Assembly: GCA_018669475.1 (NCBI GenBank)
Contig: JABHCC010000189.1
Location: 82,383 to 146,382 of the forward strand
Direction of reading: 5' to 3'
Source of the DNA: Bacteroidota bacterium
GTDB lineage: Bacteria; Bacteroidota; Bacteroidia; Bacteroidales; UBA12481
DNA: 64,000 nucleotides
A program made the position numbers and the translations under genes. This document shows, piece by piece, positions 1 to 64,000 of the stretch. Below the pieces are notes generated by a model. It made no database searches. It saw only the letters and a program-made list of their open reading frames with translations, and was not told where the DNA came from. How positions within the stretch are numbered: position 1 is the first letter of the stretch; each line of letters opens with the position of its first letter.

Positions 1-750
1 CCGCTTGGGTTCCATATAGATACCACTGAAAAGTGTCACCTCCGTAGTGGGCTTATCCCCGGGAAATTTATTCCGCAAATGAATGACCCCATTTAGTGCT
101 GCAGAGCCATATAAGACAGATGATGCCCCCTTAATTACCTCAACCTGATTAATGTTTTCAACCGGCAGGTAGCTCCACTTTATATCTCCTGCATCTCCTG
201 AAATCATAGGCATATCATCAACCAGCATCAGAATCCGGCTTCCTGCACCATAACTAAACCCACTTCCACCCCGTATGCTCGCTTGTCCGTCAAGTATATT
301 TATACCTGATGTTTTCTCAAGAATCATATCAAGGGATGTAATATTTTGATTTGATAATTGCTTGGTTTTCAATACTTCCATTGAAACAGTGACATCTGAT
401 AATTTCTGCTCATAGCGTCCGGCACTAACCACTATTTCATCGAGGATTCTGGTGCTGACCTGCATTTCTACATTCAATAAAATGGATTTTCCAGCGTCAA
501 CAGAAACAGTTTCGAAATATGTTTCATATCCGATGAAAGAAAAAGAGATTTTGTGATATCCGGGAGAGGTAACAACTTTGTAGTTTCCCTCACTATCTGA
601 TATGGCACCCCCTTTACCGTCGACACCAATATTGACTGCAATCATTGACTGACCACTTGTTCCGTCTGTTATCTTTCCGCTGATACTGGTTTCCTGCCCT
701 GACATTGAAATAGACAGAAAAAGAAATAGAATGGATATAAATTCTCTCAT
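1..750 (-). CDS. TonB-dependent receptor, N-terminal 250 residues (cut by window edge)
   Basis: Outer-membrane receptor that would import a ligand using TonB energy. The frame reads on the minus strand from an ATG at 748-750 to base 1 without a stop, so the C-terminal barrel lies outside the window. Residues 1-18 are a signal peptide. Residues about 20-100 form a CarboxypepD_reg-like domain (ISGKITDGTSGQS, then SFIGYET). The plug domain follows, with VEVIKGASSVLYGSAALNGVI near residue 210. There is no STN domain, and the short N-terminus is more like a vitamin or siderophore receptor than a SusC protein. It lies 101 bases downstream of the fucosidase on the same strand, separated by an inverted repeat. 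The substrate cannot be told from the sequence. Confidence 0.9.
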   Translation of the reverse strand, partial: MREFISILFLFLSISMSGQETSISGKITDGTSGQSMIAVNIGVDGKGGAISDSEGNYKVVTSPGYHKISFSFIGYETYFETVSVDAGKSILLNVEMQVSTRILDEIVVSAGRYEQKLSDVTVSMEVLKTKQLSNQNITSLDMILEKTSGINILDGQASIRGGSGFSYGAGSRILMLVDDMPMISGDAGDIKWSYLPVENINQVEVIKGASSVLYGSAALNGVIHLRNKFPGDKPTTEVTLFSGIYMEPKR

Positions 751-787
751 AGTAGTAGGAATTATCGATGAGGATATACAAAAATAG

Positions 788-816
788 AAATATATCACTA
801 TGGTTGAGATATATTT
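788..816. promoter_or_regulatory. Inverted repeat between fucosidase and TonB receptor genes
   Basis: Perfect 9-base arms AAATATATC (788-796) and GATATATTT (808-816) with an 11-base spacer. Read on the minus strand, the stem is followed by CTATTTTT, so it could be a weak terminator or attenuator after the fucosidase gene, or an operator for the receptor gene that starts 38 bases further on. The arms are almost all A and T, so the hairpin would be weak. Confidence 0.35.
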
Positions 817-851
817 ATTTAAATAGTAGGGATATCTATCAAATCCAATAG

Positions 852-2276
852 TCACTGATTTCCAATTACCTGAAAGGTACTAATCAACGGACAAGCAAGA
901 GCATGGGAAATCTTCAGACGAACCCCATCACTCGCTGGAAATTCTATATTTGATGCTGAAGTCCGGCCTTCAAGGATAATTCGTTTGTAACCGATCTTCT
1001 TACCTGCAAAAACTTCTACCCAATTACCTTCAACACGACACTCAATACTGTACCCATCAACCCGCTGGCCAAGAGGAATATATTCCTGGATAATAAATCC
1101 GTCAATTTCCTGGACTGTTCCCAGGTCAATCTCAATGACAGCATTTCTCATATTGTCATCTGTGGCGAAGTAAGTGTCGTAGTCGTTGTCAATCAGTACT
1201 TTGGGAGCAAACTTACTCCCTTTTACACGATGGCTGTCAGTGCTCACTTTTACTTTTCCAGACTGAGTAAGATCACTTCTATGGAGTTCATCCACCCATG
1301 TTTTAAACTCTATGAGACGATCTACTGTACTTTCATCAATCAGTCCTTTTGAATTTGGTGATATATTCATCAGTGGCGTGACGCCATAGCCAACGGAGCT
1401 CAGGTAGTAATCTTGCATCTTCTCCAGACTAACTACCGGGGTATTGTTATGAAACCAGTTGCCCTGAAGTATGATGGAGGGTTCTGAAGGATACCAGCGC
1501 AGAACACCTTCAATTTCCTGTCGGTAATTCTGATCAGGGCTGAGTCCTCCATGTCTTCCCGGCCAGGCCAAAGAGCGGTCTGGCAGAAACTCAGCCATGG
1601 TACCCGATTCATAAACAACCGCATTGGGCTGTGTTTCGCGGATCAGGTCGGCTATCATACTATAATCAATTTTCAGCTCATCGGCTTTGTAACCATCGAA
1701 CCAGTATTCATCGACAGGGCCATACTGTGTGCTAAGTTCCTTGAGCTGGGCATAATAATAATCTCCATAATTGTCGTACAAATCAGATCCCCCCAGTTCA
1801 TAATGTTTATCGAGGATAGAAACATAAATGCCAAAATAGACATCTCCTTGCCTGCATGCCTCAATCAGATCTTTGATAATGTCACCTTTCCCATTTCTCC
1901 ATAATGAAGAGGCAACAGAATGGTCAGTTGTTTCAGTTTGCCAGTTGCAGAAACCATCGTGGTGTTTTGTTGTCAGAACAATCCCTTTAAATCCTCCTGC
2001 TTTGGCTGCATTGACCCACTGCATGGCATCGAAATTGATTGGATTAAATTCTATCGGATCTTCTTTGCCATATCCCATGTGGTCATTGCTTGGGTAGAAT
2101 GTTTTCATTCCGAAATGAACAAACATAATGTATTCAGCCTTATGCCAATTCAATTGAGCTTCGTTCGGAATTGGTAAAAATGGTTCTGGTTCAGTTATAT
2201 TTTCTGATCCGGATTTCTGGTTCAGACATCCTGCAATACAGATTACGAGGGCAGACAAGAAAAGGTACTTTTTCAT
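852..2276 (-). CDS. Alpha-L-fucosidase, GH29 (subfamily B-like), lipoprotein
   Basis: Retaining exo-fucosidase expected to release alpha-1,3/1,4-linked fucose from glycans at the cell surface or in the periplasm. Residues 1-17 are a lipoprotein signal with Cys17 (CIAGC). The GH29 barrel covers about residues 35-335: HFGMKTF at 54-60, TKHHDGFCNW around 103-112, TDHSVASS, and YWFDG at 191-195, where Asp194 is the predicted nucleophile. The spacing from KHHDGFCNW to DHSVASS resembles subfamily B. Residues about 345-474 look like an F5/8-type C (discoidin) module, common in GH29 proteins. It lies 17 bases after the GyrI-like gene on the same strand. No sulfatase or other glycosidase is immediately adjacent, so the natural substrate is open. 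Confidence 0.93.
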   Translation of the reverse strand: MKKYLFLSALVICIAGCLNQKSGSENITEPEPFLPIPNEAQLNWHKAEYIMFVHFGMKTFYPSNDHMGYGKEDPIEFNPINFDAMQWVNAAKAGGFKGIVLTTKHHDGFCNWQTETTDHSVASSLWRNGKGDIIKDLIEACRQGDVYFGIYVSILDKHYELGGSDLYDNYGDYYYAQLKELSTQYGPVDEYWFDGYKADELKIDYSMIADLIRETQPNAVVYESGTMAEFLPDRSLAWPGRHGGLSPDQNYRQEIEGVLRWYPSEPSIILQGNWFHNNTPVVSLEKMQDYYLSSVGYGVTPLMNISPNSKGLIDESTVDRLIEFKTWVDELHRSDLTQSGKVKVSTDSHRVKGSKFAPKVLIDNDYDTYFATDDNMRNAVIEIDLGTVQEIDGFIIQEYIPLGQRVDGYSIECRVEGNWVEVFAGKKIGYKRIILEGRTSASNIEFPASDGVRLKISHALACPLISTFQVIGNQ

Positions 2277-2293
2277 AATTGGCTGCCTTGAAG

Positions 2294-2782
2294 CTATTTC
2301 TCGATCTGTGCAAATCCAACTACATAATTATGACCATGTTCCTTAGCACATTTCGGACAGGTTGTGTAGTAGAAATACAACTGCTTTAGAACTTTCCCTT
2401 TGCTTTTTACATGATCTTTTAAATCACTGATCCACTTCCCCATATCCTTATATGGACCATCATAAACCTTTGTAAGAAAAACGCCGGAGAGTTTCAGGTT
2501 TTCAGCTCCTGAAACTTCTTTCGTGACATTGATGTATAATTCACTTTTCCAAGGGCTTGGATCCTTACTGAGCATGATAAGATCCTTGTCCTCAATCTTA
2601 GCCTCGGCAATATCAATTGTTTTCATCATTCTCGTTACTGTCTTCCCAAATCCGCCGAATACAGGCATGTGCATAAAAGTTCGCATTGAATCTTTCACGA
2701 AGAGTTTGTTCTTCCATTCCACAACTTTGTCATCATACGGTGATGGATCGAAAACTGGGCAGCATTGTTCTGAGTTTGTCAT
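2294..2782 (-). CDS. GyrI-like small-molecule-binding/hydrolase-type protein
   Basis: Cytoplasmic protein of 162 residues with no signal peptide. It resembles a widespread family annotated loosely as GyrI-like or hydrolase: CCPxFDP at the N-terminus, WKNKLFVKD, a long middle strand region LSGVFLTKVYDGPYK, and a C-terminal TTCPKCAKEHG segment. The two cysteines in CPKC and the N-terminal CC pair could bind a metal, but that is inference. It is the first gene of a possible three-gene minus-strand unit with the fucosidase and TonB receptor. Nothing in the sequence links it to fucose metabolism, so cotranscription may be incidental. Confidence 0.7.
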   Translation of the reverse strand: MTNSEQCCPVFDPSPYDDKVVEWKNKLFVKDSMRTFMHMPVFGGFGKTVTRMMKTIDIAEAKIEDKDLIMLSKDPSPWKSELYINVTKEVSGAENLKLSGVFLTKVYDGPYKDMGKWISDLKDHVKSKGKVLKQLYFYYTTCPKCAKEHGHNYVVGFAQIEK

Positions 2783-3168
2783 AGTGGTTAGTTTATAATC
2801 AAAATACTGATGATAAAGTAAGAATTAATTTAAATTTGACCAAAAGTCTTAGCAAATAATTTCAGAATCCTTTCATAGAATTAGTAAACTTACTCTTTCC
2901 TACAATACAAAGCCAACTTATTAATGAGCCATAGTTTTTTTTGTTTCATGATTTTGAGCTGGGAGTTCATTCCTATGCAAAAGTTCTGCATTTTATACTC
3001 AGGGATTGCTACAGTCGTGAATGAGTTTATACTGTTTAGTAAAGAACTATTATTAAATTTACCATATGAGACACAATGTATATAGCTATCTATGGAGCTA
3101 TTTCTTGTGAAAAGAAGATAAAAACAGCCAAAACCTGTTCTGTCATTTATTGAGTAACTGTCAAATCA
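2783..3168. other. Divergent intergenic region upstream of susC-like gene
   Basis: This 386-base gap separates the minus-strand GyrI-like/fucosidase unit from the plus-strand SusC/SusD locus. A TAAATTTG box at 2831-2838 matches the Bacteroidota -7 consensus, but I found no TTTG at the -33 distance. A short inverted repeat (ATAGCT at 3082-3087, AGCTAT at 3096-3101) lies in the leader of the SusC-like gene. A 54-codon frame from 2924 is rich in Phe and Ile, has no recognisable features and is probably chance. No ECF sigma or anti-sigma gene fits here. Confidence 0.6.
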
Positions 3169-6100
3169 ATGAGGAATTTATACTTAGCACTTGTTTTTCT
3201 GATTTTTGTGCCATCAGGAATGTTTGCGCAACAGGACTCTTCTGTCACTGTACGTCTGGAAAATGTATCACTTAGGGAAGCTATTCAGGATATTCAGAAC
3301 CACAGTGAATTCCGTTTCTTTTATAATAATGATATTCCTGCTTTAGATAAAAAAGTTTCTTTACGATTAAGAAGAGTAAATATTCTGCAGGTTATGGATT
3401 CTCTTTTAATGGATACAAAACTTCTATTCCAGATCTTAGAAGGAAAGTTGGTCGTTATTTCAACTATTGAGGGTTTTGAAAAGCATGAGGTTTCAGGCCA
3501 GGTAATTGCATCAGAGAATGGAGAGTCCATTCCGGGGGCTCATGTATTTATAAAAGGGACATCTACCGGTACAACAACGGATATGAATGGTAGATTCAAT
3601 ATACTTGCGCCTGGTGGTGAAACAATCCTGGTTTTCTCATTTATTGGGTATAATATGATCGAGTTACCTTCAGGCGGGCTCACAGATATAAGGGTGTCCT
3701 TAGAAAGATCCTCTGAAACGCTCAAAGAAGTAGTCATTACAGCCTTGAATATTTCAAGGGAAAAAAGTTCTCTGGGCTACTCTTTGACACAAGTTGACAG
3801 CAAAGAAATTAACCAGGTAAAGCAAAATAACCCTATTAACTCACTGGCTGGTAAAGTTGCCGGATTGCATATTTCAAGCACTCCTTCAGGTATTGATGGT
3901 TCTTCAAGAGTTGTTTTAAGAGGAGTATCTTCCTTAGCAAGCGGAAACCGGCCTCTCATTGTTATTGATGGAATCCCTGTGAGTGGGGGATCTTACGGAG
4001 GAGCAAGTGAATGGGGAGGCACCGATAAAGGAGACGCTCTATCCGACATCAACCCTGAGGATGTGGAATCCATGAGTGTACTGAAAGGTGCCGGTGCTGC
4101 TGCTGTTTATGGTTCTCGTGGTGCTAATGGTGTCATTCTTATTACCACAAAAAAGGGAAGAAAACGTAAAGGACTGGGAATATCCTATAATTCAAGTTTT
4201 ATGGCCGAAAACCCTATGAAACTTCCTGAATTTCAGAATCAGTACGGACAAGGAGCCTTTGGAAGGTATCCTACCGAAGTCTATGGAAGTATACATGATA
4301 TTAGGGGTGAAGAGCCATGGATCTGGAGTTGGGGTAGCAAAATGGACGGCTCATTAAAAGAAGATTGGTTAGGAAATGAGGTCTCTTATGAAGGTCAAAC
4401 TAATTATTTCAAGGAATTTTATCGCACAGGACACACCTTGATGAATACAGTTGCATTTGATGGCGGCAATGAAAATTACACATTCAGAGCTTCGCTTACC
4501 AATCAGAATAGTTCAGGTATGTTTCCAAACAATGATATGAAGAAACAAACCATTAACCTCCATAGTTCTTCAAAATTCGGCAAAGGTATAGTGATGGATA
4601 CAAAGATTAATTATATCCATAATATAGTGAACAACCGTCCTTATCTTGCAGAGGATCCTGCTAATGCCGGATGGTCACTCGGAGCACTTCCAAGTAACGT
4701 AGTTCTGGAAACAGTTAAGGATGATGCAATGGCTTCTGATGGTTCTGAACAGTGGGCATGGGACCGCACAGTATCGAATCCGTACTGGACCATGCAAAAT
4801 AAAAAGAATAATGACGAAAAAAATCGTCTTCAGGGATTGGTCTCCTTGAAATTTAATCTCTCTGAAAAATTTGATCTTCTTATTCGTTCCGGTCTTGATC
4901 TTACCAGTCGTAATGAGAAACAGTATGCTGCCGGTGGAAGTAGTAATCATAGTTCTTTCCAGGGTAACATGAATCAGAGTTTCAGCAATAGTTACGAATG
5001 GAACAATGATTTTCTGTTTACTTTCAAGCAAAAGCTTAGCGAAAGTGTTAAAATTAGTCTTAGTATGGGTGGTAATCACCGTTACAATCAATGGAAAGGC
5101 ATCGGACAGAGTGGTAGTGACTGGAAAGTACCCGCTTTCTATCATATGAGTAACCTCCAAAACTATTCTACCTGGGAAGGCTTTAACCAGAAAGAGGTAT
5201 TATCTCTTTACGAAATAGGGATGATTTCTTTTAAAAATTACCTGTATTTTGATTTCACTTATCGTAACGACTGGTCATCTACCTTACCTGCTGATAATAA
5301 TTCATACAGCTTCTATTCAGGAAACTTAAGTTTCCTGTTTACAGAAGCATTTAATATTCAATCATCCGTTTTTTCAAAAGGTAAAGTAAGAGCATCTATA
5401 GCAAGAATTGGTAATGATGCAGGAGCCTATCAAACCACAAACTATTATAGTGTGGGGCAATCTTCATTTTCGTATCCCATAGGTAGTATGAGCGGTAGGT
5501 TGGCTTTTCAGGACTTTAAGCCTGAAATTACTGATTCATGGGAGCTTGGTACTAATATTGGTTTCTTTAAGAACAGGCTGGAATTTGATTTTGCATATTA
5601 CGATGGTACTTCAAAAAACCAGATTATGCCTGTTGAACTGGCACCTTCATCAGGGTTTGGCTCTATTATGGTAAATGCAGGAGAAGTTAGAAACCATGGC
5701 TTTGAAGTATTATTAAGCGGTTCAGCCATCTCTAAGGCTAATTTTAATTGGGATTTGTCACTAAATTTTTCTAAAAATATAAGTAATGTTGTCTCCCTGT
5801 ATCAGGGTGTTGACAGAAGAGTTATACTCTCAGCTGTTACAGGTTTTGCCTTTGTTGAGCTTCGGCCGGGAGATCCTTATGGTTCCATATACGGATATGA
5901 TTATGCCCGCAATGAAGAAGGTCAAAAGCTTATTGATAAGTATGGCTATCCGATAAGAAGTGAGTATAAAAGACTGGGAGATATTAATCCGGATTTAATG
6001 GGAGGCTTATCTAATCATCTAAGTTACAAAAACTTTAACCTGAACTTTTTAATTGACTTTCAGTTGGGAGGGGAGTATTATTCAGCGACGGATTTATATC

Positions 6101-6576
6101 ATGATTTGTTTGGCAGATCCCCTGGGTCTGTGAGAGGAAGAGAGGAATGGTACTCAACACACGAAGGTCTTCTATATGGAACACCAATACCAGGAGTGGT
6201 TCCAAAAGGATATGTGGAAGAAGGAGTAAATGAAGAAAGCGGAGAAGCTAACAATGTAGCAGTTCAACCCATGTTGCGAAATGTAACTGTAATCTATTTT
6301 GAAAAAATTGTTTCAGATTATATTCTTGATGCCACCAATGTTCGATTGAGAGAGTTGTCATTGGGATATAATTTACCCAGGCACTGGTTAATTGGATCAT
6401 TTATCGAAAGCGTAAATATTTCATTCATAGCAAGAAATTTGTTTTTCTTTTATAATGCATCGGGGGATTATGATCCTGAATCGGGATTCAATTCGGGAAG
6501 TATTGGAAATGCATTTGTATTGAACCCGATGCCCAGCTCTAGAAGCTTTGGTTTTAGTGTGAACCTGAATTTTTAA
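3169..6576 (+). CDS. SusC/RagA-family TonB-linked outer-membrane transporter with STN domain
   Basis: Outer-membrane channel that pairs with a SusD-type lipoprotein to import oligosaccharides or peptides. Order: signal peptide 1-20, STN (secretin/TonB N-terminal) domain about 24-97, CarboxypepD_reg-like domain about 106-180 (VSGQVIASENGESIPGA), plug about 195-330 with the SusC signature region LKGAGAAAVYGSRGANG, then a beta-barrel to residue 1135. The length is normal for the family. The SusD partner starts 20 bases after the stop. STN domains usually contact a FecR-type anti-sigma factor, but no FecI/FecR pair is present in the window. The substrate is unknown and no glycosidase is in the same transcription unit. 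Confidence 0.96.
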   Translation: MRNLYLALVFLIFVPSGMFAQQDSSVTVRLENVSLREAIQDIQNHSEFRFFYNNDIPALDKKVSLRLRRVNILQVMDSLLMDTKLLFQILEGKLVVISTIEGFEKHEVSGQVIASENGESIPGAHVFIKGTSTGTTTDMNGRFNILAPGGETILVFSFIGYNMIELPSGGLTDIRVSLERSSETLKEVVITALNISREKSSLGYSLTQVDSKEINQVKQNNPINSLAGKVAGLHISSTPSGIDGSSRVVLRGVSSLASGNRPLIVIDGIPVSGGSYGGASEWGGTDKGDALSDINPEDVESMSVLKGAGAAAVYGSRGANGVILITTKKGRKRKGLGISYNSSFMAENPMKLPEFQNQYGQGAFGRYPTEVYGSIHDIRGEEPWIWSWGSKMDGSLKEDWLGNEVSYEGQTNYFKEFYRTGHTLMNTVAFDGGNENYTFRASLTNQNSSGMFPNNDMKKQTINLHSSSKFGKGIVMDTKINYIHNIVNNRPYLAEDPANAGWSLGALPSNVVLETVKDDAMASDGSEQWAWDRTVSNPYWTMQNKKNNDEKNRLQGLVSLKFNLSEKFDLLIRSGLDLTSRNEKQYAAGGSSNHSSFQGNMNQSFSNSYEWNNDFLFTFKQKLSESVKISLSMGGNHRYNQWKGIGQSGSDWKVPAFYHMSNLQNYSTWEGFNQKEVLSLYEIGMISFKNYLYFDFTYRNDWSSTLPADNNSYSFYSGNLSFLFTEAFNIQSSVFSKGKVRASIARIGNDAGAYQTTNYYSVGQSSFSYPIGSMSGRLAFQDFKPEITDSWELGTNIGFFKNRLEFDFAYYDGTSKNQIMPVELAPSSGFGSIMVNAGEVRNHGFEVLLSGSAISKANFNWDLSLNFSKNISNVVSLYQGVDRRVILSAVTGFAFVELRPGDPYGSIYGYDYARNEEGQKLIDKYGYPIRSEYKRLGDINPDLMGGLSNHLSYKNFNLNFLIDFQLGGEYYSATDLYHDLFGRSPGSVRGREEWYSTHEGLLYGTPIPGVVPKGYVEEGVNEESGEANNVAVQPMLRNVTVIYFEKIVSDYILDATNVRLRELSLGYNLPRHWLIGSFIESVNISFIARNLFFFYNASGDYDPESGFNSGSIGNAFVLNPMPSSRSFGFSVNLNF

Positions 6577-6596
6577 AACTGTCAACCATCTGACCA

Positions 6597-8138
6597 ATGA
6601 ACAAGATAATTAGTGTGATTAAACCAGTTAAAGTTATATTGATACTAGCCCTTGCAATTGTAGCTTTAGCTAACTGTACAGAGCGATGGGAAGAGATGAA
6701 TACAGATCCCAACAGGTTAACAGGTCTTCCTGATGAGTATCTTTTTACAAGTGCAGTAAGAGGTGCATTCAATGATGCTCAGGGTAGTATTCAGGTAGAT
6801 TTTGGAGGTCAGTATGCCCATGTCTATATTTCCAATAATTGGGTACGTGAAATTGACAAGTATAATGGATTCGGAACCCAGGATTATCCTGAAGGGGTTT
6901 TCAGCGGAGTGTACAATTCATCCATACGTAATGCTATTGAAGTTCTTAAGCTGACTTCCGAAGGTGCAGAGTATGAGAATAGATGGCATCATGCGCAGGC
7001 TCAGATCATTGCGATCATTAGTTTTTCCAGATTAACAGACATGTTTGGTGATATTCCGTACAGCGAAGGAGGGATGGCTAAATATGGCATAGAGGAACCT
7101 GAATATGATAAACAGGAGGATATATATGCCGATATGGTCGATAGGTTAAGAAACTGTATGATTACTCTTAAAGAGTCGGGAGCAGCCGGGCAAATTTATG
7201 CTTCTAATATTGACCCAATTTTTAAAGCAGACATTGATAAATGGCTTCGTTTTGCCAATTCATTTAGGCTGCATCTTGCTATGAGGGCCAGATTTGCTGA
7301 CCCCGGGAAGTATGAACCCATTATAGCTGAGTCTCTTTCCCTACCCTTAATTGAAAGCAATGACCAAAATCCCACACTGGAAACTTCAGATGGTAAAAGC
7401 GACCTCTATAATCCTTGGTACTGGACATGGAAGTCCAGCCAGGAAGGTATCTATAATCTTGTTTGGACTGAGAAGTTCATTAATAATTTGAAAGATACAG
7501 GTGACCCGCGCTTGTCATTTTTTGCAACAAAGAACCGTGATGGAGAATATCAGGGCATGCCCAATGGATTGACCGATGAAGCCTTCTCATCTTTTAACAA
7601 GAAAAATGCTTCCATTCCCACAGGAGTTTTTTTCGCAAAAGATCAACCCATCTACCTGATCACTGCTGCACAGATCTGGTTGCTAAGGGCAGAAACTGCT
7701 CTGTTTAGTTTAAATGGGGCTGGTGGTGATGCAAATGAAATGTATCAAACAGCGATAGAACTCGCAATGGAACAGTGGAATATTGATGCTGATTCCATCG
7801 ACACCTACCTGACTGAGAAGGAAGAAGCTACTCTTTATGGAGACCAGGAGAATATGTTCAGACAAATCTCTACACAGATGTGGATTGCCAGCCTTCCCAA
7901 TGCCTTTGAATCATGGTGCACGATTCGCCGTACCGGATATCCTGTGATCCCTCAAAGAACCAATCCGGAGTTTTCCCAGGGAATCACAAACGGATATATG
8001 CCTTCAAGGGTTTCTTATCCCGTTACAAAGGAGAGATCCATTAACGGTGACCACTTAGATGAAGCAATTAGTCGCTTACAAGGTGGTGAGGATAGAATTG
8101 ATACAAAAGTATGGTGGGATACCCGAGATATTCAATGA
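6597..8138 (+). CDS. SusD/RagB-family (SusD-like_2) outer-membrane lipoprotein
   Basis: Surface lipoprotein expected to cap the SusC-like channel encoded just upstream and hold the ligand. Residues 1-27 are a lipoprotein signal with Cys27 (ALANC). NTDPNRLTGLPDEYLFTSAVRG at about 35-57 is typical of the SusD-like_2 group. TPR-like helices follow, with WHHAQAQIIAIISFSRLTDMFGDIPYSEG near residue 125 and LLRAETAL near 363. The length of 513 residues is normal. The spacing of 20 bases to the SusC gene indicates cotranscription. SusD-like_2 proteins are found with both peptide and glycan loci, so the family does not settle the substrate. Confidence 0.95.
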   Translation: MNKIISVIKPVKVILILALAIVALANCTERWEEMNTDPNRLTGLPDEYLFTSAVRGAFNDAQGSIQVDFGGQYAHVYISNNWVREIDKYNGFGTQDYPEGVFSGVYNSSIRNAIEVLKLTSEGAEYENRWHHAQAQIIAIISFSRLTDMFGDIPYSEGGMAKYGIEEPEYDKQEDIYADMVDRLRNCMITLKESGAAGQIYASNIDPIFKADIDKWLRFANSFRLHLAMRARFADPGKYEPIIAESLSLPLIESNDQNPTLETSDGKSDLYNPWYWTWKSSQEGIYNLVWTEKFINNLKDTGDPRLSFFATKNRDGEYQGMPNGLTDEAFSSFNKKNASIPTGVFFAKDQPIYLITAAQIWLLRAETALFSLNGAGGDANEMYQTAIELAMEQWNIDADSIDTYLTEKEEATLYGDQENMFRQISTQMWIASLPNAFESWCTIRRTGYPVIPQRTNPEFSQGITNGYMPSRVSYPVTKERSINGDHLDEAISRLQGGEDRIDTKVWWDTRDIQ

Positions 8139-8198
8139 TAATCTATCAGGTTTTATTAGATATTGTTATATTCACTATTATTTTAAATGTTATTGATT

Positions 8199-9164
8199 AT
8201 GAAATACAAAGGATTATTAAAGAGTTTCTTAACATTAGGATTGATCCTGATCTTGGGTATTTGCATCACAGCTTGTAAGGAAGAAATACCTCCACCAATC
8301 CTTGATATATATATTACCGTTGATGGATTTAACATAAATATTGCGGCCGAATCACCAGATTCAGTTACCTGGCTGTGGAACTATGGTGATGGTACGGTAT
8401 CTGACTCTGTGGGAAGCCATACCCACACTTATGCAATGGGTGGAGATTATACAATTGTGTGCACTGTTACAGGTGAGGGAGGAGAGACTATAAAAACAGA
8501 AGCTGTAGCCATAGCTACAATTATGGATCTTTTGTCCGGAGGAGAGGATGCTCCAAACGGCAAAACATGGGTGCTATCCAGAACTCCGGGAGGCTCCAAT
8601 GGAGTGGGCCATATAAAAGTGGATCTCGTGCCTAATATATTTCCTGCTGTCGTCGATATGCTAGATTTCATCGGACTACCTGATGAATATGACAATGAGT
8701 ACACATTTTATTTTGATGGCCGCTATTCACTTGATAATATAAATGGAGATGTGATGTCACCCTGGGTCTATAGCTCTTTAGAGGTTGATCCTGGTGATAT
8801 AGTACACACAACCAGTTATGGATTCTTTCAGATAAGCAGTCCAAATCCGGAATCTGCCACATGGTCTCTGTCTGAAAATGAGGGTTTAAGCATTGAAACT
8901 GTATATGATGAGGATGTTGATATCGGACCCAAGCCTGGTATTCCTGAAACGATAGAATATGAAAATGTGGACTACATTACCTTTGATGGGGGTGGTTTTA
9001 TCGGTCTGAAAGACTATACAACCACGGCGATGATCCGGGAAATATCGCCCGACAGAATGACTATAACACTGTTCTATCATGAGTTTTGGGGTGATCCGGA
9101 AAATGACGGGGAATTGTACCTGCGTCCTAGTTTAGCCTTAACTTTGACATATGATGCCAAATAG
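8199..9164 (+). CDS. PKD-domain lipoprotein, probable accessory surface protein of the SusCD locus
   Basis: Lipoprotein of 321 residues with signal MKYKGLLKSF and Cys26 (CITAC). The ATG at 8199 is preferred over one four codons earlier because it gives a conventional signal peptide. Residues about 35-105 form a PKD-type Ig fold (TWLWNYGDGTVSD, then HTYAMGGDYTIVCTV). Residues 110-321 are unrecognised: ANGKTWVLSRTPGG opens a beta-rich domain with many aromatic residues, as often seen in SusE/SusF-position or surface glycan-binding proteins. It follows the SusD gene by 60 bases and ends in an intrinsic terminator, so it is probably the last gene of the unit. A ligand-binding role is inferred from position and fold only. 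Confidence 0.8.
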   Translation: MKYKGLLKSFLTLGLILILGICITACKEEIPPPILDIYITVDGFNINIAAESPDSVTWLWNYGDGTVSDSVGSHTHTYAMGGDYTIVCTVTGEGGETIKTEAVAIATIMDLLSGGEDAPNGKTWVLSRTPGGSNGVGHIKVDLVPNIFPAVVDMLDFIGLPDEYDNEYTFYFDGRYSLDNINGDVMSPWVYSSLEVDPGDIVHTTSYGFFQISSPNPESATWSLSENEGLSIETVYDEDVDIGPKPGIPETIEYENVDYITFDGGGFIGLKDYTTTAMIREISPDRMTITLFYHEFWGDPENDGELYLRPSLALTLTYDAK

Positions 9165-9183
9165 AGTCAGAACTCTGTTTTTT
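9162..9183 (+). terminator. Intrinsic terminator of the SusCD/PKD unit
   Basis: AGAGT (9163-9167) and ACTCT (9172-9176) form a 5-bp stem with a CAGA loop, followed by G and six T residues. The stem begins within the stop codon of the PKD lipoprotein gene. The stem is short but the T-run is convincing. Confidence 0.6.
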
Positions 9184-9314
9184 ATCACTCTCTGAAGTTG
9201 GAAGGTTACCAGCGATAATGCAGATACCGTATTCATTCATGAAACGAATTATCCTGATAATCCACACGGTTTTAACTGTCTATAGTTTATAAGGTGCAAA
9301 AGTTGGTAAGTATA

Positions 9315-9341
9315 AAAAACGGACTCCGGACTCCGGACTAC
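9315..9341 (-). repeat. Heptanucleotide tandem repeat (GGACTCC x3) at the aminopeptidase gene end, possible terminator
   Basis: Three 7-base units lie at 9321-9327, 9328-9334 and 9335-9341; the last differs by one base and contains the stop codon of the minus-strand gene. On the minus strand the repeat can fold (CGGA with TCCG) and is followed by six T residues, so it may act as a terminator. The unit shares the pattern CGGWCTY with the array near 40.5 kb. Confidence 0.5.
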
Positions 9342-10330
9342 TTCGCATTTTCCATTCGATCATAAAACTCCCTGAAATTTCCTTTGCATGAATCCAGTAT
9401 ACTTTGAAATTCCTGTACACGGGAATGGTAGGTGCTCACGGGGACAAAAAAGGCGTTATTAAGCTCTCTTCGGTCAATGTTAAGTACTTTCTGTAGCTCA
9501 TGCAAAGTGGAGTCTTTCTCATGTGACATTGAAATGGAATCTCTATTGCTTTGATAAATAATATTCAAATGATTGCGGGCTTCAAGAATTATCTCAACTC
9601 TTTCATCTTCATAATCCCATCTTTGTATCGCCTCAGCCATCTGGTCTGCTCTGCCCAGAGATTCTAACCAGTGTAAAACTCCTGCTCGCTCCACAGTAAC
9701 TGCAAAACCCTCACTGAATTGAGAGTCTCCGGATACATAAAGCTGCTGATGTGCTAATTCATGGATAATTAGTCCGGCCAGATTAATAGAATCGTAGCGT
9801 AAATGTGTGCTCAATATGGGATCATTATACCAACCTAAGGTGGAGTATGCGCTAAATGGGGCCATATAAACATCAAAATCCTCATTCTCCATCTTTTCAG
9901 AAAATTCAACAGCCTTTTCCTTTTTAAAATATCCGTGATATACCACACATCCGGCTATAGGATAACACCATGTTTTGGGCTCAACAGAGAATTTTGGGGC
10001 ACAATAAACATTCCAACCAGGATATTGCTCTTTTAACTCTGAATACACAGTATAACTTTTGTTATCTGGCAAGCCCAATTCTCTGATAGCAAATTCATGG
10101 ATATCCAAAACCATCTTAAGCTTATCGTTGGAATTACTGTCCAAATAATTAGTCTTAAGGATCTTCAAGATAGATTTCCTTGAATTCATAATACGAAAGT
10201 GCCCAGCCATCGCTTGAGTGAGATATGATACATTGCATGATCCCAGTGTTACAAACAACAGTAAAGTTGTCAAAATAATCACAGATCCTGATATGGTGAT
10301 CTTTCGTCTTGTTAATTGTCGGAAAAGCAT
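9338..10330 (-). CDS. Putative zinc aminopeptidase, Aminopep family (PF10023-like) lipoprotein
   Basis: Predicted membrane-anchored metallopeptidase of 330 residues. The N-terminus has a basic stretch, a hydrophobic segment (12-29) and a lipobox ending at Cys32 (LGSC). The zinc motif is HELAHQ at 190-195, and Glu207 in SEGFA is a likely third ligand. Other family hallmarks are the AGCVVYHGYF segment at 126-135 and AYSTLGWYNDP at 161-171, where the family usually has STLGWF.DP. The family is known from proteobacteria and Bacteroidota, but no substrate is established to my knowledge. It stands alone, ending at the heptanucleotide repeat. Confidence 0.88.
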   Translation of the reverse strand: MLFRQLTRRKITISGSVIILTTLLLFVTLGSCNVSYLTQAMAGHFRIMNSRKSILKILKTNYLDSNSNDKLKMVLDIHEFAIRELGLPDNKSYTVYSELKEQYPGWNVYCAPKFSVEPKTWCYPIAGCVVYHGYFKKEKAVEFSEKMENEDFDVYMAPFSAYSTLGWYNDPILSTHLRYDSINLAGLIIHELAHQQLYVSGDSQFSEGFAVTVERAGVLHWLESLGRADQMAEAIQRWDYEDERVEIILEARNHLNIIYQSNRDSISMSHEKDSTLHELQKVLNIDRRELNNAFFVPVSTYHSRVQEFQSILDSCKGNFREFYDRMENAK

Positions 10331-10347
10331 AAACTAATATAGTAAAT

Positions 10348-10383
10348 AAAAAAAAGGCAGAGTGACTAATTCACTATGCCTTT
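10348..10383 (-). terminator. Strong intrinsic terminator of the LamG-like protein gene
   Basis: On the minus strand a stem of AAAGGCA plus AGTGA arms (one G-A mismatch) closes a 5-base loop, and the U-tract runs into eight or more T residues. It sits 22 bases after the stop of the gene ending at 10405 and before the start of the aminopeptidase gene, so the two are probably transcribed separately. Confidence 0.85.
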
Positions 10384-10404
10384 AATATTCTTTCTCGTCA
10401 GACT

Positions 10405-11286
10405 CTAATTATTTAAAGCATGCTTTCTTGCCAAACGATTTCCTTTATTGTCAGTAAGCACAAACATTATAATATTATTACCCTTTGGGGTATTAAGAAA
10501 GGTCTTACCCTGATTAAGATTAAATTCGCCAATATTTCTGCCGCTCATGTCAAACATCTGTAAATTAACATCACCACTAGTAAAAGGTACAACAATCTGA
10601 ATTTGATTACCAAGTGGTTTAATGCTAACGTTATCCATAAGATTGGCTTCAATATTAGCAACGCTTGCAGCATCATAAACCTTAAGGTTTTTCCAGTAAC
10701 CTTTATAAGCCTTGCCAATACCGCCATCTGAGTTTACTAATCGGGCATTACCACCATTCGTAATCTCTTCAACCTCAATGGTTACTACAAGGGTAGAACC
10801 CAGGTAGAGCTTTGCTTCTCCTTCAGCTTTGCTGTAACTTATTGATACAGTCTGCCATTGATTCAAGGGGATAACAACATCACTTACAACATAAAAACTA
10901 CCATTATTAACTTTAAGTGCTATTTTATCTCCGTCAAGCCAGGCACTTAACCAGCGCCAACTTGTTCCAGCCATAATAATCGGAATATTATTTTCTGGAT
11001 ATTCATCAATAAAGAAATCTACTTTGATTGTAAGGTCATCAAAATTAAAACCTTCAATTTGGGGTGTTGAAATATATGAGCCAGTGGTATCACTGCCGTA
11101 GTAAATACCATTAGAATAGATTCCGTCATTTTGGAAAGATGCCTTACTAATAGTCATGTCCGTATTTTTTCCCGTAGCATCCACTCCATCTTCTACCAAA
11201 GGATATTCTGCTAATAGAGTTTGGGCATTTAAACCTAATTGTGTGATAAAAAGTAATGCAATAACAATAGAATAAAGTTTCTTCAT
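10405..11286 (-). CDS. Secreted LamG/concanavalin-like protein with possible type IX sorting domain
   Basis: Exported protein of 293 residues. The ATG at 11284-11286 is chosen because it gives a clean signal peptide (MKKLYSIVIALLF to NAQ, residues 1-22); an upstream in-frame start would add 29 unsuited residues. Residues about 25-205 resemble a LamG/jelly-roll module (YPLVEDGVDATGKN, then LTIKVDFFIDEYP, WQTVSISYSK and LYLGSTLVVTIE). The last 70 residues have the look of a Por secretion type A sorting domain (VNLQMFDMSGRNIGEFNLNQG), which would send it through the type IX system to the cell surface. No catalytic residues can be named, so it may be a binding protein. Confidence 0.75.
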   Translation of the reverse strand: MKKLYSIVIALLFITQLGLNAQTLLAEYPLVEDGVDATGKNTDMTISKASFQNDGIYSNGIYYGSDTTGSYISTPQIEGFNFDDLTIKVDFFIDEYPENNIPIIMAGTSWRWLSAWLDGDKIALKVNNGSFYVVSDVVIPLNQWQTVSISYSKAEGEAKLYLGSTLVVTIEVEEITNGGNARLVNSDGGIGKAYKGYWKNLKVYDAASVANIEANLMDNVSIKPLGNQIQIVVPFTSGDVNLQMFDMSGRNIGEFNLNQGKTFLNTPKGNNIIMFVLTDNKGNRLARKHALNN

Positions 11287-11390
11287 ATTAAAGGATTTTA
11301 AGTTAGGTATGAATAGATAGTGATTCCTGTAAAAAAAGTTTGTGAATATAGATAAATCAGTCGAGAGAAACAATACAATAAAATCAATTG

Positions 11391-11513
11391 ATGAAAGAAT
11401 TGGAGATCTTAAGTTCTGAGATGGAGAACCGACTTGAACTTATTATGACAATCTTCGGATTGATCTCATTTGGTTATCTGAGAAACTTAGTCAAGAATTT
11501 CTACAAACGGTAG
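11391..11513 (+). CDS. Possible 40-residue membrane peptide or gene remnant
   Basis: An ATG frame of 40 codons on the strand opposite both neighbours. It has a charged start (MKELEILSSEMENR), one hydrophobic stretch (LELIMTIFGLISFGYL) and a basic end (VKNFYKR). It could be a small single-pass protein, the tail of a decayed gene, or chance. I recognise no family and no clear promoter. Confidence 0.2.
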   Translation: MKELEILSSEMENRLELIMTIFGLISFGYLRNLVKNFYKR

Positions 11514-11549
11514 AGCTAAGCCTAAAACAGGTTATTGTTACTTGCGCTC

Positions 11550-12137
11550 TTATTCAAACATCCAATCTTCAAGGGGTTGGTTTTCTTCGTCAGATATCAG
11601 CTCTTCAAACATCCAGTCTTCAATGGCTTGACCTTCTTCTTCAAGCACTAGTTCATTTAGCATCCACTCTTCTATTGGCTGTTCTTCTTCTTCCTCGGCC
11701 AGTTCATTAAACATCCAGTCTTCCAAAGGCTGAGCTTCTTCTTCTACCAGTTCATCAAACATCCAGTCTTCAATGGGCTCAACTTCTTCCTCTATCAGTT
11801 CATCAAACATCCAGTCTTCAAAAGGATTGGCATGATACTCGTTGTAAAAATCTAATATTTCAATGGCGTCACTGTCGATGACTAACTCTATATCTTGTTC
11901 ATAATAACAAACTGTTATCCCTTCAAGCTCGTCAAACTGCTGATTCAGGACAACAACATCTGTTTCATTAAGTTCAAATACTTCAAGGATGAACTTTAAA
12001 AGTGGGGCATGCATTTTAACACGTACAGTTTCTTTCTTATCGGGGCTGGCAGAATCTTTTTCTGCTTTTGCTTGTGTTCCGAAAGTTAGAGCGAGAATAA
12101 TGATCAGGGCGCTTATTTTGCTTGTCAGATTTTTCAT
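11550..12137 (-). CDS. Secreted acidic protein with six EDWMF tandem repeats
   Basis: Protein of 195 residues with signal peptide 1-25 (cleavage near AKA). Residues 30-103 are a small conserved-looking domain with no cysteine pair or catalytic motif that I recognise. From residue 104 to the last residue it consists of six copies of a 16-17-residue unit, roughly P-L/I-E-D-W-M-F-D-E-L-V-E-E-E, with Trp-Met at 109, 125, 141, 158, 175 and 192. The last copy ends at WMFE. The repeat region is strongly acidic. I know no function; cation binding or a docking surface for a partner are guesses. It is monocistronic and divergent from the U32 gene. Confidence 0.85.
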   Translation of the reverse strand: MKNLTSKISALIIILALTFGTQAKAEKDSASPDKKETVRVKMHAPLLKFILEVFELNETDVVVLNQQFDELEGITVCYYEQDIELVIDSDAIEILDFYNEYHANPFEDWMFDELIEEEVEPIEDWMFDELVEEEAQPLEDWMFNELAEEEEEQPIEEWMLNELVLEEEGQAIEDWMFEELISDEENQPLEDWMFE

Positions 12138-12306
12138 TTTTATTTCCTCCTGTTGTTAAAATGTTTTCATATATAAGACGCCGCTACATGAATTTCGTTA
12201 CATGGGTTTTGTGTTAAACAATGTGAATGTTAGGCCCTTATTGTTAATGCCATGTTAATTCAGATAGTAAATTGCAAATGAGAATGATTATTGAATCCAT
12301 TTTCAG

Positions 12307-14619
12307 ATGTTACTTTCGATTATGACACATAATGGTAATAAGCTGCGTAAGCCAAGCCTTCTCACAAAGTCAAATGACTACCATTATACTATATTTGATC
12401 CTGTGAATAAGAAAATCGAATTACTGGCACCAGGAGGAAATGTTGATTCTATAAAAGCTGCTATCGTAGCAGGAGCGGATGCAATATACTGTGGCCTGAT
12501 GAAATTCAATGCAAGAAACCGGGCGGCTAATATAAGCTTTGATGAATTACAGGGTTTATTGAGATTAGCTCACCAAAACAATTGCCAGATCTTTCTAACT
12601 CTTAATATCCTCATCCTGGAAAGTGAAATTCCAGACCTGATCAGATTATTAAACAGATTAGTCAATACTAGCATCGATGGTGTTATTGTGCAGGATCTGG
12701 GATTGCTATATATACTGTCTCACCATTACAAAGGACTGATAATTCACGCATCTACCCAGCTTACTACTCATAATGAAGGCCAGTTAAAATTCCTGAATGA
12801 ACTAGCAGTCACCAGGGTTAATCTGTCAAGAGAATTGAATCTTAATGAGATAAAAAAACTGACATACCTCGGGCATGAGCTTGGGATGAACACTGAAGTC
12901 TTTGTTCACGGTTCATACTGCATCTCATTCTCAGGTATATGTTATATGAGTTCAGTTATTGCAGGAAAATCAGGAAACAGAGGGGCATGCAGTCAACCTT
13001 GTCGGGATCCGTATGAAACCACTGCTGCAGGCAGGCGTTATCCTCTTAATCTTAAAGATAATTCAGCCTATTATGATTTGAAAGAATTGGCAGGCACAGG
13101 AGTGTCTTCTTTGAAGATCGAAGGAAGAATTAAGGATTTCGAATATGTGTATACCGTTGTTAATGCATGGAGAAAGCAAATTGATAATTACGAGTCAGGG
13201 AAGAAACTGAGTACTGACAATTCTGAGCTATATAAAGTTTTTAACCGCGATTTTACCAATGCCTATCTGAGGGGAAGCATTGATAAAGAAATGTTTATTG
13301 ATAATCCGATGAGTCATTCTTTAAAACATCTGGCAGGAACTATTGAGGACGAAGAGAAATTATTCAAGGAAAAAGCTGCCCTCAGGACATATATTCAGAA
13401 TCAGATTGAATCGTTTAGTATCAATAAAATAGCGCTGAGAATTAGCGTTTCTGGGGAATCCGGCAGGCCATTAATAGTAGTGCTTAAAACTCCTGATAAA
13501 TCATTTATAGTGTCTTCAGAGATCAGATTGGCAAACAAGGGGAACGAGATCCTGAGTCAGAAGATACTATTGAAAAGATTAAATGCCCTGAACGAAAGCG
13601 GATACTATATTGAAAGTGTTGATTTCGAAAATTTACCAGCCAATCTGTATTTTCCATTTTCCGCCCTTACTGCTCTGAGAAATAAGCTCTTGCTTACTCT
13701 CAATGGCGGAAGAGAATATGTGTCTCCTGTGCACATTCCAGTTCTGCAAAAACATTCTGAGCCTGCTCCCAAAGCAAAACTTTCTGTACTTATCTCTTCT
13801 TCTGAGGATATTGAACTCTGTGCAGGTACTGCTTCAAATATTTATTATCACCTGCCGGATGGATTCAGAAATGAATTTTCTAAGCACGCCGAACTTTTTA
13901 AACGAAATAAAAGATTGCTTCCCTGGTTCCCCTCAGTATTAATCGGTGATGACTTCCTTGCTGCAAAAGAGTTTCTTAAAAATGTACAAGCAGATCATAT
14001 TGTTACCAATAATACCGGAATTGCATACGAGGCTTACCAAAAGGGAATTCCATGGATTGCCGGACCCTTTATGAATGCTGTAAATTCATATACTTTGAAG
14101 GCCTTAAAAGAACAGTTTAAGTGTTCAGGTGCATTTATTTCTAACGAAATCAAGCTCTTCCAGATCAAGAAGATTAAAAAGCCAGAGGATTTTGATCTGT
14201 ACTATAGTATTTATCACCCTCTTGTCATGATGACAAGCAGGCAATGTCTCTTTCACCCGGTTACGGAATGTGAAAAAAATGTAATTGATAATAGTTGTAT
14301 TGCGAATTGCGAGAAAACTTCTTCCATTACTGATCTGAAAAAGAACTCATTTTTCATCAGTAAGACAAAAGGAAATTATCACAATCTCTTCAATGAGGCA
14401 AATTATCTGAATACAGATATTATTACAGACCTGCCGGATGTTTTCACCAGCTTTTTCATTGATTTAAGGGATATCAGAAGCAACACAAAAGTAACAGTAA
14501 CTAAATCAAAATTACTTCAGCTTTTTGAAAATCTATTGGCCAGCCATCCTGATTCTGATCAGGAGCTCAAACAAAATATCCGGTATACAACTTCTGCTCA
14601 ATACATTCAAGGGATTTAG
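12307..14619 (+). CDS. Peptidase U32 family protein, RlhA-like (U32 + DUF3656)
   Basis: Protein of 770 residues. ELLAPGGNVDSIKAAIVAGADAIYCGL-type sequence at about 38-65 opens the U32 TIM barrel, and the U32 signature EVFVHGSYCISFSGICYMS lies near 198-216, followed by NRGACSQPCRDPY. Residues about 370-460 fit DUF3656, the insertion found in E. coli RlhA, which hydroxylates C2501 of 23S rRNA. The remaining 300 residues resemble a second half-barrel with a cysteine cluster (RQCLFHPVTECEK, then CIANC). U32 proteins of this type act with prephenate-dependent or Fe-S chemistry on RNA, so an RNA hydroxylation role is more likely than proteolysis, but this is by family only. The exact start is uncertain; ATG 12322 is an alternative. 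Confidence 0.88.
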   Translation: MLLSIMTHNGNKLRKPSLLTKSNDYHYTIFDPVNKKIELLAPGGNVDSIKAAIVAGADAIYCGLMKFNARNRAANISFDELQGLLRLAHQNNCQIFLTLNILILESEIPDLIRLLNRLVNTSIDGVIVQDLGLLYILSHHYKGLIIHASTQLTTHNEGQLKFLNELAVTRVNLSRELNLNEIKKLTYLGHELGMNTEVFVHGSYCISFSGICYMSSVIAGKSGNRGACSQPCRDPYETTAAGRRYPLNLKDNSAYYDLKELAGTGVSSLKIEGRIKDFEYVYTVVNAWRKQIDNYESGKKLSTDNSELYKVFNRDFTNAYLRGSIDKEMFIDNPMSHSLKHLAGTIEDEEKLFKEKAALRTYIQNQIESFSINKIALRISVSGESGRPLIVVLKTPDKSFIVSSEIRLANKGNEILSQKILLKRLNALNESGYYIESVDFENLPANLYFPFSALTALRNKLLLTLNGGREYVSPVHIPVLQKHSEPAPKAKLSVLISSSEDIELCAGTASNIYYHLPDGFRNEFSKHAELFKRNKRLLPWFPSVLIGDDFLAAKEFLKNVQADHIVTNNTGIAYEAYQKGIPWIAGPFMNAVNSYTLKALKEQFKCSGAFISNEIKLFQIKKIKKPEDFDLYYSIYHPLVMMTSRQCLFHPVTECEKNVIDNSCIANCEKTSSITDLKKNSFFISKTKGNYHNLFNEANYLNTDIITDLPDVFTSFFIDLRDIRSNTKVTVTKSKLLQLFENLLASHPDSDQELKQNIRYTTSAQYIQGI

Positions 14620-14706
14620 ATGGTGACATGTTCAATGTTCTAACATCTTGCGATTAATATCAAAATGATTTATTCAGAGTTATCTAAATCTTATTTTGAA
14701 TGCTGA

Positions 14707-15867
14707 TTAACGGTTAATAAGATCTTCAACTTGTTTTTTTCTAATGCGGGCGATATCAATGTTTGGGTTAAAATCCAGACATTTCTGATAGTAGGCTGCT
14801 GATTCTTTATACCTTTCTAAGAAACGGGTTAGGTCGGCCATACGAAAATAGCCCTCGATTGAATTTGGATACTCTTGGATCATCTTTTTGAATACTTCTT
14901 CTGCCTCATCCAATCTTCCTGCCCCCAATAAACTATTCCCTGAATGATCCAGTGTGCGAACCGGAATTTCAATTTGGTATCCAAGCTTCTCTGAGTACCT
15001 ATTATAATATGATTCCAAGCTGTCTAAACCCTTTGCTGCAATTTCAGCCGGGCATGTATACCCGTGAAAAATATTAAGCATTGAACCTTTGCAGTAGATG
15101 TATGGTGTTAAACCATCATGATCAGGATTCTCCAGGTAATTGGTCGAAAATAATAATCCTTTCGGAGTCTTTTGTTCGAAATATTCTATCAATTTTTGGG
15201 TGGATTGCCTGATTGCCTCTGGTTCAAATGCTCCATAGGAGATGTTGAGAAACCAATTTATTAAATCAAGAGAGTCAATCACTCCTTCAATATTCTCAAG
15301 AAATTGACTACTACCTCCGTATCTGTCAGGACTGTTGATCAAGTATACATTAAATAGTTCGGGTTCATTAACTAATGAATAAAGCCCAAATAATCCACAA
15401 TCGAAACTCCCCATTAATATCCTGAATTTATTCGTCCGATAATTTTCGTCGATAAAAGGGATTAATTCGTTCTTAACAAAACGCAGGAATTTATCTCCTT
15501 CATGTGGATATTGAGTTGACGGTACCATGGGTGGAATAACTTCACCGTGTCCATGCTGATCCACTCCAATAAAGATAGCGGGAGGGATTAATCCCCTGGA
15601 GGAAAGCATGTCGAGTGTGCTGTTTATATGAGCAAAATATTCTGGGTGCGTACCAAATAACTTAATGATCACAGGGTATTCCTTGTCGGTTGATTCATAA
15701 TCATCCGGTAGCTGAACAAGTAGTAACCTGTCTTTATTCAATACCTCTGAGTGTAATTTCCTGTACGTACCAATCTCTAAGGCCTCACCATCAGCCTGAG
15801 CCAGCATTAGCTGAGAACTAATACTCAGAAAAAGTATTGTAACTATTCTAATAATATTCTGTTTCAT
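14707..15867 (-). CDS. Esterase-fold (PF00756-like) protein with TPR tail, nucleophile Ser missing
   Basis: Exported protein of 386 residues with signal peptide 1-23. Residues 35-270 follow the esterase D/IroE-like alpha/beta-hydrolase fold (YPVIIKLFG, PPAIFIGVDQ, LIPFIDENYRT). At the nucleophile elbow, where G-H-S-x-G-G is expected, the sequence is GSFDCG at 153-158, so Phe155 occupies the serine position. The likely catalytic His is kept (His250 in DHDGLTPY). Residues about 310-380 hold two TPR units (EAEEVFKKMIQEYPNSIEGYFRMADL). It may be a non-catalytic binding protein, or Ser154 may have taken over. It is the last gene of a three-gene minus-strand operon, 26 bases after a serine hydrolase gene. 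Confidence 0.8.
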   Translation of the reverse strand: MKQNIIRIVTILFLSISSQLMLAQADGEALEIGTYRKLHSEVLNKDRLLLVQLPDDYESTDKEYPVIIKLFGTHPEYFAHINSTLDMLSSRGLIPPAIFIGVDQHGHGEVIPPMVPSTQYPHEGDKFLRFVKNELIPFIDENYRTNKFRILMGSFDCGLFGLYSLVNEPELFNVYLINSPDRYGGSSQFLENIEGVIDSLDLINWFLNISYGAFEPEAIRQSTQKLIEYFEQKTPKGLLFSTNYLENPDHDGLTPYIYCKGSMLNIFHGYTCPAEIAAKGLDSLESYYNRYSEKLGYQIEIPVRTLDHSGNSLLGAGRLDEAEEVFKKMIQEYPNSIEGYFRMADLTRFLERYKESAAYYQKCLDFNPNIDIARIRKKQVEDLINR

Positions 15868-15893
15868 ATTATACCACCTTTACTTAATGAGAA

Positions 15894-17438
15894 TTACTGG
15901 TAAGATAAGACATTCTCTATTTTTTGAGCTAATTTTTCAGCAGCAGGAGGATCATAATTAGACATTATTGCAACAGTATATCCTGAATTCATATACATTG
16001 CCAGGTGAGAGTTTAAGCCAGCAGTACCACCGTTATGACCAACAATTCTCTCACCATTAACAAATTTTTCCGTGAAGAGATAGGCGTACTTATTTGTCTC
16101 ATTTCTGTTTACTTTTCCTGTCGTCATTATATCAAAATTTTCTTTATTGAGCAAAATATTATTTCGCAATGCAAGGTCAAATTTTAAAAGATCTTCAACG
16201 GTTGAGTAACCCCCTCCTGCTGGTCCCCCTTTAACAGGATTCATAAACAAATTATTCCTCCGTGGATTAAATGATCTTCCCACTGATCTACCATTAGTGT
16301 ATCCAATAGCGAGATTATCAATCGATTCAGAGATATTGTAACAATCAGTATTTCCCATCTCTGCTGGTCCGGTTATAAATCTTCTTATGTATTCATCATA
16401 ACTTAAGCCCGCAATTTCCTCAATTATCAACCCTAAAACTAGTGGTCCACAATTGCTATATTCAAATCTTTCACCAGGTTCAAAGAGCAAAGGGTTTCCG
16501 TTTGCAAGATTATCGTAGTCAGATACCGTGTTAATCTCAGATTTTTTTGGTGACTCAAAAAATTCACGCCAGTATGACCCCATTCCAGAAGTATGCGTTA
16601 GCAAATGATGGATAGTTACCTTATCTCTGATATCCTCATTTGGATAATTTGGAAGATGCTTTCCAACTTTATCATCAAGATTTAATTTACCTTGCTGAAC
16701 AAGTTGCATGATGGCAGTTCCGGTAAACATTTTATTCATGGAAGCCAAACAGAATTTTGTATCTGGTTTATTGGGTACTTTAAATCCTTGATGTGCATAC
16801 CCAACCGCTTTTGAGTATATTGGTTTGCCTTTTTTTGCCACTAATACTGTTCCTGAGAATTCATCTTTTTCTACGAGTTGATCAATAAATTCATCAAGAA
16901 TCTTAGTTAGTTCTTTTTGTGAGATGCTTTTTGGTGCCCTTGATTTGTTCTTGCTGCTTTTGCCAGTTTCGGTAGTTTCCTGAGGTGACCTTTTTTTAGC
17001 AGAGGATGATTCATAAACTCCGCCAGGACGAAAACCCATACGGGTAATTCTGTTTGGTGCAGTTTCTTCAGTTTGCAGATCCAGACTGAGTAATTGGCTT
17101 GTTGAAGGGGAAAGTAGCAAACAGCTTATTCGATATTCCGAAGAAGTTTCAATTTTGTTGAGTTCCAGCTTCTTATTGAGGTCATGTGTTCGGACGATTA
17201 TACCGACATGTTGATCTAAGGGGAAAGCATTCCTAAATGCTACTGCAAAATTTCCATTAACAAATTTCTCAATTTCGTCTGGTTTTCCTGAATTTATTAA
17301 ATCCATGACTTCTTTTGCGCGAATACCAGCTGGTGTTTCCGGAAATTTAACTTTTTCATGCGAGCGATACTCTGAGGCACTAACGAGACTCAATGCGAAG
17401 AATACAGAAAGGATGGTGAATATTAGTCTTAGTTTCAT
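15894..17438 (-). CDS. Secreted beta-lactamase-fold serine hydrolase with extra N-terminal domain
   Basis: Exported class C beta-lactamase/penicillin-binding-type hydrolase of 514 residues. Signal peptide is 1-22. Residues 25-140 form an unrecognised domain (small NTF2-like or similar), then a Ser/Lys-rich linker at about 144-172. The catalytic domain has SMNK at 233-236 (nucleophile Ser233, Lys236), YSN at 327-329 and HNGG at 468-471, so all three motifs are intact. Such proteins act as D-amino-acid peptidases, esterases or amidases; the substrate cannot be read from sequence. It sits between a second hydrolase of the same fold (25 bases upstream) and the esterase-fold gene. Confidence 0.9.
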   Translation of the reverse strand: MKLRLIFTILSVFFALSLVSASEYRSHEKVKFPETPAGIRAKEVMDLINSGKPDEIEKFVNGNFAVAFRNAFPLDQHVGIIVRTHDLNKKLELNKIETSSEYRISCLLLSPSTSQLLSLDLQTEETAPNRITRMGFRPGGVYESSSAKKRSPQETTETGKSSKNKSRAPKSISQKELTKILDEFIDQLVEKDEFSGTVLVAKKGKPIYSKAVGYAHQGFKVPNKPDTKFCLASMNKMFTGTAIMQLVQQGKLNLDDKVGKHLPNYPNEDIRDKVTIHHLLTHTSGMGSYWREFFESPKKSEINTVSDYDNLANGNPLLFEPGERFEYSNCGPLVLGLIIEEIAGLSYDEYIRRFITGPAEMGNTDCYNISESIDNLAIGYTNGRSVGRSFNPRRNNLFMNPVKGGPAGGGYSTVEDLLKFDLALRNNILLNKENFDIMTTGKVNRNETNKYAYLFTEKFVNGERIVGHNGGTAGLNSHLAMYMNSGYTVAIMSNYDPPAAEKLAQKIENVLSYQ

Positions 17439-17463
17439 TTTGTTGATTGTTAATACGTCCTGC

Positions 17464-18834
17464 TTAAATCTTTCGGGCTTTCATTTTATTACCACCAATG
17501 AGAAAAACTAACTCCTTAATAACTCCTTTTTCATCTTTTTGAAATTCAAGATATGCGTCAAATGCTTTAATATGAAATCTTGTTTCAGATTCCGGAAATA
17601 ATTCAACCAGGGGCTGTCCTGGAGGAGCCATTAACAGCTTACCATTCTCAACCAGCACTTTGAGATTATTGCCTGGTTCAAATTCGTAATTACCTGCATA
17701 ATCAAAGAGGTCGTCGCCTGTAATTGTAATATATTGTTTAACCTCCGGTATTTTGTATTCATCGCCAAACATAATTGAAGCAAGATCTTTACTTATTGTT
17801 GAAACTTTGCCGTGATAATAGTTGCTTAACACTATAATGCAGGCATTTTCATCAGGATATCTTAATATTCTTGTATGGAATCCTTCAACCCTTCCACTGG
17901 CTGATGTTTTTCTCCTACCATTTTTTTCCGATATAACCCAGCCATACCCTTTTTTTTCATTATAAGGAGTGAAGATTTTTTCCATATAATCCTTACTAAG
18001 TATTTTTTGCGTATATAAAGCCCTGTCCCACAGATAAAGATCCTCTGTCGTTGAGTACAGCCATCCTGATCCATCTGCAAATGACATATCTGTGTAATCA
18101 GCATTAATAATTCCATCATGTCCAACAGAGTAACCAGATGCCCTGTTTATAATAATGTCATTATAATCAGAACAACAGGTGTTTCCCATGTCAAGGGGCC
18201 CGAAGATATTTTGATGAAGGTAGTCTTCATAGCTAGAACCGGATACTTCTTCAATTATATAACCCAGGATAACATATCCTGAATTACTGTACTCAGTTCT
18301 TTCACCTGGAGAGAATTCCAAAGGCTGAGCTTTTATAATATCAATAATGTCAGACAAAGGGGTTTTGACTGTTTTAATATTTTGATATTCTGTGGTGTAT
18401 AGAAAATCCAGAATGCCAGATGTATGTATAAGTAATTGATGTATTGTAATGTCATCTCCCTGAGGAAAATCAGGAATAAATTTCGACAATTTGTCATTAA
18501 TATCCAGGAAACCCTTTTCACACAGTTGCATGATAGCCATTGCTGTGAATTGTTTGGTCATTGAAGCGATTCTGAATTTTGTTTGGGGTGTGTTTTTAAC
18601 ATTATGCTCATAGCTAGCCATTCCATAAGATTTGCTGAACAGAATATCATTGTCTTTGGCAAGCAGAATGCTTCCACTGAAATTATCTAGTTTCCTTTGA
18701 ACCTGCATGTAGGCCTCAACTTCTTCCTGAATAGACTGTGAATTACAATAATGACTAGACATAAAGATCATTAATAGTATGCAGCTGAGGATTTTAGTTG
18801 TGCGCTTTAAACTTTTAATTTTATTCGTTTTCAT
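17464..18834 (-). CDS. Secreted beta-lactamase-fold serine hydrolase
   Basis: Exported hydrolase of 456 residues and first gene of a three-gene operon. The N-terminus is basic, then a hydrophobic signal at about 14-33. Motif one is SMTK at 91-94 and motif two YSN at 182-184. At motif three, where H-x-G is usual, the sequence is SGRVEGFHT, so the motif is altered but the position is recognisable. The last 100 residues form a beta-rich C-terminal domain (DDLFDYAGNYEFEPGNNLKVLVENGKL) of the type often found after this fold. Divergent from the LytS/LytR-type pair at 19 kb, which may control it. Confidence 0.9.
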   Translation of the reverse strand: MKTNKIKSLKRTTKILSCILLMIFMSSHYCNSQSIQEEVEAYMQVQRKLDNFSGSILLAKDNDILFSKSYGMASYEHNVKNTPQTKFRIASMTKQFTAMAIMQLCEKGFLDINDKLSKFIPDFPQGDDITIHQLLIHTSGILDFLYTTEYQNIKTVKTPLSDIIDIIKAQPLEFSPGERTEYSNSGYVILGYIIEEVSGSSYEDYLHQNIFGPLDMGNTCCSDYNDIIINRASGYSVGHDGIINADYTDMSFADGSGWLYSTTEDLYLWDRALYTQKILSKDYMEKIFTPYNEKKGYGWVISEKNGRRKTSASGRVEGFHTRILRYPDENACIIVLSNYYHGKVSTISKDLASIMFGDEYKIPEVKQYITITGDDLFDYAGNYEFEPGNNLKVLVENGKLLMAPPGQPLVELFPESETRFHIKAFDAYLEFQKDEKGVIKELVFLIGGNKMKARKI

Positions 18835-18943
18835 GATTTGCTTTTTCTACTTGATTAATAATGGAACGAATTTCGGTCAACTACCACCATTAACAGTTTT
18901 TATGTGACCTAGTAATGCAAATTGTGATTAATGCCTTGTATGG

Positions 18944-18964
18944 GTGATGAACTGAATTCATCAC
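18944..18964. promoter_or_regulatory. Inverted repeat in the divergent hydrolase/two-component promoter region
   Basis: Perfect 8-base arms GTGATGAA (18944-18951) and TTCATCAC (18957-18964) with a 5-base spacer. It lies in the 171-base region between the serine hydrolase operon and the histidine kinase gene, 42 bases before the kinase ATG. It could be an operator serving both directions. LytTR proteins normally use direct repeats, so another regulator is possible. Confidence 0.45.
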
Positions 18965-19005
18965 AAATGTTAGAAAGATGAAAAGATATTACCGTAAATT
19001 TGAAA

Positions 19006-20046
19006 ATGACTAATAAGAATGGAGGGAAAAACTTGGGAAAAACTTGCCGTTTGCAGGTAATTGCCTGGTTGACATTGTTCCTGATGTTATCAGTGATATT
19101 AAGCTTCACAAATAGCATTGATGAATCCATGTTAATATCAGCCTTAATCTTCTTGCCGGTAATTCCTCCGGTGTATATAAATTTTTACTTCTTTAATAAG
19201 TATTATGTTCATGGTAAGTACTTGCTATACTTTGTGTTTGCTATAACAAATGTAGCTTTCTTTGGTCTTCTCGGTGAGATTGCAGCTGATAATCTTTATA
19301 ATAATCCAGGTGATCAGTTGGGATCATTGGCTTTCCCCTTATTATTTGTACTTGTGACCCTGGGGATAAAAAACTTTAGAGACAGTATTAATAGTAAGCT
19401 CAGAATTGAAGAAGCTAATGCAATACAGGCACAAACTGAGCTGAAATTGAAAAAGACAGAATCCATGCAAATTGCAGCTGAGCTTGAAATATTGAGGGGG
19501 CAAATTAATCCTCATTTCTTATTTAATACCCTTAATAGCATTTATTCAATGGCAATTGACAAATCTGAGGATACATCCAAGGCAATATTGCTTCTTTCAA
19601 AACTATTTAGATATCAGTTAGAACATTCACAAAAGACGAAAGTCGCAGTCATCCGGGAGATAGATTTTATTTCAGATTATATTGAGTTGGAAAAGTTCAG
19701 GTTAGGAGATTCATGCAAAATTGTTTTTAAAAAAGATGACATTGATAAGTCATTTACTATTACTCCTTTCATACTTTTCCCATTTGTCGAAAATTGTTTT
19801 AAACATGGAATTGGTCTGAATAGTGAGAATAATATTATTCAATTATTATTGAGGATCAATGATGGGAAATTATATTTTGAGGCTTCAAACTCTATTCCTC
19901 CTGATAAACAATCGGATATTATAAAGGAGGGTGAAACTGGAATTGAAAACGTTAGAAAAAGACTGGAAATATTGTATCCTGAACATCATAAATTAAACAT
20001 AACTAACCATAACAAGATATTTATGGTAAAATTGAGTATTACCTAA
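19006..20046 (+). CDS. LytS/YehU-type sensor histidine kinase
   Basis: Membrane histidine kinase of 346 residues that pairs with the downstream LytTR regulator. The ATG at 19006 is preferred to the TTG two codons before. About four membrane segments lie at residues 18-125, with no extracellular sensor domain of any size. A coiled linker at 125-160 is followed by the His_kinase (PF06580) motif QINPHFLFNTLNS with phospho-acceptor His170, then a HATPase with FVENCFKHG and GETGIENVRKRLE. Its stop overlaps the start of the regulator gene (TAATG), indicating coupled translation. The stimulus is unknown; divergence from the serine hydrolase operon suggests that operon as a target. Confidence 0.93.
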   Translation: MTNKNGGKNLGKTCRLQVIAWLTLFLMLSVILSFTNSIDESMLISALIFLPVIPPVYINFYFFNKYYVHGKYLLYFVFAITNVAFFGLLGEIAADNLYNNPGDQLGSLAFPLLFVLVTLGIKNFRDSINSKLRIEEANAIQAQTELKLKKTESMQIAAELEILRGQINPHFLFNTLNSIYSMAIDKSEDTSKAILLLSKLFRYQLEHSQKTKVAVIREIDFISDYIELEKFRLGDSCKIVFKKDDIDKSFTITPFILFPFVENCFKHGIGLNSENNIIQLLLRINDGKLYFEASNSIPPDKQSDIIKEGETGIENVRKRLEILYPEHHKLNITNHNKIFMVKLSIT

Positions 20047-20753
20047 TGATTAAATGTATAATTGTTGATGATGAAAGACTGGCGCAAAATGTCCTTGAAA
20101 GATATATTTCAAAGGTTGCATGGCTTGAGTTGTTAATTAAATGTGATAATGCAATTGATGCAATAGCGTATTTAAGGAGTAATGAAGTTGACTTGGTGTT
20201 TTTAGACATTCAAATGCCTGAATTATCAGGATTGAAGATGCTTGATACGATAATTGTTCCTCCAAAAGTAATATTGACAACGGCATTTTCAGAATATGCT
20301 TTGGAAAGTTATGAATATTCAGTCATTGACTACCTTCTTAAGCCAATTGAATTTGAAAGATTCATTAAAGCGATTAACAAACTTGTTAAGCCTGTTAACT
20401 CAGAAAATGAAATCATCAGGGATGGAACTAAACAAAGCGATGAAAGCTATTTATTTATATCTCATGACCTTATTACCGAAAGAATAATTACTGATCAGAT
20501 ACTATTTATTCAGGCTAATGGAAATTACGTCAACATTTTTACAGACGGGAACAAGCATATTGTGCGAATGACCATGCATGAGATAGAAGCAAAATTATCA
20601 GTAAATAAGTTTATTAGAGTTCATAAGTCATATATTGTTGCTAAAAATAAAATTGACAGATTGATTGGTAATACTATGAAAATCAGAAGTGCTGAAATTC
20701 CGATTGGAGCAACGTACAAACTGAATTTATTAAAAAGCTTACAGAATGGATGA
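20046..20753 (+). CDS. LytTR-family response regulator
   Basis: Response regulator of 235 residues. Receiver domain 1-120 has the acidic pocket DDE at 8-10, phospho-acceptor Asp54 in FLDIQMPELSG and the conserved Lys in LLKPIEF. A LytTR DNA-binding domain occupies about 135-232 (ILFIQANGNYVNIFTDG, then FIRVHKSYIVAKNKI). The start codon overlaps the stop of the kinase gene by one base. LytTR regulators bind tandem imperfect repeats; I found no convincing pair in the divergent promoter. Confidence 0.94.
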   Translation: MIKCIIVDDERLAQNVLERYISKVAWLELLIKCDNAIDAIAYLRSNEVDLVFLDIQMPELSGLKMLDTIIVPPKVILTTAFSEYALESYEYSVIDYLLKPIEFERFIKAINKLVKPVNSENEIIRDGTKQSDESYLFISHDLITERIITDQILFIQANGNYVNIFTDGNKHIVRMTMHEIEAKLSVNKFIRVHKSYIVAKNKIDRLIGNTMKIRSAEIPIGATYKLNLLKSLQNG

Positions 20754-20889
20754 CAGGAAGATGAACATGCTGTTGATAGTGATTCTGTGCTAATGAATTT
20801 GTTACTGCCGCTTGATTATATTATTAATGTTGCTTTCATCTGCAAATATTGGATAGAATATTATTCTAACAATATCAGTATCTTGAGGC

Positions 20890-23856
20890 ATGCTCAGATC
20901 ATTATTTTTTCTTTTTATATCAATGGGTGCGTTTTTTTCTCTTGCTTCCCAGACTGCTTTTCCTGTAAGTATTATTTCTGATCATCCTGATTCATCAGAT
21001 TTTCCTATTCTCAGCAATGAGATTATGGTAAATATTCTGGTGGATGACAAGGATAGTAAAACAGTTTTGCTTTCTGCTGGCTTATTGGCTGATGATATTG
21101 AGAGAGTTAGCGGCCATAAACCCTCGATTGTTGCTAATAGGAGCGAGGCCAAACCATATTGCATTATTATGGGATCAATTGAAAACAGCAGGATAATAAA
21201 GAAACTTATTGCAAGCAGGAAAATTGATGTAAAAGAGATAAAAGGGGAGTGGGAATCATGTCTTACTGAAATAGTTGATAATCCCCTCCCGGATGTAAAA
21301 AAAGCATTGGTAATTGCAGGTAGCGACAGAAGGGGAACAGCGTATGGTGTTTTTGAATTGTCAAAACAAATTGGCGTTTCTCCCTGGTATTATTTTGCTG
21401 ACATGCCTCCAAAGAAAAAGAACGAAATTGTTGTTAGGGATGGGAGATATGTCCTTAAATCACCTTCAGTACAGTATCGCGGGATATTCATTAATGATGA
21501 GATGTGGGGGCTTCGGCCATGGGCAATGAATACACATGCGCCAGATGAGGGTAAGGGAATCGGGCCTTCTACTTATAGAAAAATTTTCGAACTGCTTTTA
21601 AGACTAAAGGCTAATATCCTTTGGCCTGCAATGCATCAGCAGACAATTCCATTCAATTATTACGAAGAAAATAAGCTTGTTGCAGATGAATACGGAATTA
21701 TAATGGGATCATCTCATATCGAGCCTATGCTGAGAAATAATATCGGTGGGGCTGAGTGGGATACTGAGTACCCCGGAGAACCATGGGATTATGTCAATAA
21801 TAAAGAGCATATCTATACTTACTGGGAGGATAGAATTAAAGCTAACGGGAAGTATGAAAATATATATACAATAGGAAAACGTGGCAAGGATGATGAGGCT
21901 GGCAGTGATATAACAGTTCCGGTTTTGGAGGAAATATTTACCGATCAAAGAAGTATTTTAAAGAAGTGGGTCAATAGAGATCTTACTAAAGTGCCTCAGG
22001 TACTCATCCCCTATACTGAGGTTTTAGGGCTGTATAATCAGGGCCTGAAAGTTCCCGATGATGTGATAATTTGTTGGCCTGATGATAATTTTGGCAATAT
22101 CAGACAGTTACCGAACGAAAAAGAGCAGCAACGTTCTGGCGGTTCGGGAATATACTATCATTTTCAGTGGCTCAATGGTGCTACTACTGCCTATCCCTGG
22201 ACCTGTACCACACCATTGGGATTGACCTGGTATGAGATGAAGAAGGCCTACGATTTTGGAGCTGATAAATTGTGGATTGTTAATGTGGGAGATATTAAAC
22301 CGGCAGAAATTAATATCGAATATTTCATGCAGATGGCCTGGGATATTGATATATGGAATCATCAGAATTCATCAGAATTTCTAAAGCAATGGGCTGATCG
22401 TGAGTTTGGAATAGAATATGCAAGTTCAATATCAGATGTCATGCAAAGGCACTATGAGCTGGGATACGCACGTCGCCCCGAAAGTATGATGATGTGGAAT
22501 GGAAGAAAACAGGAGCTAAAATGGGATTGGTTTAGTCTGGATAACTATGATGATGAGGTTCAGATTCGTATTGATAATTACAACAGCCTGATAAAAGAGG
22601 TAGATCAGATATACTGCTCACTGCCTGATGAATCAAAAGATGCTTTCTTTCAGATGATTGTGTATAACGTGAAAGGAACCGCTCTTCAGAATATTAAGAT
22701 TCTCAACGCCCAGAAAAGCGTAGTTTATGGAGAACAAAAACGAGCAAGTGCGGCAAGCTATGCCGCCAGGGCGCAACAGGCTGAAGATGAAATATATGCA
22801 CTTATTCATCATTACAACAGAGAACTAATCACAGTTGGAGATAAATGGGATCATATGGCTTCATTGCCAGGCCCGTGGGGAGGGCAGTGGCATCAGTGGG
22901 ATATGCCACCATTAAGTCAATATTCCGGGGCAGGGGTGCCAGTGATGAAAATATTTCCGGAGGGTGGGATAGAGGATAGTCTGCCAGGCTTCAGTGTATA
23001 CAATAATGATCGTGGCTTCATCGATCTTTCTAATACTGGTAATGGATCGGTGTATTGGTCGTCATGGACTTCTGACGACTGGATAAAGCTATCAGAAGAG
23101 TCAGGTGTGATATATGATGAGAAACGTATATGGGTAAGCATCGATTGGGATAAAGCTCCGGAAGGATCCGGGATTGAGGGAAAGATATGGTTCAACTGGT
23201 CTTCTGCAATCAATGATGAATGGCGTGATTTTGATCAATTGACAGATACTGAAAAGGATTCAGGGAAGAGATTTGAGCTAAATATATCGGCGTTTAATCC
23301 TGTCAGCCCAAATCCGGAGAAGATAAAAGGATTTGTCGAGAGTAATGGATATATTTCGATTGAGGCAGAACACTTTAGTAGAAAGACAAGAGGAAAGGAA
23401 GCAGAGTGGGAAATAATTCAGGGCTTAGGCCGAAGTGGGAATTCAGTGACAGTGCTTCCCTCAAATGTTAAGCGCAGCAACAATACGGATGAAATACTTA
23501 CTCATTCTCCATGTATTGAATACGATATCTACTTATTCACAACCGGGGAAGCCGGTATTCAGCTTAATTGCTCTCCGGGTAATCCGATAAATGCCGATTA
23601 TGGATTAACTCTTGCCTTTACTATTGATGATGGGGAGCCACAGCTTGTCAAGTATAAGAGAGGCCAAAAGAATGTGATGGATAATTTGATGTTTCTCCGG
23701 GGAGAGTTTAATATCCAAAAATCCGGAGAGCATACCTTGAAAATATGGATGGTAGATCCCGGGATAGTTATTGACAAAATAATTATCGACACGGGGGGCA
23801 TTAAAGAGTCGTATTTAGGTCCGCCAGAATCTCTGTTTCAAAGAGCTGTAAAATGA
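20890..23856 (+). CDS. GH115 family alpha-glucuronidase
   Basis: Exported glycoside hydrolase of 988 residues that would remove (4-O-methyl-)glucuronic acid side chains from xylan or similar glucuronylated polymers. Signal peptide 1-20 or so. Residues 25-180 form the N-terminal domain (IVIAGSDRRGTAYGVFELS-type helix near 140-160). The catalytic barrel starts with the characteristic YRGIFINDEMWGLRPWA near 198-213 and NILWPAMHQQTIPFN near 238. The C-terminal half carries the accessory GH115 helices and a beta-sandwich that ends near LKIWMVDPGIVIDKIIID. The length fits the family. No xylanase or SusCD is adjacent; the gene stands alone downstream of the LytTR regulator. Confidence 0.93.
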   Translation: MLRSLFFLFISMGAFFSLASQTAFPVSIISDHPDSSDFPILSNEIMVNILVDDKDSKTVLLSAGLLADDIERVSGHKPSIVANRSEAKPYCIIMGSIENSRIIKKLIASRKIDVKEIKGEWESCLTEIVDNPLPDVKKALVIAGSDRRGTAYGVFELSKQIGVSPWYYFADMPPKKKNEIVVRDGRYVLKSPSVQYRGIFINDEMWGLRPWAMNTHAPDEGKGIGPSTYRKIFELLLRLKANILWPAMHQQTIPFNYYEENKLVADEYGIIMGSSHIEPMLRNNIGGAEWDTEYPGEPWDYVNNKEHIYTYWEDRIKANGKYENIYTIGKRGKDDEAGSDITVPVLEEIFTDQRSILKKWVNRDLTKVPQVLIPYTEVLGLYNQGLKVPDDVIICWPDDNFGNIRQLPNEKEQQRSGGSGIYYHFQWLNGATTAYPWTCTTPLGLTWYEMKKAYDFGADKLWIVNVGDIKPAEINIEYFMQMAWDIDIWNHQNSSEFLKQWADREFGIEYASSISDVMQRHYELGYARRPESMMMWNGRKQELKWDWFSLDNYDDEVQIRIDNYNSLIKEVDQIYCSLPDESKDAFFQMIVYNVKGTALQNIKILNAQKSVVYGEQKRASAASYAARAQQAEDEIYALIHHYNRELITVGDKWDHMASLPGPWGGQWHQWDMPPLSQYSGAGVPVMKIFPEGGIEDSLPGFSVYNNDRGFIDLSNTGNGSVYWSSWTSDDWIKLSEESGVIYDEKRIWVSIDWDKAPEGSGIEGKIWFNWSSAINDEWRDFDQLTDTEKDSGKRFELNISAFNPVSPNPEKIKGFVESNGYISIEAEHFSRKTRGKEAEWEIIQGLGRSGNSVTVLPSNVKRSNNTDEILTHSPCIEYDIYLFTTGEAGIQLNCSPGNPINADYGLTLAFTIDDGEPQLVKYKRGQKNVMDNLMFLRGEFNIQKSGEHTLKIWMVDPGIVIDKIIIDTGGIKESYLGPPESLFQRAVK

Positions 23857-23876
23857 TAATTATTGCGAAATAATTA
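23857..23876. terminator. Hairpin between converging GH115 and AraC-TPR genes
   Basis: Eight-base arms (23857-23864 and 23869-23876) of TAATTATT type close a GCGA tetraloop. It lies directly after the GH115 stop and 20 bases before the end of the converging regulator gene. There is no T-run on either side, so a role as a bidirectional terminator or as 3' mRNA protection is only suggested. Confidence 0.35.
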
Positions 23877-23895
23877 ATTCATCAGACCGCTTATC

Positions 23896-25959
23896 TTACT
23901 TGAATTGGAGCAAATTCTTCTCCTCCAGCCTTGCTTTAATATGCTTATGATTTTCCCAGAACTTGAGTTCGATTCGATTCATAAATTCTTTAAACTCAGG
24001 AAGATCTTTCATATTATCCACCAGAGGATCAATTCCAAGGAAAATAATCGTCCAGAAATGGTAATTGTCCTGTTCTGAGAAGATTTCTAAATGTTTAATA
24101 GCCTTTTGTATATCATTATTATACGAATAATAAACAGCCAAACTTAAATGTTTATATATAGAATTATCTTCATCTGCATAGTCCTTAAAATCACTGAAGG
24201 TCTTTTCTGATTCAGCTCTCAGGCCTATTTCAGATAGCACAAGGCCGATCTTTGCATTTTCCCCTGGATAAATATTTAGATTCAGGGCATTTTTAATATT
24301 GGAATATTTCTCATAGTACAGATATGAACTCTCATAATCTCTCAAATAATAATTGATTTTCCCAACTTCCTGCAAGACATCCAGTCGGTTTGTGTCCTTT
24401 TGAAGAGTTGCAATCAAACGATCTTTTAACTGTATTAAGTCCCTATCCCTGGCATACAGAATGAAAGCTTTTACATACTCCGAATAAATATTTTCGTGGT
24501 TGTACTGCAATGACTTGTCTATGTAAGTAATAGCTTCATTGATAAAACCAGATTGAATTAGCGCATTGCTAATGTGTAAATAGGTGAAACACGCAGTTGC
24601 TGAATCATTTGCAGCAATATCCAATTGAATTCCTTTAAGTGCATATTCCAGGTATTTTTCTGTATTCGGAGCAATGCTTGTATAATAATCTGCCAGAATA
24701 TTAATGATCAGGGCAGAATTTGGATTGTACCTCAAAGCTGTTTCCAGATAAGGGAGAGCCAATTCATTCTCATTATTGTTCATGTAATATAAAGCCTTTG
24801 CAATTAGGCTCTGAGCTAGTTGGGGATCAAGTAACAAGGCTTTATCAGCATAGCTGTTAATTTGCTCAGAGAATCTTTTTTCCACTTGATTGGCATCCAG
24901 AAAGAAATATGTAATGGCCAGTCCGGCGTTAGCACGGGCAAAATTATTATCCTCCAGTATGGCAAGTTCATAATATTTGATTGCTTCTTCCAGATTATCT
25001 TTCCCACCCTTATACATCAGGTCAAGACCCTTTAAGAAAAGATCATAGGCAACAAGATTCTGTGTACCGACTTTGTTAATTCGTTCTTCTTCTTCAGGTG
25101 TGATGATGACCTGAATTTCGTTCGCAATGTTTTTTGCCACCTCGCTTTGGAGCGCGAAAATATCTTTTGCTTCTCTGTTATATTGTTTTGCCCACAAGTG
25201 TGTGTCAGTTCCAGCTTCAATCAATTGGATGTTCAATAGGATTTTATCGCCAATTTTCTGGCCACTTCCTTCTACTATGAAGCTTACATTTAATTCCTTC
25301 GCGATCTCCGAAATTATTTTTGGATTGTTCCTGTACTTTTCTGCAGATGTACGACTTACGACTTTTAAATCTTCAATTTGTTGAAGATTTGTCAGAACCG
25401 CTTCCATTAATCCATTTATGATGTGAATGTTAGAGGAGTCATCACTGTCATTATGGAAAGGGAGAACTGCTATCGATTTATCAAATTCGGATTGCTTAGT
25501 TTTCCAAGGCTTAACAAGCACTAACACAGCAAATATCACCAAAATGAAAAAAAGCCCAAGTATTGAAACGACTCTATTCTTATCGGGCTGGATATTGTGT
25601 TTGGCCTCATCTTCATGAGCATCTCTCTTTCCAACTTCTCCCGGAGGATAGCCATAATACTCCCGAAAACATTTGACAAAATAGGATGTGCTGCCAAAAC
25701 CAACCATATAAGATACTTCTGAAACAGAATAGGACTTCTGTCTTAACATTTCTAGACCATGTTTAAGACGAACCTGCCGGATGAATTGACTGACTGAAAT
25801 TTTTGTCAGACCTTTAACTTTGCGAAGAAGATTTGAACGGCTCATTCCTGTTTCTCGGGCCAGCTCAGAAACTCCAAATTGTGCATTGGAAATATTCTCC
25901 TCAATGATTCTTGTAATCTTTCTTAAAAAGTCACCTTCATTTGAGTGGATATCTGGCAT
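23896..25959 (-). CDS. Membrane AraC-type regulator with TolB-like and TPR sensor half
   Basis: One-component regulator of 687 residues. Residues 8-108 are an AraC-type double helix-turn-helix (SELARETGMSRSNLLRKVKG, then VGFGSTSYFVKCFREYYGYPPGE). A single membrane helix is at about 130-150. Residues 161-280 match the FlgO/TolB-N-like domain found in adenylate-cyclase-type and CadC-like proteins (KSIAVLPFHNDSDD, VVSRTSAEKYR, LWAKQYNREAKDIFALQ). About ten TPR units fill 290-680. The layout places DNA binding in the cytoplasm and TPRs across the inner membrane. It is divergent from the ankyrin lipoprotein and acyltransferase genes, and a direct repeat in between may be its operator. Confidence 0.9.
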   Translation of the reverse strand: MPDIHSNEGDFLRKITRIIEENISNAQFGVSELARETGMSRSNLLRKVKGLTKISVSQFIRQVRLKHGLEMLRQKSYSVSEVSYMVGFGSTSYFVKCFREYYGYPPGEVGKRDAHEDEAKHNIQPDKNRVVSILGLFFILVIFAVLVLVKPWKTKQSEFDKSIAVLPFHNDSDDSSNIHIINGLMEAVLTNLQQIEDLKVVSRTSAEKYRNNPKIISEIAKELNVSFIVEGSGQKIGDKILLNIQLIEAGTDTHLWAKQYNREAKDIFALQSEVAKNIANEIQVIITPEEEERINKVGTQNLVAYDLFLKGLDLMYKGGKDNLEEAIKYYELAILEDNNFARANAGLAITYFFLDANQVEKRFSEQINSYADKALLLDPQLAQSLIAKALYYMNNNENELALPYLETALRYNPNSALIINILADYYTSIAPNTEKYLEYALKGIQLDIAANDSATACFTYLHISNALIQSGFINEAITYIDKSLQYNHENIYSEYVKAFILYARDRDLIQLKDRLIATLQKDTNRLDVLQEVGKINYYLRDYESSYLYYEKYSNIKNALNLNIYPGENAKIGLVLSEIGLRAESEKTFSDFKDYADEDNSIYKHLSLAVYYSYNNDIQKAIKHLEIFSEQDNYHFWTIIFLGIDPLVDNMKDLPEFKEFMNRIELKFWENHKHIKARLEEKNLLQFK

Positions 25960-26030
25960 CGTTTTAATCCTCGGAATGATTATTAATTGATTGGAAAAGA
26001 TACGAATAATGAATCCGGATACAACAGAAA

Positions 26031-26060
26031 CGTCATAATTTATACTCTTGCGTCATAATT
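26031..26060. promoter_or_regulatory. Direct repeat CGTCATAATT x2, candidate AraC-type operator
   Basis: Identical 10-base copies at 26031-26040 and 26051-26060, start to start 20 bases, so both lie on the same face of the helix. This is the usual geometry for an AraC-family site. The region lies between the AraC-TPR regulator (start 72 bases away) and the ankyrin lipoprotein gene (111 bases away). Confidence 0.5.
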
Positions 26061-26171
26061 ACAACAACTAAACCAAACTTGATATCATTGGCCTCATTGA
26101 TGATATGTTGTGCATTGAAGTTTGACGGTACTTTACACCATGGGAAAAGTCAAATTTAAAACATTCTAATT

Positions 26172-26726
26172 ATGCGTAATCAAAAGACAAACACATTTAT
26201 GTTATTAAGCATCACATTGCTTATAGTTATTGCTCTGTCAACAGTATCATGTAATAGCGGCAGCGCGAAGCCTCCGGCAGTTGATATTCATACAGCAACT
26301 ATTATTGGAGATATTGATGCCGTTAAACAACACATTAAGGCTGGTTCAGACCTGGATGCAAAGGAAGCTTCTCTTGGATCAAGTCCATTGATCTCCGCTG
26401 CCGTATTTGGCAAAACTGAAGTAGCCAAAGCTCTTATTGATGCGGGGGCTGAGGTGAATCATAAAAACAATGAAGGCTCAACGGCTCTTCACAGTGCTGC
26501 ATTTCTATGTCGTATTGAAATTGTTGAAATGCTCCTTGCAAAAGGTGCAGATAAAAATATAAGGAACAATAACGGAACAACGGCTCTGGAATCTGTAGCC
26601 GGACCATTTAGCAAGGTTAAATTTATTTATGATATCTTCAGTAAGGATCTTGGACCTTTGGGTTTGAAATTAGATTATAACCAGATTGAAAATACCAGGC
26701 CACAGATTGCCGATTTGCTGAAATAG
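26172..26726 (+). CDS. Ankyrin-repeat lipoprotein
   Basis: Lipoprotein of 184 residues with Cys27 (STVSC). Residues about 35-150 hold three to four ankyrin repeats (DIHTATIIGDIDAVKQHIKAG, SPLISAAVFGKTEVAKALIDAG, TALHSAAFLCRIEIVEMLLAKG). The last 35 residues are not ankyrin-like. It probably binds a protein partner in the periplasm or at the outer membrane. It lies 22 bases before the acyltransferase gene on the same strand and diverges from the AraC-TPR regulator. Confidence 0.9.
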   Translation: MRNQKTNTFMLLSITLLIVIALSTVSCNSGSAKPPAVDIHTATIIGDIDAVKQHIKAGSDLDAKEASLGSSPLISAAVFGKTEVAKALIDAGAEVNHKNNEGSTALHSAAFLCRIEIVEMLLAKGADKNIRNNNGTTALESVAGPFSKVKFIYDIFSKDLGPLGLKLDYNQIENTRPQIADLLK

Positions 26727-26748
26727 ACAAGATTAACGGTATTTGTAT

Positions 26749-27813
26749 ATGATAACAGCAGATAGAAGATACGATATAGATTGGTTAAGAGTAATAGCAA
26801 TTGGCTTACTAATCATTTATCATATCGGAATCGCCTTTCAACCCTGGGGCGTGTTCATCGGATTTATACAGAGTAACAAACCATTAGAGTCTCTATGGAT
26901 ACCCATGAGCATATTGAATATTTGGAGAATCCCTCTGTTGTTCTTTGTATCTGGAATGGGAGTGGGTTTCGCCATTAGAAAAAGGAATATCAGACAGCTC
27001 CTGGCTGAAAGAACTAAAAGAATTTTGCTGCCATTAATATTTGGAATTATGTTTATAGTTCCTGTCCATATATTCATTTGGCAGAAATATTACAATCAGG
27101 ATCCTGGCTATTCACCCGCTTTCGGTCATTTATGGTTTTTAGGCAATATTTTTGTTTATGTGATCTTCCTTTCTCCTCTTTTCTTCTATTTGAAAAGAAA
27201 TTCAAATGGGAAGGTAGCTACCGGATTGAAGAATCTTTTTAGCAATCCTTTAGGACTTATGCTTATTGTGGTGTTCTTTATTCTCGAAGCCATTCTGATA
27301 AGACCTGAAATATATGTCACATATGCTTTTACCTGGCATGGTTTTGTTCTTGGACTACTGGCTTTTCTGTTTGGTTTTATAGGAATATTTACCGGGTCTT
27401 CCTTTTGGCAGAATCTTGATAGATTCAAATATCTGAGTCTGATGGTAGCTGTGTCACTGTTTATAATTCGGGTTCTAATATTCGACCTTAATTCACCTCG
27501 CTACTTTATGGCTATAGAATCATGCACCTGGATCTTTGCGATCTTTGCATTTGCAAGGAAATATCTTAATCATCCAGGTAAAACACTCAGATATTTGAGC
27601 CAGGCTGCTTATCCTGTTTATATTCTGCACATGGTTTTTCTATACCTTGGTTCATACCTGTTCTTTAGGCTGGATATTTCAACATGGTTGATGTTTATCG
27701 CACTTGTTGTATTTACTACTGTATGCTGTTTTGCCTTCTATGAACTAATAAGAAGAATTTCCTTCATAAGACCCTTCTTCGGCCTGACGAATCCGCGGGT
27801 ACCGAGACCCTGA
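26749..27813 (+). CDS. Acyltransferase 3 family integral membrane protein
   Basis: Inner-membrane acyltransferase of 354 residues with about ten membrane helices. It opens with YDIDWLRVIAIGLLIIYHIGI, the conserved N-terminal segment of the family with the catalytic His in YHIG. ERTKRILLPLIFG near 90 and HLWFLGNIFVYVIF near 125 are also typical. The ATG at 26749 is preferred to a TTG two codons earlier. These enzymes O-acylate glucans, polysaccharides or lipids; the OpgC-like group is closest by eye. It is probably cotranscribed with the ankyrin lipoprotein gene. Confidence 0.9.
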   Translation: MITADRRYDIDWLRVIAIGLLIIYHIGIAFQPWGVFIGFIQSNKPLESLWIPMSILNIWRIPLLFFVSGMGVGFAIRKRNIRQLLAERTKRILLPLIFGIMFIVPVHIFIWQKYYNQDPGYSPAFGHLWFLGNIFVYVIFLSPLFFYLKRNSNGKVATGLKNLFSNPLGLMLIVVFFILEAILIRPEIYVTYAFTWHGFVLGLLAFLFGFIGIFTGSSFWQNLDRFKYLSLMVAVSLFIIRVLIFDLNSPRYFMAIESCTWIFAIFAFARKYLNHPGKTLRYLSQAAYPVYILHMVFLYLGSYLFFRLDISTWLMFIALVVFTTVCCFAFYELIRRISFIRPFFGLTNPRVPRP

Positions 27814-27831
27814 GTCAAGTCATGAACGATT

Positions 27832-29916
27832 CTAAAAGACCCAGGATAATTTTGCAAAAAGAGATTGATCCTGATTAAAATCCTCAGTTACAATAGTAGC
27901 ACCTCGCTGGTATGCCAATTGAAGAGATCCGAAAGGAGGGAGGAAGCGCCATACAAAAACAAACTGAGCTGTTTGGCGTGTGAGATCAAAATCAGGATTA
28001 AAAACCCGCTCGGTGACATCATATCGCGATTGGTAGAAGAGCTTAAAATAGAGATCCTTGTTAAGGTAATAAGTGGATCGAACATAATGAATAACAGTAT
28101 TGTCATCATCATTATCCGGATCAAACCAATATCCTTTAATCTGGTAAGAGAGATTCCAGCCATCAAGGATCTTTACATCAAAACCAAGGGAAGCATGCTG
28201 TAAATCCCGGTCGTAATTGAATCCTTTTCCATATCCGGTAGATAAAGAAAAGCCTCTTTTATTGTCATAGCTCAGCGTACCAGAGGCATCCCGGTTTCTG
28301 AAATCTTTTTCGAATCGTTTAAATTCTTCTGACCAGCTCAATTTTAATTTCCACTTCTTCAGGAAACTGGTAGTTAGACTATTGTCAATATCCCAGCTCC
28401 TTAAAATACCTGACATCCCCCAATACATATTATAATTAACACTGGGTGATACTTCTTCGAGTCCGTAGCGGTTGATCCAGAATTTGTGCCTGACATTGGT
28501 GTCAAATTCTCTTCTATTATCATCCCGGATCATGCCAATTGCATTCATATTCTCCTTTACATTTTCACCCACATGGGTGTAGCGAACATGAAAGTGAGAG
28601 GTTTTTGAGTCGAAAGAAGGGCGTACGAAATATGTCCAGCTACCTGTTTTGAATTCTCCATAACTTTTTATCAATTGGGTAGTCATTCCGAGATATCTTG
28701 TGAAAAAGAGAGTCGAAGCCAGACCCAGGGATCCCCTGTTTAGTCCTTTGTACAGACGGTTTGCTCCAATTAAACCAATATTAGAAGCATTAGTTAATTC
28801 ACGATTCACCCTGAAAACACTGTATAATGCATTATCACCCTGATCTAAATCCGCATTAACCGAGTTTGGGTCAGACTGTGTAGTCAGGGCGTTAATTTTC
28901 CATTTATTCACTTTGCCGTTGAATTTTACTCCCCATGGGATATCGCCAATGCGCCTTGAGTAAAACTGTTTGATGCGAGTAGAGTAATTCTCTGCCCCTT
29001 CCATGAAGAATGGGCGTTTCTCAGGATACGATAACTCAAAACGAGTCAGATTTACTTGCTCCACATCTCCTTCAATAGTAGCAAAATCAGGATTTACTGT
29101 GGCGTCAAGACTAAGGTTGCTTGATAGATTGATTCTAGCGTCTCCACCTATTCTGTATGTTGGTTTTGAATCTTTCTGGATCTCCATTTGAGCAAACGGA
29201 ATAACTGAATAAGGTTTGCCGGATGTTTCGAGGAGGTCGAGTCCGATAATCGAACCGATCTCAGCAATTCTGAACCATTCTGATAAGCCTGGCACCCAAT
29301 GGCTCATTTCAAGCTTTCGTGGGATATAGCGAATTACATTCAGTCCCCAATTTGTCTTTCTCCTGTCAAAACGAACAGAGGAAAACGGAATTGCCACTTC
29401 TGCCGACCAGCCCTTCTCATTTACATTCCCGGCAGACTCCCAGTTAACATCCCATTTTGTATCCTGAGTACGGCCGTTATCTGCCCAACGTTCATCTTGC
29501 TGTGTGCCAAGTGCATTTACAATAAAATAGTAGGCATTGTTATTATCATCAAAAGAATCAAGCACCAGCCCGATGGCATCATCTTCTGACACTTCTCCGT
29601 CTCTTTTGGTGATCTTCGTGGATATTTTATCAGGATCAGGATCCTCGCATTCAATCCCGAAATATATATATTGCTTGCTATACAAGATCCGAATCCGGGT
29701 AGAGAAACTGGCTTTTTCACCATAAGCAGGTTCGAGTTGAGTAAAACCGGAGAGTGTCTCGGCCTTATCCCAGTCAGCTTCGTCAAGCACTCCATCTATC
29801 TGGATTTCAGTGTCTGTTTGTAAGGCTTCAACTGACTGAGCAAGGGTGTGTTGTGTGGTAAAGGTTGTCAAGAACAGAAATAAGAAGAGGGTAGGTGACA
29901 GGTTTTTAAAAGTCAT
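27832..29916 (-). CDS. DUF5916 outer-membrane protein with CBM9-like domain
   Basis: Exported protein of 694 residues with signal peptide 1-26. Residues 28-225 resemble a CBM9/DOMON-type sugar-binding sandwich (IQIDGVLDEADWDKAETL, then YFGIECEDPDPDKI and DDAIGLVLDSFDDNNNAYYF). The rest is DUF5916, predicted to form an outer-membrane beta-barrel (FATIEGDVEQVNLTRFELSYPEKRPFFMEG, ending in a C-terminal Phe: LFAKLSWVF). The family is common in marine Bacteroidota, but its role is not known to me. The gene converges with the acyltransferase (18-base gap) and diverges from the transglutaminase-like gene. Confidence 0.9.
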   Translation of the reverse strand: MTFKNLSPTLFLFLFLTTFTTQHTLAQSVEALQTDTEIQIDGVLDEADWDKAETLSGFTQLEPAYGEKASFSTRIRILYSKQYIYFGIECEDPDPDKISTKITKRDGEVSEDDAIGLVLDSFDDNNNAYYFIVNALGTQQDERWADNGRTQDTKWDVNWESAGNVNEKGWSAEVAIPFSSVRFDRRKTNWGLNVIRYIPRKLEMSHWVPGLSEWFRIAEIGSIIGLDLLETSGKPYSVIPFAQMEIQKDSKPTYRIGGDARINLSSNLSLDATVNPDFATIEGDVEQVNLTRFELSYPEKRPFFMEGAENYSTRIKQFYSRRIGDIPWGVKFNGKVNKWKINALTTQSDPNSVNADLDQGDNALYSVFRVNRELTNASNIGLIGANRLYKGLNRGSLGLASTLFFTRYLGMTTQLIKSYGEFKTGSWTYFVRPSFDSKTSHFHVRYTHVGENVKENMNAIGMIRDDNRREFDTNVRHKFWINRYGLEEVSPSVNYNMYWGMSGILRSWDIDNSLTTSFLKKWKLKLSWSEEFKRFEKDFRNRDASGTLSYDNKRGFSLSTGYGKGFNYDRDLQHASLGFDVKILDGWNLSYQIKGYWFDPDNDDDNTVIHYVRSTYYLNKDLYFKLFYQSRYDVTERVFNPDFDLTRQTAQFVFVWRFLPPFGSLQLAYQRGATIVTEDFNQDQSLFAKLSWVF

Positions 29917-30051
29917 AGTAGAATACTAAAATGGCGAGTTTGTTTGGCGGAGTAAATGTATCAATTATTGCTGTTTATCTATTTTATTTTGACTCTGTAT
30001 TTCTACATCTGATAGTGAGTTCAAATAAGCTGATGAAACTTCCTGGAATTT

Positions 30052-30071
30052 ATAATTCTGTCGAGAATTAT
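30052..30071. promoter_or_regulatory. Palindrome in the DUF5916/transglutaminase divergent region
   Basis: Perfect 8-base arms ATAATTCT (30052-30059) and AGAATTAT (30064-30071) around GTCG. It lies mid-way in the 278-base divergent region, 124 bases before the transglutaminase-like gene. Candidate operator for a dimeric regulator; no regulator gene is adjacent. Confidence 0.4.
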
Positions 30072-30194
30072 CCATAGTTCGTCTACTGCTTTCTGCTAAT
30101 CGTCGAGTAACCATAATATTAGTGAAGCAAATAAAGTATTCTGTCGTCTTTGTGATAGGAAGTGTTAATTATTCAAAACCTAAAATAAAAAGTA

Positions 30195-31667
30195 ATGTTT
30201 TTCAAACACAAAATTTCCACACTTGTTTGCTTACTATTATGTATTCTGACAGTTAATACAGCTTACTGTAAAACGCAGCCAGAGAAGTATTATGTCGCTA
30301 TTGAGTTTAATAAGGTATTATGTGGCTATTCAGAGATTAACATACAGGATAGTCTGATCGATGGTAAAAAAATTACGGTTTTGAGACAGGAGGTTCATTT
30401 TGATTTCTCTGCATTAGGAAGAGACATGTCACAATATCAGAAATTCACCTACCATATAGATCCCGGTACAGGTAATTTTATTTATCACGATAGCTTTCTA
30501 AAGCAGGAAGGAATGGAAAGGGGAGGGCGAGCTTATGTGGAGGAGGGAAAGCTTCGTTTTGTATCTGCTGACAGCCTGGATGCAGAAATTTTTGATCTGC
30601 CGGAGAATGTTATTCTTCCGAATACTCAATTTTTTTATCATTTAAGAAATGATTTTGTCGATCAGAATCTCGAGCAAAAGGTTTATCCGGTGTTTGATAT
30701 GAGGACTGGACAAACTACAGAGATGTCATATTTAAAAACTGGTGAGGAGAAAGTTGAATTGGTAAATAAGATTTATGATGCAGTTTTATTCACTGAGTCT
30801 GATGGGGTAACAGGAGTTGCTTCAAAGATCTGGATTGATAAGAAGACAGGGCTAAGGCTCAGAGTGGAATCACCATCCCAACTCACTATGTATCTGGCTG
30901 ATGCATCTGTAAGGGAAAATATTACTACAGGTAATTGGGATGATGTTATTCTGGGAAAAACCAACAAGTACATTTCTAGTATAAAGGGAATTTCCTCCAT
31001 GAAAGTAAAGGTTAAATTGGATGCAACACCTGCACCCGCTATTGATGATTTGCAGATCACAGGTCAGATTTTTACCGGTGATTTAGACGGACATAGTATT
31101 GATGGGATCTTCGAAATTTCACACAAGCGATACAAAGGTGAGAATGCTCCCGGATTCCCAATTGATACTCAAGAATTTAAAGGCATTAAGCCTTACCTCG
31201 ATCCAGCAACATATATTGAGTCAGATGATCTGGTGCTGATTAAGGCAGCCCATGATATCACTGAAGGGTCAGAGGATTTATGGGATGCTGCCTGTAAAAT
31301 TAGTCACTGGATTGTAGAAAATATTAATGGCTCACTCCTGGCAGGTACTGCCCGTGAAACCTATGACAATAAATCAGGTCTTTGCGCCGCTCAATCAATG
31401 CTGATGACAGCCTTATGCAGAGCTGCAGGCATTCCCTCAAGAGTTGTATGGGGCTGCATGTACTGTCATGAACGTGGAGGAAGTTTTGGGCATCATGCCT
31501 GGAATGAGGTCTTCATGGGTGAGGCTGGCTGGGTACCCCTTGATGTAACGAGTCATGAAGCAGACTATGTTGATTCAGGGCATATCCGGCTGGGTGAAGT
31601 GAAAACCTTACAAACAATTATTATTTACGATACAATGGAGATATTGGACTGGGTGGGAGCCAATTGA
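30195..31667 (+). CDS. Exported transglutaminase-like (papain-fold) protein
   Basis: Exported protein of 490 residues with signal peptide 1-25. The first 350 residues are a beta-rich region I do not recognise. The C-terminal transglutaminase-like domain keeps the full triad: Cys397 in SGLCAAQS, His434 in HHAWNEVF and Asp450 in LDVT. Such proteins act as cysteine peptidases, amidases or crosslinkers in the periplasm. It diverges from the DUF5916 gene and converges with the next minus-strand gene. The substrate is unknown. Confidence 0.88.
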   Translation: MFFKHKISTLVCLLLCILTVNTAYCKTQPEKYYVAIEFNKVLCGYSEINIQDSLIDGKKITVLRQEVHFDFSALGRDMSQYQKFTYHIDPGTGNFIYHDSFLKQEGMERGGRAYVEEGKLRFVSADSLDAEIFDLPENVILPNTQFFYHLRNDFVDQNLEQKVYPVFDMRTGQTTEMSYLKTGEEKVELVNKIYDAVLFTESDGVTGVASKIWIDKKTGLRLRVESPSQLTMYLADASVRENITTGNWDDVILGKTNKYISSIKGISSMKVKVKLDATPAPAIDDLQITGQIFTGDLDGHSIDGIFEISHKRYKGENAPGFPIDTQEFKGIKPYLDPATYIESDDLVLIKAAHDITEGSEDLWDAACKISHWIVENINGSLLAGTARETYDNKSGLCAAQSMLMTALCRAAGIPSRVVWGCMYCHERGGSFGHHAWNEVFMGEAGWVPLDVTSHEADYVDSGHIRLGEVKTLQTIIIYDTMEILDWVGAN

Positions 31668-31744
31668 CACGGTTTGAGAACAATGGTTATTCTGGAAAAT
31701 TTAGCCCAATGGTTGAGGACAGTTAGATCGCTGTTTCTATTGGA

Positions 31745-33253
31745 TCACTGCTTATTGATTTTTACCTGATATTCCTTCATCTGTTTAGTAGGTTCAATAA
31801 TGGAGTAACCTTCCCAGATGGAATCAGAGTGTGAAGTGATGCGCTCAGGTTTTACTCCTCTTTCCTGTATGGCCTCAAAACTCTCCTCATTATAATTCTC
31901 CCGGAATATTACCAGCGTTTCATTGGTGGATTCCTGGTATCCCTGCACATTCATATCCAGAGCTATTTCATACAATTTCTTATTCAGCGGAAAACGTTTT
32001 TGCTTTCTAATAATCTCAAATGGTCTTTTAATACCCCATCTGCTTGCGCTGTGTCTCATCGAGTATTTTAAAAAGTAGCCAAATTTATCTTTTTCATAAA
32101 GCAGCAATCCAGCATCTTCTTCTTCATTAAAGTTGATCCCTAACAGTTTGATCCCCTTTTCTTTTTTCCTTTCCTTAAGAGAATACTCAATTCTAAGAAT
32201 TGCATAACTTTCAATTGAAATATAAATCATCCCATTATAATCACCTCCAACCATCCCTGAGAAACTAAGCGCATAGGCATCCTCTCCTCTAATACCAATA
32301 ATCCCATTATTCGTGTATTTATATCGGTTTGGTTTTTGAATAAAATCCCAGTTCCAATTCAAGTCCATGTCCAGTACATACAAGCTCTCTTTGTTTCTCA
32401 GATAAAGTGAGTCCATCTTTTTCTCAGCGATAGCAGTACTGTCATCTTCCAATCCTGATACTTTTACATGAGATTCTCTGAAAAAGAATGGACCAGTTTT
32501 ATACTTCAGGAAAGTTTTATCGTCAGTTTGAGTGTCAAGTAACTCTGTAATAACCTTTTCAATCCTGTCAAGTTCACCCCCATCGTCTTCTCTAAGGATC
32601 ACTTTTTTGATTCCTTCAACTTTGTTTTTAGTTTTAGCAGAGTCTGTTGGGAGCGTATAAAGAGTATATAAATGGTCTGTATACGAACGATTATATTTTG
32701 GTATACTATCAAGCATTTCATTTACCAGGTTTTCATCAATTTCAGGAACAGTGCTCTTCTTTAGTAACAGCTCAAAGGTGTTAATGTACGATGCGCTGTT
32801 ACTCCTCTTAAACACTTCTCTTTTTTGAGCAATCAGGGAATAGTTTAAGCCTTTTCTTTCCATGGCTTTTTTAATTAGTTCCTTCGGGCTATATGGATTA
32901 GCTATGATGGCAATAGTTCTGAGCTTGACAGGCTTTTCCTTAAGCTCAATAGTTATTCCATCTTTGAGATCATTGATGGCCATTGTGAGCGTTTGATAGC
33001 CAATATGATAGAAAGCAATGCTGTCAGCTCTTTCGATCTTATCCAGGTTTATCGTGAATTCACCATTTTGATTGCTAACAGTTCCGTAGGTGCTTCCAAC
33101 AACGGCAATATTGACAAACAACATCGCTTTGTCAGTGTCAGTATCTAATACGACACCACCAACCTGCTGTTGGCCAAACAAGGAAATTGACTGACTCAGG
33201 ATCAAAAGAATTACATAATTAATTATGTAATAAATTACGTAATTTCTAATCAT
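31745..33253 (-). CDS. CarboxypepD_reg-like domain protein, outer-membrane associated
   Basis: Exported protein of 502 residues. A long hydrophobic N-terminus (1-27) serves as signal. Residues 30-110 form a CarboxypepD_reg-like domain (VGGVVLDTDTDKAMLFVNIAVVGSTYGTVSNQNGEF). The rest is beta-strand rich and resembles the middle part of DUF5686-type proteins, but it is shorter and lacks the final barrel. It is probably cotranscribed with the cupin gene, which ends four bases before its start. Confidence 0.8.
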   Translation of the reverse strand: MIRNYVIYYIINYVILLILSQSISLFGQQQVGGVVLDTDTDKAMLFVNIAVVGSTYGTVSNQNGEFTINLDKIERADSIAFYHIGYQTLTMAINDLKDGITIELKEKPVKLRTIAIIANPYSPKELIKKAMERKGLNYSLIAQKREVFKRSNSASYINTFELLLKKSTVPEIDENLVNEMLDSIPKYNRSYTDHLYTLYTLPTDSAKTKNKVEGIKKVILREDDGGELDRIEKVITELLDTQTDDKTFLKYKTGPFFFRESHVKVSGLEDDSTAIAEKKMDSLYLRNKESLYVLDMDLNWNWDFIQKPNRYKYTNNGIIGIRGEDAYALSFSGMVGGDYNGMIYISIESYAILRIEYSLKERKKEKGIKLLGINFNEEEDAGLLLYEKDKFGYFLKYSMRHSASRWGIKRPFEIIRKQKRFPLNKKLYEIALDMNVQGYQESTNETLVIFRENYNEESFEAIQERGVKPERITSHSDSIWEGYSIIEPTKQMKEYQVKINKQ

Positions 33254-33257
33254 TGAT

Positions 33258-33608
33258 TTAGGCTTTCTCCTGATTCAAAATAATACATATTATTTCAAAA
33301 TCCTCATCATAAGGATTCTTAAACTGATGCAATTCATTTGGTGGCACAAAGGCAGATTGACCTTCACTAAGCTGGTGCTCTGCTCCATTTTTGTCTACAA
33401 GAATTCCGCGCTTGCTTTCAATCTTAATCACATGCTCATAATTGTGCATATGTCTGGGTGTATTTCCTCCAGGAGCGATGATAAAATGTCGCATGATTAT
33501 ATTGTCTGAATTGTCATCTGAACCAATCAGAATTTTCATCTTAACATCTTTGGCTCCTTCCATTTGAACCTCTTTGGACAGGATCTTATTATTATCGTTG
33601 ATTTGCAT
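33258..33608 (-). CDS. Small cupin-domain protein
   Basis: Cytoplasmic single-domain cupin of 116 residues. Motif one is APGGNTPRHMHNYEHVIKIESKRG with metal ligands His, His and Glu/His; motif two is PPNELHQFKN with the final His. Small stand-alone cupins with this pattern bind a transition metal and may act as dioxygenases, isomerases or sensors. It precedes the CarboxypepD_reg protein gene by four bases. Confidence 0.9.
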   Translation of the reverse strand: MQINDNNKILSKEVQMEGAKDVKMKILIGSDDNSDNIIMRHFIIAPGGNTPRHMHNYEHVIKIESKRGILVDKNGAEHQLSEGQSAFVPPNELHQFKNPYDEDFEIICIILNQEKA

Positions 33609-33761
33609 CTTTGTTTGATATAGTTCAAATTTACAGATTAAACTGATTAATAGAGCAGCTGGTCGATTATTTATGGCATTCTTCCTTAGATGTAATAAAT
33701 TTAATCTGCCTTATTTTTCAATGATGCATAAATGATTATTTACAACAAAATAGCTAAAATC

Positions 33762-33947
33762 ATGAAATACAAAGTACACCACTTAGATATTAAAATGCAC
33801 AAGGATCAGGTCAAATTAGAGCGTTTTCTGAATGATCTCAAAGGGGAAGTTGTATCAATAATTCCAAATGTTAAGCCAACCTTCAGGCCTATGGGAGCTA
33901 CTGCAAGAGTTGATTTTCTTTTGATTGTTGAGAAGATTGTGTTCTGA
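33762..33947 (+). CDS. Small conserved-looking protein, 61 residues
   Basis: A basic cytoplasmic protein of 61 residues. The ATG at 33762 is chosen because the sequence from MKYKVHHLDIKM onward is compact; a start 10 codons earlier adds a poor N-terminus. It has an amphipathic helix (KDQVKLERFLNDLKGE) flanked by strands (VVSIIPNV, VDFLLIVEKI), reminiscent of DUF4177-like small proteins of Bacteroidota. No function can be assigned. It stands alone between two minus-strand units. Confidence 0.6.
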   Translation: MKYKVHHLDIKMHKDQVKLERFLNDLKGEVVSIIPNVKPTFRPMGATARVDFLLIVEKIVF

Positions 33948-33964
33948 ACTCAAAGATCTTTTAT

Positions 33965-33986
33965 AGCAATAAAAAAATCTATTGCT
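33965..33986. terminator. Hairpin between converging genes at 34 kb
   Basis: AGCAATA (33965-33971) pairs with TATTGCT (33980-33986) around an A-rich 8-base loop. It sits between a plus-strand small gene and the converging permease gene. There is no long T-run, so bidirectional termination is only plausible. Confidence 0.4.
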
Positions 33987-34013
33987 TCAAATTATCCATG
34001 TTGATCCTGACTC

Positions 34014-36407
34014 TTATTCATCTCGCAGGCTCTCGGCAGGATTCATTCTTGCAACTTTGAGGGCATTAATTGTTAATGTTAAGCTTACAATAAATGCTGA
34101 TAATATAAACGCAATTATGAATAAACTGATATCAGGTTTAATCTTATAAGCAAATAAACTCAGCCATTTACGCATGGATATTAGTGTAATGGGCAAGGCG
34201 AGAAAGTTGGCCAGAATTACGGTGAAAACAAACTCTCGGAGAATCATCTTCACTATATCAACGATCTGGGCTCCATGAACCTTACGGATACCAATTTCTT
34301 TGTTTTTCCTTCGGGCCACAAACAGTGAGAGACCGAATAAGCCAAGGCATGAAATGAAGATTGCCAGGACAGTGAAAAAGGTCAGAATCTTTGAAATAGT
34401 ACTTTCTTTTTTGTACAATTCCTGGAATAAATCATCCATAAAATGCAATTCTATTGGTTTTCCTTCAGTCAGGTTAGACCAAACGTCCTGGATGTGAATT
34501 CTGCCGCTCTCTGATAGCTGATTTTTTAAACGAACAGCAATATGTCTGGCAGGTACTGTTGGAGTACGTGAAAATAGTAAAACTGGCCCTATACCACGAT
34601 GAACAGTTCCTGAAATAAAATCATCTGTAACACCGATTATTTCATATTCCTTTTCAGTGTTGTCAAACATCGTTTTTGTAATTATTGTTTTCCCTACCGG
34701 ATCTGTAAGGTTTAAACTATTAACAGCTGTTGAATTGAGAATTACTCCAGTGTGTTTATCTGATTCCTCAGTGATAAAGGAACGACCAGCCTTTATGTCA
34801 ATTTTCAATGTTTCTATGTAGTCCTTGTCGACATAATATTGCTCAATGAAAACAGATTTGTCAGGCTCATTTGTGGTGCTAGCACCGTTTGACCATCTGT
34901 TACGTGACATTATATTTGAAAAGGCAGAAGAGACTAATTCAATGTCGGGATGCTTTTCTAATTCTGTTTTAAACACATCTAAATTTGAAATGCGCTGTTG
35001 ATCATCATTAATTATTAATAGGTTTTCAAGCTCAAATTCAGGATGAAGATTTAATGCATACTTAATCTGTTTCTGAATAATGGTGACGCTTGTAAACAAT
35101 ACAACAAATATTAATAGTTGAAACCCGATTAGCACTTTCCTCAGGAGGGATGGATTTCCTTTTCTGGGATTTCTGGTAACCAGTATATCAATAGGCTTGA
35201 GCCGTGATAAGTGCAAAGAGATATAACTGCCAGAAATGCTACCAACCAATAGAGTTATTACAATGAAACCAATAATAAAAGGCCAGTTACCTGAGTAAGA
35301 GTCGGCGAATTCCTGACCAAAGAAGCTACTTATCAGTCCTTTGCTCCTTTCTACAATTATCAAAGCCAGAGGGAGGGAGAGAAGAGCTATGAATAAGGAT
35401 TCCATTTGGATTTGAGAAATCAGACCAATACGATTGGCGCCAACAACTTTCTTAATTCCTATTTCTTTGTATCGTAGTGTTGATTCTGCTGTGGCCAGAA
35501 TGATATAATTAATACATGCAATAAGTAGAATTAGAATTCCAATTCCTGAAAAAACCAGCATGCTTAATTTGTTTCCCTTGGCTATATGACTCCCATAAAT
35601 ATGTTCAGATTCAAGATAGAAGTCTTTAGCATTTTGTAATTGATAAAGCTGTTTACCTTCCGGATGGTACTTTTTACCTAAATCATTTAATTTCTTTTCA
35701 AGAAGGGGTATGTCAGCATTTTGTGAAAGCCTTAGGTACACCTCAAAAATGACGAAGTCCCAACCCATATAGGCCTCATATCTCTTTGGATCAAATCGAG
35801 TAATAAAGTCAGGATTAAAACCGGATTTCCCTGGAAGCTTATCCATAATACCAGTAACGGTAAGCCCGATATCCTCAGAGTCGTATTGAAAAAAAATAGA
35901 TTTTCCCATCGGATCTTGATCCCCGAAATATTTGAAGGCCATTTCTTTTGATAAAACAATTGATTGGGGATCATCAATCAGGTGCATGGGATTGCCCTGC
36001 AGAATGGGAACAGTGAAAATATCAAAGTAATCAGGATAGACTTCGTATACTACTCCCTTTTCAAGGTTGTATTCTTTGTCAGTACGTACATAGAAGGGAC
36101 GATTAACACGGGATTCCAATACACTCGCCTTCTCAACCTCCGGGAATTCCTCTTTAAGAATGGAGGCCAAGGCCCCGTAATTGATTGCAAAAACATTCAT
36201 GTCTCCACGATTCTGATCAGATGTAAGAACCCGAAAAATCTGATCCCTGTTTATCTGATTCTTCTCATAGCTAAACTCTCCAATGACATAAAGAAGTGTT
36301 AGGAAAGAGCAGGCCATGCCTAAAGAGAGTCCAACAATATTGATCAAAGTACTGATCTTGTTCCTCATCATCTGCCTGAAAGCATTTATAATTGTTCTTC
36401 TAATCAT
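34014..36407 (-). CDS. FtsX/MacB-type ABC transporter permease
   Basis: Inner-membrane permease of 797 residues. ATG 36405-36407 is preferred to a TTG three codons upstream. Layout: TM1 at about 20-40 (LINIVGLSLGMACSFLTLLY), a MacB-type periplasmic domain to about 280, three TM helices to about 415, a second periplasmic domain and three TM helices at the end, closing with LKVARMNPAESLRDE. This is a two-module FtsX-like permease as common in Bacteroidota. No ATPase gene is adjacent. It diverges from a sigma-54-type regulator/kinase pair, a frequent arrangement for these permeases, and a near-consensus -24/-12 site precedes it. Confidence 0.92.
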   Translation of the reverse strand: MIRRTIINAFRQMMRNKISTLINIVGLSLGMACSFLTLLYVIGEFSYEKNQINRDQIFRVLTSDQNRGDMNVFAINYGALASILKEEFPEVEKASVLESRVNRPFYVRTDKEYNLEKGVVYEVYPDYFDIFTVPILQGNPMHLIDDPQSIVLSKEMAFKYFGDQDPMGKSIFFQYDSEDIGLTVTGIMDKLPGKSGFNPDFITRFDPKRYEAYMGWDFVIFEVYLRLSQNADIPLLEKKLNDLGKKYHPEGKQLYQLQNAKDFYLESEHIYGSHIAKGNKLSMLVFSGIGILILLIACINYIILATAESTLRYKEIGIKKVVGANRIGLISQIQMESLFIALLSLPLALIIVERSKGLISSFFGQEFADSYSGNWPFIIGFIVITLLVGSISGSYISLHLSRLKPIDILVTRNPRKGNPSLLRKVLIGFQLLIFVVLFTSVTIIQKQIKYALNLHPEFELENLLIINDDQQRISNLDVFKTELEKHPDIELVSSAFSNIMSRNRWSNGASTTNEPDKSVFIEQYYVDKDYIETLKIDIKAGRSFITEESDKHTGVILNSTAVNSLNLTDPVGKTIITKTMFDNTEKEYEIIGVTDDFISGTVHRGIGPVLLFSRTPTVPARHIAVRLKNQLSESGRIHIQDVWSNLTEGKPIELHFMDDLFQELYKKESTISKILTFFTVLAIFISCLGLFGLSLFVARRKNKEIGIRKVHGAQIVDIVKMILREFVFTVILANFLALPITLISMRKWLSLFAYKIKPDISLFIIAFILSAFIVSLTLTINALKVARMNPAESLRDE

Positions 36408-36442
36408 AATTGACAATTTCTTTGTTGTTTCTTGCCAGACAA

Positions 36443-36458
36443 ACCAAGAAACATGCCG
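36443..36458 (-). promoter_or_regulatory. Near-consensus sigma-54 promoter for the FtsX-type permease
   Basis: On the minus strand, CGGCATGTTTCTTGGT aligns with TGGCACG-N4-TTGCW: -24 GG is present and the spacing to the -12 element is correct, but the -12 GC is GG. It lies 36 bases before the permease ATG, and the adjacent NtrC-type gene would supply the activator. The weak -12 element keeps this tentative. Confidence 0.3.
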
Positions 36459-36545
36459 GTGATAGTAATGGTCAGAGAACCAGTAAAATAGAAAAAATAT
36501 GAGCCAGCTTGTTCTTTTTCTTTAGTGTAGTTTCTTAACATTGGC

Positions 36546-36562
36546 TGTATGAATTTCATACA
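36546..36562. promoter_or_regulatory. Palindrome upstream of the NtrC-type regulator gene
   Basis: TGTATGAA (36546-36553) and TTCATACA (36555-36562) flank a single T. It is 59 bases before the regulator ATG and about 100 bases upstream of the candidate sigma-54 promoter of the permease, a distance suited to an enhancer site for an NtrC-type activator. Function is inferred. Confidence 0.45.
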
Positions 36563-36620
36563 TTTACTTTGCTTTCTCAATATCAACAATTTACTTTGAT
36601 CTCAAGAAAAATAATCTAAC

Positions 36621-37997
36621 ATGCTTGCGAAGGATAAGAAAGGTAAGATTTTATTGGTTGATGATAATCAAAGTGTTCTAAATTCCCTCAAATTACTTCT
36701 AAGTGACAGGTCTGAATATCTTGAGTGCCTGAGAGGTCCTGAACAAATCCCCGGGGCACTGAAAAAACATGAATTTGATGTGGTGATATTAGATATGAAC
36801 TTCTCGGCCGGTGTGAATAGTGGTGACGAGGGTCTGTTATGGCTTAAGAAAATTCTAAATCATGATGCAGCAATTAGTGTAGTGTTATTAACTGCTTACG
36901 GGAGTATTGATCTGGCTATAAAGGCTGTCAAGATGGGTGCTGTTGATTTCATAGTGAAACCCTGGGACAATAAAAAACTACTTGCTACCCTCAGTAGTGC
37001 ATTAAGGTTAAGAGAATCAGCAATCGAACTAAGAGACCTTAAAAAAAAGCAAAAGCAGATAAACCGAACGCATATAAGAAACGGCAATATCCTTCAAGCC
37101 AGATCCCCCGAAATGAAGAGCTTAAATGAGCAAATTGACAAGATTGTTTTAACAGATGTAAATATCCTGATACTTGGTGAAAGTGGTACAGGCAAGGAAG
37201 TTCTTGCCCAGGAATTACACAGGAGATCCAACAGAAGAGATGGTGCATTTATTAGTGTTGACCTGGGTGCGGTTGGAGAAACTGTTTTTGAAAGTGAATT
37301 ATTCGGACACAAACGCGGTTCTTTTACCGATGCCAAAGAAGATAGAATGGGACGGGTTCAGGTAGCCTCGGGAGGAACTCTTTTCTTAGATGAAATAGGA
37401 AATGTTCCGTTCTCACTGCAAGCTAAATTACTAACTCTGATTCAAAATAAAACTGTTACTCCAATTGGAGTCGATCACCCGGTTCCTGTTGACATCAGAT
37501 TAATATGCGCTACCAACATGGATCTGGAAGATATGGTTTCGGAGGGACTCTTTCGGGAAGATCTTTTCTATCGGATAAATACCATTCAGTTAACAATCCC
37601 AGCCCTGAGGGAAAGAACTACTGATATATCTGCATTTGCTCATTTTTTTCTGAAACATTATCAGGAGAAGTATCAGAAAGAGAAACTTGAATTCACCAGG
37701 GAAACCCTGGAAAAGGTGACCGGCTACTCTTGGCCGGGAAATATTAGAGAACTAAAGCATGCTATCGAAAGGGCTGTGATAATGAGCGATTCCTGTACCA
37801 TTTTACCCGAAGATATATTGTTGGCTGAAAAACGGCAATCTCCATTATTAATTAGAAAGCCCACATTGGATTTTGTGGAAAAGGAGACTATAAAAGCTGC
37901 GCTGCAAAACAATCTAGGTAATATTAGCCATACTGCAAAAGAGTTAAGCATTACTCGCCAGACACTATACGCCAAAATCTACAAATATGGTTTATAG
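36621..37997 (+). CDS. NtrC-family sigma-54-dependent response regulator
   Basis: Transcription activator of 458 residues. Receiver 8-125 has DD at 14-15 and phospho-acceptor Asp58 (VVILDMNF). The AAA+ domain at about 160-390 has Walker A GESGTGKE (186-193), the sigma-54 contact loop GSFTDA at 233-238 in place of GAFTGA (a common Bacteroidota form), and Walker B GGTLFLDEIG. A Fis-type helix-turn-helix closes the protein (GNISHTAKELSITRQTLYAKI). Its stop overlaps the next kinase gene by 11 bases. Likely target: the divergent FtsX-type permease. Confidence 0.95.
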   Translation: MLAKDKKGKILLVDDNQSVLNSLKLLLSDRSEYLECLRGPEQIPGALKKHEFDVVILDMNFSAGVNSGDEGLLWLKKILNHDAAISVVLLTAYGSIDLAIKAVKMGAVDFIVKPWDNKKLLATLSSALRLRESAIELRDLKKKQKQINRTHIRNGNILQARSPEMKSLNEQIDKIVLTDVNILILGESGTGKEVLAQELHRRSNRRDGAFISVDLGAVGETVFESELFGHKRGSFTDAKEDRMGRVQVASGGTLFLDEIGNVPFSLQAKLLTLIQNKTVTPIGVDHPVPVDIRLICATNMDLEDMVSEGLFREDLFYRINTIQLTIPALRERTTDISAFAHFFLKHYQEKYQKEKLEFTRETLEKVTGYSWPGNIRELKHAIERAVIMSDSCTILPEDILLAEKRQSPLLIRKPTLDFVEKETIKAALQNNLGNISHTAKELSITRQTLYAKIYKYGL

Positions 37998-39345
37998 CAG
38001 ACTGTTTTGGAATGTTATTATCAGAGTTATCTTGCTGACTGTAAATGCAGTGGCCCTGGGTTTTGCGCTTGTTTTTCTAAGCAAAGAGGATCTTCTTACC
38101 ATTACTTTTGTTGCTTGTCTCTTATTAGTTCAGGCTGTATTATTCGTTGTTTCTTTTAACCGGATTAACAGGGATTTGTCCTTATTTTTTGCCTCAGTGT
38201 ATGCAATGGATTCAACAATATCATTCAGAGATTCATTACTAACAAAACAATTTTCTGGTCTGTATAATGAATTGATGAAGGTGAACTCAATAATTGGCGG
38301 ATTGAAGATTGACCTGGAAGAGCAGAATCAGTATTATAAATCAATAACCAATCATATACCGACATCTGTCTTATCATATTATGATAATGGTGAAATTGGA
38401 CTGATCAATGAAGCTGCAAAGCAATCATTTGGGATTGGCAGCATTAGAAATATTGCTGAATTGTATGATGTAAACAGTGAATTGTCTGATTTTTTACTGA
38501 GTCATGAAAAGTCAGATCAGCAGGTGATTAAGACAAACATGAATGGAGAAAGTGTTTCACTCATGATAAAAATGTCATTGATAACTATTCGAAAAAAAAG
38601 AATTCGCATTGTATCTATTCAGAATATCGAGTCTGAATTGGTGCACAAAGAAGTAGAATCATGGCAAAGATTACTTAAAGTGCTAACACATGAAATCGCA
38701 AACTCTATTGCTCCTATATCATCTACAATCGATACGCTGAATGAGCTTACTTTCGAGGCTGGCACTGAGGATAATAATACTAAAATGAAAACCGGACTGG
38801 ATATTATCAAAGAAAGAAGCCAGGGTTTACTCCAGTTACTTGATGATATCCGTCGTTTTTCTTCTTTCCCACCACCAAAGAATGACCATGTTAATGTCAA
38901 AAGCCTGTTTGCAGAAACGATTGAACTACTTAAGGAGGAACTCAATCGTAAGAATATTATCGTTGAGATAGATGATAATAAACCTTCTCAAAGTATTTGG
39001 GCTGATAAGAAATTAATCACACATGTTTTGATCAACATAATAAGCAATGCTAAAGAGGCTTTCACTGAGAGCAAGGGAAATAGGATTATTCTCAGGTCAG
39101 ATAAGGATGAGTTGGGATTCATTAACCTGAGGGTTATCGATAATGGCATCGGCATCTCTAAGGAAAGAATCGAACAAATCTTCATACCGTTTTTTAGTAC
39201 AAAAGAAACCGGATCTGGGATTGGCTTAAGCATATCACGAGAAATAATGCATTTGCATGGTGGCACCTTACTCGTAAATTCAAAGCAAGGCCGAACAGAG
39301 TTTGTGTTAAAATTTAATAAATTGCTCCATGCAATTTACCCGTGA
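37987..39345 (+). CDS. NtrY/NtrB-like sensor histidine kinase
   Basis: Membrane kinase of 452 residues and probable partner of the upstream NtrC-type regulator. Two membrane helices at about 8-32 and 37-57 leave almost no periplasmic loop. A PAS-like segment lies at about 115-215. The dimerisation domain has LLKVLTHEIANSIAPI with His235, and the HATPase has NIISNAKEAF, DNGIGISKE and GSGIGLSISREIM. The start lies within the end of the regulator gene, and its 3' end overlaps the URO-D-like gene, so three genes are translationally linked. Confidence 0.94.
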   Translation: MVYSRLFWNVIIRVILLTVNAVALGFALVFLSKEDLLTITFVACLLLVQAVLFVVSFNRINRDLSLFFASVYAMDSTISFRDSLLTKQFSGLYNELMKVNSIIGGLKIDLEEQNQYYKSITNHIPTSVLSYYDNGEIGLINEAAKQSFGIGSIRNIAELYDVNSELSDFLLSHEKSDQQVIKTNMNGESVSLMIKMSLITIRKKRIRIVSIQNIESELVHKEVESWQRLLKVLTHEIANSIAPISSTIDTLNELTFEAGTEDNNTKMKTGLDIIKERSQGLLQLLDDIRRFSSFPPPKNDHVNVKSLFAETIELLKEELNRKNIIVEIDDNKPSQSIWADKKLITHVLINIISNAKEAFTESKGNRIILRSDKDELGFINLRVIDNGIGISKERIEQIFIPFFSTKETGSGIGLSISREIMHLHGGTLLVNSKQGRTEFVLKFNKLLHAIYP

Positions 39346-40450
39346 ACAATACCTGGATTTGATGACATTCAAACCAGTGGAAAGACAGATGTTCGTTGAA
39401 CTCTTCGGACCATTAATTGGCCTCGATCATGAATGGAGAGCCCAGGGTGCATCGGAGAATGAAATCAATATGATTGCTTTTGACTGGGATTATGTACCAG
39501 TGATTCCTTGTGGTGGAATTACAGGAATTCTCGGAGGATTCAAAGAAATAATCATTGAAGATACGGATGAATATATCATAAAGAGGGATGAGCTCGGACG
39601 CACAAGCAAACTGCGTAAAGGATATGCCAGCATACCATTACCACTTGATTTTCCTGTCAGGGATATGGATAGTTGGCTCAAACTTAAACCTATGTTTGAG
39701 TTCAGAGAAGATCGTATTGACTGGGATCAGGTAAATCATGCCAGGAAGATGCAGGAAAAAGGACATCTGGTTGTAGCCACCATTCCGGGTGGATTTGATA
39801 TTCCCAGAGAACTTATGGGTGAGGAGACTACCTGTCTGTGCTATTATATGCAGCCTGAGTTAATGGAGGATATCATGCAAACTATCACCGAAACTAGCTT
39901 CAGGGTATTAGATAGTATTAGTGAAAAATTGCTTATTGATCAGGTCTCTGTTCATGAAGACCTTGCCGGGAAAACCGGACCGCTTATCGGACCCAATGAA
40001 ATCGAGATCTTTGTTAAGCCTTATTTCCGAAAAATCTGGGATATGCTCTCCTCAAAAGGTACTCAACTATTTGATATGGATTCTGATGGAGATGTGAATC
40101 CTATTCTGGATATCCTTGTCGACAGTGGGATTAATTCCATGCATCCTTTTGAACCAGCGGCTGGAATGGATATCGTTGAAGTTCGAAAGAAGTTTGGTAA
40201 ACAAATGGTAATGAGAGGTGGTATAGACAAACATGTACTAAGAAAGGATAAGAACTCCATCCGGCAGGAACTTGAATACAAATTACAAACAGGTATGCAG
40301 GAAGGAGGAGTCGCTTTTGGTTTGGATCACCGGATACCAAATGGTACTCCGATTGAAAATTACAGGTACTACGTTGATACCGCAAGAGAGATTCTGGGTT
40401 TACCACCAAGAGATACCCAAAAAAAAGGCTGGGCAAGAATGGCATTTTAA
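39329..40450 (+). CDS. Uroporphyrinogen decarboxylase-like (URO-D/MtaA superfamily) protein
   Basis: Cytoplasmic TIM-barrel protein of 373 residues. It has the URO-D superfamily arrangement (EQYLDLMTFKPVERQ at the start, VSVHEDLAGKTGPLIGP near 208, then MHPFEPAAGMDIVEVRKKFG near 270). Where MtaA/CmuA methyltransferases carry the zinc-binding HxC, this protein has LFDMDSDGDVN, so zinc-thiol chemistry as in MtaA is unlikely. A role in haem synthesis is also unlikely, because the haem HemE signature is absent. Its start overlaps the kinase gene by 17 bases. The true reaction is unknown. Confidence 0.85.
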   Translation: MQFTREQYLDLMTFKPVERQMFVELFGPLIGLDHEWRAQGASENEINMIAFDWDYVPVIPCGGITGILGGFKEIIIEDTDEYIIKRDELGRTSKLRKGYASIPLPLDFPVRDMDSWLKLKPMFEFREDRIDWDQVNHARKMQEKGHLVVATIPGGFDIPRELMGEETTCLCYYMQPELMEDIMQTITETSFRVLDSISEKLLIDQVSVHEDLAGKTGPLIGPNEIEIFVKPYFRKIWDMLSSKGTQLFDMDSDGDVNPILDILVDSGINSMHPFEPAAGMDIVEVRKKFGKQMVMRGGIDKHVLRKDKNSIRQELEYKLQTGMQEGGVAFGLDHRIPNGTPIENYRYYVDTAREILGLPPRDTQKKGWARMAF

Positions 40451-40527
40451 ACTTTTAAACTTAAGCCTTAATCCATAGTCCTAATTTCGGTCTTCGGTAT
40501 TAAGTCTTCGGTCTTTCACTACTTAAG
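40451..40527. repeat. Degenerate heptanucleotide repeat array
   Basis: The whole gap between the URO-D-like and pentapeptide genes can be read as about eleven 7-base units with drift. The clearest are CGGTCTT at 40488-40494, CGGTATT at 40495-40501, AAGTCTT at 40502-40508 and CGGTCTT at 40509-40515; CTTAAGC and CTTAATC at 40460-40473 are more diverged. Consensus is close to CGGWCTY, as at 9.3 kb. Confidence 0.5.
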
Positions 40528-40533
40528 CAAAAC

Positions 40534-41097
40534 ATGAATTACTATAATCAAACTTTCAAGAATAAGGATTTTTCCAAAAAGCATCTGGATCCTGGGGAAT
40601 ATGAGAACTGTACATTCCTTGCATGCATATTCACACAATTGGATCTTGGTAATTTTGTTTTTGTGGAGTGCAAGTTTGAACAATGCAATCTAAGCATGGT
40701 GGCTCTCCCTAAGACGACACTCAATGATGTTTATTTTATTGATTGTAAGCTGGTGGGTATAGATTTTTCAATTTGTAATCAGTTTATTTTGTCAATGAGT
40801 TTCAAAAATTGTCAATTGAAACTGGCTTCGTTTTTCAAAATGAAACTTAAAGCAATGAGCTTCGATCATTGTGATTTGCAGGAGGCTGATTTTGTGGAGG
40901 CTGATTTAAGTAAATCTCTTTTTATTGAGTCTGATCTGAATGGAGCCGTTTTTGAGAATACTAATCTCGAAAAGGCTGATTTCCGCACAGCCACAAACTA
41001 TTCTATTGATCCTGAAATTAATCGAATTAAGAAAGCCAGGTTTTCTGTACCCGATGTGATCGGACTGTTGGATAAACTTGATATCAGAATTGATTAA
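40534..41097 (+). CDS. Pentapeptide-repeat protein
   Basis: Cytoplasmic protein of 187 residues built largely of pentapeptide repeats A/C-D/N-L/F-x-x (CTFLACIFTQLDLGNFVFVECKF to AVFENTNLEKADFRTA). It should form a right-handed quadrilateral beta-helix. The length and final 40-residue tail (SVPDVIGLLDKLDI) resemble Qnr/McbG-type proteins, some of which protect gyrase, but a resistance role cannot be claimed. It converges with the MFS gene after 7 bases. Confidence 0.9.
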   Translation: MNYYNQTFKNKDFSKKHLDPGEYENCTFLACIFTQLDLGNFVFVECKFEQCNLSMVALPKTTLNDVYFIDCKLVGIDFSICNQFILSMSFKNCQLKLASFFKMKLKAMSFDHCDLQEADFVEADLSKSLFIESDLNGAVFENTNLEKADFRTATNYSIDPEINRIKKARFSVPDVIGLLDKLDIRID

Positions 41098-41104
41098 TAT
41101 AATT

Positions 41105-42397
41105 TCAAACAGGATTCCTGCTCTTAATTCTGTATGCAAGGATAGAAGTGGCTATTAGACCAACACCGGCAAAACATGCCAGAAACAAGAAAAAATTCTG
41201 ATAACCCTGGTATCCGGGAGAAGCATCAATTATACGGCCTGCAATGGAATTGAAAAATATATCAGGGGTGAAACCAATAATAGAAACTAATCCAACAGTA
41301 GTGCCTGTAACTGTTCCTGATATCTGCATTTCTTCAAAAAGGGCAAAATAAACACCGCGCAAAGCATAAACCGCCAGGAAGGTGAATACGAAGTTTATCA
41401 TTAAAACCATATATGCAGAATGATTGGATGTGAAGATCATCAAAATAGCATAACAGATAATGAGCAAAGTAAAGGTGACTCCAATTACCTTTTTGCTTGA
41501 GAAGCGATCAGCCAGAAAACCGGCCAGAATTGCTCCCACCGGACGTAGAAAAGTGGCGTTGGATACAAATCGGGCTGCACTCACCTCATTCATTCCGAGA
41601 ATATCAATTCCGTAAAGAGCATAAAAATCAAGCCCCCTGTATCCACAATATGCACATATCACAATAATAGCCTGCAGCCAGGCCGAACGGTTCTTTAATA
41701 CTGTTACTATACCTGAAAGCCGATTTGAACTGTTGTTGTTCTTTTTCTTGTTGTTGCCGCTATCAGGGATAATAAACCAAATTAAAATCGCTGCTCCCAT
41801 AGTGAGGAAAGTGTAAAAGTAGATTACAGCTACCATGGCCTGACGACGCTGATCGGGTGATATGTTTTCAAGGTCTTTTGGAAAAAAAGCTGCCAGAAAA
41901 AATACCGCGATGGTAGCAGCACCCGCCCCAAATAGTCCTCTCCCTCCATCAAGAATACCAAAAGCTCTTCCCTGGGCCAATTTACCACCCCATTCTCTTG
42001 TTGCCCTGATCATAGCCGACCAAAACAGAAGAATAGTTGTTACTCCCCAGTACCCGAACACTATTGATAGCCCCATCTGACCAGGTATAGTAGTCAAATA
42101 AAAGCCTCCCAGTGCGGTTGCCAGCAGAGAAATGCTCATAAGCCTGCGGGCAGATAAATAATCAGCAATAATTCCTCCAGGGAAATATGATAGCATGGCA
42201 GTTACACCGTAAATCGCCATGGCATCTCCCAGTTGGGTGTTAGAAATATTAAAGACATCAATAAATGTAGGCCTGAAATATCTTACCAGATGAAAGGGTA
42301 AGCCAAATATTATTTCACCTCCCATAATGAGACAAAAGATTATCAATATCTTGGTGGGATTTCTGTATTCCTCGCTAATTTTGAACTTAAATGGCAT
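41105..42397 (-). CDS. MFS transporter, 12 membrane helices
   Basis: Inner-membrane major facilitator of 430 residues with about 12 helices and a central loop near residue 215 rich in Asn and Lys (GNNKKKNNNSSNR). Motif A-like GIIADYLSARRLM follows helix 2, and GFLADRFSSKKVIG follows helix 8. It resembles the organophosphate/sugar-phosphate and nitrate-type branches, but the substrate is not clear. No operon partner; the upstream gap holds a GC-rich hairpin. Confidence 0.9.
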   Translation of the reverse strand: MPFKFKISEEYRNPTKILIIFCLIMGGEIIFGLPFHLVRYFRPTFIDVFNISNTQLGDAMAIYGVTAMLSYFPGGIIADYLSARRLMSISLLATALGGFYLTTIPGQMGLSIVFGYWGVTTILLFWSAMIRATREWGGKLAQGRAFGILDGGRGLFGAGAATIAVFFLAAFFPKDLENISPDQRRQAMVAVIYFYTFLTMGAAILIWFIIPDSGNNKKKNNNSSNRLSGIVTVLKNRSAWLQAIIVICAYCGYRGLDFYALYGIDILGMNEVSAARFVSNATFLRPVGAILAGFLADRFSSKKVIGVTFTLLIICYAILMIFTSNHSAYMVLMINFVFTFLAVYALRGVYFALFEEMQISGTVTGTTVGLVSIIGFTPDIFFNSIAGRIIDASPGYQGYQNFFLFLACFAGVGLIATSILAYRIKSRNPV

Positions 42398-42435
42398 GGG
42401 CGACTAAGGTATAATTAAATACTTCAATTGAGATA

Positions 42436-42455
42436 CCCCGCTGCTTGCGGCGGGG
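42436..42455. repeat. GC-rich REP-like hairpin in a divergent promoter region
   Basis: CCCCGCTG (42436-42443) pairs with CGGCGGGG (42448-42455) over a CTTG loop, with one G-T pair. It is almost wholly G and C in AT-rich surroundings. It sits between divergent gene starts, so it is not a terminator for either. The shape and GGGGAG 3' side recall REP elements mobilised by RAYT transposases; no such transposase is in the window. Confidence 0.5.
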
Positions 42456-42521
42456 AGATTGATTTCCCACGGATTTGCTATTTTTGAGGAAAATTAAGAT
42501 TAGAGTCGAATGGGAGATATA

Positions 42522-42719
42522 ATGTCAGATCGTACAAAAAGAAATACAATCCAGGTAGGTGATTTGGTTGAGATTGTGCAAAAGCAACACCAAGGTTCAG
42601 GGGAATTGACTGAAGGGATAGTGAAAAGACTTTTAACTAAGTCAGCCAGTCATCCTCATGGAATAAAGGTGCTGCTGGCAACAGGTGAAGTTGGACGAGT
42701 CAAAAACATCATCGATTAA
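42522..42719 (+). CDS. YwbE family protein (DUF2196)
   Basis: Small cytoplasmic protein of 65 residues. It matches the YwbE family closely: RNTIQVGDLVEIVQKQHQGSGELTEGIVKRLLT, then SHPHGIKVLL and GEVGRVKNII. The ATG at 42522 is preferred because GGGAG lies 5 bases before it; an in-frame ATG at 42510 is the alternative. The fold is KOW/SH3-like, and a role with RNA or ribosomes is suspected. The rlmF gene starts 11 bases after its stop. Confidence 0.9.
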   Translation: MSDRTKRNTIQVGDLVEIVQKQHQGSGELTEGIVKRLLTKSASHPHGIKVLLATGEVGRVKNIID

Positions 42720-42730
42720 AACACCATCTT

Positions 42731-43675
42731 ATGCATCCAATAAAGAAAGAGCATCAAAAGATAAAGCCAAAGTTGCATCCACGTAACAGGCACAGAGAGC
42801 GATATGATTTTAAGGAGCTCATCAGTAGTTTTCCTGATCTTGGAAGCTTTGTGAAATTGAATGTTCATGGAGATGAGTCGGTTGACTTTTTTGATCCGGC
42901 AGCAGTGAGAGCTTTAAATACTGCGCTGTTGAGACATTATTATGGAATAAAAGACTGGTATATTCCTCAGGATTATCTATGTCCGCCCATTCCTGGTCGT
43001 GCCGATTACATCCATTATATGGCAGACTTGTTGAGTGGATCAAATTTTGGCGAAACACCGGTTGGGGAGAAAGTTCGATGTTTGGATATTGGTGTTGGGG
43101 CTAATTGTATTTACCCCATTATCGGACAAAAGGAATATGGATGGTCTTTTACTGGTTCTGATATTGATCCGCTTGCACTTCAGTCTGCTGCCAAAACGAT
43201 TGAGAGCAATACTCACCTTCAGGGTAAGATCGAATTGCGCCTGCAAGAAAATCCGAAGGATATATTTTATGGCCTGATAAAACCAGAAGAACATTTTACC
43301 TTATGTATTTGCAATCCCCCCTTTCATGCTTCTGCTGAAGAGGCCAGGGCAGGAAATAAGCGTAAACTTTCAAATCTGAAAAAAGAAAAAGATGCCAAAC
43401 CAACTCTTAATTTCGGAGGTGTAAATAGTGAATTGTGGTGCGAAGGAGGAGAAGTGTGGTTTGTTCGTGAAATGATCAGGGAGAGTAAAAATTTCTCTTC
43501 AACATCTAATTGGTTTTCTACCCTTATTTCAAAACAAACACATCTGAAGGATGCATATTCTTCATTGAAAAAGGCCGAAGCTGTACAAATAAAAACTATT
43601 CCAATGGGGCAGGGAAACAAGTCTTCCCGAATTCTTGCCTGGTCTTTTTTGACGACAAAGGAAATGCAGTTTTAG
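42731..43675 (+). CDS. rlmF: 23S rRNA (adenine(1618)-N(6))-methyltransferase RlmF
   Basis: SAM-dependent enzyme of 314 residues that methylates N6 of A1618 in 23S rRNA (E. coli numbering). Evidence: N-terminal LHPRNRHRERYDFKELI typical of RlmF, SAM motif VRCLDIGVGANCIYPIIG near 115-133, and the N6-adenine motif ICNPPFHAS near 196. The length matches the family. It follows ywbE by 11 bases, probably in one transcript. Confidence 0.94.
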   Translation: MHPIKKEHQKIKPKLHPRNRHRERYDFKELISSFPDLGSFVKLNVHGDESVDFFDPAAVRALNTALLRHYYGIKDWYIPQDYLCPPIPGRADYIHYMADLLSGSNFGETPVGEKVRCLDIGVGANCIYPIIGQKEYGWSFTGSDIDPLALQSAAKTIESNTHLQGKIELRLQENPKDIFYGLIKPEEHFTLCICNPPFHASAEEARAGNKRKLSNLKKEKDAKPTLNFGGVNSELWCEGGEVWFVREMIRESKNFSSTSNWFSTLISKQTHLKDAYSSLKKAEAVQIKTIPMGQGNKSSRILAWSFLTTKEMQF

Positions 43676-43745
43676 GTTTTTAATACAATAAGTCTATATC
43701 AGTTTACGTTGATTCAATTTGGAAACCAAATTGACCTTATGTTTT

Positions 43746-44915
43746 ATGAGTAAAGTAAAGTGGATCTTATATGTGAATGCAATGCTCTTTGTGTTCACTT
43801 CCTGTGAATTTCAATCGTACAAAGAGTATGCTTTTGCTGAGTATGACGGAGCCTTTGAATGGACTCAAGTGACCAAACATGCCGACTGGCCAGATAGATT
43901 TGGTCATGCGGCAGTGGCATTTGATGGTAAAATCTGGATATTCGGTGGATACAATCCTGGTGAGATGAAGGCTGATACTTACTACGAGGATGTATGGAAT
44001 TCTACAGATGGTATTGAATGGAATTTAATTACGGAAAATGCTCCCTGGCTTGGGAGGCGGGGACATAGTGTTATTGTTTTCAATGATGGAAGCGGTGATG
44101 CCATGTTTTTGGCTGGTGGATTTACAGTTAATGAAGAAACCGGATACAGAGAATATGCGAATGATGTTTGGAAGTCGACTAATGGTGCGGACTGGGAGAT
44201 GATAAAGGAGAGAAGCTATCCTGAGTTGGATGCCACGGATGATTGGTTTCCGCGGTTTAATCATGCCCTTGTCAAAGCAAATCATAATGGAACAGATTAT
44301 TTATTTGTGATAGGTGGAGCATCTATGCTGGAGAATCATTCAGCCAGATATGCCATGAAGTATTTCAATGATGTTTGGAGATCAGGCGACGGACAGAGTT
44401 GGGAGCGTTTGAGTAATAATGATTTTGGTATTCGCTCTGAGGCTGGTGCTGCTGTTGATCCCTCAACAGGACAAATATTCATCCAGGGAGGCGTTCATGG
44501 TGTGAATATCCAAAATGATGAAAATCTGAGTCATCCAAATGAGAACTGGCATTGGTTATGGAGTTCTTTTGATGGAGCTACCTGGGTCGCCGAGAATGAT
44601 ACAGCCGTGTTTGATCAGGCTCTTCTCTGGAGATCAGATCACAATCTGGTTTTTTATCAAAACTCTTTATGGGGATTACCGGGGAAGACAACTTCCAATG
44701 TTCATTATCATCTTACATCAGGAAATCATTATCCTATTTGGGAACGGGCAGGGGAAGATATATGGATTGTTGACTCATATGGCTGCGATATAGATCCCCG
44801 ACATGGATACGCAACTGCAATGTTGAACGATAAGATATTCATATTAGGTGGATTTACGAGCTCATTCGGACAATCAAATGATGTATGGACAGGTAAGATA
44901 CAAAGAGATAACTAA
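43746..44915 (+). CDS. Kelch-type beta-propeller lipoprotein
   Basis: Lipoprotein of 389 residues with Cys20 or so (FVFTSCEF). ATG 43746 is chosen because it gives a short lipoprotein signal; an upstream start adds nine residues. It has at least five kelch-like blades (RFGHAAVAFDGKIWIFGGYNP, RRGHSVIVFNDG, DDWFPRFNHALV, HGYATAMLNDKIFILGGFTS), each with the G-G and W-S/T-D elements. Probably on the cell surface as a binding or catalytic propeller. Its stop overlaps the next ATG (TAATG), so it is coupled to the outer-membrane protein gene. Confidence 0.9.
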   Translation: MSKVKWILYVNAMLFVFTSCEFQSYKEYAFAEYDGAFEWTQVTKHADWPDRFGHAAVAFDGKIWIFGGYNPGEMKADTYYEDVWNSTDGIEWNLITENAPWLGRRGHSVIVFNDGSGDAMFLAGGFTVNEETGYREYANDVWKSTNGADWEMIKERSYPELDATDDWFPRFNHALVKANHNGTDYLFVIGGASMLENHSARYAMKYFNDVWRSGDGQSWERLSNNDFGIRSEAGAAVDPSTGQIFIQGGVHGVNIQNDENLSHPNENWHWLWSSFDGATWVAENDTAVFDQALLWRSDHNLVFYQNSLWGLPGKTTSNVHYHLTSGNHYPIWERAGEDIWIVDSYGCDIDPRHGYATAMLNDKIFILGGFTSSFGQSNDVWTGKIQRDN

Positions 44916-45883
44916 TGAAAAAGATATTATTCCTCATAGTAGTTTTACTTCTCACAGTAAACATACAGGCACAAATTGAAAAGCCCAGACTTTCATTTCC
45001 GATAGGTAACTGGAACCTGAGGCTCATTAGCATGCACAACTTGTACCCAACTTATCTGGCCGACCCACTTGGAGTAAGATTCGAGACTCTCAGTCAGAAC
45101 TTTATTTACAGCGATTTTGATCATAATGATGAAATTAATCAGGGAGGTGATTATAAAGGAAAGCTTACCTTAATGACAGGAGCCCGGTTTTCTCTATTTC
45201 GCTTTAGCCCAAAAGATAATCCCGAGCTCGGAATTGAAATTGATCTGGGCATAGCCACTCCCCAGGTTATGAGAGGAGGGAATCATGATTTACTTGAATC
45301 TGATGGTATTTATTACCTGGCGATTGCTGCCAGACCAAGCGAATGGCTGGCTTTAAGATTCTCAAAGCACCACATATGTACTCATCTGGGTGATGAGTTT
45401 GTTGGAGGAACCGTAAATTCTCCAACTGATTATGACCCTAATATAACCCAATTGCCGGTTAGAGATGACTTTATTCTATCAGCTGCAGTTAAACCGCTGT
45501 ACTTTCTGGGAATACCACAACTGGATATTCTCCAGGTGTATGGTGATTTTGGATTTTTCTTACCCGGGGTTGATTTTTTGGGCCGAAGGCAAAACAAGCC
45601 AAATCGTACAGCTTACCTGAATTTTCAGGGAGGTGCAGAGCTGGAATACTATTTCGCAAATAAATATTTTGGAGGTATCTTTAGTGCTGTTAATGTAAGC
45701 TCCTACCAGCTGAATTCATTTTCCCCAAACGTAAATATCTCGGGAGGGTACATTTTTCCGCAAAAGAGAAATGCACATCGATTAAGAATCGGGATGAATT
45801 ATTATAATGGCAGAAGTTTAAGTAACCAGTTTTATAACCGAAAAGAGAAATTCGTGGCCTTCCATGTAGCTGTCGACTTTTAG
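44915..45883 (+). CDS. Predicted outer-membrane beta-barrel protein (DUF1207-like)
   Basis: Exported protein of 322 residues with signal peptide 1-19 (NIQAQ). The rest alternates polar and aromatic strands and ends in Phe (VAFHVAVDF), as outer-membrane barrels do. ICTHLGDEFVGG near residue 155 and the RFSKHH segment resemble DUF1207 proteins, but I am not certain of the family. Translation is coupled to the kelch lipoprotein gene, and an AbgT transporter gene starts 42 bases downstream. Confidence 0.75.
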   Translation: MKKILFLIVVLLLTVNIQAQIEKPRLSFPIGNWNLRLISMHNLYPTYLADPLGVRFETLSQNFIYSDFDHNDEINQGGDYKGKLTLMTGARFSLFRFSPKDNPELGIEIDLGIATPQVMRGGNHDLLESDGIYYLAIAARPSEWLALRFSKHHICTHLGDEFVGGTVNSPTDYDPNITQLPVRDDFILSAAVKPLYFLGIPQLDILQVYGDFGFFLPGVDFLGRRQNKPNRTAYLNFQGGAELEYYFANKYFGGIFSAVNVSSYQLNSFSPNVNISGGYIFPQKRNAHRLRIGMNYYNGRSLSNQFYNRKEKFVAFHVAVDF

Positions 45884-45925
45884 TATTTAGGTGTCATGGG
45901 GTGAGAATTGTGATAAATATCAAGT

Positions 45926-47464
45926 ATGGTTAAATCAAAGAAAAGTTCAGGGATTTTTGAAAGAATGTTGAATTGGACTGAGAAGGCAGGAAATGCATTG
46001 CCTCATCCGGCAACACTTTTTGCTTTATTTGCCTTTGCAGTACTGGTTTTTTCTGCTATTGGATATGCTTTAGGCTGGGAAGTTATACATCCGGGTACCA
46101 AGGAAACTATCACTCCGGTAAATCTGTTATCCCATGATGGCATACACCGGATTCTGCTTGAAATGGTGGACAATTTCACAGGTTTTGCTCCTTTAGGTAT
46201 TGTATTGGTCGCTATGCTTGGGATAGGCATTGCCGAACAGAGTGGTCTGATAAATGCCATCATCAGGAGTTTAGTCTTAAATTCTCCAAAGCGCCTCCTG
46301 ACCTTTGTTCTTGTTTTTACAGGTATTTTGTCAAATGTTGCTTCGGATGTGGGATATATTTTGCTAATTCCGCTTGCAGGGGTGATTTTTATTGCGGTTG
46401 GACGTCATCCGATAGCTGGTATGGCAGCCGCCTTTGCAGGGGTGTCAGGTGGTTTTAGTGCCAATCTGGTTTTGGGTACAGTTGACCCACTTCTGGCCGG
46501 ATTGTCTCAGGAGGCTGCGAGAATTCTTGATCCTTCATATACGGTCAATCCAACTGCTAATTATTACTTTATGGTGGTATCCACTTTAATAATAGCAGTT
46601 ACAGGAACCTTTATAACTGAAAAGATTGTTGAGCCACGACTGGGGACTTATACCGGAAAGCTCGATGTAAAAGAAAGTTCCTTTGATAAACTGTCGAAAA
46701 AGGAAAAAAAGGGATTGCGCATGGCTCTTGTGGTCATGATTGTTATAATAGGTATTACACTTATTGGGATAATTCCGCCTGATGGTTTCTTTCGCGGACA
46801 AGATGGAACCCTGCTTAACTCACCCTTAATCCGGGGAGTGGTTGCAATGTTGTTCATTACTGCAGGGGCAACCGGACTGGCTTATGGATTTACAACAGGT
46901 ACATTTAAGAATGATTCAGATGTAATGAATGGAATGGCCGCTTCAATGAAGACATTGGCCACCTACCTTGTTCTTGTGTTTTTTGCTGCTCAGTTTGTAG
47001 CATACTTCAAATGGAGTAATCTTGGGATCATTCTTGCTGTTAAAGGAGCAGGCCTCCTGATGTCAGCTGATATTGGTCTTATTCCTCTGATGATATTGTT
47101 TATTTTGCTGTCTGCTTCAATTAATATGTTAATGGGCAGTGCATCAGCTAAATGGGCTATATTGGCTCCAATCTTCATCCCGATGTTTATGATAATGGGA
47201 TACTCTCCTGAACTGTCACAGGTAGTATACCGTATTGGTGATAGTGTGACCAATGTAATCTCGCCAATGATGAGCTTCTTTGCCCTGATCATTGCTTTTG
47301 TCCAGAAATATGAGCCTAAATCGGGTATTGGAACCATAATAGCCACCATGGTTCCTTATTCAATAGCTTTCCTTGTTGTTTGGATTTTATTGCTGGTTGC
47401 ATGGCTATTAATTGGTTTACCGCTAGGACCGGATGCAGGTATTCACTACCTCTTAGCTAAATAA
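45926..47464 (+). CDS. AbgT family transporter
   Basis: Inner-membrane transporter of 512 residues with about 11-13 segments. It closely follows the AbgT family: LPHPATLFALFAFAVLVFSAIGYALGW at the N-terminus, FTGFAPLGIVLVAMLGIGIAEQSG, LSNVASDVGYILLIPLAGVIF and SASINMLMGSASAKWAILAPIFIPMFM. Characterised members import p-aminobenzoyl-glutamate or export antimetabolites using ion gradients. Here it follows the kelch lipoprotein and outer-membrane protein genes, so a joint transport role is possible. Confidence 0.93.
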   Translation: MVKSKKSSGIFERMLNWTEKAGNALPHPATLFALFAFAVLVFSAIGYALGWEVIHPGTKETITPVNLLSHDGIHRILLEMVDNFTGFAPLGIVLVAMLGIGIAEQSGLINAIIRSLVLNSPKRLLTFVLVFTGILSNVASDVGYILLIPLAGVIFIAVGRHPIAGMAAAFAGVSGGFSANLVLGTVDPLLAGLSQEAARILDPSYTVNPTANYYFMVVSTLIIAVTGTFITEKIVEPRLGTYTGKLDVKESSFDKLSKKEKKGLRMALVVMIVIIGITLIGIIPPDGFFRGQDGTLLNSPLIRGVVAMLFITAGATGLAYGFTTGTFKNDSDVMNGMAASMKTLATYLVLVFFAAQFVAYFKWSNLGIILAVKGAGLLMSADIGLIPLMILFILLSASINMLMGSASAKWAILAPIFIPMFMIMGYSPELSQVVYRIGDSVTNVISPMMSFFALIIAFVQKYEPKSGIGTIIATMVPYSIAFLVVWILLLVAWLLIGLPLGPDAGIHYLLAK

Positions 47465-47500
47465 GCAGATCAAATTACCAGGTAATACAATACAGGATAT

Positions 47501-49177
47501 TTACTTATACAAGTACCTTTTAATTTTCAGCGTGGCTGTTTTCTGAAATGGATCGCCATGAGCTACAATCAGCTGAATACGTGAGAACTTGTTCACTCTG
47601 GTATTAATGTAACTTTGTAACTCAGTGCTTAATTCATCAATTGCACGGTCAACTTTTTCTGTAAGTACATCAAGCTTATCATCCATTTTTTGAGAAAGAT
47701 CAGCTGTCATTTCCTTAATTTTCAACTCTAATTCTTCTCTGTTGAAGTGAACAAGTGCAACAAGTTTGCCTTTCTTCTCAAGTACAATTGACTCAACAAC
47801 ATGACGGAAATTATTGATAAGAGATTCAATTTCCTCCGGATAAATATTTTCTCCGTTTGCTCCAACAATCAGATTTTTAATTCGTCCTTTATGGCTTAAC
47901 CAGCCTTCTTTATCAAAAGAGCCCAGATCACCAGTTTTAAACCAACCATCATCAGTTAATACTTCCTTTGTTTTCTCCTCATTCTTATAATAGCCCATCA
48001 TGATATTGGGGCCCTTTGCCCAAACTTCTCCTTCACCTGTTTTAGGGTCAGGATTATCCAGTTTCAATTCACATTCAATAACCTTTGGCCCAATTGCCTG
48101 ATATTTTGTCATCGAAGGATTCGAACCGGCAAGCATGGGAGCCGTTTCAGTTAAGCCGTAACCAATTGCATAAGGGAATTTTCCGTCGCGAAGAAATTCC
48201 TCAACCTGAGCATCAAGTTTAGCTCCCCCGATTCCGAAGAATTTAAGGTTTCCACCAAAAGTCTTGTATAATTTCTTTCCGGCAATGCGGTAAACCAGTT
48301 TACGCGTTAGCTTATTATTGTACATAGCCCTGGTCGTAGCCTTTTTCTTTATTTGAGGAAGGACACTATTCTTAAAAACCTTTTCAATTATCATTGGAAC
48401 AGTAAGCATGAAATCAGGTTTTACCGATTGCATTGCCGGAACCAAAACGCTAGCTGTAGGTGGCTTGCGTAAATATGTCACGCCTGCACCATTCAGTATG
48501 GGTAATATGAGACCTAGTGTGTTCTCATAAGTATGTGAAAGAGGTAAAACAGAAAGAAACCTGTCATGCTCATTTATTGGCTGGATACCGGCAGCCTGGT
48601 AAGAATTGAATATCACGTTTTTCTGAGAAAGCATAACTCCTTTAGAATCACCTGTAGTACCAGATGTATACAGCAGAATAGCCAACTCATTCTCATCGAC
48701 ATTGTAAGTAGAAGTACTTTTTGCCCCCTTCTCATAAACAATCGATAGATCTTTTCCTTCAATTACTTCAAGATTATCAATCCGGATAACACATTTGACA
48801 AACTTCTTCTTTGCTTCAGCTAATTTATGCTCCAGACTTTGTGATATAAAAACAGCTTTTGCCTCTGAGTGCTCCAATACATTCTGCAATTCATGGGTAT
48901 TAAAATCTGGCAAGACAGGTACTGTCACCACTCCCATACATTGCAAAGCAAAATACACTACACCCCAATTTGGCATGTTCTGACTATATATAACAACCTT
49001 GTCACCTGATTTTACGTCAAGAGCCTCAAGAAAAGCTATTGCCGCCTCAATCTCTTCGCCCATCTGAGCATAAGTCAGAGCTTCTTCATCTACAAAACCT
49101 AATGCCTTATGATTGGCATATTTTGCAACTACTTCAGGAATAATTGCAGAGAATGTCAGAGTATCGAATTTTTTCAT
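47501..49177 (-). CDS. AMP-dependent acyl-CoA synthetase/ligase
   Basis: Cytoplasmic adenylate-forming ligase of 558 residues that probably activates fatty acids to acyl-CoA. Core motif LLYTSGTTGDSKGVMLSQKN near 160-180, GYGLTETAPMLAGS near 340, GWFKTGDLGSFDKEGWL, and the C-terminal lysine region TATLKIKRYLYK. About 60 residues near 485-545 form a coiled insert (LELKIKEMTADLSQKMDDKLDVLTEKVDRAIDEL) also seen in Bacteroidota long-chain ligases. It is a single gene, converging with the AbgT gene. Confidence 0.92.
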   Translation of the reverse strand: MKKFDTLTFSAIIPEVVAKYANHKALGFVDEEALTYAQMGEEIEAAIAFLEALDVKSGDKVVIYSQNMPNWGVVYFALQCMGVVTVPVLPDFNTHELQNVLEHSEAKAVFISQSLEHKLAEAKKKFVKCVIRIDNLEVIEGKDLSIVYEKGAKSTSTYNVDENELAILLYTSGTTGDSKGVMLSQKNVIFNSYQAAGIQPINEHDRFLSVLPLSHTYENTLGLILPILNGAGVTYLRKPPTASVLVPAMQSVKPDFMLTVPMIIEKVFKNSVLPQIKKKATTRAMYNNKLTRKLVYRIAGKKLYKTFGGNLKFFGIGGAKLDAQVEEFLRDGKFPYAIGYGLTETAPMLAGSNPSMTKYQAIGPKVIECELKLDNPDPKTGEGEVWAKGPNIMMGYYKNEEKTKEVLTDDGWFKTGDLGSFDKEGWLSHKGRIKNLIVGANGENIYPEEIESLINNFRHVVESIVLEKKGKLVALVHFNREELELKIKEMTADLSQKMDDKLDVLTEKVDRAIDELSTELQSYINTRVNKFSRIQLIVAHGDPFQKTATLKIKRYLYK

Positions 49178-49209
49178 AATAATGGAAGTTTCTGCCGCAA
49201 AGATAAGCT

Positions 49210-49240
49210 TTTGAATAGTAACTAAACTATACTAATTTAT
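49210..49240 (+). promoter_or_regulatory. Candidate Bacteroidota-type promoter for the sulfatase gene
   Basis: TTTG at 49210-49213 (-33 element), 19-base spacer, then TAATTTAT at 49233-49240, which matches 6 of the 6-8 fixed positions only partly (TAnnTTTG expected; last two differ). Spacing is exact. It is 72 bases before the sulfatase ATG. Confidence 0.3.
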
Positions 49241-49312
49241 AACAAGCTCAATGGATTGGGATATTACTTATTTCAAAGTCTTACCTTTAGAGTTCTATTG
49301 AAAATCAATTAT

Positions 49313-50830
49313 ATGCAAAAACCAATTGTTTTTCCTTGGTTTGTAATAATTCCTCTTATTCTTAGTGTCGGTTCTTGTTCCTCAGAAAGAAACAGAAAAG
49401 CAGATTCCATTTTGCCTAATATTGTTCTGATTCTTGCCGATGATATGGGTTATGGCGATGTGAGTTGTTTTAATCCAATGTCAAAAATTCAAACTCCTCA
49501 TATAGACAAACTGGCTTTGGAAGGCATGATGTTTACTGATGCTCATAGTCCGTCAGCTGTTTGCACACCTTCTCGTTATGGATTATTGACAGGTCGTTAT
49601 TGTTGGAGAACTCGATTGAAGAAGGGAGTTATTCTGGGATATGATGAGGCTCCATTGATTGTCTCAGGACAGGAGACAATTGCCAGCTTGCTTAAGGAGC
49701 GGGGATACACAAGTGCTTGTATTGGGAAATGGCATGTTGGCTTGAATTGGCAAACAAAGGATGGATACCAGATGCAAGATGACAATAACCAGTATCAGGA
49801 CTACTCGGGAGTCTATCGAAAGAATGAGGAACATGTGGATTTTGAAAAAGAAATAAGGGGAGGTCCGCTGGATGTTGGATTTGATTATTTCTTTGGCACT
49901 CAAGGCTGTTCTACTGGTGATCCTCCATACTGTTTTATTGAGAACAAAAAGACACTGGGCATTCCCACGATCCCAAGTCCCGATGAATTCACTAAACACC
50001 CTGGCGTTGCACCTGGATTGATGGTGCCAGAATGGTCCTCCGAAACTGTTGATGTCACTTTCACTGAGAAAGCAATAGCTTTTATTGATAAAATGCAAAC
50101 AGAATCAAAAGCAGACCCGTTTTTTCTATACCTGGCATTATCTTCTCCCCATATTCCCTTTCTTCCTCCGGATTTTGCAATTGGGAAGAGTGAGGAAGGT
50201 GGACGAGGCGATCTTGTTACCGTAGTTGATTGGAGTGTAGGTCAGATAGTTGATGTTTTGAATAGATATGATATTCAGGATAATACACTATTGATTGTCA
50301 CAAGTGATAATGGTCCGAGAAGAGGGGCAAATGGACATCAGTCTGCCGGCAAATTTCGGGGATATAAGGCAAATATATGGGAGGGAGGACACAGGGTTCC
50401 TTTTATTGCCCGATGGCCTGGAAAAATCAAGGCAGGAGCCCAAAGCGATCAGGTGCTTAGTCTGACAGACTTGCTGCCTACCTTCGATTTCATAAGCAAT
50501 GAAGATAAGCAAGTAAAAGCTTATGAGGATGCTTATAATATTTGGCCTGCGTTTATTGGAGAGGAAGTGGAAGAGGCTGATGAGATGGTGCGAATATTTC
50601 ATTCAGCATTAGGAATCTTTGCTATTCGGAGAGGTGCCTGGAAATTGATCCAGGGAACAAAAGGTCCAGGATCCGGCAGGTTTACGGTACCACAGGATTC
50701 ATTAAAATTAATTGGTCAGCTATATAATTTAGCTTCAGACCCGGGCGAAACCAAGGATTTGTGGAATCAGTATCCTGAACTTGTTCAGGAACTTACAAAT
50801 ATCTTAGAAGAACGAAAAAACACGAGGTGA
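49313..50830 (+). CDS. S1-family sulfatase, lipoprotein
   Basis: Sulfatase of 505 residues expected to cleave sulfate esters from a sulfated polysaccharide. ATG 49313 gives a proper lipoprotein signal with Cys22 (SVGSC). LADDMGYGD at 41-49 supplies the metal-binding Asp pair (43-44). CTPSR at 84-88 is the maturation motif in which Cys84 becomes formylglycine; GKWHVG and TSDNGPR are the other conserved sites. No anaerobic or FGE-type maturase is in the window. It converges with a GH20-like gene, so both may act on a sulfated amino-sugar polymer. Confidence 0.93.
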   Translation: MQKPIVFPWFVIIPLILSVGSCSSERNRKADSILPNIVLILADDMGYGDVSCFNPMSKIQTPHIDKLALEGMMFTDAHSPSAVCTPSRYGLLTGRYCWRTRLKKGVILGYDEAPLIVSGQETIASLLKERGYTSACIGKWHVGLNWQTKDGYQMQDDNNQYQDYSGVYRKNEEHVDFEKEIRGGPLDVGFDYFFGTQGCSTGDPPYCFIENKKTLGIPTIPSPDEFTKHPGVAPGLMVPEWSSETVDVTFTEKAIAFIDKMQTESKADPFFLYLALSSPHIPFLPPDFAIGKSEEGGRGDLVTVVDWSVGQIVDVLNRYDIQDNTLLIVTSDNGPRRGANGHQSAGKFRGYKANIWEGGHRVPFIARWPGKIKAGAQSDQVLSLTDLLPTFDFISNEDKQVKAYEDAYNIWPAFIGEEVEEADEMVRIFHSALGIFAIRRGAWKLIQGTKGPGSGRFTVPQDSLKLIGQLYNLASDPGETKDLWNQYPELVQELTNILEERKNTR

Positions 50831-50861
50831 TAAAAATAAAAGCTCTTTTTACCTTTGTAAC

Positions 50862-51968
50862 TTATTGATTTTCACTAAATCGTTCAAAAACGCTTATAGT
50901 ACATCCTACAGAACCCGTTCTGTTTTCAGGGTTTTCTTTGTATTGATAATACCGATTCAAAAATGATCCTGCACCAGACCAGATGGTTTGAATAATACCC
51001 TGATATCGTGGTAAAAGCTCAGGATTTGCATTTTTGCGATAATGTATCATATCATCTATCTGCTCCATCGCTACCGTACTTTTATTATATGGACAAGTTG
51101 CTACATTAAAGCCTTTCATTGCAAAATAAACAGCAGATTGTTCGGCTCTTTCATAATGCCAGTCACAAATGAATACATCTTTGGCTATCATGTCGATTGC
51201 CCGATGTGTGTTATTCATGCTCGCCTCCCACATGCCCATACCTGTTGCTTTTCCATCGAGAAGGCGATCTCCCCATATCATCAGGGTTCTGTTTTTGATT
51301 GCCAGATGGTTTCTGATTTTATTGACCTCCCCAGCGAAGAGCTCTGCCTTATCCTTCCCACCACATCGGGGACAATTATCATCACCAATATAGAAAACTT
51401 CATCCATGCCGGCATGGAAATGAGAGGCTTCAAATACATTGCAGATCTCATCTACAAGTGCAAAAACTACTTCATGAACTTCGGGATGCAAAGGGCAGTA
51501 AGATTTGCAATATAAACCATCGTCATTTGGCCATTCGTACTCCTCAGGCATGATTACATTAGGTGTCTCATCAAATTCGGGATAAACAGTGATCAGCTTA
51601 TAAGCTTTGGAAGCCCAGGATTGATGTCCTAATAAGTTAATTTGGGGGATTAGATTAATGTCATGTTTTTGGCAAACCTTCAGCAATTGTTTAACATCAT
51701 TCTCTGACAAAGCAATATCATCTTTCAATTCAGGGTGACTTTTATATTGATAATTCCAGTCAACCCGAAGAATCAGAGTATTAACTTTCTGAGAAGCCAA
51801 TTCCTCATCAATAAACCGAACAAAATCAGACACACGGTCAGGACGCGGAGCCTCAAGGCATAGCCCTCTCACAGGGAAGGACTCAATAGATGAATCCTGT
51901 GCTGATAATGAAATTCCAGTAAAAAAAAGCCAAAACAATAATGTTAAATAACTTACAATAGTTCTCAT
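50862..51968 (-). CDS. GH20-like family protein (beta-N-acetylhexosaminidase fold)
   Basis: Exported protein of 368 residues with signal peptide 1-23; ATG 51966-51968 is preferred because an upstream in-frame start adds 29 unsuited residues. A TIM barrel spans about 30-360 (PVRGLCLEAPRPDRVSDFVRFI at the start, LIPQINLLGHQSW near 115). HAGMDEVFYIG near 195 carries the Asp-Glu pair expected of GH20 substrate-assisted catalysis. The GH20b N-terminal domain is missing, and a CPRCGG segment follows the catalytic pair. Activity on N-acetylhexosamine is likely but the family match is not perfect. Confidence 0.8.
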   Translation of the reverse strand: MRTIVSYLTLLFWLFFTGISLSAQDSSIESFPVRGLCLEAPRPDRVSDFVRFIDEELASQKVNTLILRVDWNYQYKSHPELKDDIALSENDVKQLLKVCQKHDINLIPQINLLGHQSWASKAYKLITVYPEFDETPNVIMPEEYEWPNDDGLYCKSYCPLHPEVHEVVFALVDEICNVFEASHFHAGMDEVFYIGDDNCPRCGGKDKAELFAGEVNKIRNHLAIKNRTLMIWGDRLLDGKATGMGMWEASMNNTHRAIDMIAKDVFICDWHYERAEQSAVYFAMKGFNVATCPYNKSTVAMEQIDDMIHYRKNANPELLPRYQGIIQTIWSGAGSFLNRYYQYKENPENRTGSVGCTISVFERFSENQ

Positions 51969-52060
51969 GAGTTTCTGATTTGAAGCATAAATGTACAATG
52001 CTTTCAAATTATTTTCACATAACATGCCGTCAAACATCTGAATGACGGGGAACATGAAAT

Positions 52061-54499
52061 TCAGGCCCGGCTAAAAGCATCTGCAGGATTCGCTCTGGCA
52101 GCTTTCACAGCCTCCTTACTAATGGTTGCTGCCGCAAATATTAGAATCGCTATTGCCACGCCTGCAAGGGTTATTCCAAAGGCAATAAAATCAAAATCAA
52201 TCCGGTAGGCAAAGTTTTGCATCCATTTATTTATAAGGAAGAAAGAGGGTGCAGCTATCGCGGTAGCTATCAACAGCAGAATATAAGTTTCTTTAAAAAG
52301 AAGTAAGACAACCTGAAGAATGCTGGATCCATATGTCTTTCGCACAGCTATCTCTTTTGTTCGCAATATTGTACTGAAGGAGATCATTCCTAATAGTCCC
52401 AGGCAGGAAATTAATAAAGAGATTATGGAGAAAACCAGCAAAATTCGGCTTGTTCTTTTCTCAGCGCTGAAAATGCGGTCGAAAAAATCATCTAACCAAA
52501 AAGAATCTATTGGATAATCCGGAGCAAAAGAGCTCCAGGTTTGTTCAACAAACTGCATTACCTCTCCATTCGCCAGTCCGTTGGTTTTTATGCTAATTTT
52601 TCCGTACGATCCTTTTCCTATAACATACATTATTGCAGGCCCAATTGGCTTTTGCATTGATTGAAAATGGAAATCTTTGACAACTCCTATTATGGGAGTG
52701 AAAACTGCATCCCGGCCATCACCTGGAGGGACCCAGAATCGGGTTTCAGTTGGATTCTCTATTTGAAGTTCCCTTATCGTGGCCTCGTTAACTATAACCC
52801 CGGCAGAATCAGTAGGGTGATCTATGTTAAAGAATCTGCCTTCAGCCATTTCCAGCCCCATCACTTCATCCCATTCAAAACTAACTGCGGTTGACATCAG
52901 AGTATAGATTTTGTCAACACCTTCACCTTCAAGCCAATGCGCATTGTTTGAGAATATTGTTCCGGGCAGATGCCTCGAGCGGGCTACTTGATTGATATTT
53001 GTTTGGCTTAAAAGCTCTGATTTGAATGCTTCATATTGATTGCCAAGGAAATCTCCACTGTTGACAACAAGGACATTCTCTTTCTCAAAGCCAAGATCTT
53101 TATCTTGCATGAAATTTAATTGTCTGTAAGCTGTAGTTGTACAGGTGAGAATGATCAATGTTACAGCAAATTGAAGTATGACAAGGGTTTTTCTAAGTCT
53201 TCCCCGACCTCCTGTTCCTCCCTTGCTTCCTTTTAGCACATTCACTGGTTTTGTGGCCGCCAGGGCAATTGCCGGATACAATCCTGAAATCACCCCAACC
53301 AGTATCCCCATACCCAATAAAGCGAGGATTAGTCCGGGGCTGGAGAAAGGATTGAAAGTGAGAGATGAATTCGTTATGTTATTGAATGATGGGATAAGTA
53401 TGACAGCTATTATTACAGCAAATATTGTTGAAATGATACTAATAAAAGTGGATTCTGTCAGGAATTGTACAATAAGGGAGGAACGTGGGGAACCTAAAAG
53501 TTTTCGTACGCCTACTTCCAGAGATCTGTTTGCCGATCGGGCAGTGGCAAGATTGATAAAATTTATACTTGCAACCACAAGTATTAGCAAGGCCAGTGCG
53601 CTGAATATCAAAACATAAGATTTATCACCTGTAGGCTCGAATTCATACTGCAGGTTAGACTCCAGGTGAATGTCAGTGATCTTTGTTGTGATGTAATAAA
53701 AAGAGCTTCCTTGATTAATTAAATCGTCCAAGCTTAGATTTAGTATTTGCATAAGCATTGGACTGATATACTTTTCCAGTAAACTACTTAAACTTTCAGT
53801 AAAGTGTTCTTCATTTGCACCGGGTTTCAATAGAACATAAGTATAGAAATTGTGAGAAAGCCAATTGTCACTTTGTACTTCAGGACGGCTATGCAAGGCA
53901 GCAAGATAGCGGAAATGAAAATGTGAATTCAGAGGAGGATCTTCAACAACCCCACTTATCGTGAGTGAAGTCTCTTCTGTATTTATTTTCAGAATCTTCC
54001 CTATTGGATCCTCGTCCCCAAAGAATTTTATTGCCGTACTCTCAGTTATAACAACAGCAGATGGATCGCTTAAAACCTGTTTGGCATTCCCTTGCAAGAG
54101 TTTGAAGGAGAAAACTTCAAAAAACGTGGAATCAACATACAAAAAATCCTCTGAATCCTCCTGATAAGTCTGGTCTTCATATTTTACTAAATGGCTCGAC
54201 TGCTTATAAACCCTTGTAACATTTTCAACCTCAGGATACTCCTCTAAAAGGGGGGTAGCCATCAAACTTGAAGTAAGAGCCATATTCAGATCATTTCCAA
54301 GCATTTTCCCTCTGACGCCAATCCTGTATATTCTGTCAGATTTCTCATGGAATTTGTCGTAACTGATTTCATTATGTACATAAATGGATATCAGTATCGT
54401 AGCACACAGGCCAATCGTTAGTCCCAGAATATTTATCAGACTTGTACTCTTGTATTTCAATAGAGCCCGTATGGCTGATCGAAGATAGTTTCTTAGCAT
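52061..54499 (-). CDS. FtsX/MacB-type ABC transporter permease
   Basis: Inner-membrane permease of 812 residues. MLRNYLRSAIRALLKYKSTS at the chosen ATG (54497-54499) is the typical start of Bacteroidota FtsX-type permeases; an in-frame ATG 25 codons upstream is possible. TM1 is about 22-42, followed by a MacB-type periplasmic domain, three TM helices near 285-430, a second periplasmic domain, and three TM helices to the end, closing with VKAARANPADAFSRA. It shares its layout with the permease at 34 kb but is clearly diverged. No ATPase partner is adjacent. Confidence 0.92.
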   Translation of the reverse strand: MLRNYLRSAIRALLKYKSTSLINILGLTIGLCATILISIYVHNEISYDKFHEKSDRIYRIGVRGKMLGNDLNMALTSSLMATPLLEEYPEVENVTRVYKQSSHLVKYEDQTYQEDSEDFLYVDSTFFEVFSFKLLQGNAKQVLSDPSAVVITESTAIKFFGDEDPIGKILKINTEETSLTISGVVEDPPLNSHFHFRYLAALHSRPEVQSDNWLSHNFYTYVLLKPGANEEHFTESLSSLLEKYISPMLMQILNLSLDDLINQGSSFYYITTKITDIHLESNLQYEFEPTGDKSYVLIFSALALLILVVASINFINLATARSANRSLEVGVRKLLGSPRSSLIVQFLTESTFISIISTIFAVIIAVILIPSFNNITNSSLTFNPFSSPGLILALLGMGILVGVISGLYPAIALAATKPVNVLKGSKGGTGGRGRLRKTLVILQFAVTLIILTCTTTAYRQLNFMQDKDLGFEKENVLVVNSGDFLGNQYEAFKSELLSQTNINQVARSRHLPGTIFSNNAHWLEGEGVDKIYTLMSTAVSFEWDEVMGLEMAEGRFFNIDHPTDSAGVIVNEATIRELQIENPTETRFWVPPGDGRDAVFTPIIGVVKDFHFQSMQKPIGPAIMYVIGKGSYGKISIKTNGLANGEVMQFVEQTWSSFAPDYPIDSFWLDDFFDRIFSAEKRTSRILLVFSIISLLISCLGLLGMISFSTILRTKEIAVRKTYGSSILQVVLLLFKETYILLLIATAIAAPSFFLINKWMQNFAYRIDFDFIAFGITLAGVAIAILIFAAATISKEAVKAARANPADAFSRA

Positions 54500-54759
54500 A
54501 GGTTTAGAATCAGTATTATTTGCGAGATCCTCATTATTTGGACGAACAAACACCGCTTTAGTTACAACTTTCATTTACGAAAACCTGTTTTTTTGGCATT
54601 TTTCAGAATGAACATGAGCGGGGGATCTGGTTTATATAGGTGTATATATATATAAGTATTTGACGAACAGTCAGTCAAAAGCACTTTGATAATTTGAAAG
54701 CCCCTGATTATTGTGTAGGTTCACATACGAACTACGTTTAACTAAACTGCCCCGGATCT

Positions 54760-55602
54760 ATGCATAGAATTGATCCTCATATTGTGGAATCTGTTTTAGC
54801 TGAGGTATTGGCAAGGACTGGCCTTGATTTTACCGGTTCGAACCCAGGTTTAGCTGAAAGGAGAATTAATATGCGGATATCTGAAACAAAGTCCGCTAAT
54901 CCAGAGGAATATTGTAAACTTCTTTATGATTCAGCTGAGGAGTGGGGTCAAATAGCCAGCCTTCTAACTATTAATCATAGCTTATTCTTCAGGGATCCGC
55001 TTCATTGTTATTATTTATCACAATACATATTGCCTGAAATAGTAAGAACGAGCTCTGCTGAATCAGGGTCTTCATGCCGGATATGGTCTGCGGGCTGCTC
55101 ATCAGGAGAAGAGCCTTATTCTATTTCAATCTTATTAAAGGAACTCGCTAAGAAAGAAAAGATTGAGATTGATTCACAAATATTTGCGACCGACATTGAT
55201 ACAGAATCGATTGCAAGAGCATCAGTAGCTTATTATAAATCTGAGAAGATTGAAAATGCACCATTTGGAATTATTCAGAAATATTTTTCTCAAAAGGGTG
55301 AAGAATTCTGTCTTGATCCTGAGATAAAGAAAATGGTAAAGTTTTCACTTTTTGATTTGCTCGACCATAAAAGTTATGCCCCTCCGGATAGCATTTTTGG
55401 AAACTTTGACATGGTTCTGTGTAGGAATGTACTGATATATTTTGACCGGAAATATCAGAAAATCATTTTTAACAAACTATACAGATCTTTGAAACCCAAT
55501 GGGTATCTGTCTCTGGGAGAATCTGAAATTCCTGTAGAGGGGTTCAGGAATAAATTCAAGCGAGTAAATGAATGCTGTAAGATTTACAAAAAAATCAGTT
55601 GA
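54760..55602 (+). CDS. CheR-type protein-glutamate methyltransferase
   Basis: SAM-dependent methyltransferase of 280 residues with the full CheR layout: helical N-domain about 1-75, and catalytic domain with IWSAGCSSGEEPYSISILL near 108-126, IFATDIDTESIARA near 143 and MVLCRNVLIYFD near 220. CheR normally methylates Glu residues of chemoreceptors. No CheA, CheB, CheW or full MCP is encoded nearby. It is the first gene of a plus-strand signalling operon; the next start is three bases after its stop. Confidence 0.94.
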   Translation: MHRIDPHIVESVLAEVLARTGLDFTGSNPGLAERRINMRISETKSANPEEYCKLLYDSAEEWGQIASLLTINHSLFFRDPLHCYYLSQYILPEIVRTSSAESGSSCRIWSAGCSSGEEPYSISILLKELAKKEKIEIDSQIFATDIDTESIARASVAYYKSEKIENAPFGIIQKYFSQKGEEFCLDPEIKKMVKFSLFDLLDHKSYAPPDSIFGNFDMVLCRNVLIYFDRKYQKIIFNKLYRSLKPNGYLSLGESEIPVEGFRNKFKRVNECCKIYKKIS

Positions 55603-55605
55603 GCT

Positions 55606-56685
55606 ATGCAGAAAGAGGAGAAAACAAAAGTTATGAAAAATCAGGATTACAAAACTCGGGAGCAGCTGTTGAAAGAGATCGATCACTTAAGTGCGAAAGT
55701 TGATGAATTTGAAAGATCAGAAAGCCAGGAACTTGCTGGTCAGCATTCAGGCAATCAGTGTCAGTCAGAAATCATTCGTATGAAGATCTTATTAGAATCA
55801 AGCCTGGAGAGTCAAAAAGATCTGATCATCCTTTCATTGGATAATAAATACCAATATCTCTATTTTAATAGAACTCATGCAGAATCAATGCTAAATTCCT
55901 ATGGAAGTAAACCCCAGATCGGCAATTGTATTTTTGATTATATGACTCGCAAGGATGATATTGAAAATATCAAAGCACATTATGACAAGGCTCTGGCTGG
56001 AGAAGGACATTCTATTACAGAGGAATACGGGACCGGAGATGCACGTTATTTCTTTGAAGTCAGGTTAAATCCAATTATTGATGGAAAAGAAGAAATAATA
56101 GGAATCACATCTTTTGCACAAAATATCACAGAAAGAATAGAGGCTGAAGAAAAGATAAAAAACATCGCAGCAAACTGGCAAACTACTTTTGACGCTATAG
56201 CTGATGCAGTAAGTATAATTGACGTGAATTATCAGTTCTCTTCTTGTAACTCTTCCACTTACTCATTTTTCAATATAAATGCTGATGATATTAAGACTAA
56301 AAAGTGCTATCGATTGGTACATGGTACTTCTGAACCATTCAAAGATTGCCCTGTTGAGCGCATGAAAAAAAGCAAGAAGCATGAGACATTGATTTTCAAT
56401 GAGAAAGATAAGTGGCTGAAGGTAACTGTTGATCCAATTTTTGATGATAAAAAGCAATTAATCGGGGCGGTCCATGTTGTCTCAGATATAACAAAACGTA
56501 AGTTGGTAGAACAAGAACTGGAAAAGTCCAGGGATACTCTGGAGAAAACGGTTAAAGAAAGAACCAGAGAACTTGAAGATCAAAATATGAAACTGGATAA
56601 AGCTATTAAGGTATTTGTCGGCAGAGAGAAAAGAATAAGGGATCTGGAGAAAAAAGTAAGATTGATGGGAGGTAAAGTTAAGTGA
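55606..56685 (+). CDS. PAS-PAS coiled-coil protein without kinase domain (copy 1)
   Basis: Soluble protein of 359 residues. An N-terminal coil (REQLLKEIDHLSAKVDEFERSES) is followed by two PAS domains at about 65-175 and 185-300, then a long C-terminal coil (DTLEKTVKERTRELEDQ) ending in AIKVFVGREKRIRDLEKKV. There is no kinase, GGDEF or DNA-binding domain, so it should act as a sensory adaptor. It resembles the next gene in layout and in both end segments, pointing to tandem duplication. ATG 55633 is an alternative start, because the similarity to copy 2 begins there. Confidence 0.88.
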   Translation: MQKEEKTKVMKNQDYKTREQLLKEIDHLSAKVDEFERSESQELAGQHSGNQCQSEIIRMKILLESSLESQKDLIILSLDNKYQYLYFNRTHAESMLNSYGSKPQIGNCIFDYMTRKDDIENIKAHYDKALAGEGHSITEEYGTGDARYFFEVRLNPIIDGKEEIIGITSFAQNITERIEAEEKIKNIAANWQTTFDAIADAVSIIDVNYQFSSCNSSTYSFFNINADDIKTKKCYRLVHGTSEPFKDCPVERMKKSKKHETLIFNEKDKWLKVTVDPIFDDKKQLIGAVHVVSDITKRKLVEQELEKSRDTLEKTVKERTRELEDQNMKLDKAIKVFVGREKRIRDLEKKVRLMGGKVK

Positions 56686-56715
56686 GATCACTTGAGTAAG
56701 AATTGTTTAACTTCT

Positions 56716-57762
56716 ATGTCGAAGATAAAAGTTATGAATAATCAGGATAAAACAACTCGGGAACAGCTTTCTAAGGAGATCGTTCAATTAAAAAGCAGAA
56801 TTGTTGAATTAGAGGATTCTGAATCTAAACGCAATGAATCTGAAGAAGCACTCGGCAAATCGAATGCTTTACTATCTTCAATTCTCGAAAGCCTTGATAA
56901 TGTTATCATGTTTGCCTTGGACGCAAATTACAGATATTTGAGTTTTAACAAAGCGCATGTAAAAGAAATGAAGTACATATATGATGCTGATATTGAGATA
57001 GGTCGGCGTATTTATCATTATATGCCCAACGAAGAAGATCGCCTTCTTGCAGAAATCAACTACAAGCGTGTATTGTCAGGTGAGCGCTTTGTTGAGATTC
57101 AGGAATATGGCGAAGCCGACAATCGATTTTGGTATGAATTGTTCTTCAATCCAATAATTGATAGCTCTCATAATGTTACTGGTTTCACCGTTTTTGTCGC
57201 CAATATCACCAAACGCAAGGAGGCAGAAAACAAAATTATTAGTTTGAGCCGTATCTTCGAAGACTCATTAAACGAGATCTTTTTGTTTCGTGCAGACACT
57301 TTGAAATTTACTCAGGTGAATACTGCTGCTCAGAAAAACCTGGGCTATTCTATGGATGAGATTCTTAATATGACTCCGCTGGATTTTAAACCTGAATTTA
57401 CAGAAGAGTCTTTTGCAAGATTGGTAGAACCATTACTAAAAGGTGAAAAACACATAATTGTTTTTGAGACTGTTCATCAACGTAAAGATCAATCATTATA
57501 TATGGTTGAAGTTCACTTACAAGTTCTGGAATTTGATCATGGAAGCATGTTTGCTGCAATAATTATGGATGTTACGGAACGAAAGAATGCTGAACAGGAT
57601 TTAATAAAACACCGCGAAACTTTGGAGGAGACAGTTGAAGAAAGAACCAAAGAACTAAAGGAACAAAACCAAAAACTTGATAAAGCAATGAAAGTCTTTG
57701 TGGGCAGAGAACATATGATAAGGAAATTGCAACGGGAGTTAAGTGCCTTAAAGGGAGAATAG
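56716..57762 (+). CDS. PAS-PAS coiled-coil protein without kinase domain (copy 2)
   Basis: Soluble protein of 348 residues with the same layout as its upstream neighbour: N-terminal coil (REQLSKEIVQLKSRIVELEDSES), PAS domains at about 60-170 and 180-300, C-terminal coil, and the closing motif AMKVFVGREHMIRKLQREL. ATG 56716 is preferred to TTG 56692, eight codons before. The region around its start, AAAAGTTATGAA then AATCAGGAT, is nearly identical to that of copy 1. Gap to the preceding gene is 30 bases, and to the hybrid kinase 39 bases. Confidence 0.88.
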   Translation: MSKIKVMNNQDKTTREQLSKEIVQLKSRIVELEDSESKRNESEEALGKSNALLSSILESLDNVIMFALDANYRYLSFNKAHVKEMKYIYDADIEIGRRIYHYMPNEEDRLLAEINYKRVLSGERFVEIQEYGEADNRFWYELFFNPIIDSSHNVTGFTVFVANITKRKEAENKIISLSRIFEDSLNEIFLFRADTLKFTQVNTAAQKNLGYSMDEILNMTPLDFKPEFTEESFARLVEPLLKGEKHIIVFETVHQRKDQSLYMVEVHLQVLEFDHGSMFAAIIMDVTERKNAEQDLIKHRETLEETVEERTKELKEQNQKLDKAMKVFVGREHMIRKLQRELSALKGE

Positions 57763-57801
57763 TAAAACAGATGCATTTTATAATTTATAAATATTAATAG
57801 C

Positions 57802-60798
57802 ATGTTCTTAAGTAATATCAGAATCGGATATAGGCTGGCTTTAGGATTTGGCATGGTTGTTATGATAACTATAGCTATTGGATTTGTTGGTAACAGGAAT
57901 ATTGATCGGCTTTGGCGAACTACTGAAGAATTGTACCAGCATCCATTGGAAGTAAGTAAGGCGGTCAGGGATATCAAAATCAACATTGTGGCAATCCACA
58001 GGTCAATGAAGGATGTTGCTCTGGCTGCTGGTAATGATTTGCAAATAAATCAAGCGATTTTCCCGGTTGATGATTATGAACGAGAGGTTTACGAAGCTTT
58101 TGTTATTGTCAATGAACAATTTTTAGGTGACATGGCTGATGTTCAGAAAGCTTATGATGCTTTCATTAACTGGAAGCCAATTCGTGATGAAGTAATACAA
58201 TTATCAAAATTGGGTAACCTGGAAGATGCTGCGGATATCACAAAAGGTAAAGGTGCAAGTCATGTAGCATGGCTTAATAGTATGATTCAGGTAATGATTG
58301 ACTTTGCCAACAATAAGGGAGACACACTATATTATGAGGGTGGACAAATCAAGAATAAAACTAAAAGAAATTCAACTATTCTTTTGCTTGTTCTAAGCCT
58401 TATTTGTATAGTAATAGCCACACTAATCACACGCAGTATTGCTAGTCCAATATTGTCAATGATATCAGTATCACAAAGACAGGCAAAAGGTGAACTGAGC
58501 CTGAGAAATGAAAACATCACCAGGGAAGAAACCGGTTACCTGGCTCAATCGATAAACGATCTGGCAGATTCCATTGAATATCGCACCAATATCCAGGATG
58601 GGATTGTTGAAATTTCAGAAACGATGATAGAGGCAACAACCATGGAGGAATTTGGTAAAGCTCTTCTTAAAAGACTGATGGACCTAACAAAGGCGAGCAT
58701 GAGTGTATTTTATATTCTGAATGAAGTGACATCAGAATATGAACATTTCACATCTGTGGGAGCAAATGTAAAACTACTGAAATCATTTAATGCCGGGAAT
58801 CCCGAAGGAGAATTTGGTAATGTTATTTTGAAAAAAAGCATTTATTATCTCAGGGATATTCCGGATGATACAATCTTCAAGTATAAAACCACTGCTGGTG
58901 AGGCAATACCAAAAGAAATCATAACCCTGCCAATACTCGTTGAAGGTAGTGTTGTGGCAATTGTTTCTCTTGTTAATATGCAGCCTTTCAGTAAAGAAAG
59001 CTATAGTATTCTTGATTTATCATGGGCAGGAATTAATGTTTCCTATTCTAATTTAATGGCAAGTGAAAGAACAAGTATTCTTGCTGAGCAATTGTACACT
59101 ACAAATCAGGAACTCGAAATAAAATCAGAAGAGCTTCAGGAACAAGCTGAAGAGTTACAAAGATCATCAGAAGAATTGATGGAGCAAAACCTTGAACTTG
59201 ATGAACAAGGAAAACGAGTGGAATCTGCTAACAGGATGAAAACGGAGTTCCTGTCTAATATGAGCCATGAATTACGAACTCCCTTGAATTCTATTTTGGC
59301 ACTTTCTCGTGTATTAGCAATGCAGGCCAATAAAAAACTAAATTCTGAAGAAATCAGTTTCCTCGAAATTATTGAACGTAACGGTAAACGGCTGTTATAC
59401 TTAATTAATGATATTCTGGACTTGTCAAAAATCGAAGCCGGAAAAATGGAGATCTTACCAGAGAGTATTTCAATTCGCCCGATTGTAAAAATGGTGGTCG
59501 ATAGTGTACAGCCAATATCAAATAAAAAGGGTATCGAATTGGTGTTAAACATATCAGGTGATCTTCCACAATTAGAAACAGAGGAATCAAAACTTCTTCA
59601 GATTTTAACAAACATAATAGGCAATGCTGTGAAATTTACAAACAAAGGAGGAATTATTATTTCAGTAAATAGTGATCCGCTTAATATGTATTTTACTGTG
59701 AAAGACACCGGCATAGGAATTTCAAACGAAGCTCTTCCTCATATTTTTGACGAATTCAAACAGGCTGATGGTAGTACATCACGTTCGTTTGAAGGTACCG
59801 GTCTGGGGCTGGCAATTGCAAAAAAGATGACAAAAATTTTGGGTGGTGATATCAAGGTGAGTAGTAAACTGGAGGAGGGTACTGAATTTACACTTACCCT
59901 GCCTTTACGATGGGCAGGAGGTATCTCTATGGCTAAAACTCATGTCATTGAAAATGTGGATTTAATAAAAACACAGGAAAACCAGTTGCCTTTAGATGGG
60001 AATTATCAAGCCAGAATTTTGATGATTGAAGATAATCCAGAAGCAATTGTTCAGGTTAAGGCTGTATTGGAAAATGAGAACTTCATAGTTGATGTTGCGG
60101 GAGGAGGATTGGAAGCAATGGAACATTTTGTGCATGATATTCCTGATGGAATTATTCTTGACTTAATGATGCCTGAAATGGATGGTTTTGATGTTTTAGA
60201 AAAAATCAGAAGTACTAATGAAACAAAGAACATACCTGTATTGATTCTTACAGCAAAGGACCTCACACGTAATGATCTGTCAAAATTGAATGCAAATAAT
60301 ATACAGCAACTTATTCAAAAAGGAGATGTTGATATTGAGGGACTTGTGAATAAGGTAAAAAGTATGCTGGGAATTGAATCACCTGTGATGACGAAACCTA
60401 AAATCCAAAAACAAAGAACCAAAACGGGCAGGCTTAATGTGTTAATTATTGAGGATAATGAGGATAATATGCTAACACTTAAGGTCATGTTAAAAGGTAA
60501 ATTTAATTTGACTGAAGCTTTCAATGGCAAAGAAGGTTTAAGAATGGCACAGACCCATCTGCCTGATTTGATACTGATGGATATGTCACTCCCAATTATC
60601 AGTGGGGAAGAAATTTTAAGTATTCTGAAAGCTAATGATGAAACGAAAAATATATTGGTAATAGCTGTTACTGCTCAGGCAATGAAAGGTGATAGAACTA
60701 TGTTTTTTGAAGCTGGTTGTGATGGCTATGTTTCTAAACCTGTTGATCAGGATTTGTTAATGACTGAGATCAATGTTTTGATGAATCGTAGAGGGTGA
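57802..60798 (+). CDS. Hybrid histidine kinase: 4HB-HAMP-GAF-HK-REC-REC
   Basis: Membrane kinase of 998 residues. TM1 at about 12-32, a 4-helix-bundle periplasmic sensor as in chemoreceptors (33-190), TM2 at about 192-212, HAMP about 213-265, GAF about 270-420, a Glu-rich coiled coil at about 430-475 (ELEIKSEELQEQAEELQRSSEEL), HisKA with His489 (NMSHELRTPLNS), HATPase to about 705, then two receivers with Asp787 (ILDLMMPEMDG) and Asp927 (LMDMSLPIISG). The signal could flow His489 to either receiver. It has no output domain, so it must pass the phosphate or contact to a partner. Confidence 0.94.
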   Translation: MFLSNIRIGYRLALGFGMVVMITIAIGFVGNRNIDRLWRTTEELYQHPLEVSKAVRDIKINIVAIHRSMKDVALAAGNDLQINQAIFPVDDYEREVYEAFVIVNEQFLGDMADVQKAYDAFINWKPIRDEVIQLSKLGNLEDAADITKGKGASHVAWLNSMIQVMIDFANNKGDTLYYEGGQIKNKTKRNSTILLLVLSLICIVIATLITRSIASPILSMISVSQRQAKGELSLRNENITREETGYLAQSINDLADSIEYRTNIQDGIVEISETMIEATTMEEFGKALLKRLMDLTKASMSVFYILNEVTSEYEHFTSVGANVKLLKSFNAGNPEGEFGNVILKKSIYYLRDIPDDTIFKYKTTAGEAIPKEIITLPILVEGSVVAIVSLVNMQPFSKESYSILDLSWAGINVSYSNLMASERTSILAEQLYTTNQELEIKSEELQEQAEELQRSSEELMEQNLELDEQGKRVESANRMKTEFLSNMSHELRTPLNSILALSRVLAMQANKKLNSEEISFLEIIERNGKRLLYLINDILDLSKIEAGKMEILPESISIRPIVKMVVDSVQPISNKKGIELVLNISGDLPQLETEESKLLQILTNIIGNAVKFTNKGGIIISVNSDPLNMYFTVKDTGIGISNEALPHIFDEFKQADGSTSRSFEGTGLGLAIAKKMTKILGGDIKVSSKLEEGTEFTLTLPLRWAGGISMAKTHVIENVDLIKTQENQLPLDGNYQARILMIEDNPEAIVQVKAVLENENFIVDVAGGGLEAMEHFVHDIPDGIILDLMMPEMDGFDVLEKIRSTNETKNIPVLILTAKDLTRNDLSKLNANNIQQLIQKGDVDIEGLVNKVKSMLGIESPVMTKPKIQKQRTKTGRLNVLIIEDNEDNMLTLKVMLKGKFNLTEAFNGKEGLRMAQTHLPDLILMDMSLPIISGEEILSILKANDETKNILVIAVTAQAMKGDRTMFFEAGCDGYVSKPVDQDLLMTEINVLMNRRG

Positions 60799-60849
60799 AA
60801 ATACATAATAAATAAAATGAAGACTTGTTAATATGAAACCGACTCTCGG

Positions 60850-62859
60850 ATGAATAAAATACTAGCAATTGATGACCAGGAAGATAATCTTGTTGTATAC
60901 GAAGCAATATTATCGAATTATTTTCCAGACTTTAAGCTACTTAAGGCAAGGTCAGGTAAGGAAGGTATTGAAAAAGCACTTGAAGAACTGCCGGATGTTA
61001 TTTTATTGGATATTATCATGCCTGAGATGGATGGATATGAGACCTGTAGAAACATAAAGTCTATTGAGGAAATAAGGCATATTCCCATCGTATTAATCAC
61101 TGCAGTAAAAACTGATTCGTCGAGTAGAATCAAAGGTCTTGACATTGGAGCCGATTCTTTTCTGGCAAAACCGATTGACCCGGGGGAATTTGCTGCACAA
61201 GTAAAAGTTATGCTTCGGATTAAATATGCTGAAGATAAATTACGTGCTGAAAAAGAGACTCTTGAGGAAACTGTTTTAGAAAGGACCAATAAACTGAGGG
61301 AAAGCGAGGGAAAATATAAAGCCCTTTATGAGAATGCTCCTTTATCTTATCAATCATTAAATGAGGACGGAAGTTTTAGAGATGTGAACCCAACCTGGCT
61401 CAGTACCCTTGGTTATGTCAGAGATGAGATAATAGGAAAAAAATTCGAGGATCTTCTGCATCCGAAGTGGAAACCACATTTTGAAAAGCACTTCCCGGTC
61501 TTTAAGAAACGCGGATATGTACATGATGTGGAATTTAAAATCAGGCATAAAACCGGACACTATTTAGACATAATGTTTGAAGGCTGTATAGGCTATAATC
61601 CGGATGGTAGTTTCAAAGAAACCTATTGTGTATTTCAGGATATTACTACTCGCATCCGCTCAGAAAGAATCAAAGATGTATTGTTCAATATCTCTAATGC
61701 AGTTATTACTACAGAAGGTTTAAAGGAATTAATGGATCTCATACAAAAAGAACTGGCCAAGATTATTGATACTAGCAATTTATATATTGCTCTTTATGAC
61801 TCGAAAACCGATATGTTTTCTTTGCCTTTGATTCTTGATGAAAGGGATCAGATGACTTCTTTTCCGGCTGACAAAACTTTTTCAAAATATGTCATTGAAA
61901 CTCAAAAATCATTACTAGCTGACAAGTATAAAGTTAAAGAGATGATAAAATCCGGAGAAGTCGATCTTATTGGAACTGCTTCGGAAATATGGCTTGGAGT
62001 ACCTCTGCCTGTTGAAGGAGAAATTAAAGGAGTTCTCGCTATGCAAAGCTATACTGATATAAATGCTTATGATGAATCTGATATGGAATTGCTTGAATTT
62101 ATTTCTGAGCAGGTAGGCATTTCAATTGGGCGTAAACAAGCTGAGGAGGATTTATTGGTTGCTCTGGATATGGCTAAAGAGTCAGATCGACTAAAGTCAG
62201 CTTTCCTGGCTAATGTGTCTCATGAAATACGAACACCTCTGAACAGTATTTTGGGATTTTCTGATTTGATGACGGATCCGGATCTTGAAGATGATGAGAA
62301 AGAAAAGTATAAAAAAATCATTCACTCAGGTGGCAGTCAGCTCCTGACTATTATTGACGATATTATTAATATCTCCATGATAGAAACAGGTCAACTATCA
62401 GTATATAAGTCAGATGTAGATCCTGCTTTGTTGCTGGATAACATCCATAAATATTATAAGACCTTGAACCTGTCTGCCAAATTTGAAATTAAACTTAATC
62501 CTTGTCCCGAAGTTTCAATCTTTTCAGATGAGAGTAGAATTAAGCAGGTAATTACAAATCTGATAACTAATGCGATTAAGAACACAAAGGATGGTGAAAT
62601 AAATTTCGGTTATACTGTTAATAATGAAGTATTAAAATTCTATGTCAGGGATACAGGCAAAGGAATTCCTGCCGGATTTGAGAATATGTTATTTGAGCGC
62701 TTTTTCAGAATAGAAGATTCAACCAATCTTGTTCAAGGTACAGGTCTTGGTTTGGCGATTTGCAAAGCAATAGCATCAGCTCTTGATGGAGAGATATGGT
62801 TTGAGTCAGAGCTTGGAGTTGGAACGACTTTCTTCTTTACTTTACCAATTACCAATTAG
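60850..62859 (+). CDS. Receiver-PAS-GAF-histidine kinase
   Basis: Soluble kinase of 669 residues with the receiver at the N-terminus: REC 3-120 with Asp54 (VILLDIIMPEMDG), PAS about 150-265 (YKALYENAPLSYQSL), GAF about 275-430, HisKA with His458 (NVSHEIRTPLNS), and HATPase with DTGKGIPAG and GTGLGLAICKAI. The reversed order suggests it is itself a target of phosphorylation, perhaps by the hybrid kinase upstream (51-base gap). No output domain is present. Confidence 0.94.
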   Translation: MNKILAIDDQEDNLVVYEAILSNYFPDFKLLKARSGKEGIEKALEELPDVILLDIIMPEMDGYETCRNIKSIEEIRHIPIVLITAVKTDSSSRIKGLDIGADSFLAKPIDPGEFAAQVKVMLRIKYAEDKLRAEKETLEETVLERTNKLRESEGKYKALYENAPLSYQSLNEDGSFRDVNPTWLSTLGYVRDEIIGKKFEDLLHPKWKPHFEKHFPVFKKRGYVHDVEFKIRHKTGHYLDIMFEGCIGYNPDGSFKETYCVFQDITTRIRSERIKDVLFNISNAVITTEGLKELMDLIQKELAKIIDTSNLYIALYDSKTDMFSLPLILDERDQMTSFPADKTFSKYVIETQKSLLADKYKVKEMIKSGEVDLIGTASEIWLGVPLPVEGEIKGVLAMQSYTDINAYDESDMELLEFISEQVGISIGRKQAEEDLLVALDMAKESDRLKSAFLANVSHEIRTPLNSILGFSDLMTDPDLEDDEKEKYKKIIHSGGSQLLTIIDDIINISMIETGQLSVYKSDVDPALLLDNIHKYYKTLNLSAKFEIKLNPCPEVSIFSDESRIKQVITNLITNAIKNTKDGEINFGYTVNNEVLKFYVRDTGKGIPAGFENMLFERFFRIEDSTNLVQGTGLGLAICKAIASALDGEIWFESELGVGTTFFFTLPITN

Positions 62860-62862
62860 CCT

Positions 62863-63912
62863 ATGAAGAATAATTTAGATAAAAAGCAAGCTTCAGAATT
62901 TGAAGATATGAGTCAACAAATGCCTTTGGAGGGGGAGATTCGGAGAAGCGAATCCTGGTATCGCTATTTATTTCAGAGTGGGGTAATGGGCATTGCTCTT
63001 TCTGATGAGAATTATAATTTCGTAAGTATAAATTCGCGTTTTTGCAATATGCTAGGTTATACAGAAGATGAACTAGTGGATAAAACCTTTATAGATATTA
63101 CTCATCCTGATGATGTAAAGGTCAGTAGGGCAGCTGTGCAAAAGGTCAAAGGCGAAAAAACGGAGTTCATAAGAATTGAAAACCGTTATTTGAAGAAGAA
63201 TGGGCAATTCATTTATTGTCAGACCACAGTTTCAGAGATACCTGTGGATGATGGTAAGGGTATCTATAATCTTGCAATAATTGAAGATATATCCGAGCGT
63301 AAAAAGGCAGAGGATAAATTGCATAGTCAAGCGAAATTCATTGATAATCTTATTGAAAGTTCAGCTCTAAGTACATGGATCTCTGATGAAAATGGAACAG
63401 CGATCAGAGCAAATCCGGCATGTTTGGAATTCTTCGGTGCAAAAGCGGAGGAGGTAGTCGGCAAATACAATATTTTTAAAGACGAAGTACTTATTAAGCA
63501 AGGCTTGATCTCTGAGCTTAGGAAAGCATACGAAAAGGCTGAAGTTGTTTCTGTGTTTATAGATTACAATTTTGGAGAAGTTAAGCATGTATCAGTTGAA
63601 AATGCAACTCATAAAGTAATCAAGTCAATATTCACACCAATTACTGATAATAATGGTAAAGTGTTGAATGTGGTATGCCAAACAATGGATCTCACTGAAA
63701 TTAAAAAAGCCGAATCGGAACTAATTGAAAGTGAAGAGAAATTCCGAAATATGACCGAACAAATAAGCGATATAATTTTCCTAACTGATGATAAGGGTTT
63801 GCTAAAATATATTTCACCTGCTTCAATAGATATTTTTGGCTATAATCCACAGGAAATGGAAGGTCAGTTATTTATGAAATTCCTAAAAAAACTGAAATTC
63901 CTAAAGCAGTGA
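62863..63912 (+). CDS. PAS-domain signalling protein, apparently frameshifted
   Basis: The frame encodes 349 residues with three PAS domains at about 25-145, 150-285 and the start of a third near 290 (IESEEKFRNMTEQISDIIFL). It ends abruptly within the third domain at LKKLKFLKQ-stop. In the -1 frame, the PAS sequence continues (TEIPKAVKQFMKTLISGSPT) from the A7 run to the window end, so the true gene is longer and probably includes a kinase beyond the window. The gene starts three bases after the REC-PAS-GAF kinase stop. Confidence 0.85.
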   Translation: MKNNLDKKQASEFEDMSQQMPLEGEIRRSESWYRYLFQSGVMGIALSDENYNFVSINSRFCNMLGYTEDELVDKTFIDITHPDDVKVSRAAVQKVKGEKTEFIRIENRYLKKNGQFIYCQTTVSEIPVDDGKGIYNLAIIEDISERKKAEDKLHSQAKFIDNLIESSALSTWISDENGTAIRANPACLEFFGAKAEEVVGKYNIFKDEVLIKQGLISELRKAYEKAEVVSVFIDYNFGEVKHVSVENATHKVIKSIFTPITDNNGKVLNVVCQTMDLTEIKKAESELIESEEKFRNMTEQISDIIFLTDDKGLLKYISPASIDIFGYNPQEMEGQLFMKFLKKLKFLKQ

Positions 63913-64000
63913 AGCAATTTATGAAAACCCTGATTTCCGGTTCACCTACAATGAATATAGAGTTAAAAATGAAACATAAGAGTGGAAAGAATTTTATTGG
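63885..64000 (+). other. In-frame continuation of the PAS gene after an A7 run (frameshift)
   Basis: After AAAAAAA at 63885-63891 the -1 frame reads TEIPKAVKQFMKTL, SGSPTMNIELKMKHKSGKNFI and is open to the window edge, completing the PAS domain that the annotated frame breaks. Codons CTA AAA AAA CTG contain the slippery pattern A AAA AAA, so a programmed -1 shift, a real mutation or a homopolymer sequencing error are all possible. Confidence 0.75.

Follow-up and report, generated by a model that had tools for sequence, protein, structure and literature searches.

A putative exported acidic protein with Trp-Met repeats, and promoter types common to its family and MacAB-type exporter genes in Bacteroidales

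The window, by which is meant the whole 64,000-nucleotide stretch of DNA analyzed, carries on its reverse strand, at positions 11,550–12,137, an open reading frame with an ATG start that encodes a protein of 195 amino acids, for which homologues exist. Residues 1–25 (12,063–12,137, reverse strand) form, as judged from the letters, a putative Sec-type signal peptide ending in AKA. They are followed on the same strand by an N-terminal domain at residues ∼26–105 (11,823–12,062), with a predicted β-α-α-β-β structure, and by an array of six units containing Trp-Met (WM) at residues ∼106–195 (11,553–11,822). The tryptophans are residues 109, 125, 141, 158, 175, and 192 (spacing 16/16/17/17/17), and the units, FEDWMFDEL, IEDWMFDEL, LEDWMFNEL, IEEWMLNEL, IEDWMFEEL, and LEDWMFE, have the general form [FIL]E[DE]WM[FL], the stop codon in the last unit lying one residue past WMF. 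The spacers between them are short and acidic (IEEEVEP, VEEEAQP, AEEEEEQP, VLEEEGQA, and ISDEENQP), and the mature protein has a net charge of about −52. The pattern E.WM occurs six times, compared with a mean of 0.06 and a maximum of 2 in 20,000 shuffles of the mature protein. The original prediction of an acidic protein with six WM units, spaced 16–17 residues apart and running up to the last residue, is therefore upheld by the Trp positions, the shuffle test, the stop codon, and the charge. The assignment of the array to the C-terminal half also stands for residues ∼106–195, but residues ∼26–105 should be regarded as a separate domain that is missing in other members of the family. The similarity of the DNA units that had been noted is seen in an imperfect 48-bp tandem repeat of 4.6 copies at 11,598–11,825, detected independently by Tandem Repeats Finder. 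Between the units of the window gene, pN/pS in the core is 0.34, and codon differences in the core are mostly synonymous, indicating that the protein motif is conserved and not merely the DNA.

Upstream of the WM gene, also on the reverse strand, is a putative ECF-sigma-type promoter core, TGTAAC-N16-CGTCTTA (12,174–12,202), preceded by a conserved element, TTAACA..TTAAC..TTCACATTNTTTAAC (12,203–12,258). TGTAAC and CGTC at such a spacing are what we take to be the usual form of an ECF sigma promoter. A second site, TGTAAC-N16-CGTC (54,541–54,566, reverse strand), is located 41 bp before the likely start, at 54,499, of a gene identified by domain match as a MacB_PCD/FtsX permease (52,061–54,499, reverse strand), which is a candidate for co-regulation. 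These are the only two TGTAAC-N14–19-CGTC sites in the 64 kb, where 0.15 would be expected, and none of 100 shuffles of the window reached two. No sigma54 −24/−12 site or palindrome of the type described below was found upstream of 12,137, and Rfam gave no match at the WM locus. The window protein has no NCBIfam match to the Por secretion tail of T9SS cargo (TIGR04183), and its C-terminal end is occupied by the array.

Elsewhere in the window, a paralogous module at 34,014–39,345 consists of a MacB/FtsX permease gene (34,014–36,407, reverse strand) divergent from genes for a sigma54 activator (36,621–37,997, forward strand), 48% identical to the WM-linked activator discussed below, and its histidine kinase (37,987–39,345, forward strand). 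Two genes for serine hydrolases of the β-lactamase family, paralogues to the eye, stand in tandem at 15,894–18,834. At 33,209–33,244, where a reverse-strand gene begins, the palindromic 12-mer AATTACGTAATT occurs three times in tandem.

By the evidence of sequence, the window protein is a member of an undescribed family of WM-repeat proteins that is restricted, in the genomes sampled, to one bacterial order. Sequence searches of Pfam, NCBIfam, and PDB found no relative of it, and literature searches on motif strings returned noise and no paper on WM-repeat proteins; the earlier statement that no described family with a function is known accordingly holds. The profile search that had been proposed as a check was run, and homologues carrying the repeat do exist. 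The same genome has a second member (C194) with seven units and 32% identity, and a third (C63), which has five units and lacks the N-terminal domain almost entirely. Of the 12 genomes from the same taxonomic family (f1), 10 have members, and a three-unit profile built from 37 sequences found them in 20 of the 198 genomes sampled from the order (∼10%); in a sample of 296 genomes of the phylum the profile matched only in the genome of the window protein. A DNA pattern scan of ∼85,000 species added, among the matches listed, Carboxylicivirga, Plebeiobacterium, Anaerophaga, and many Bacteroidales metagenome-assembled genomes (MAGs), and all the listed arrays accepted as true are from Bacteroidota. 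The three-unit DNA pattern also matched in Firmicutes, Proteobacteria, and other groups, but these matches were rejected as low-complexity sequence or unrelated repeats.

The consensus of 177 units is L-x-[VI]-E-x-W-M-[TLF]-[DE]-x3-[FLY], with a hydrophobic residue preceding the Glu; it should be noted that Trp and Met were built into the search pattern, which accounts in part for their invariance outside f1. The Glu at −2 is never Asp, although Asp was permitted by the pattern. Degenerate units are rare (EDCM in L005 and SPWM in L211), and LExWMF is the exact C-terminal end of several members. The units number two to eight, lie on the C-terminal side, and are spaced 16–23 residues apart. The suggestion that copy number may vary between strains agrees with a same-genus orthologue that has three units rather than six. 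All 45 WM proteins considered are acidic when mature (net charge −8 to −52), and nearly all have N termini that look signal-like by eye, that of L211 being lipoprotein-like. Each unit conserves one Glu, one Trp, and one Met, and His and Cys are few. The N-terminal domain is variable or missing between members. In L025, L026, L028, and L030 (genomes G006, G008, G009, and G010), which form tandem gene clusters, it is present twice in tandem with one WM unit after each copy, and in L034, L229, and L242 (G008, G009, and G006) most units have drifted to [VP]PW[LM]-E-N-[ML]-x-F with retention of the ECF promoter.

AlphaFold models of the full window protein (pLDDT 54) have a short helix for each unit, the repeats being of low confidence. 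The model of a better-sampled relative (pLDDT 69) contains the β-α-α-β-β N-terminal domain followed by a helix bearing the first WM. Comparison of this domain (from a query model of pLDDT 69) with PDB folds gave no useful match, the best Foldseek E being 0.26 and the best VIA Z 2.9. The possibility that it represents half of DUF4252 (PF14060) was raised by a likeness by eye to the first half of the latter, but was rejected when hhalign gave no support; the DUF4252 profile likewise has no match to the window protein (Pfam and hhalign).

No neighbors of WM genes are conserved across lineages, there being only local synteny, and a function based on operon context was therefore dropped. The genome-wide promoter counts that follow come from pattern searches with reversed-pattern controls, and the genomes compared are mostly MAGs. 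In f1, the layout upstream of WM genes is TTAACA-N5-TTAAC ... TTCACATT-N-TTTAAC ... TGTAAC-N15–17-CGTCTTA, with a gap that varies. The ECF-type core was found by pattern in 13 of 18 WM genes, and most of the others differ from it by one or two changes. A strict pattern had 30 matches in ten f1 genomes, about half of them before WM genes, compared with 13 for the reversed control; some matches are thus due to chance, and each one that does not precede a WM gene needs to be judged by its position. Matches some tens of bases before start codons belong to MacA-type HlyD adaptors (G004, G005, and G010) and a MacB/FtsX permease (G000); the MacA gene of G000 is also preceded by an ECF-type core, and in G004 and G010 such a promoter heads a MacA - MacB/FtsX - ATPase - TolC operon. 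Further matches near start codons involve head-GIN proteins, DUF4252-type proteins, and outer-membrane proteins. Operons in G000 (C133, 2155–3666, L317, outside the window; and C32, L316) contain genes for an ECF sigma factor, an anti-sigma-like protein, and a DUF4252 protein, with TGTAAC..CGTC before the sigma gene; their sigma factors are candidates for reading the WM promoters.

In the other families a different promoter type is found. Among 38 WM genes outside f1, 24 have a sigma54 −24/−12 site, 22 have a palindrome, TGTWCG-N4-CGWACA, and 21 have both, as against shuffle expectations of 0.26, 0.19, and 0, respectively. The palindrome is upstream of the sigma54 site at a distance that is nearly always 101–105 bp (72–73 in two cases). 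A strict search for it in 15 sigma54-type genomes recovered WM genes, MacA adaptors, ABC ATPases, an FtsX permease, an S46-type peptidase, and the gene of the activator described next, whereas the reversed control had two matches in total. Many of the matches, including those at MacA, ABC ATPase, FtsX permease, and activator genes, have a sigma54-like site downstream. At one S46-type peptidase gene (L273, G668 C82) the palindrome and the sigma54-like site are separated by only 70 bp. The activator, a receiver-AAA-Fis protein, is paired with a kinase. Its orthologue (66–79% identity, paralogues having at most 55%) was found in all 16 of the sigma54-type genomes with WM genes that were examined but in 0 of 13 others, ten of these belonging to f1 (Fisher p = 1.5 × 10−8, or 2 × 10−4 with f1 counted once). 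In 11 of these 16 genomes the activator gene adjoins one for MacA or for an ABC protein. The partner kinases are of the intramembrane type: in the 13 that could be parsed, two membrane segments lie side by side, with next to nothing in the periplasm. Six WM genes, five of them from rumen- or gut-type genomes, have neither promoter type; L083, for which the available upstream sequence is too short, is among them. Three gut- or rumen-type WM genes lacking both types (L104, L141, and L199) have in common a hairpin-like leader, AACTCCCCAACRCACATAAGGAGT.

The strongest clue to function, one on which the original prediction could not draw, is that WM genes and MacAB-type exporter genes, recognized by their MacB_PCD and FtsX, HlyD, ATPase, and OEP domains, appear to have the same promoter types. 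Since two unrelated sigma systems place scattered WM genes with the same exporter, the link is likely to be functional rather than positional, and the WM gene probably belongs, with the exporter, to an envelope-stress regulon. From the class of exporter, the intramembrane-type kinases, and the ECF companions, we infer that the inducer is envelope damage or antimicrobial peptides, and it is to envelope damage that the regulon would respond. A more specific reading, to which we give about an even chance, is that the window protein is an exported acidic accessory of the Bacteroidales envelope-stress response of the antimicrobial-peptide type, co-expressed with a MacA - MacB/FtsX - ATPase - TolC exporter. 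Against it count the failure to find a MacA orthologue in 11 of 29 genomes with WM genes, the six WM genes that have neither promoter type, the share of ECF-core matches due to chance, and the low confidence of the modeled repeats. Located in the periplasm or on the cell surface, the WM units would be short amphipathic helices strung along a flexible acidic chain, each of them a repeated docking motif. The array would work through multivalency, its likeliest catch being cationic amphipathic toxins or a damaged component of the envelope, and the caught compounds might be kept off the membrane or passed to the exporter. An E-x-WM core that is kept strictly while the acidic spacers vary fits the multivalent binder originally suggested, and a flexible, acidic chain in which a hydrophobic-aromatic helix recurs would suit multivalent capture of cationic amphipathic compounds, but this capture mechanism is put forward tentatively. 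It is likewise a possibility, held loosely, that exported short-motif arrays specific to Bacteroidales provide multivalent capture of membrane-active toxins, tied to MacAB-type exporters through sigma54 in most families and through an ECF sigma factor in f1, the motif and the exporter link being kept. Binding of cations by the array is not specifically supported by the residues that are conserved.

A strict E-x-WM core would not be needed by a mere charged trap, which suggests and would allow a specific protein partner. The units might then bind and recruit or cluster one envelope protein, such as MacA, TolC, or a protein of the outer membrane, with no capture of toxin, a reading that deserves consideration but is on balance improbable. 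The strictness of the motif despite large divergence, with Glu that is never replaced by Asp, and the purifying selection on the core are in its favor, but no partner strictly co-occurs: a MacA orthologue was not found in 11 of 29 genomes with WM genes, some of which are incomplete MAGs. It is unlikely that the protein is an exported precursor that is processed to release WM peptides, or is itself the cargo of MacAB-TolC, acting as a signal or an antagonistic peptide. Near-identical cores among variable spacers, variation in both copy number and the N-terminal part, co-regulation with an exporter, and members that end exactly at LExWMF would be consistent with this, but the spacers have no conserved cleavage site, no linkage to a protease or maturase was found, and the model of one relative places the first unit in a helix that packs beside the N-terminal domain. 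Slightly more doubtful is a CpxP-like role in feedback, in which the periplasmic protein would act on its own regulon by damping or adjusting the histidine kinase or the anti-sigma factor; WM genes are a target of both regulatory systems and occur in multiple copies per genome, but the partner kinases offer essentially no periplasmic part to bind, the family is retained under an unrelated ECF system, and two to eight repeat units are unlike CpxP. The very acidic composition might indicate a generic protein that binds cations or forms part of a matrix, its regulation being incidental, but conservation falls on Trp-Met and a single Glu and not on the acidic spacers, and the promoters point to a stress regulon, which makes this very improbable. 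Functionless neutral expansion of a DNA tandem repeat, which the imperfect 48-bp repeat and the differing unit numbers of relatives might suggest, is strongly disfavored and scarcely credible in view of the pN/pS between units, the constancy of the core across many families while spacers differ widely, and the conserved promoters.

The preferred reading, that of an exported accessory of the envelope-stress response, offers the first lead on function for a family of putatively exported repeat proteins that has no name, and would add an unsuspected extracytoplasmic player to the antimicrobial-peptide-type exporters of Bacteroidales. Guilt by association is strong here, the same gene pair being indicated by two unrelated regulatory systems, and the regulon is a clean example of sigma54 as opposed to ECF control between related families. 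Antimicrobial-peptide ABC permeases under sigma54 control in Bacteroidia are the subject of a published survey (PMC12316311), and the MacAB/FtsX exporters described there (COG0577) are of the same class as those whose genes appear to have promoters in common with WM genes; the sections of the survey considered here do not mention a WM-repeat partner, the palindrome spacing, or an ECF-controlled version. The DUF4252 proteins of ECF sigma/anti-sigma operons are small exported Bacteroidota proteins with the same ECF promoter type in f1, but they have no WM array, and their similarity by eye to the WM N-terminal domain has no homology support from profile comparison. CpxP, Spy, and ZraP are small exported products of envelope stress, compact and helical, and ZraP is under a sigma54 activator; WM proteins are proposed to be products of the same kind, but are unrelated in sequence, and CpxP, Spy, and ZraP have no arrays of acidic motifs. 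We know of no sequence relation between WM proteins and the streptococcal inhibitors of the SIC type, which are exported acidic proteins that contain repeats and bind cationic peptides; WM proteins resemble them in being putatively exported, acidic, and repeat-containing, and may trap such peptides.
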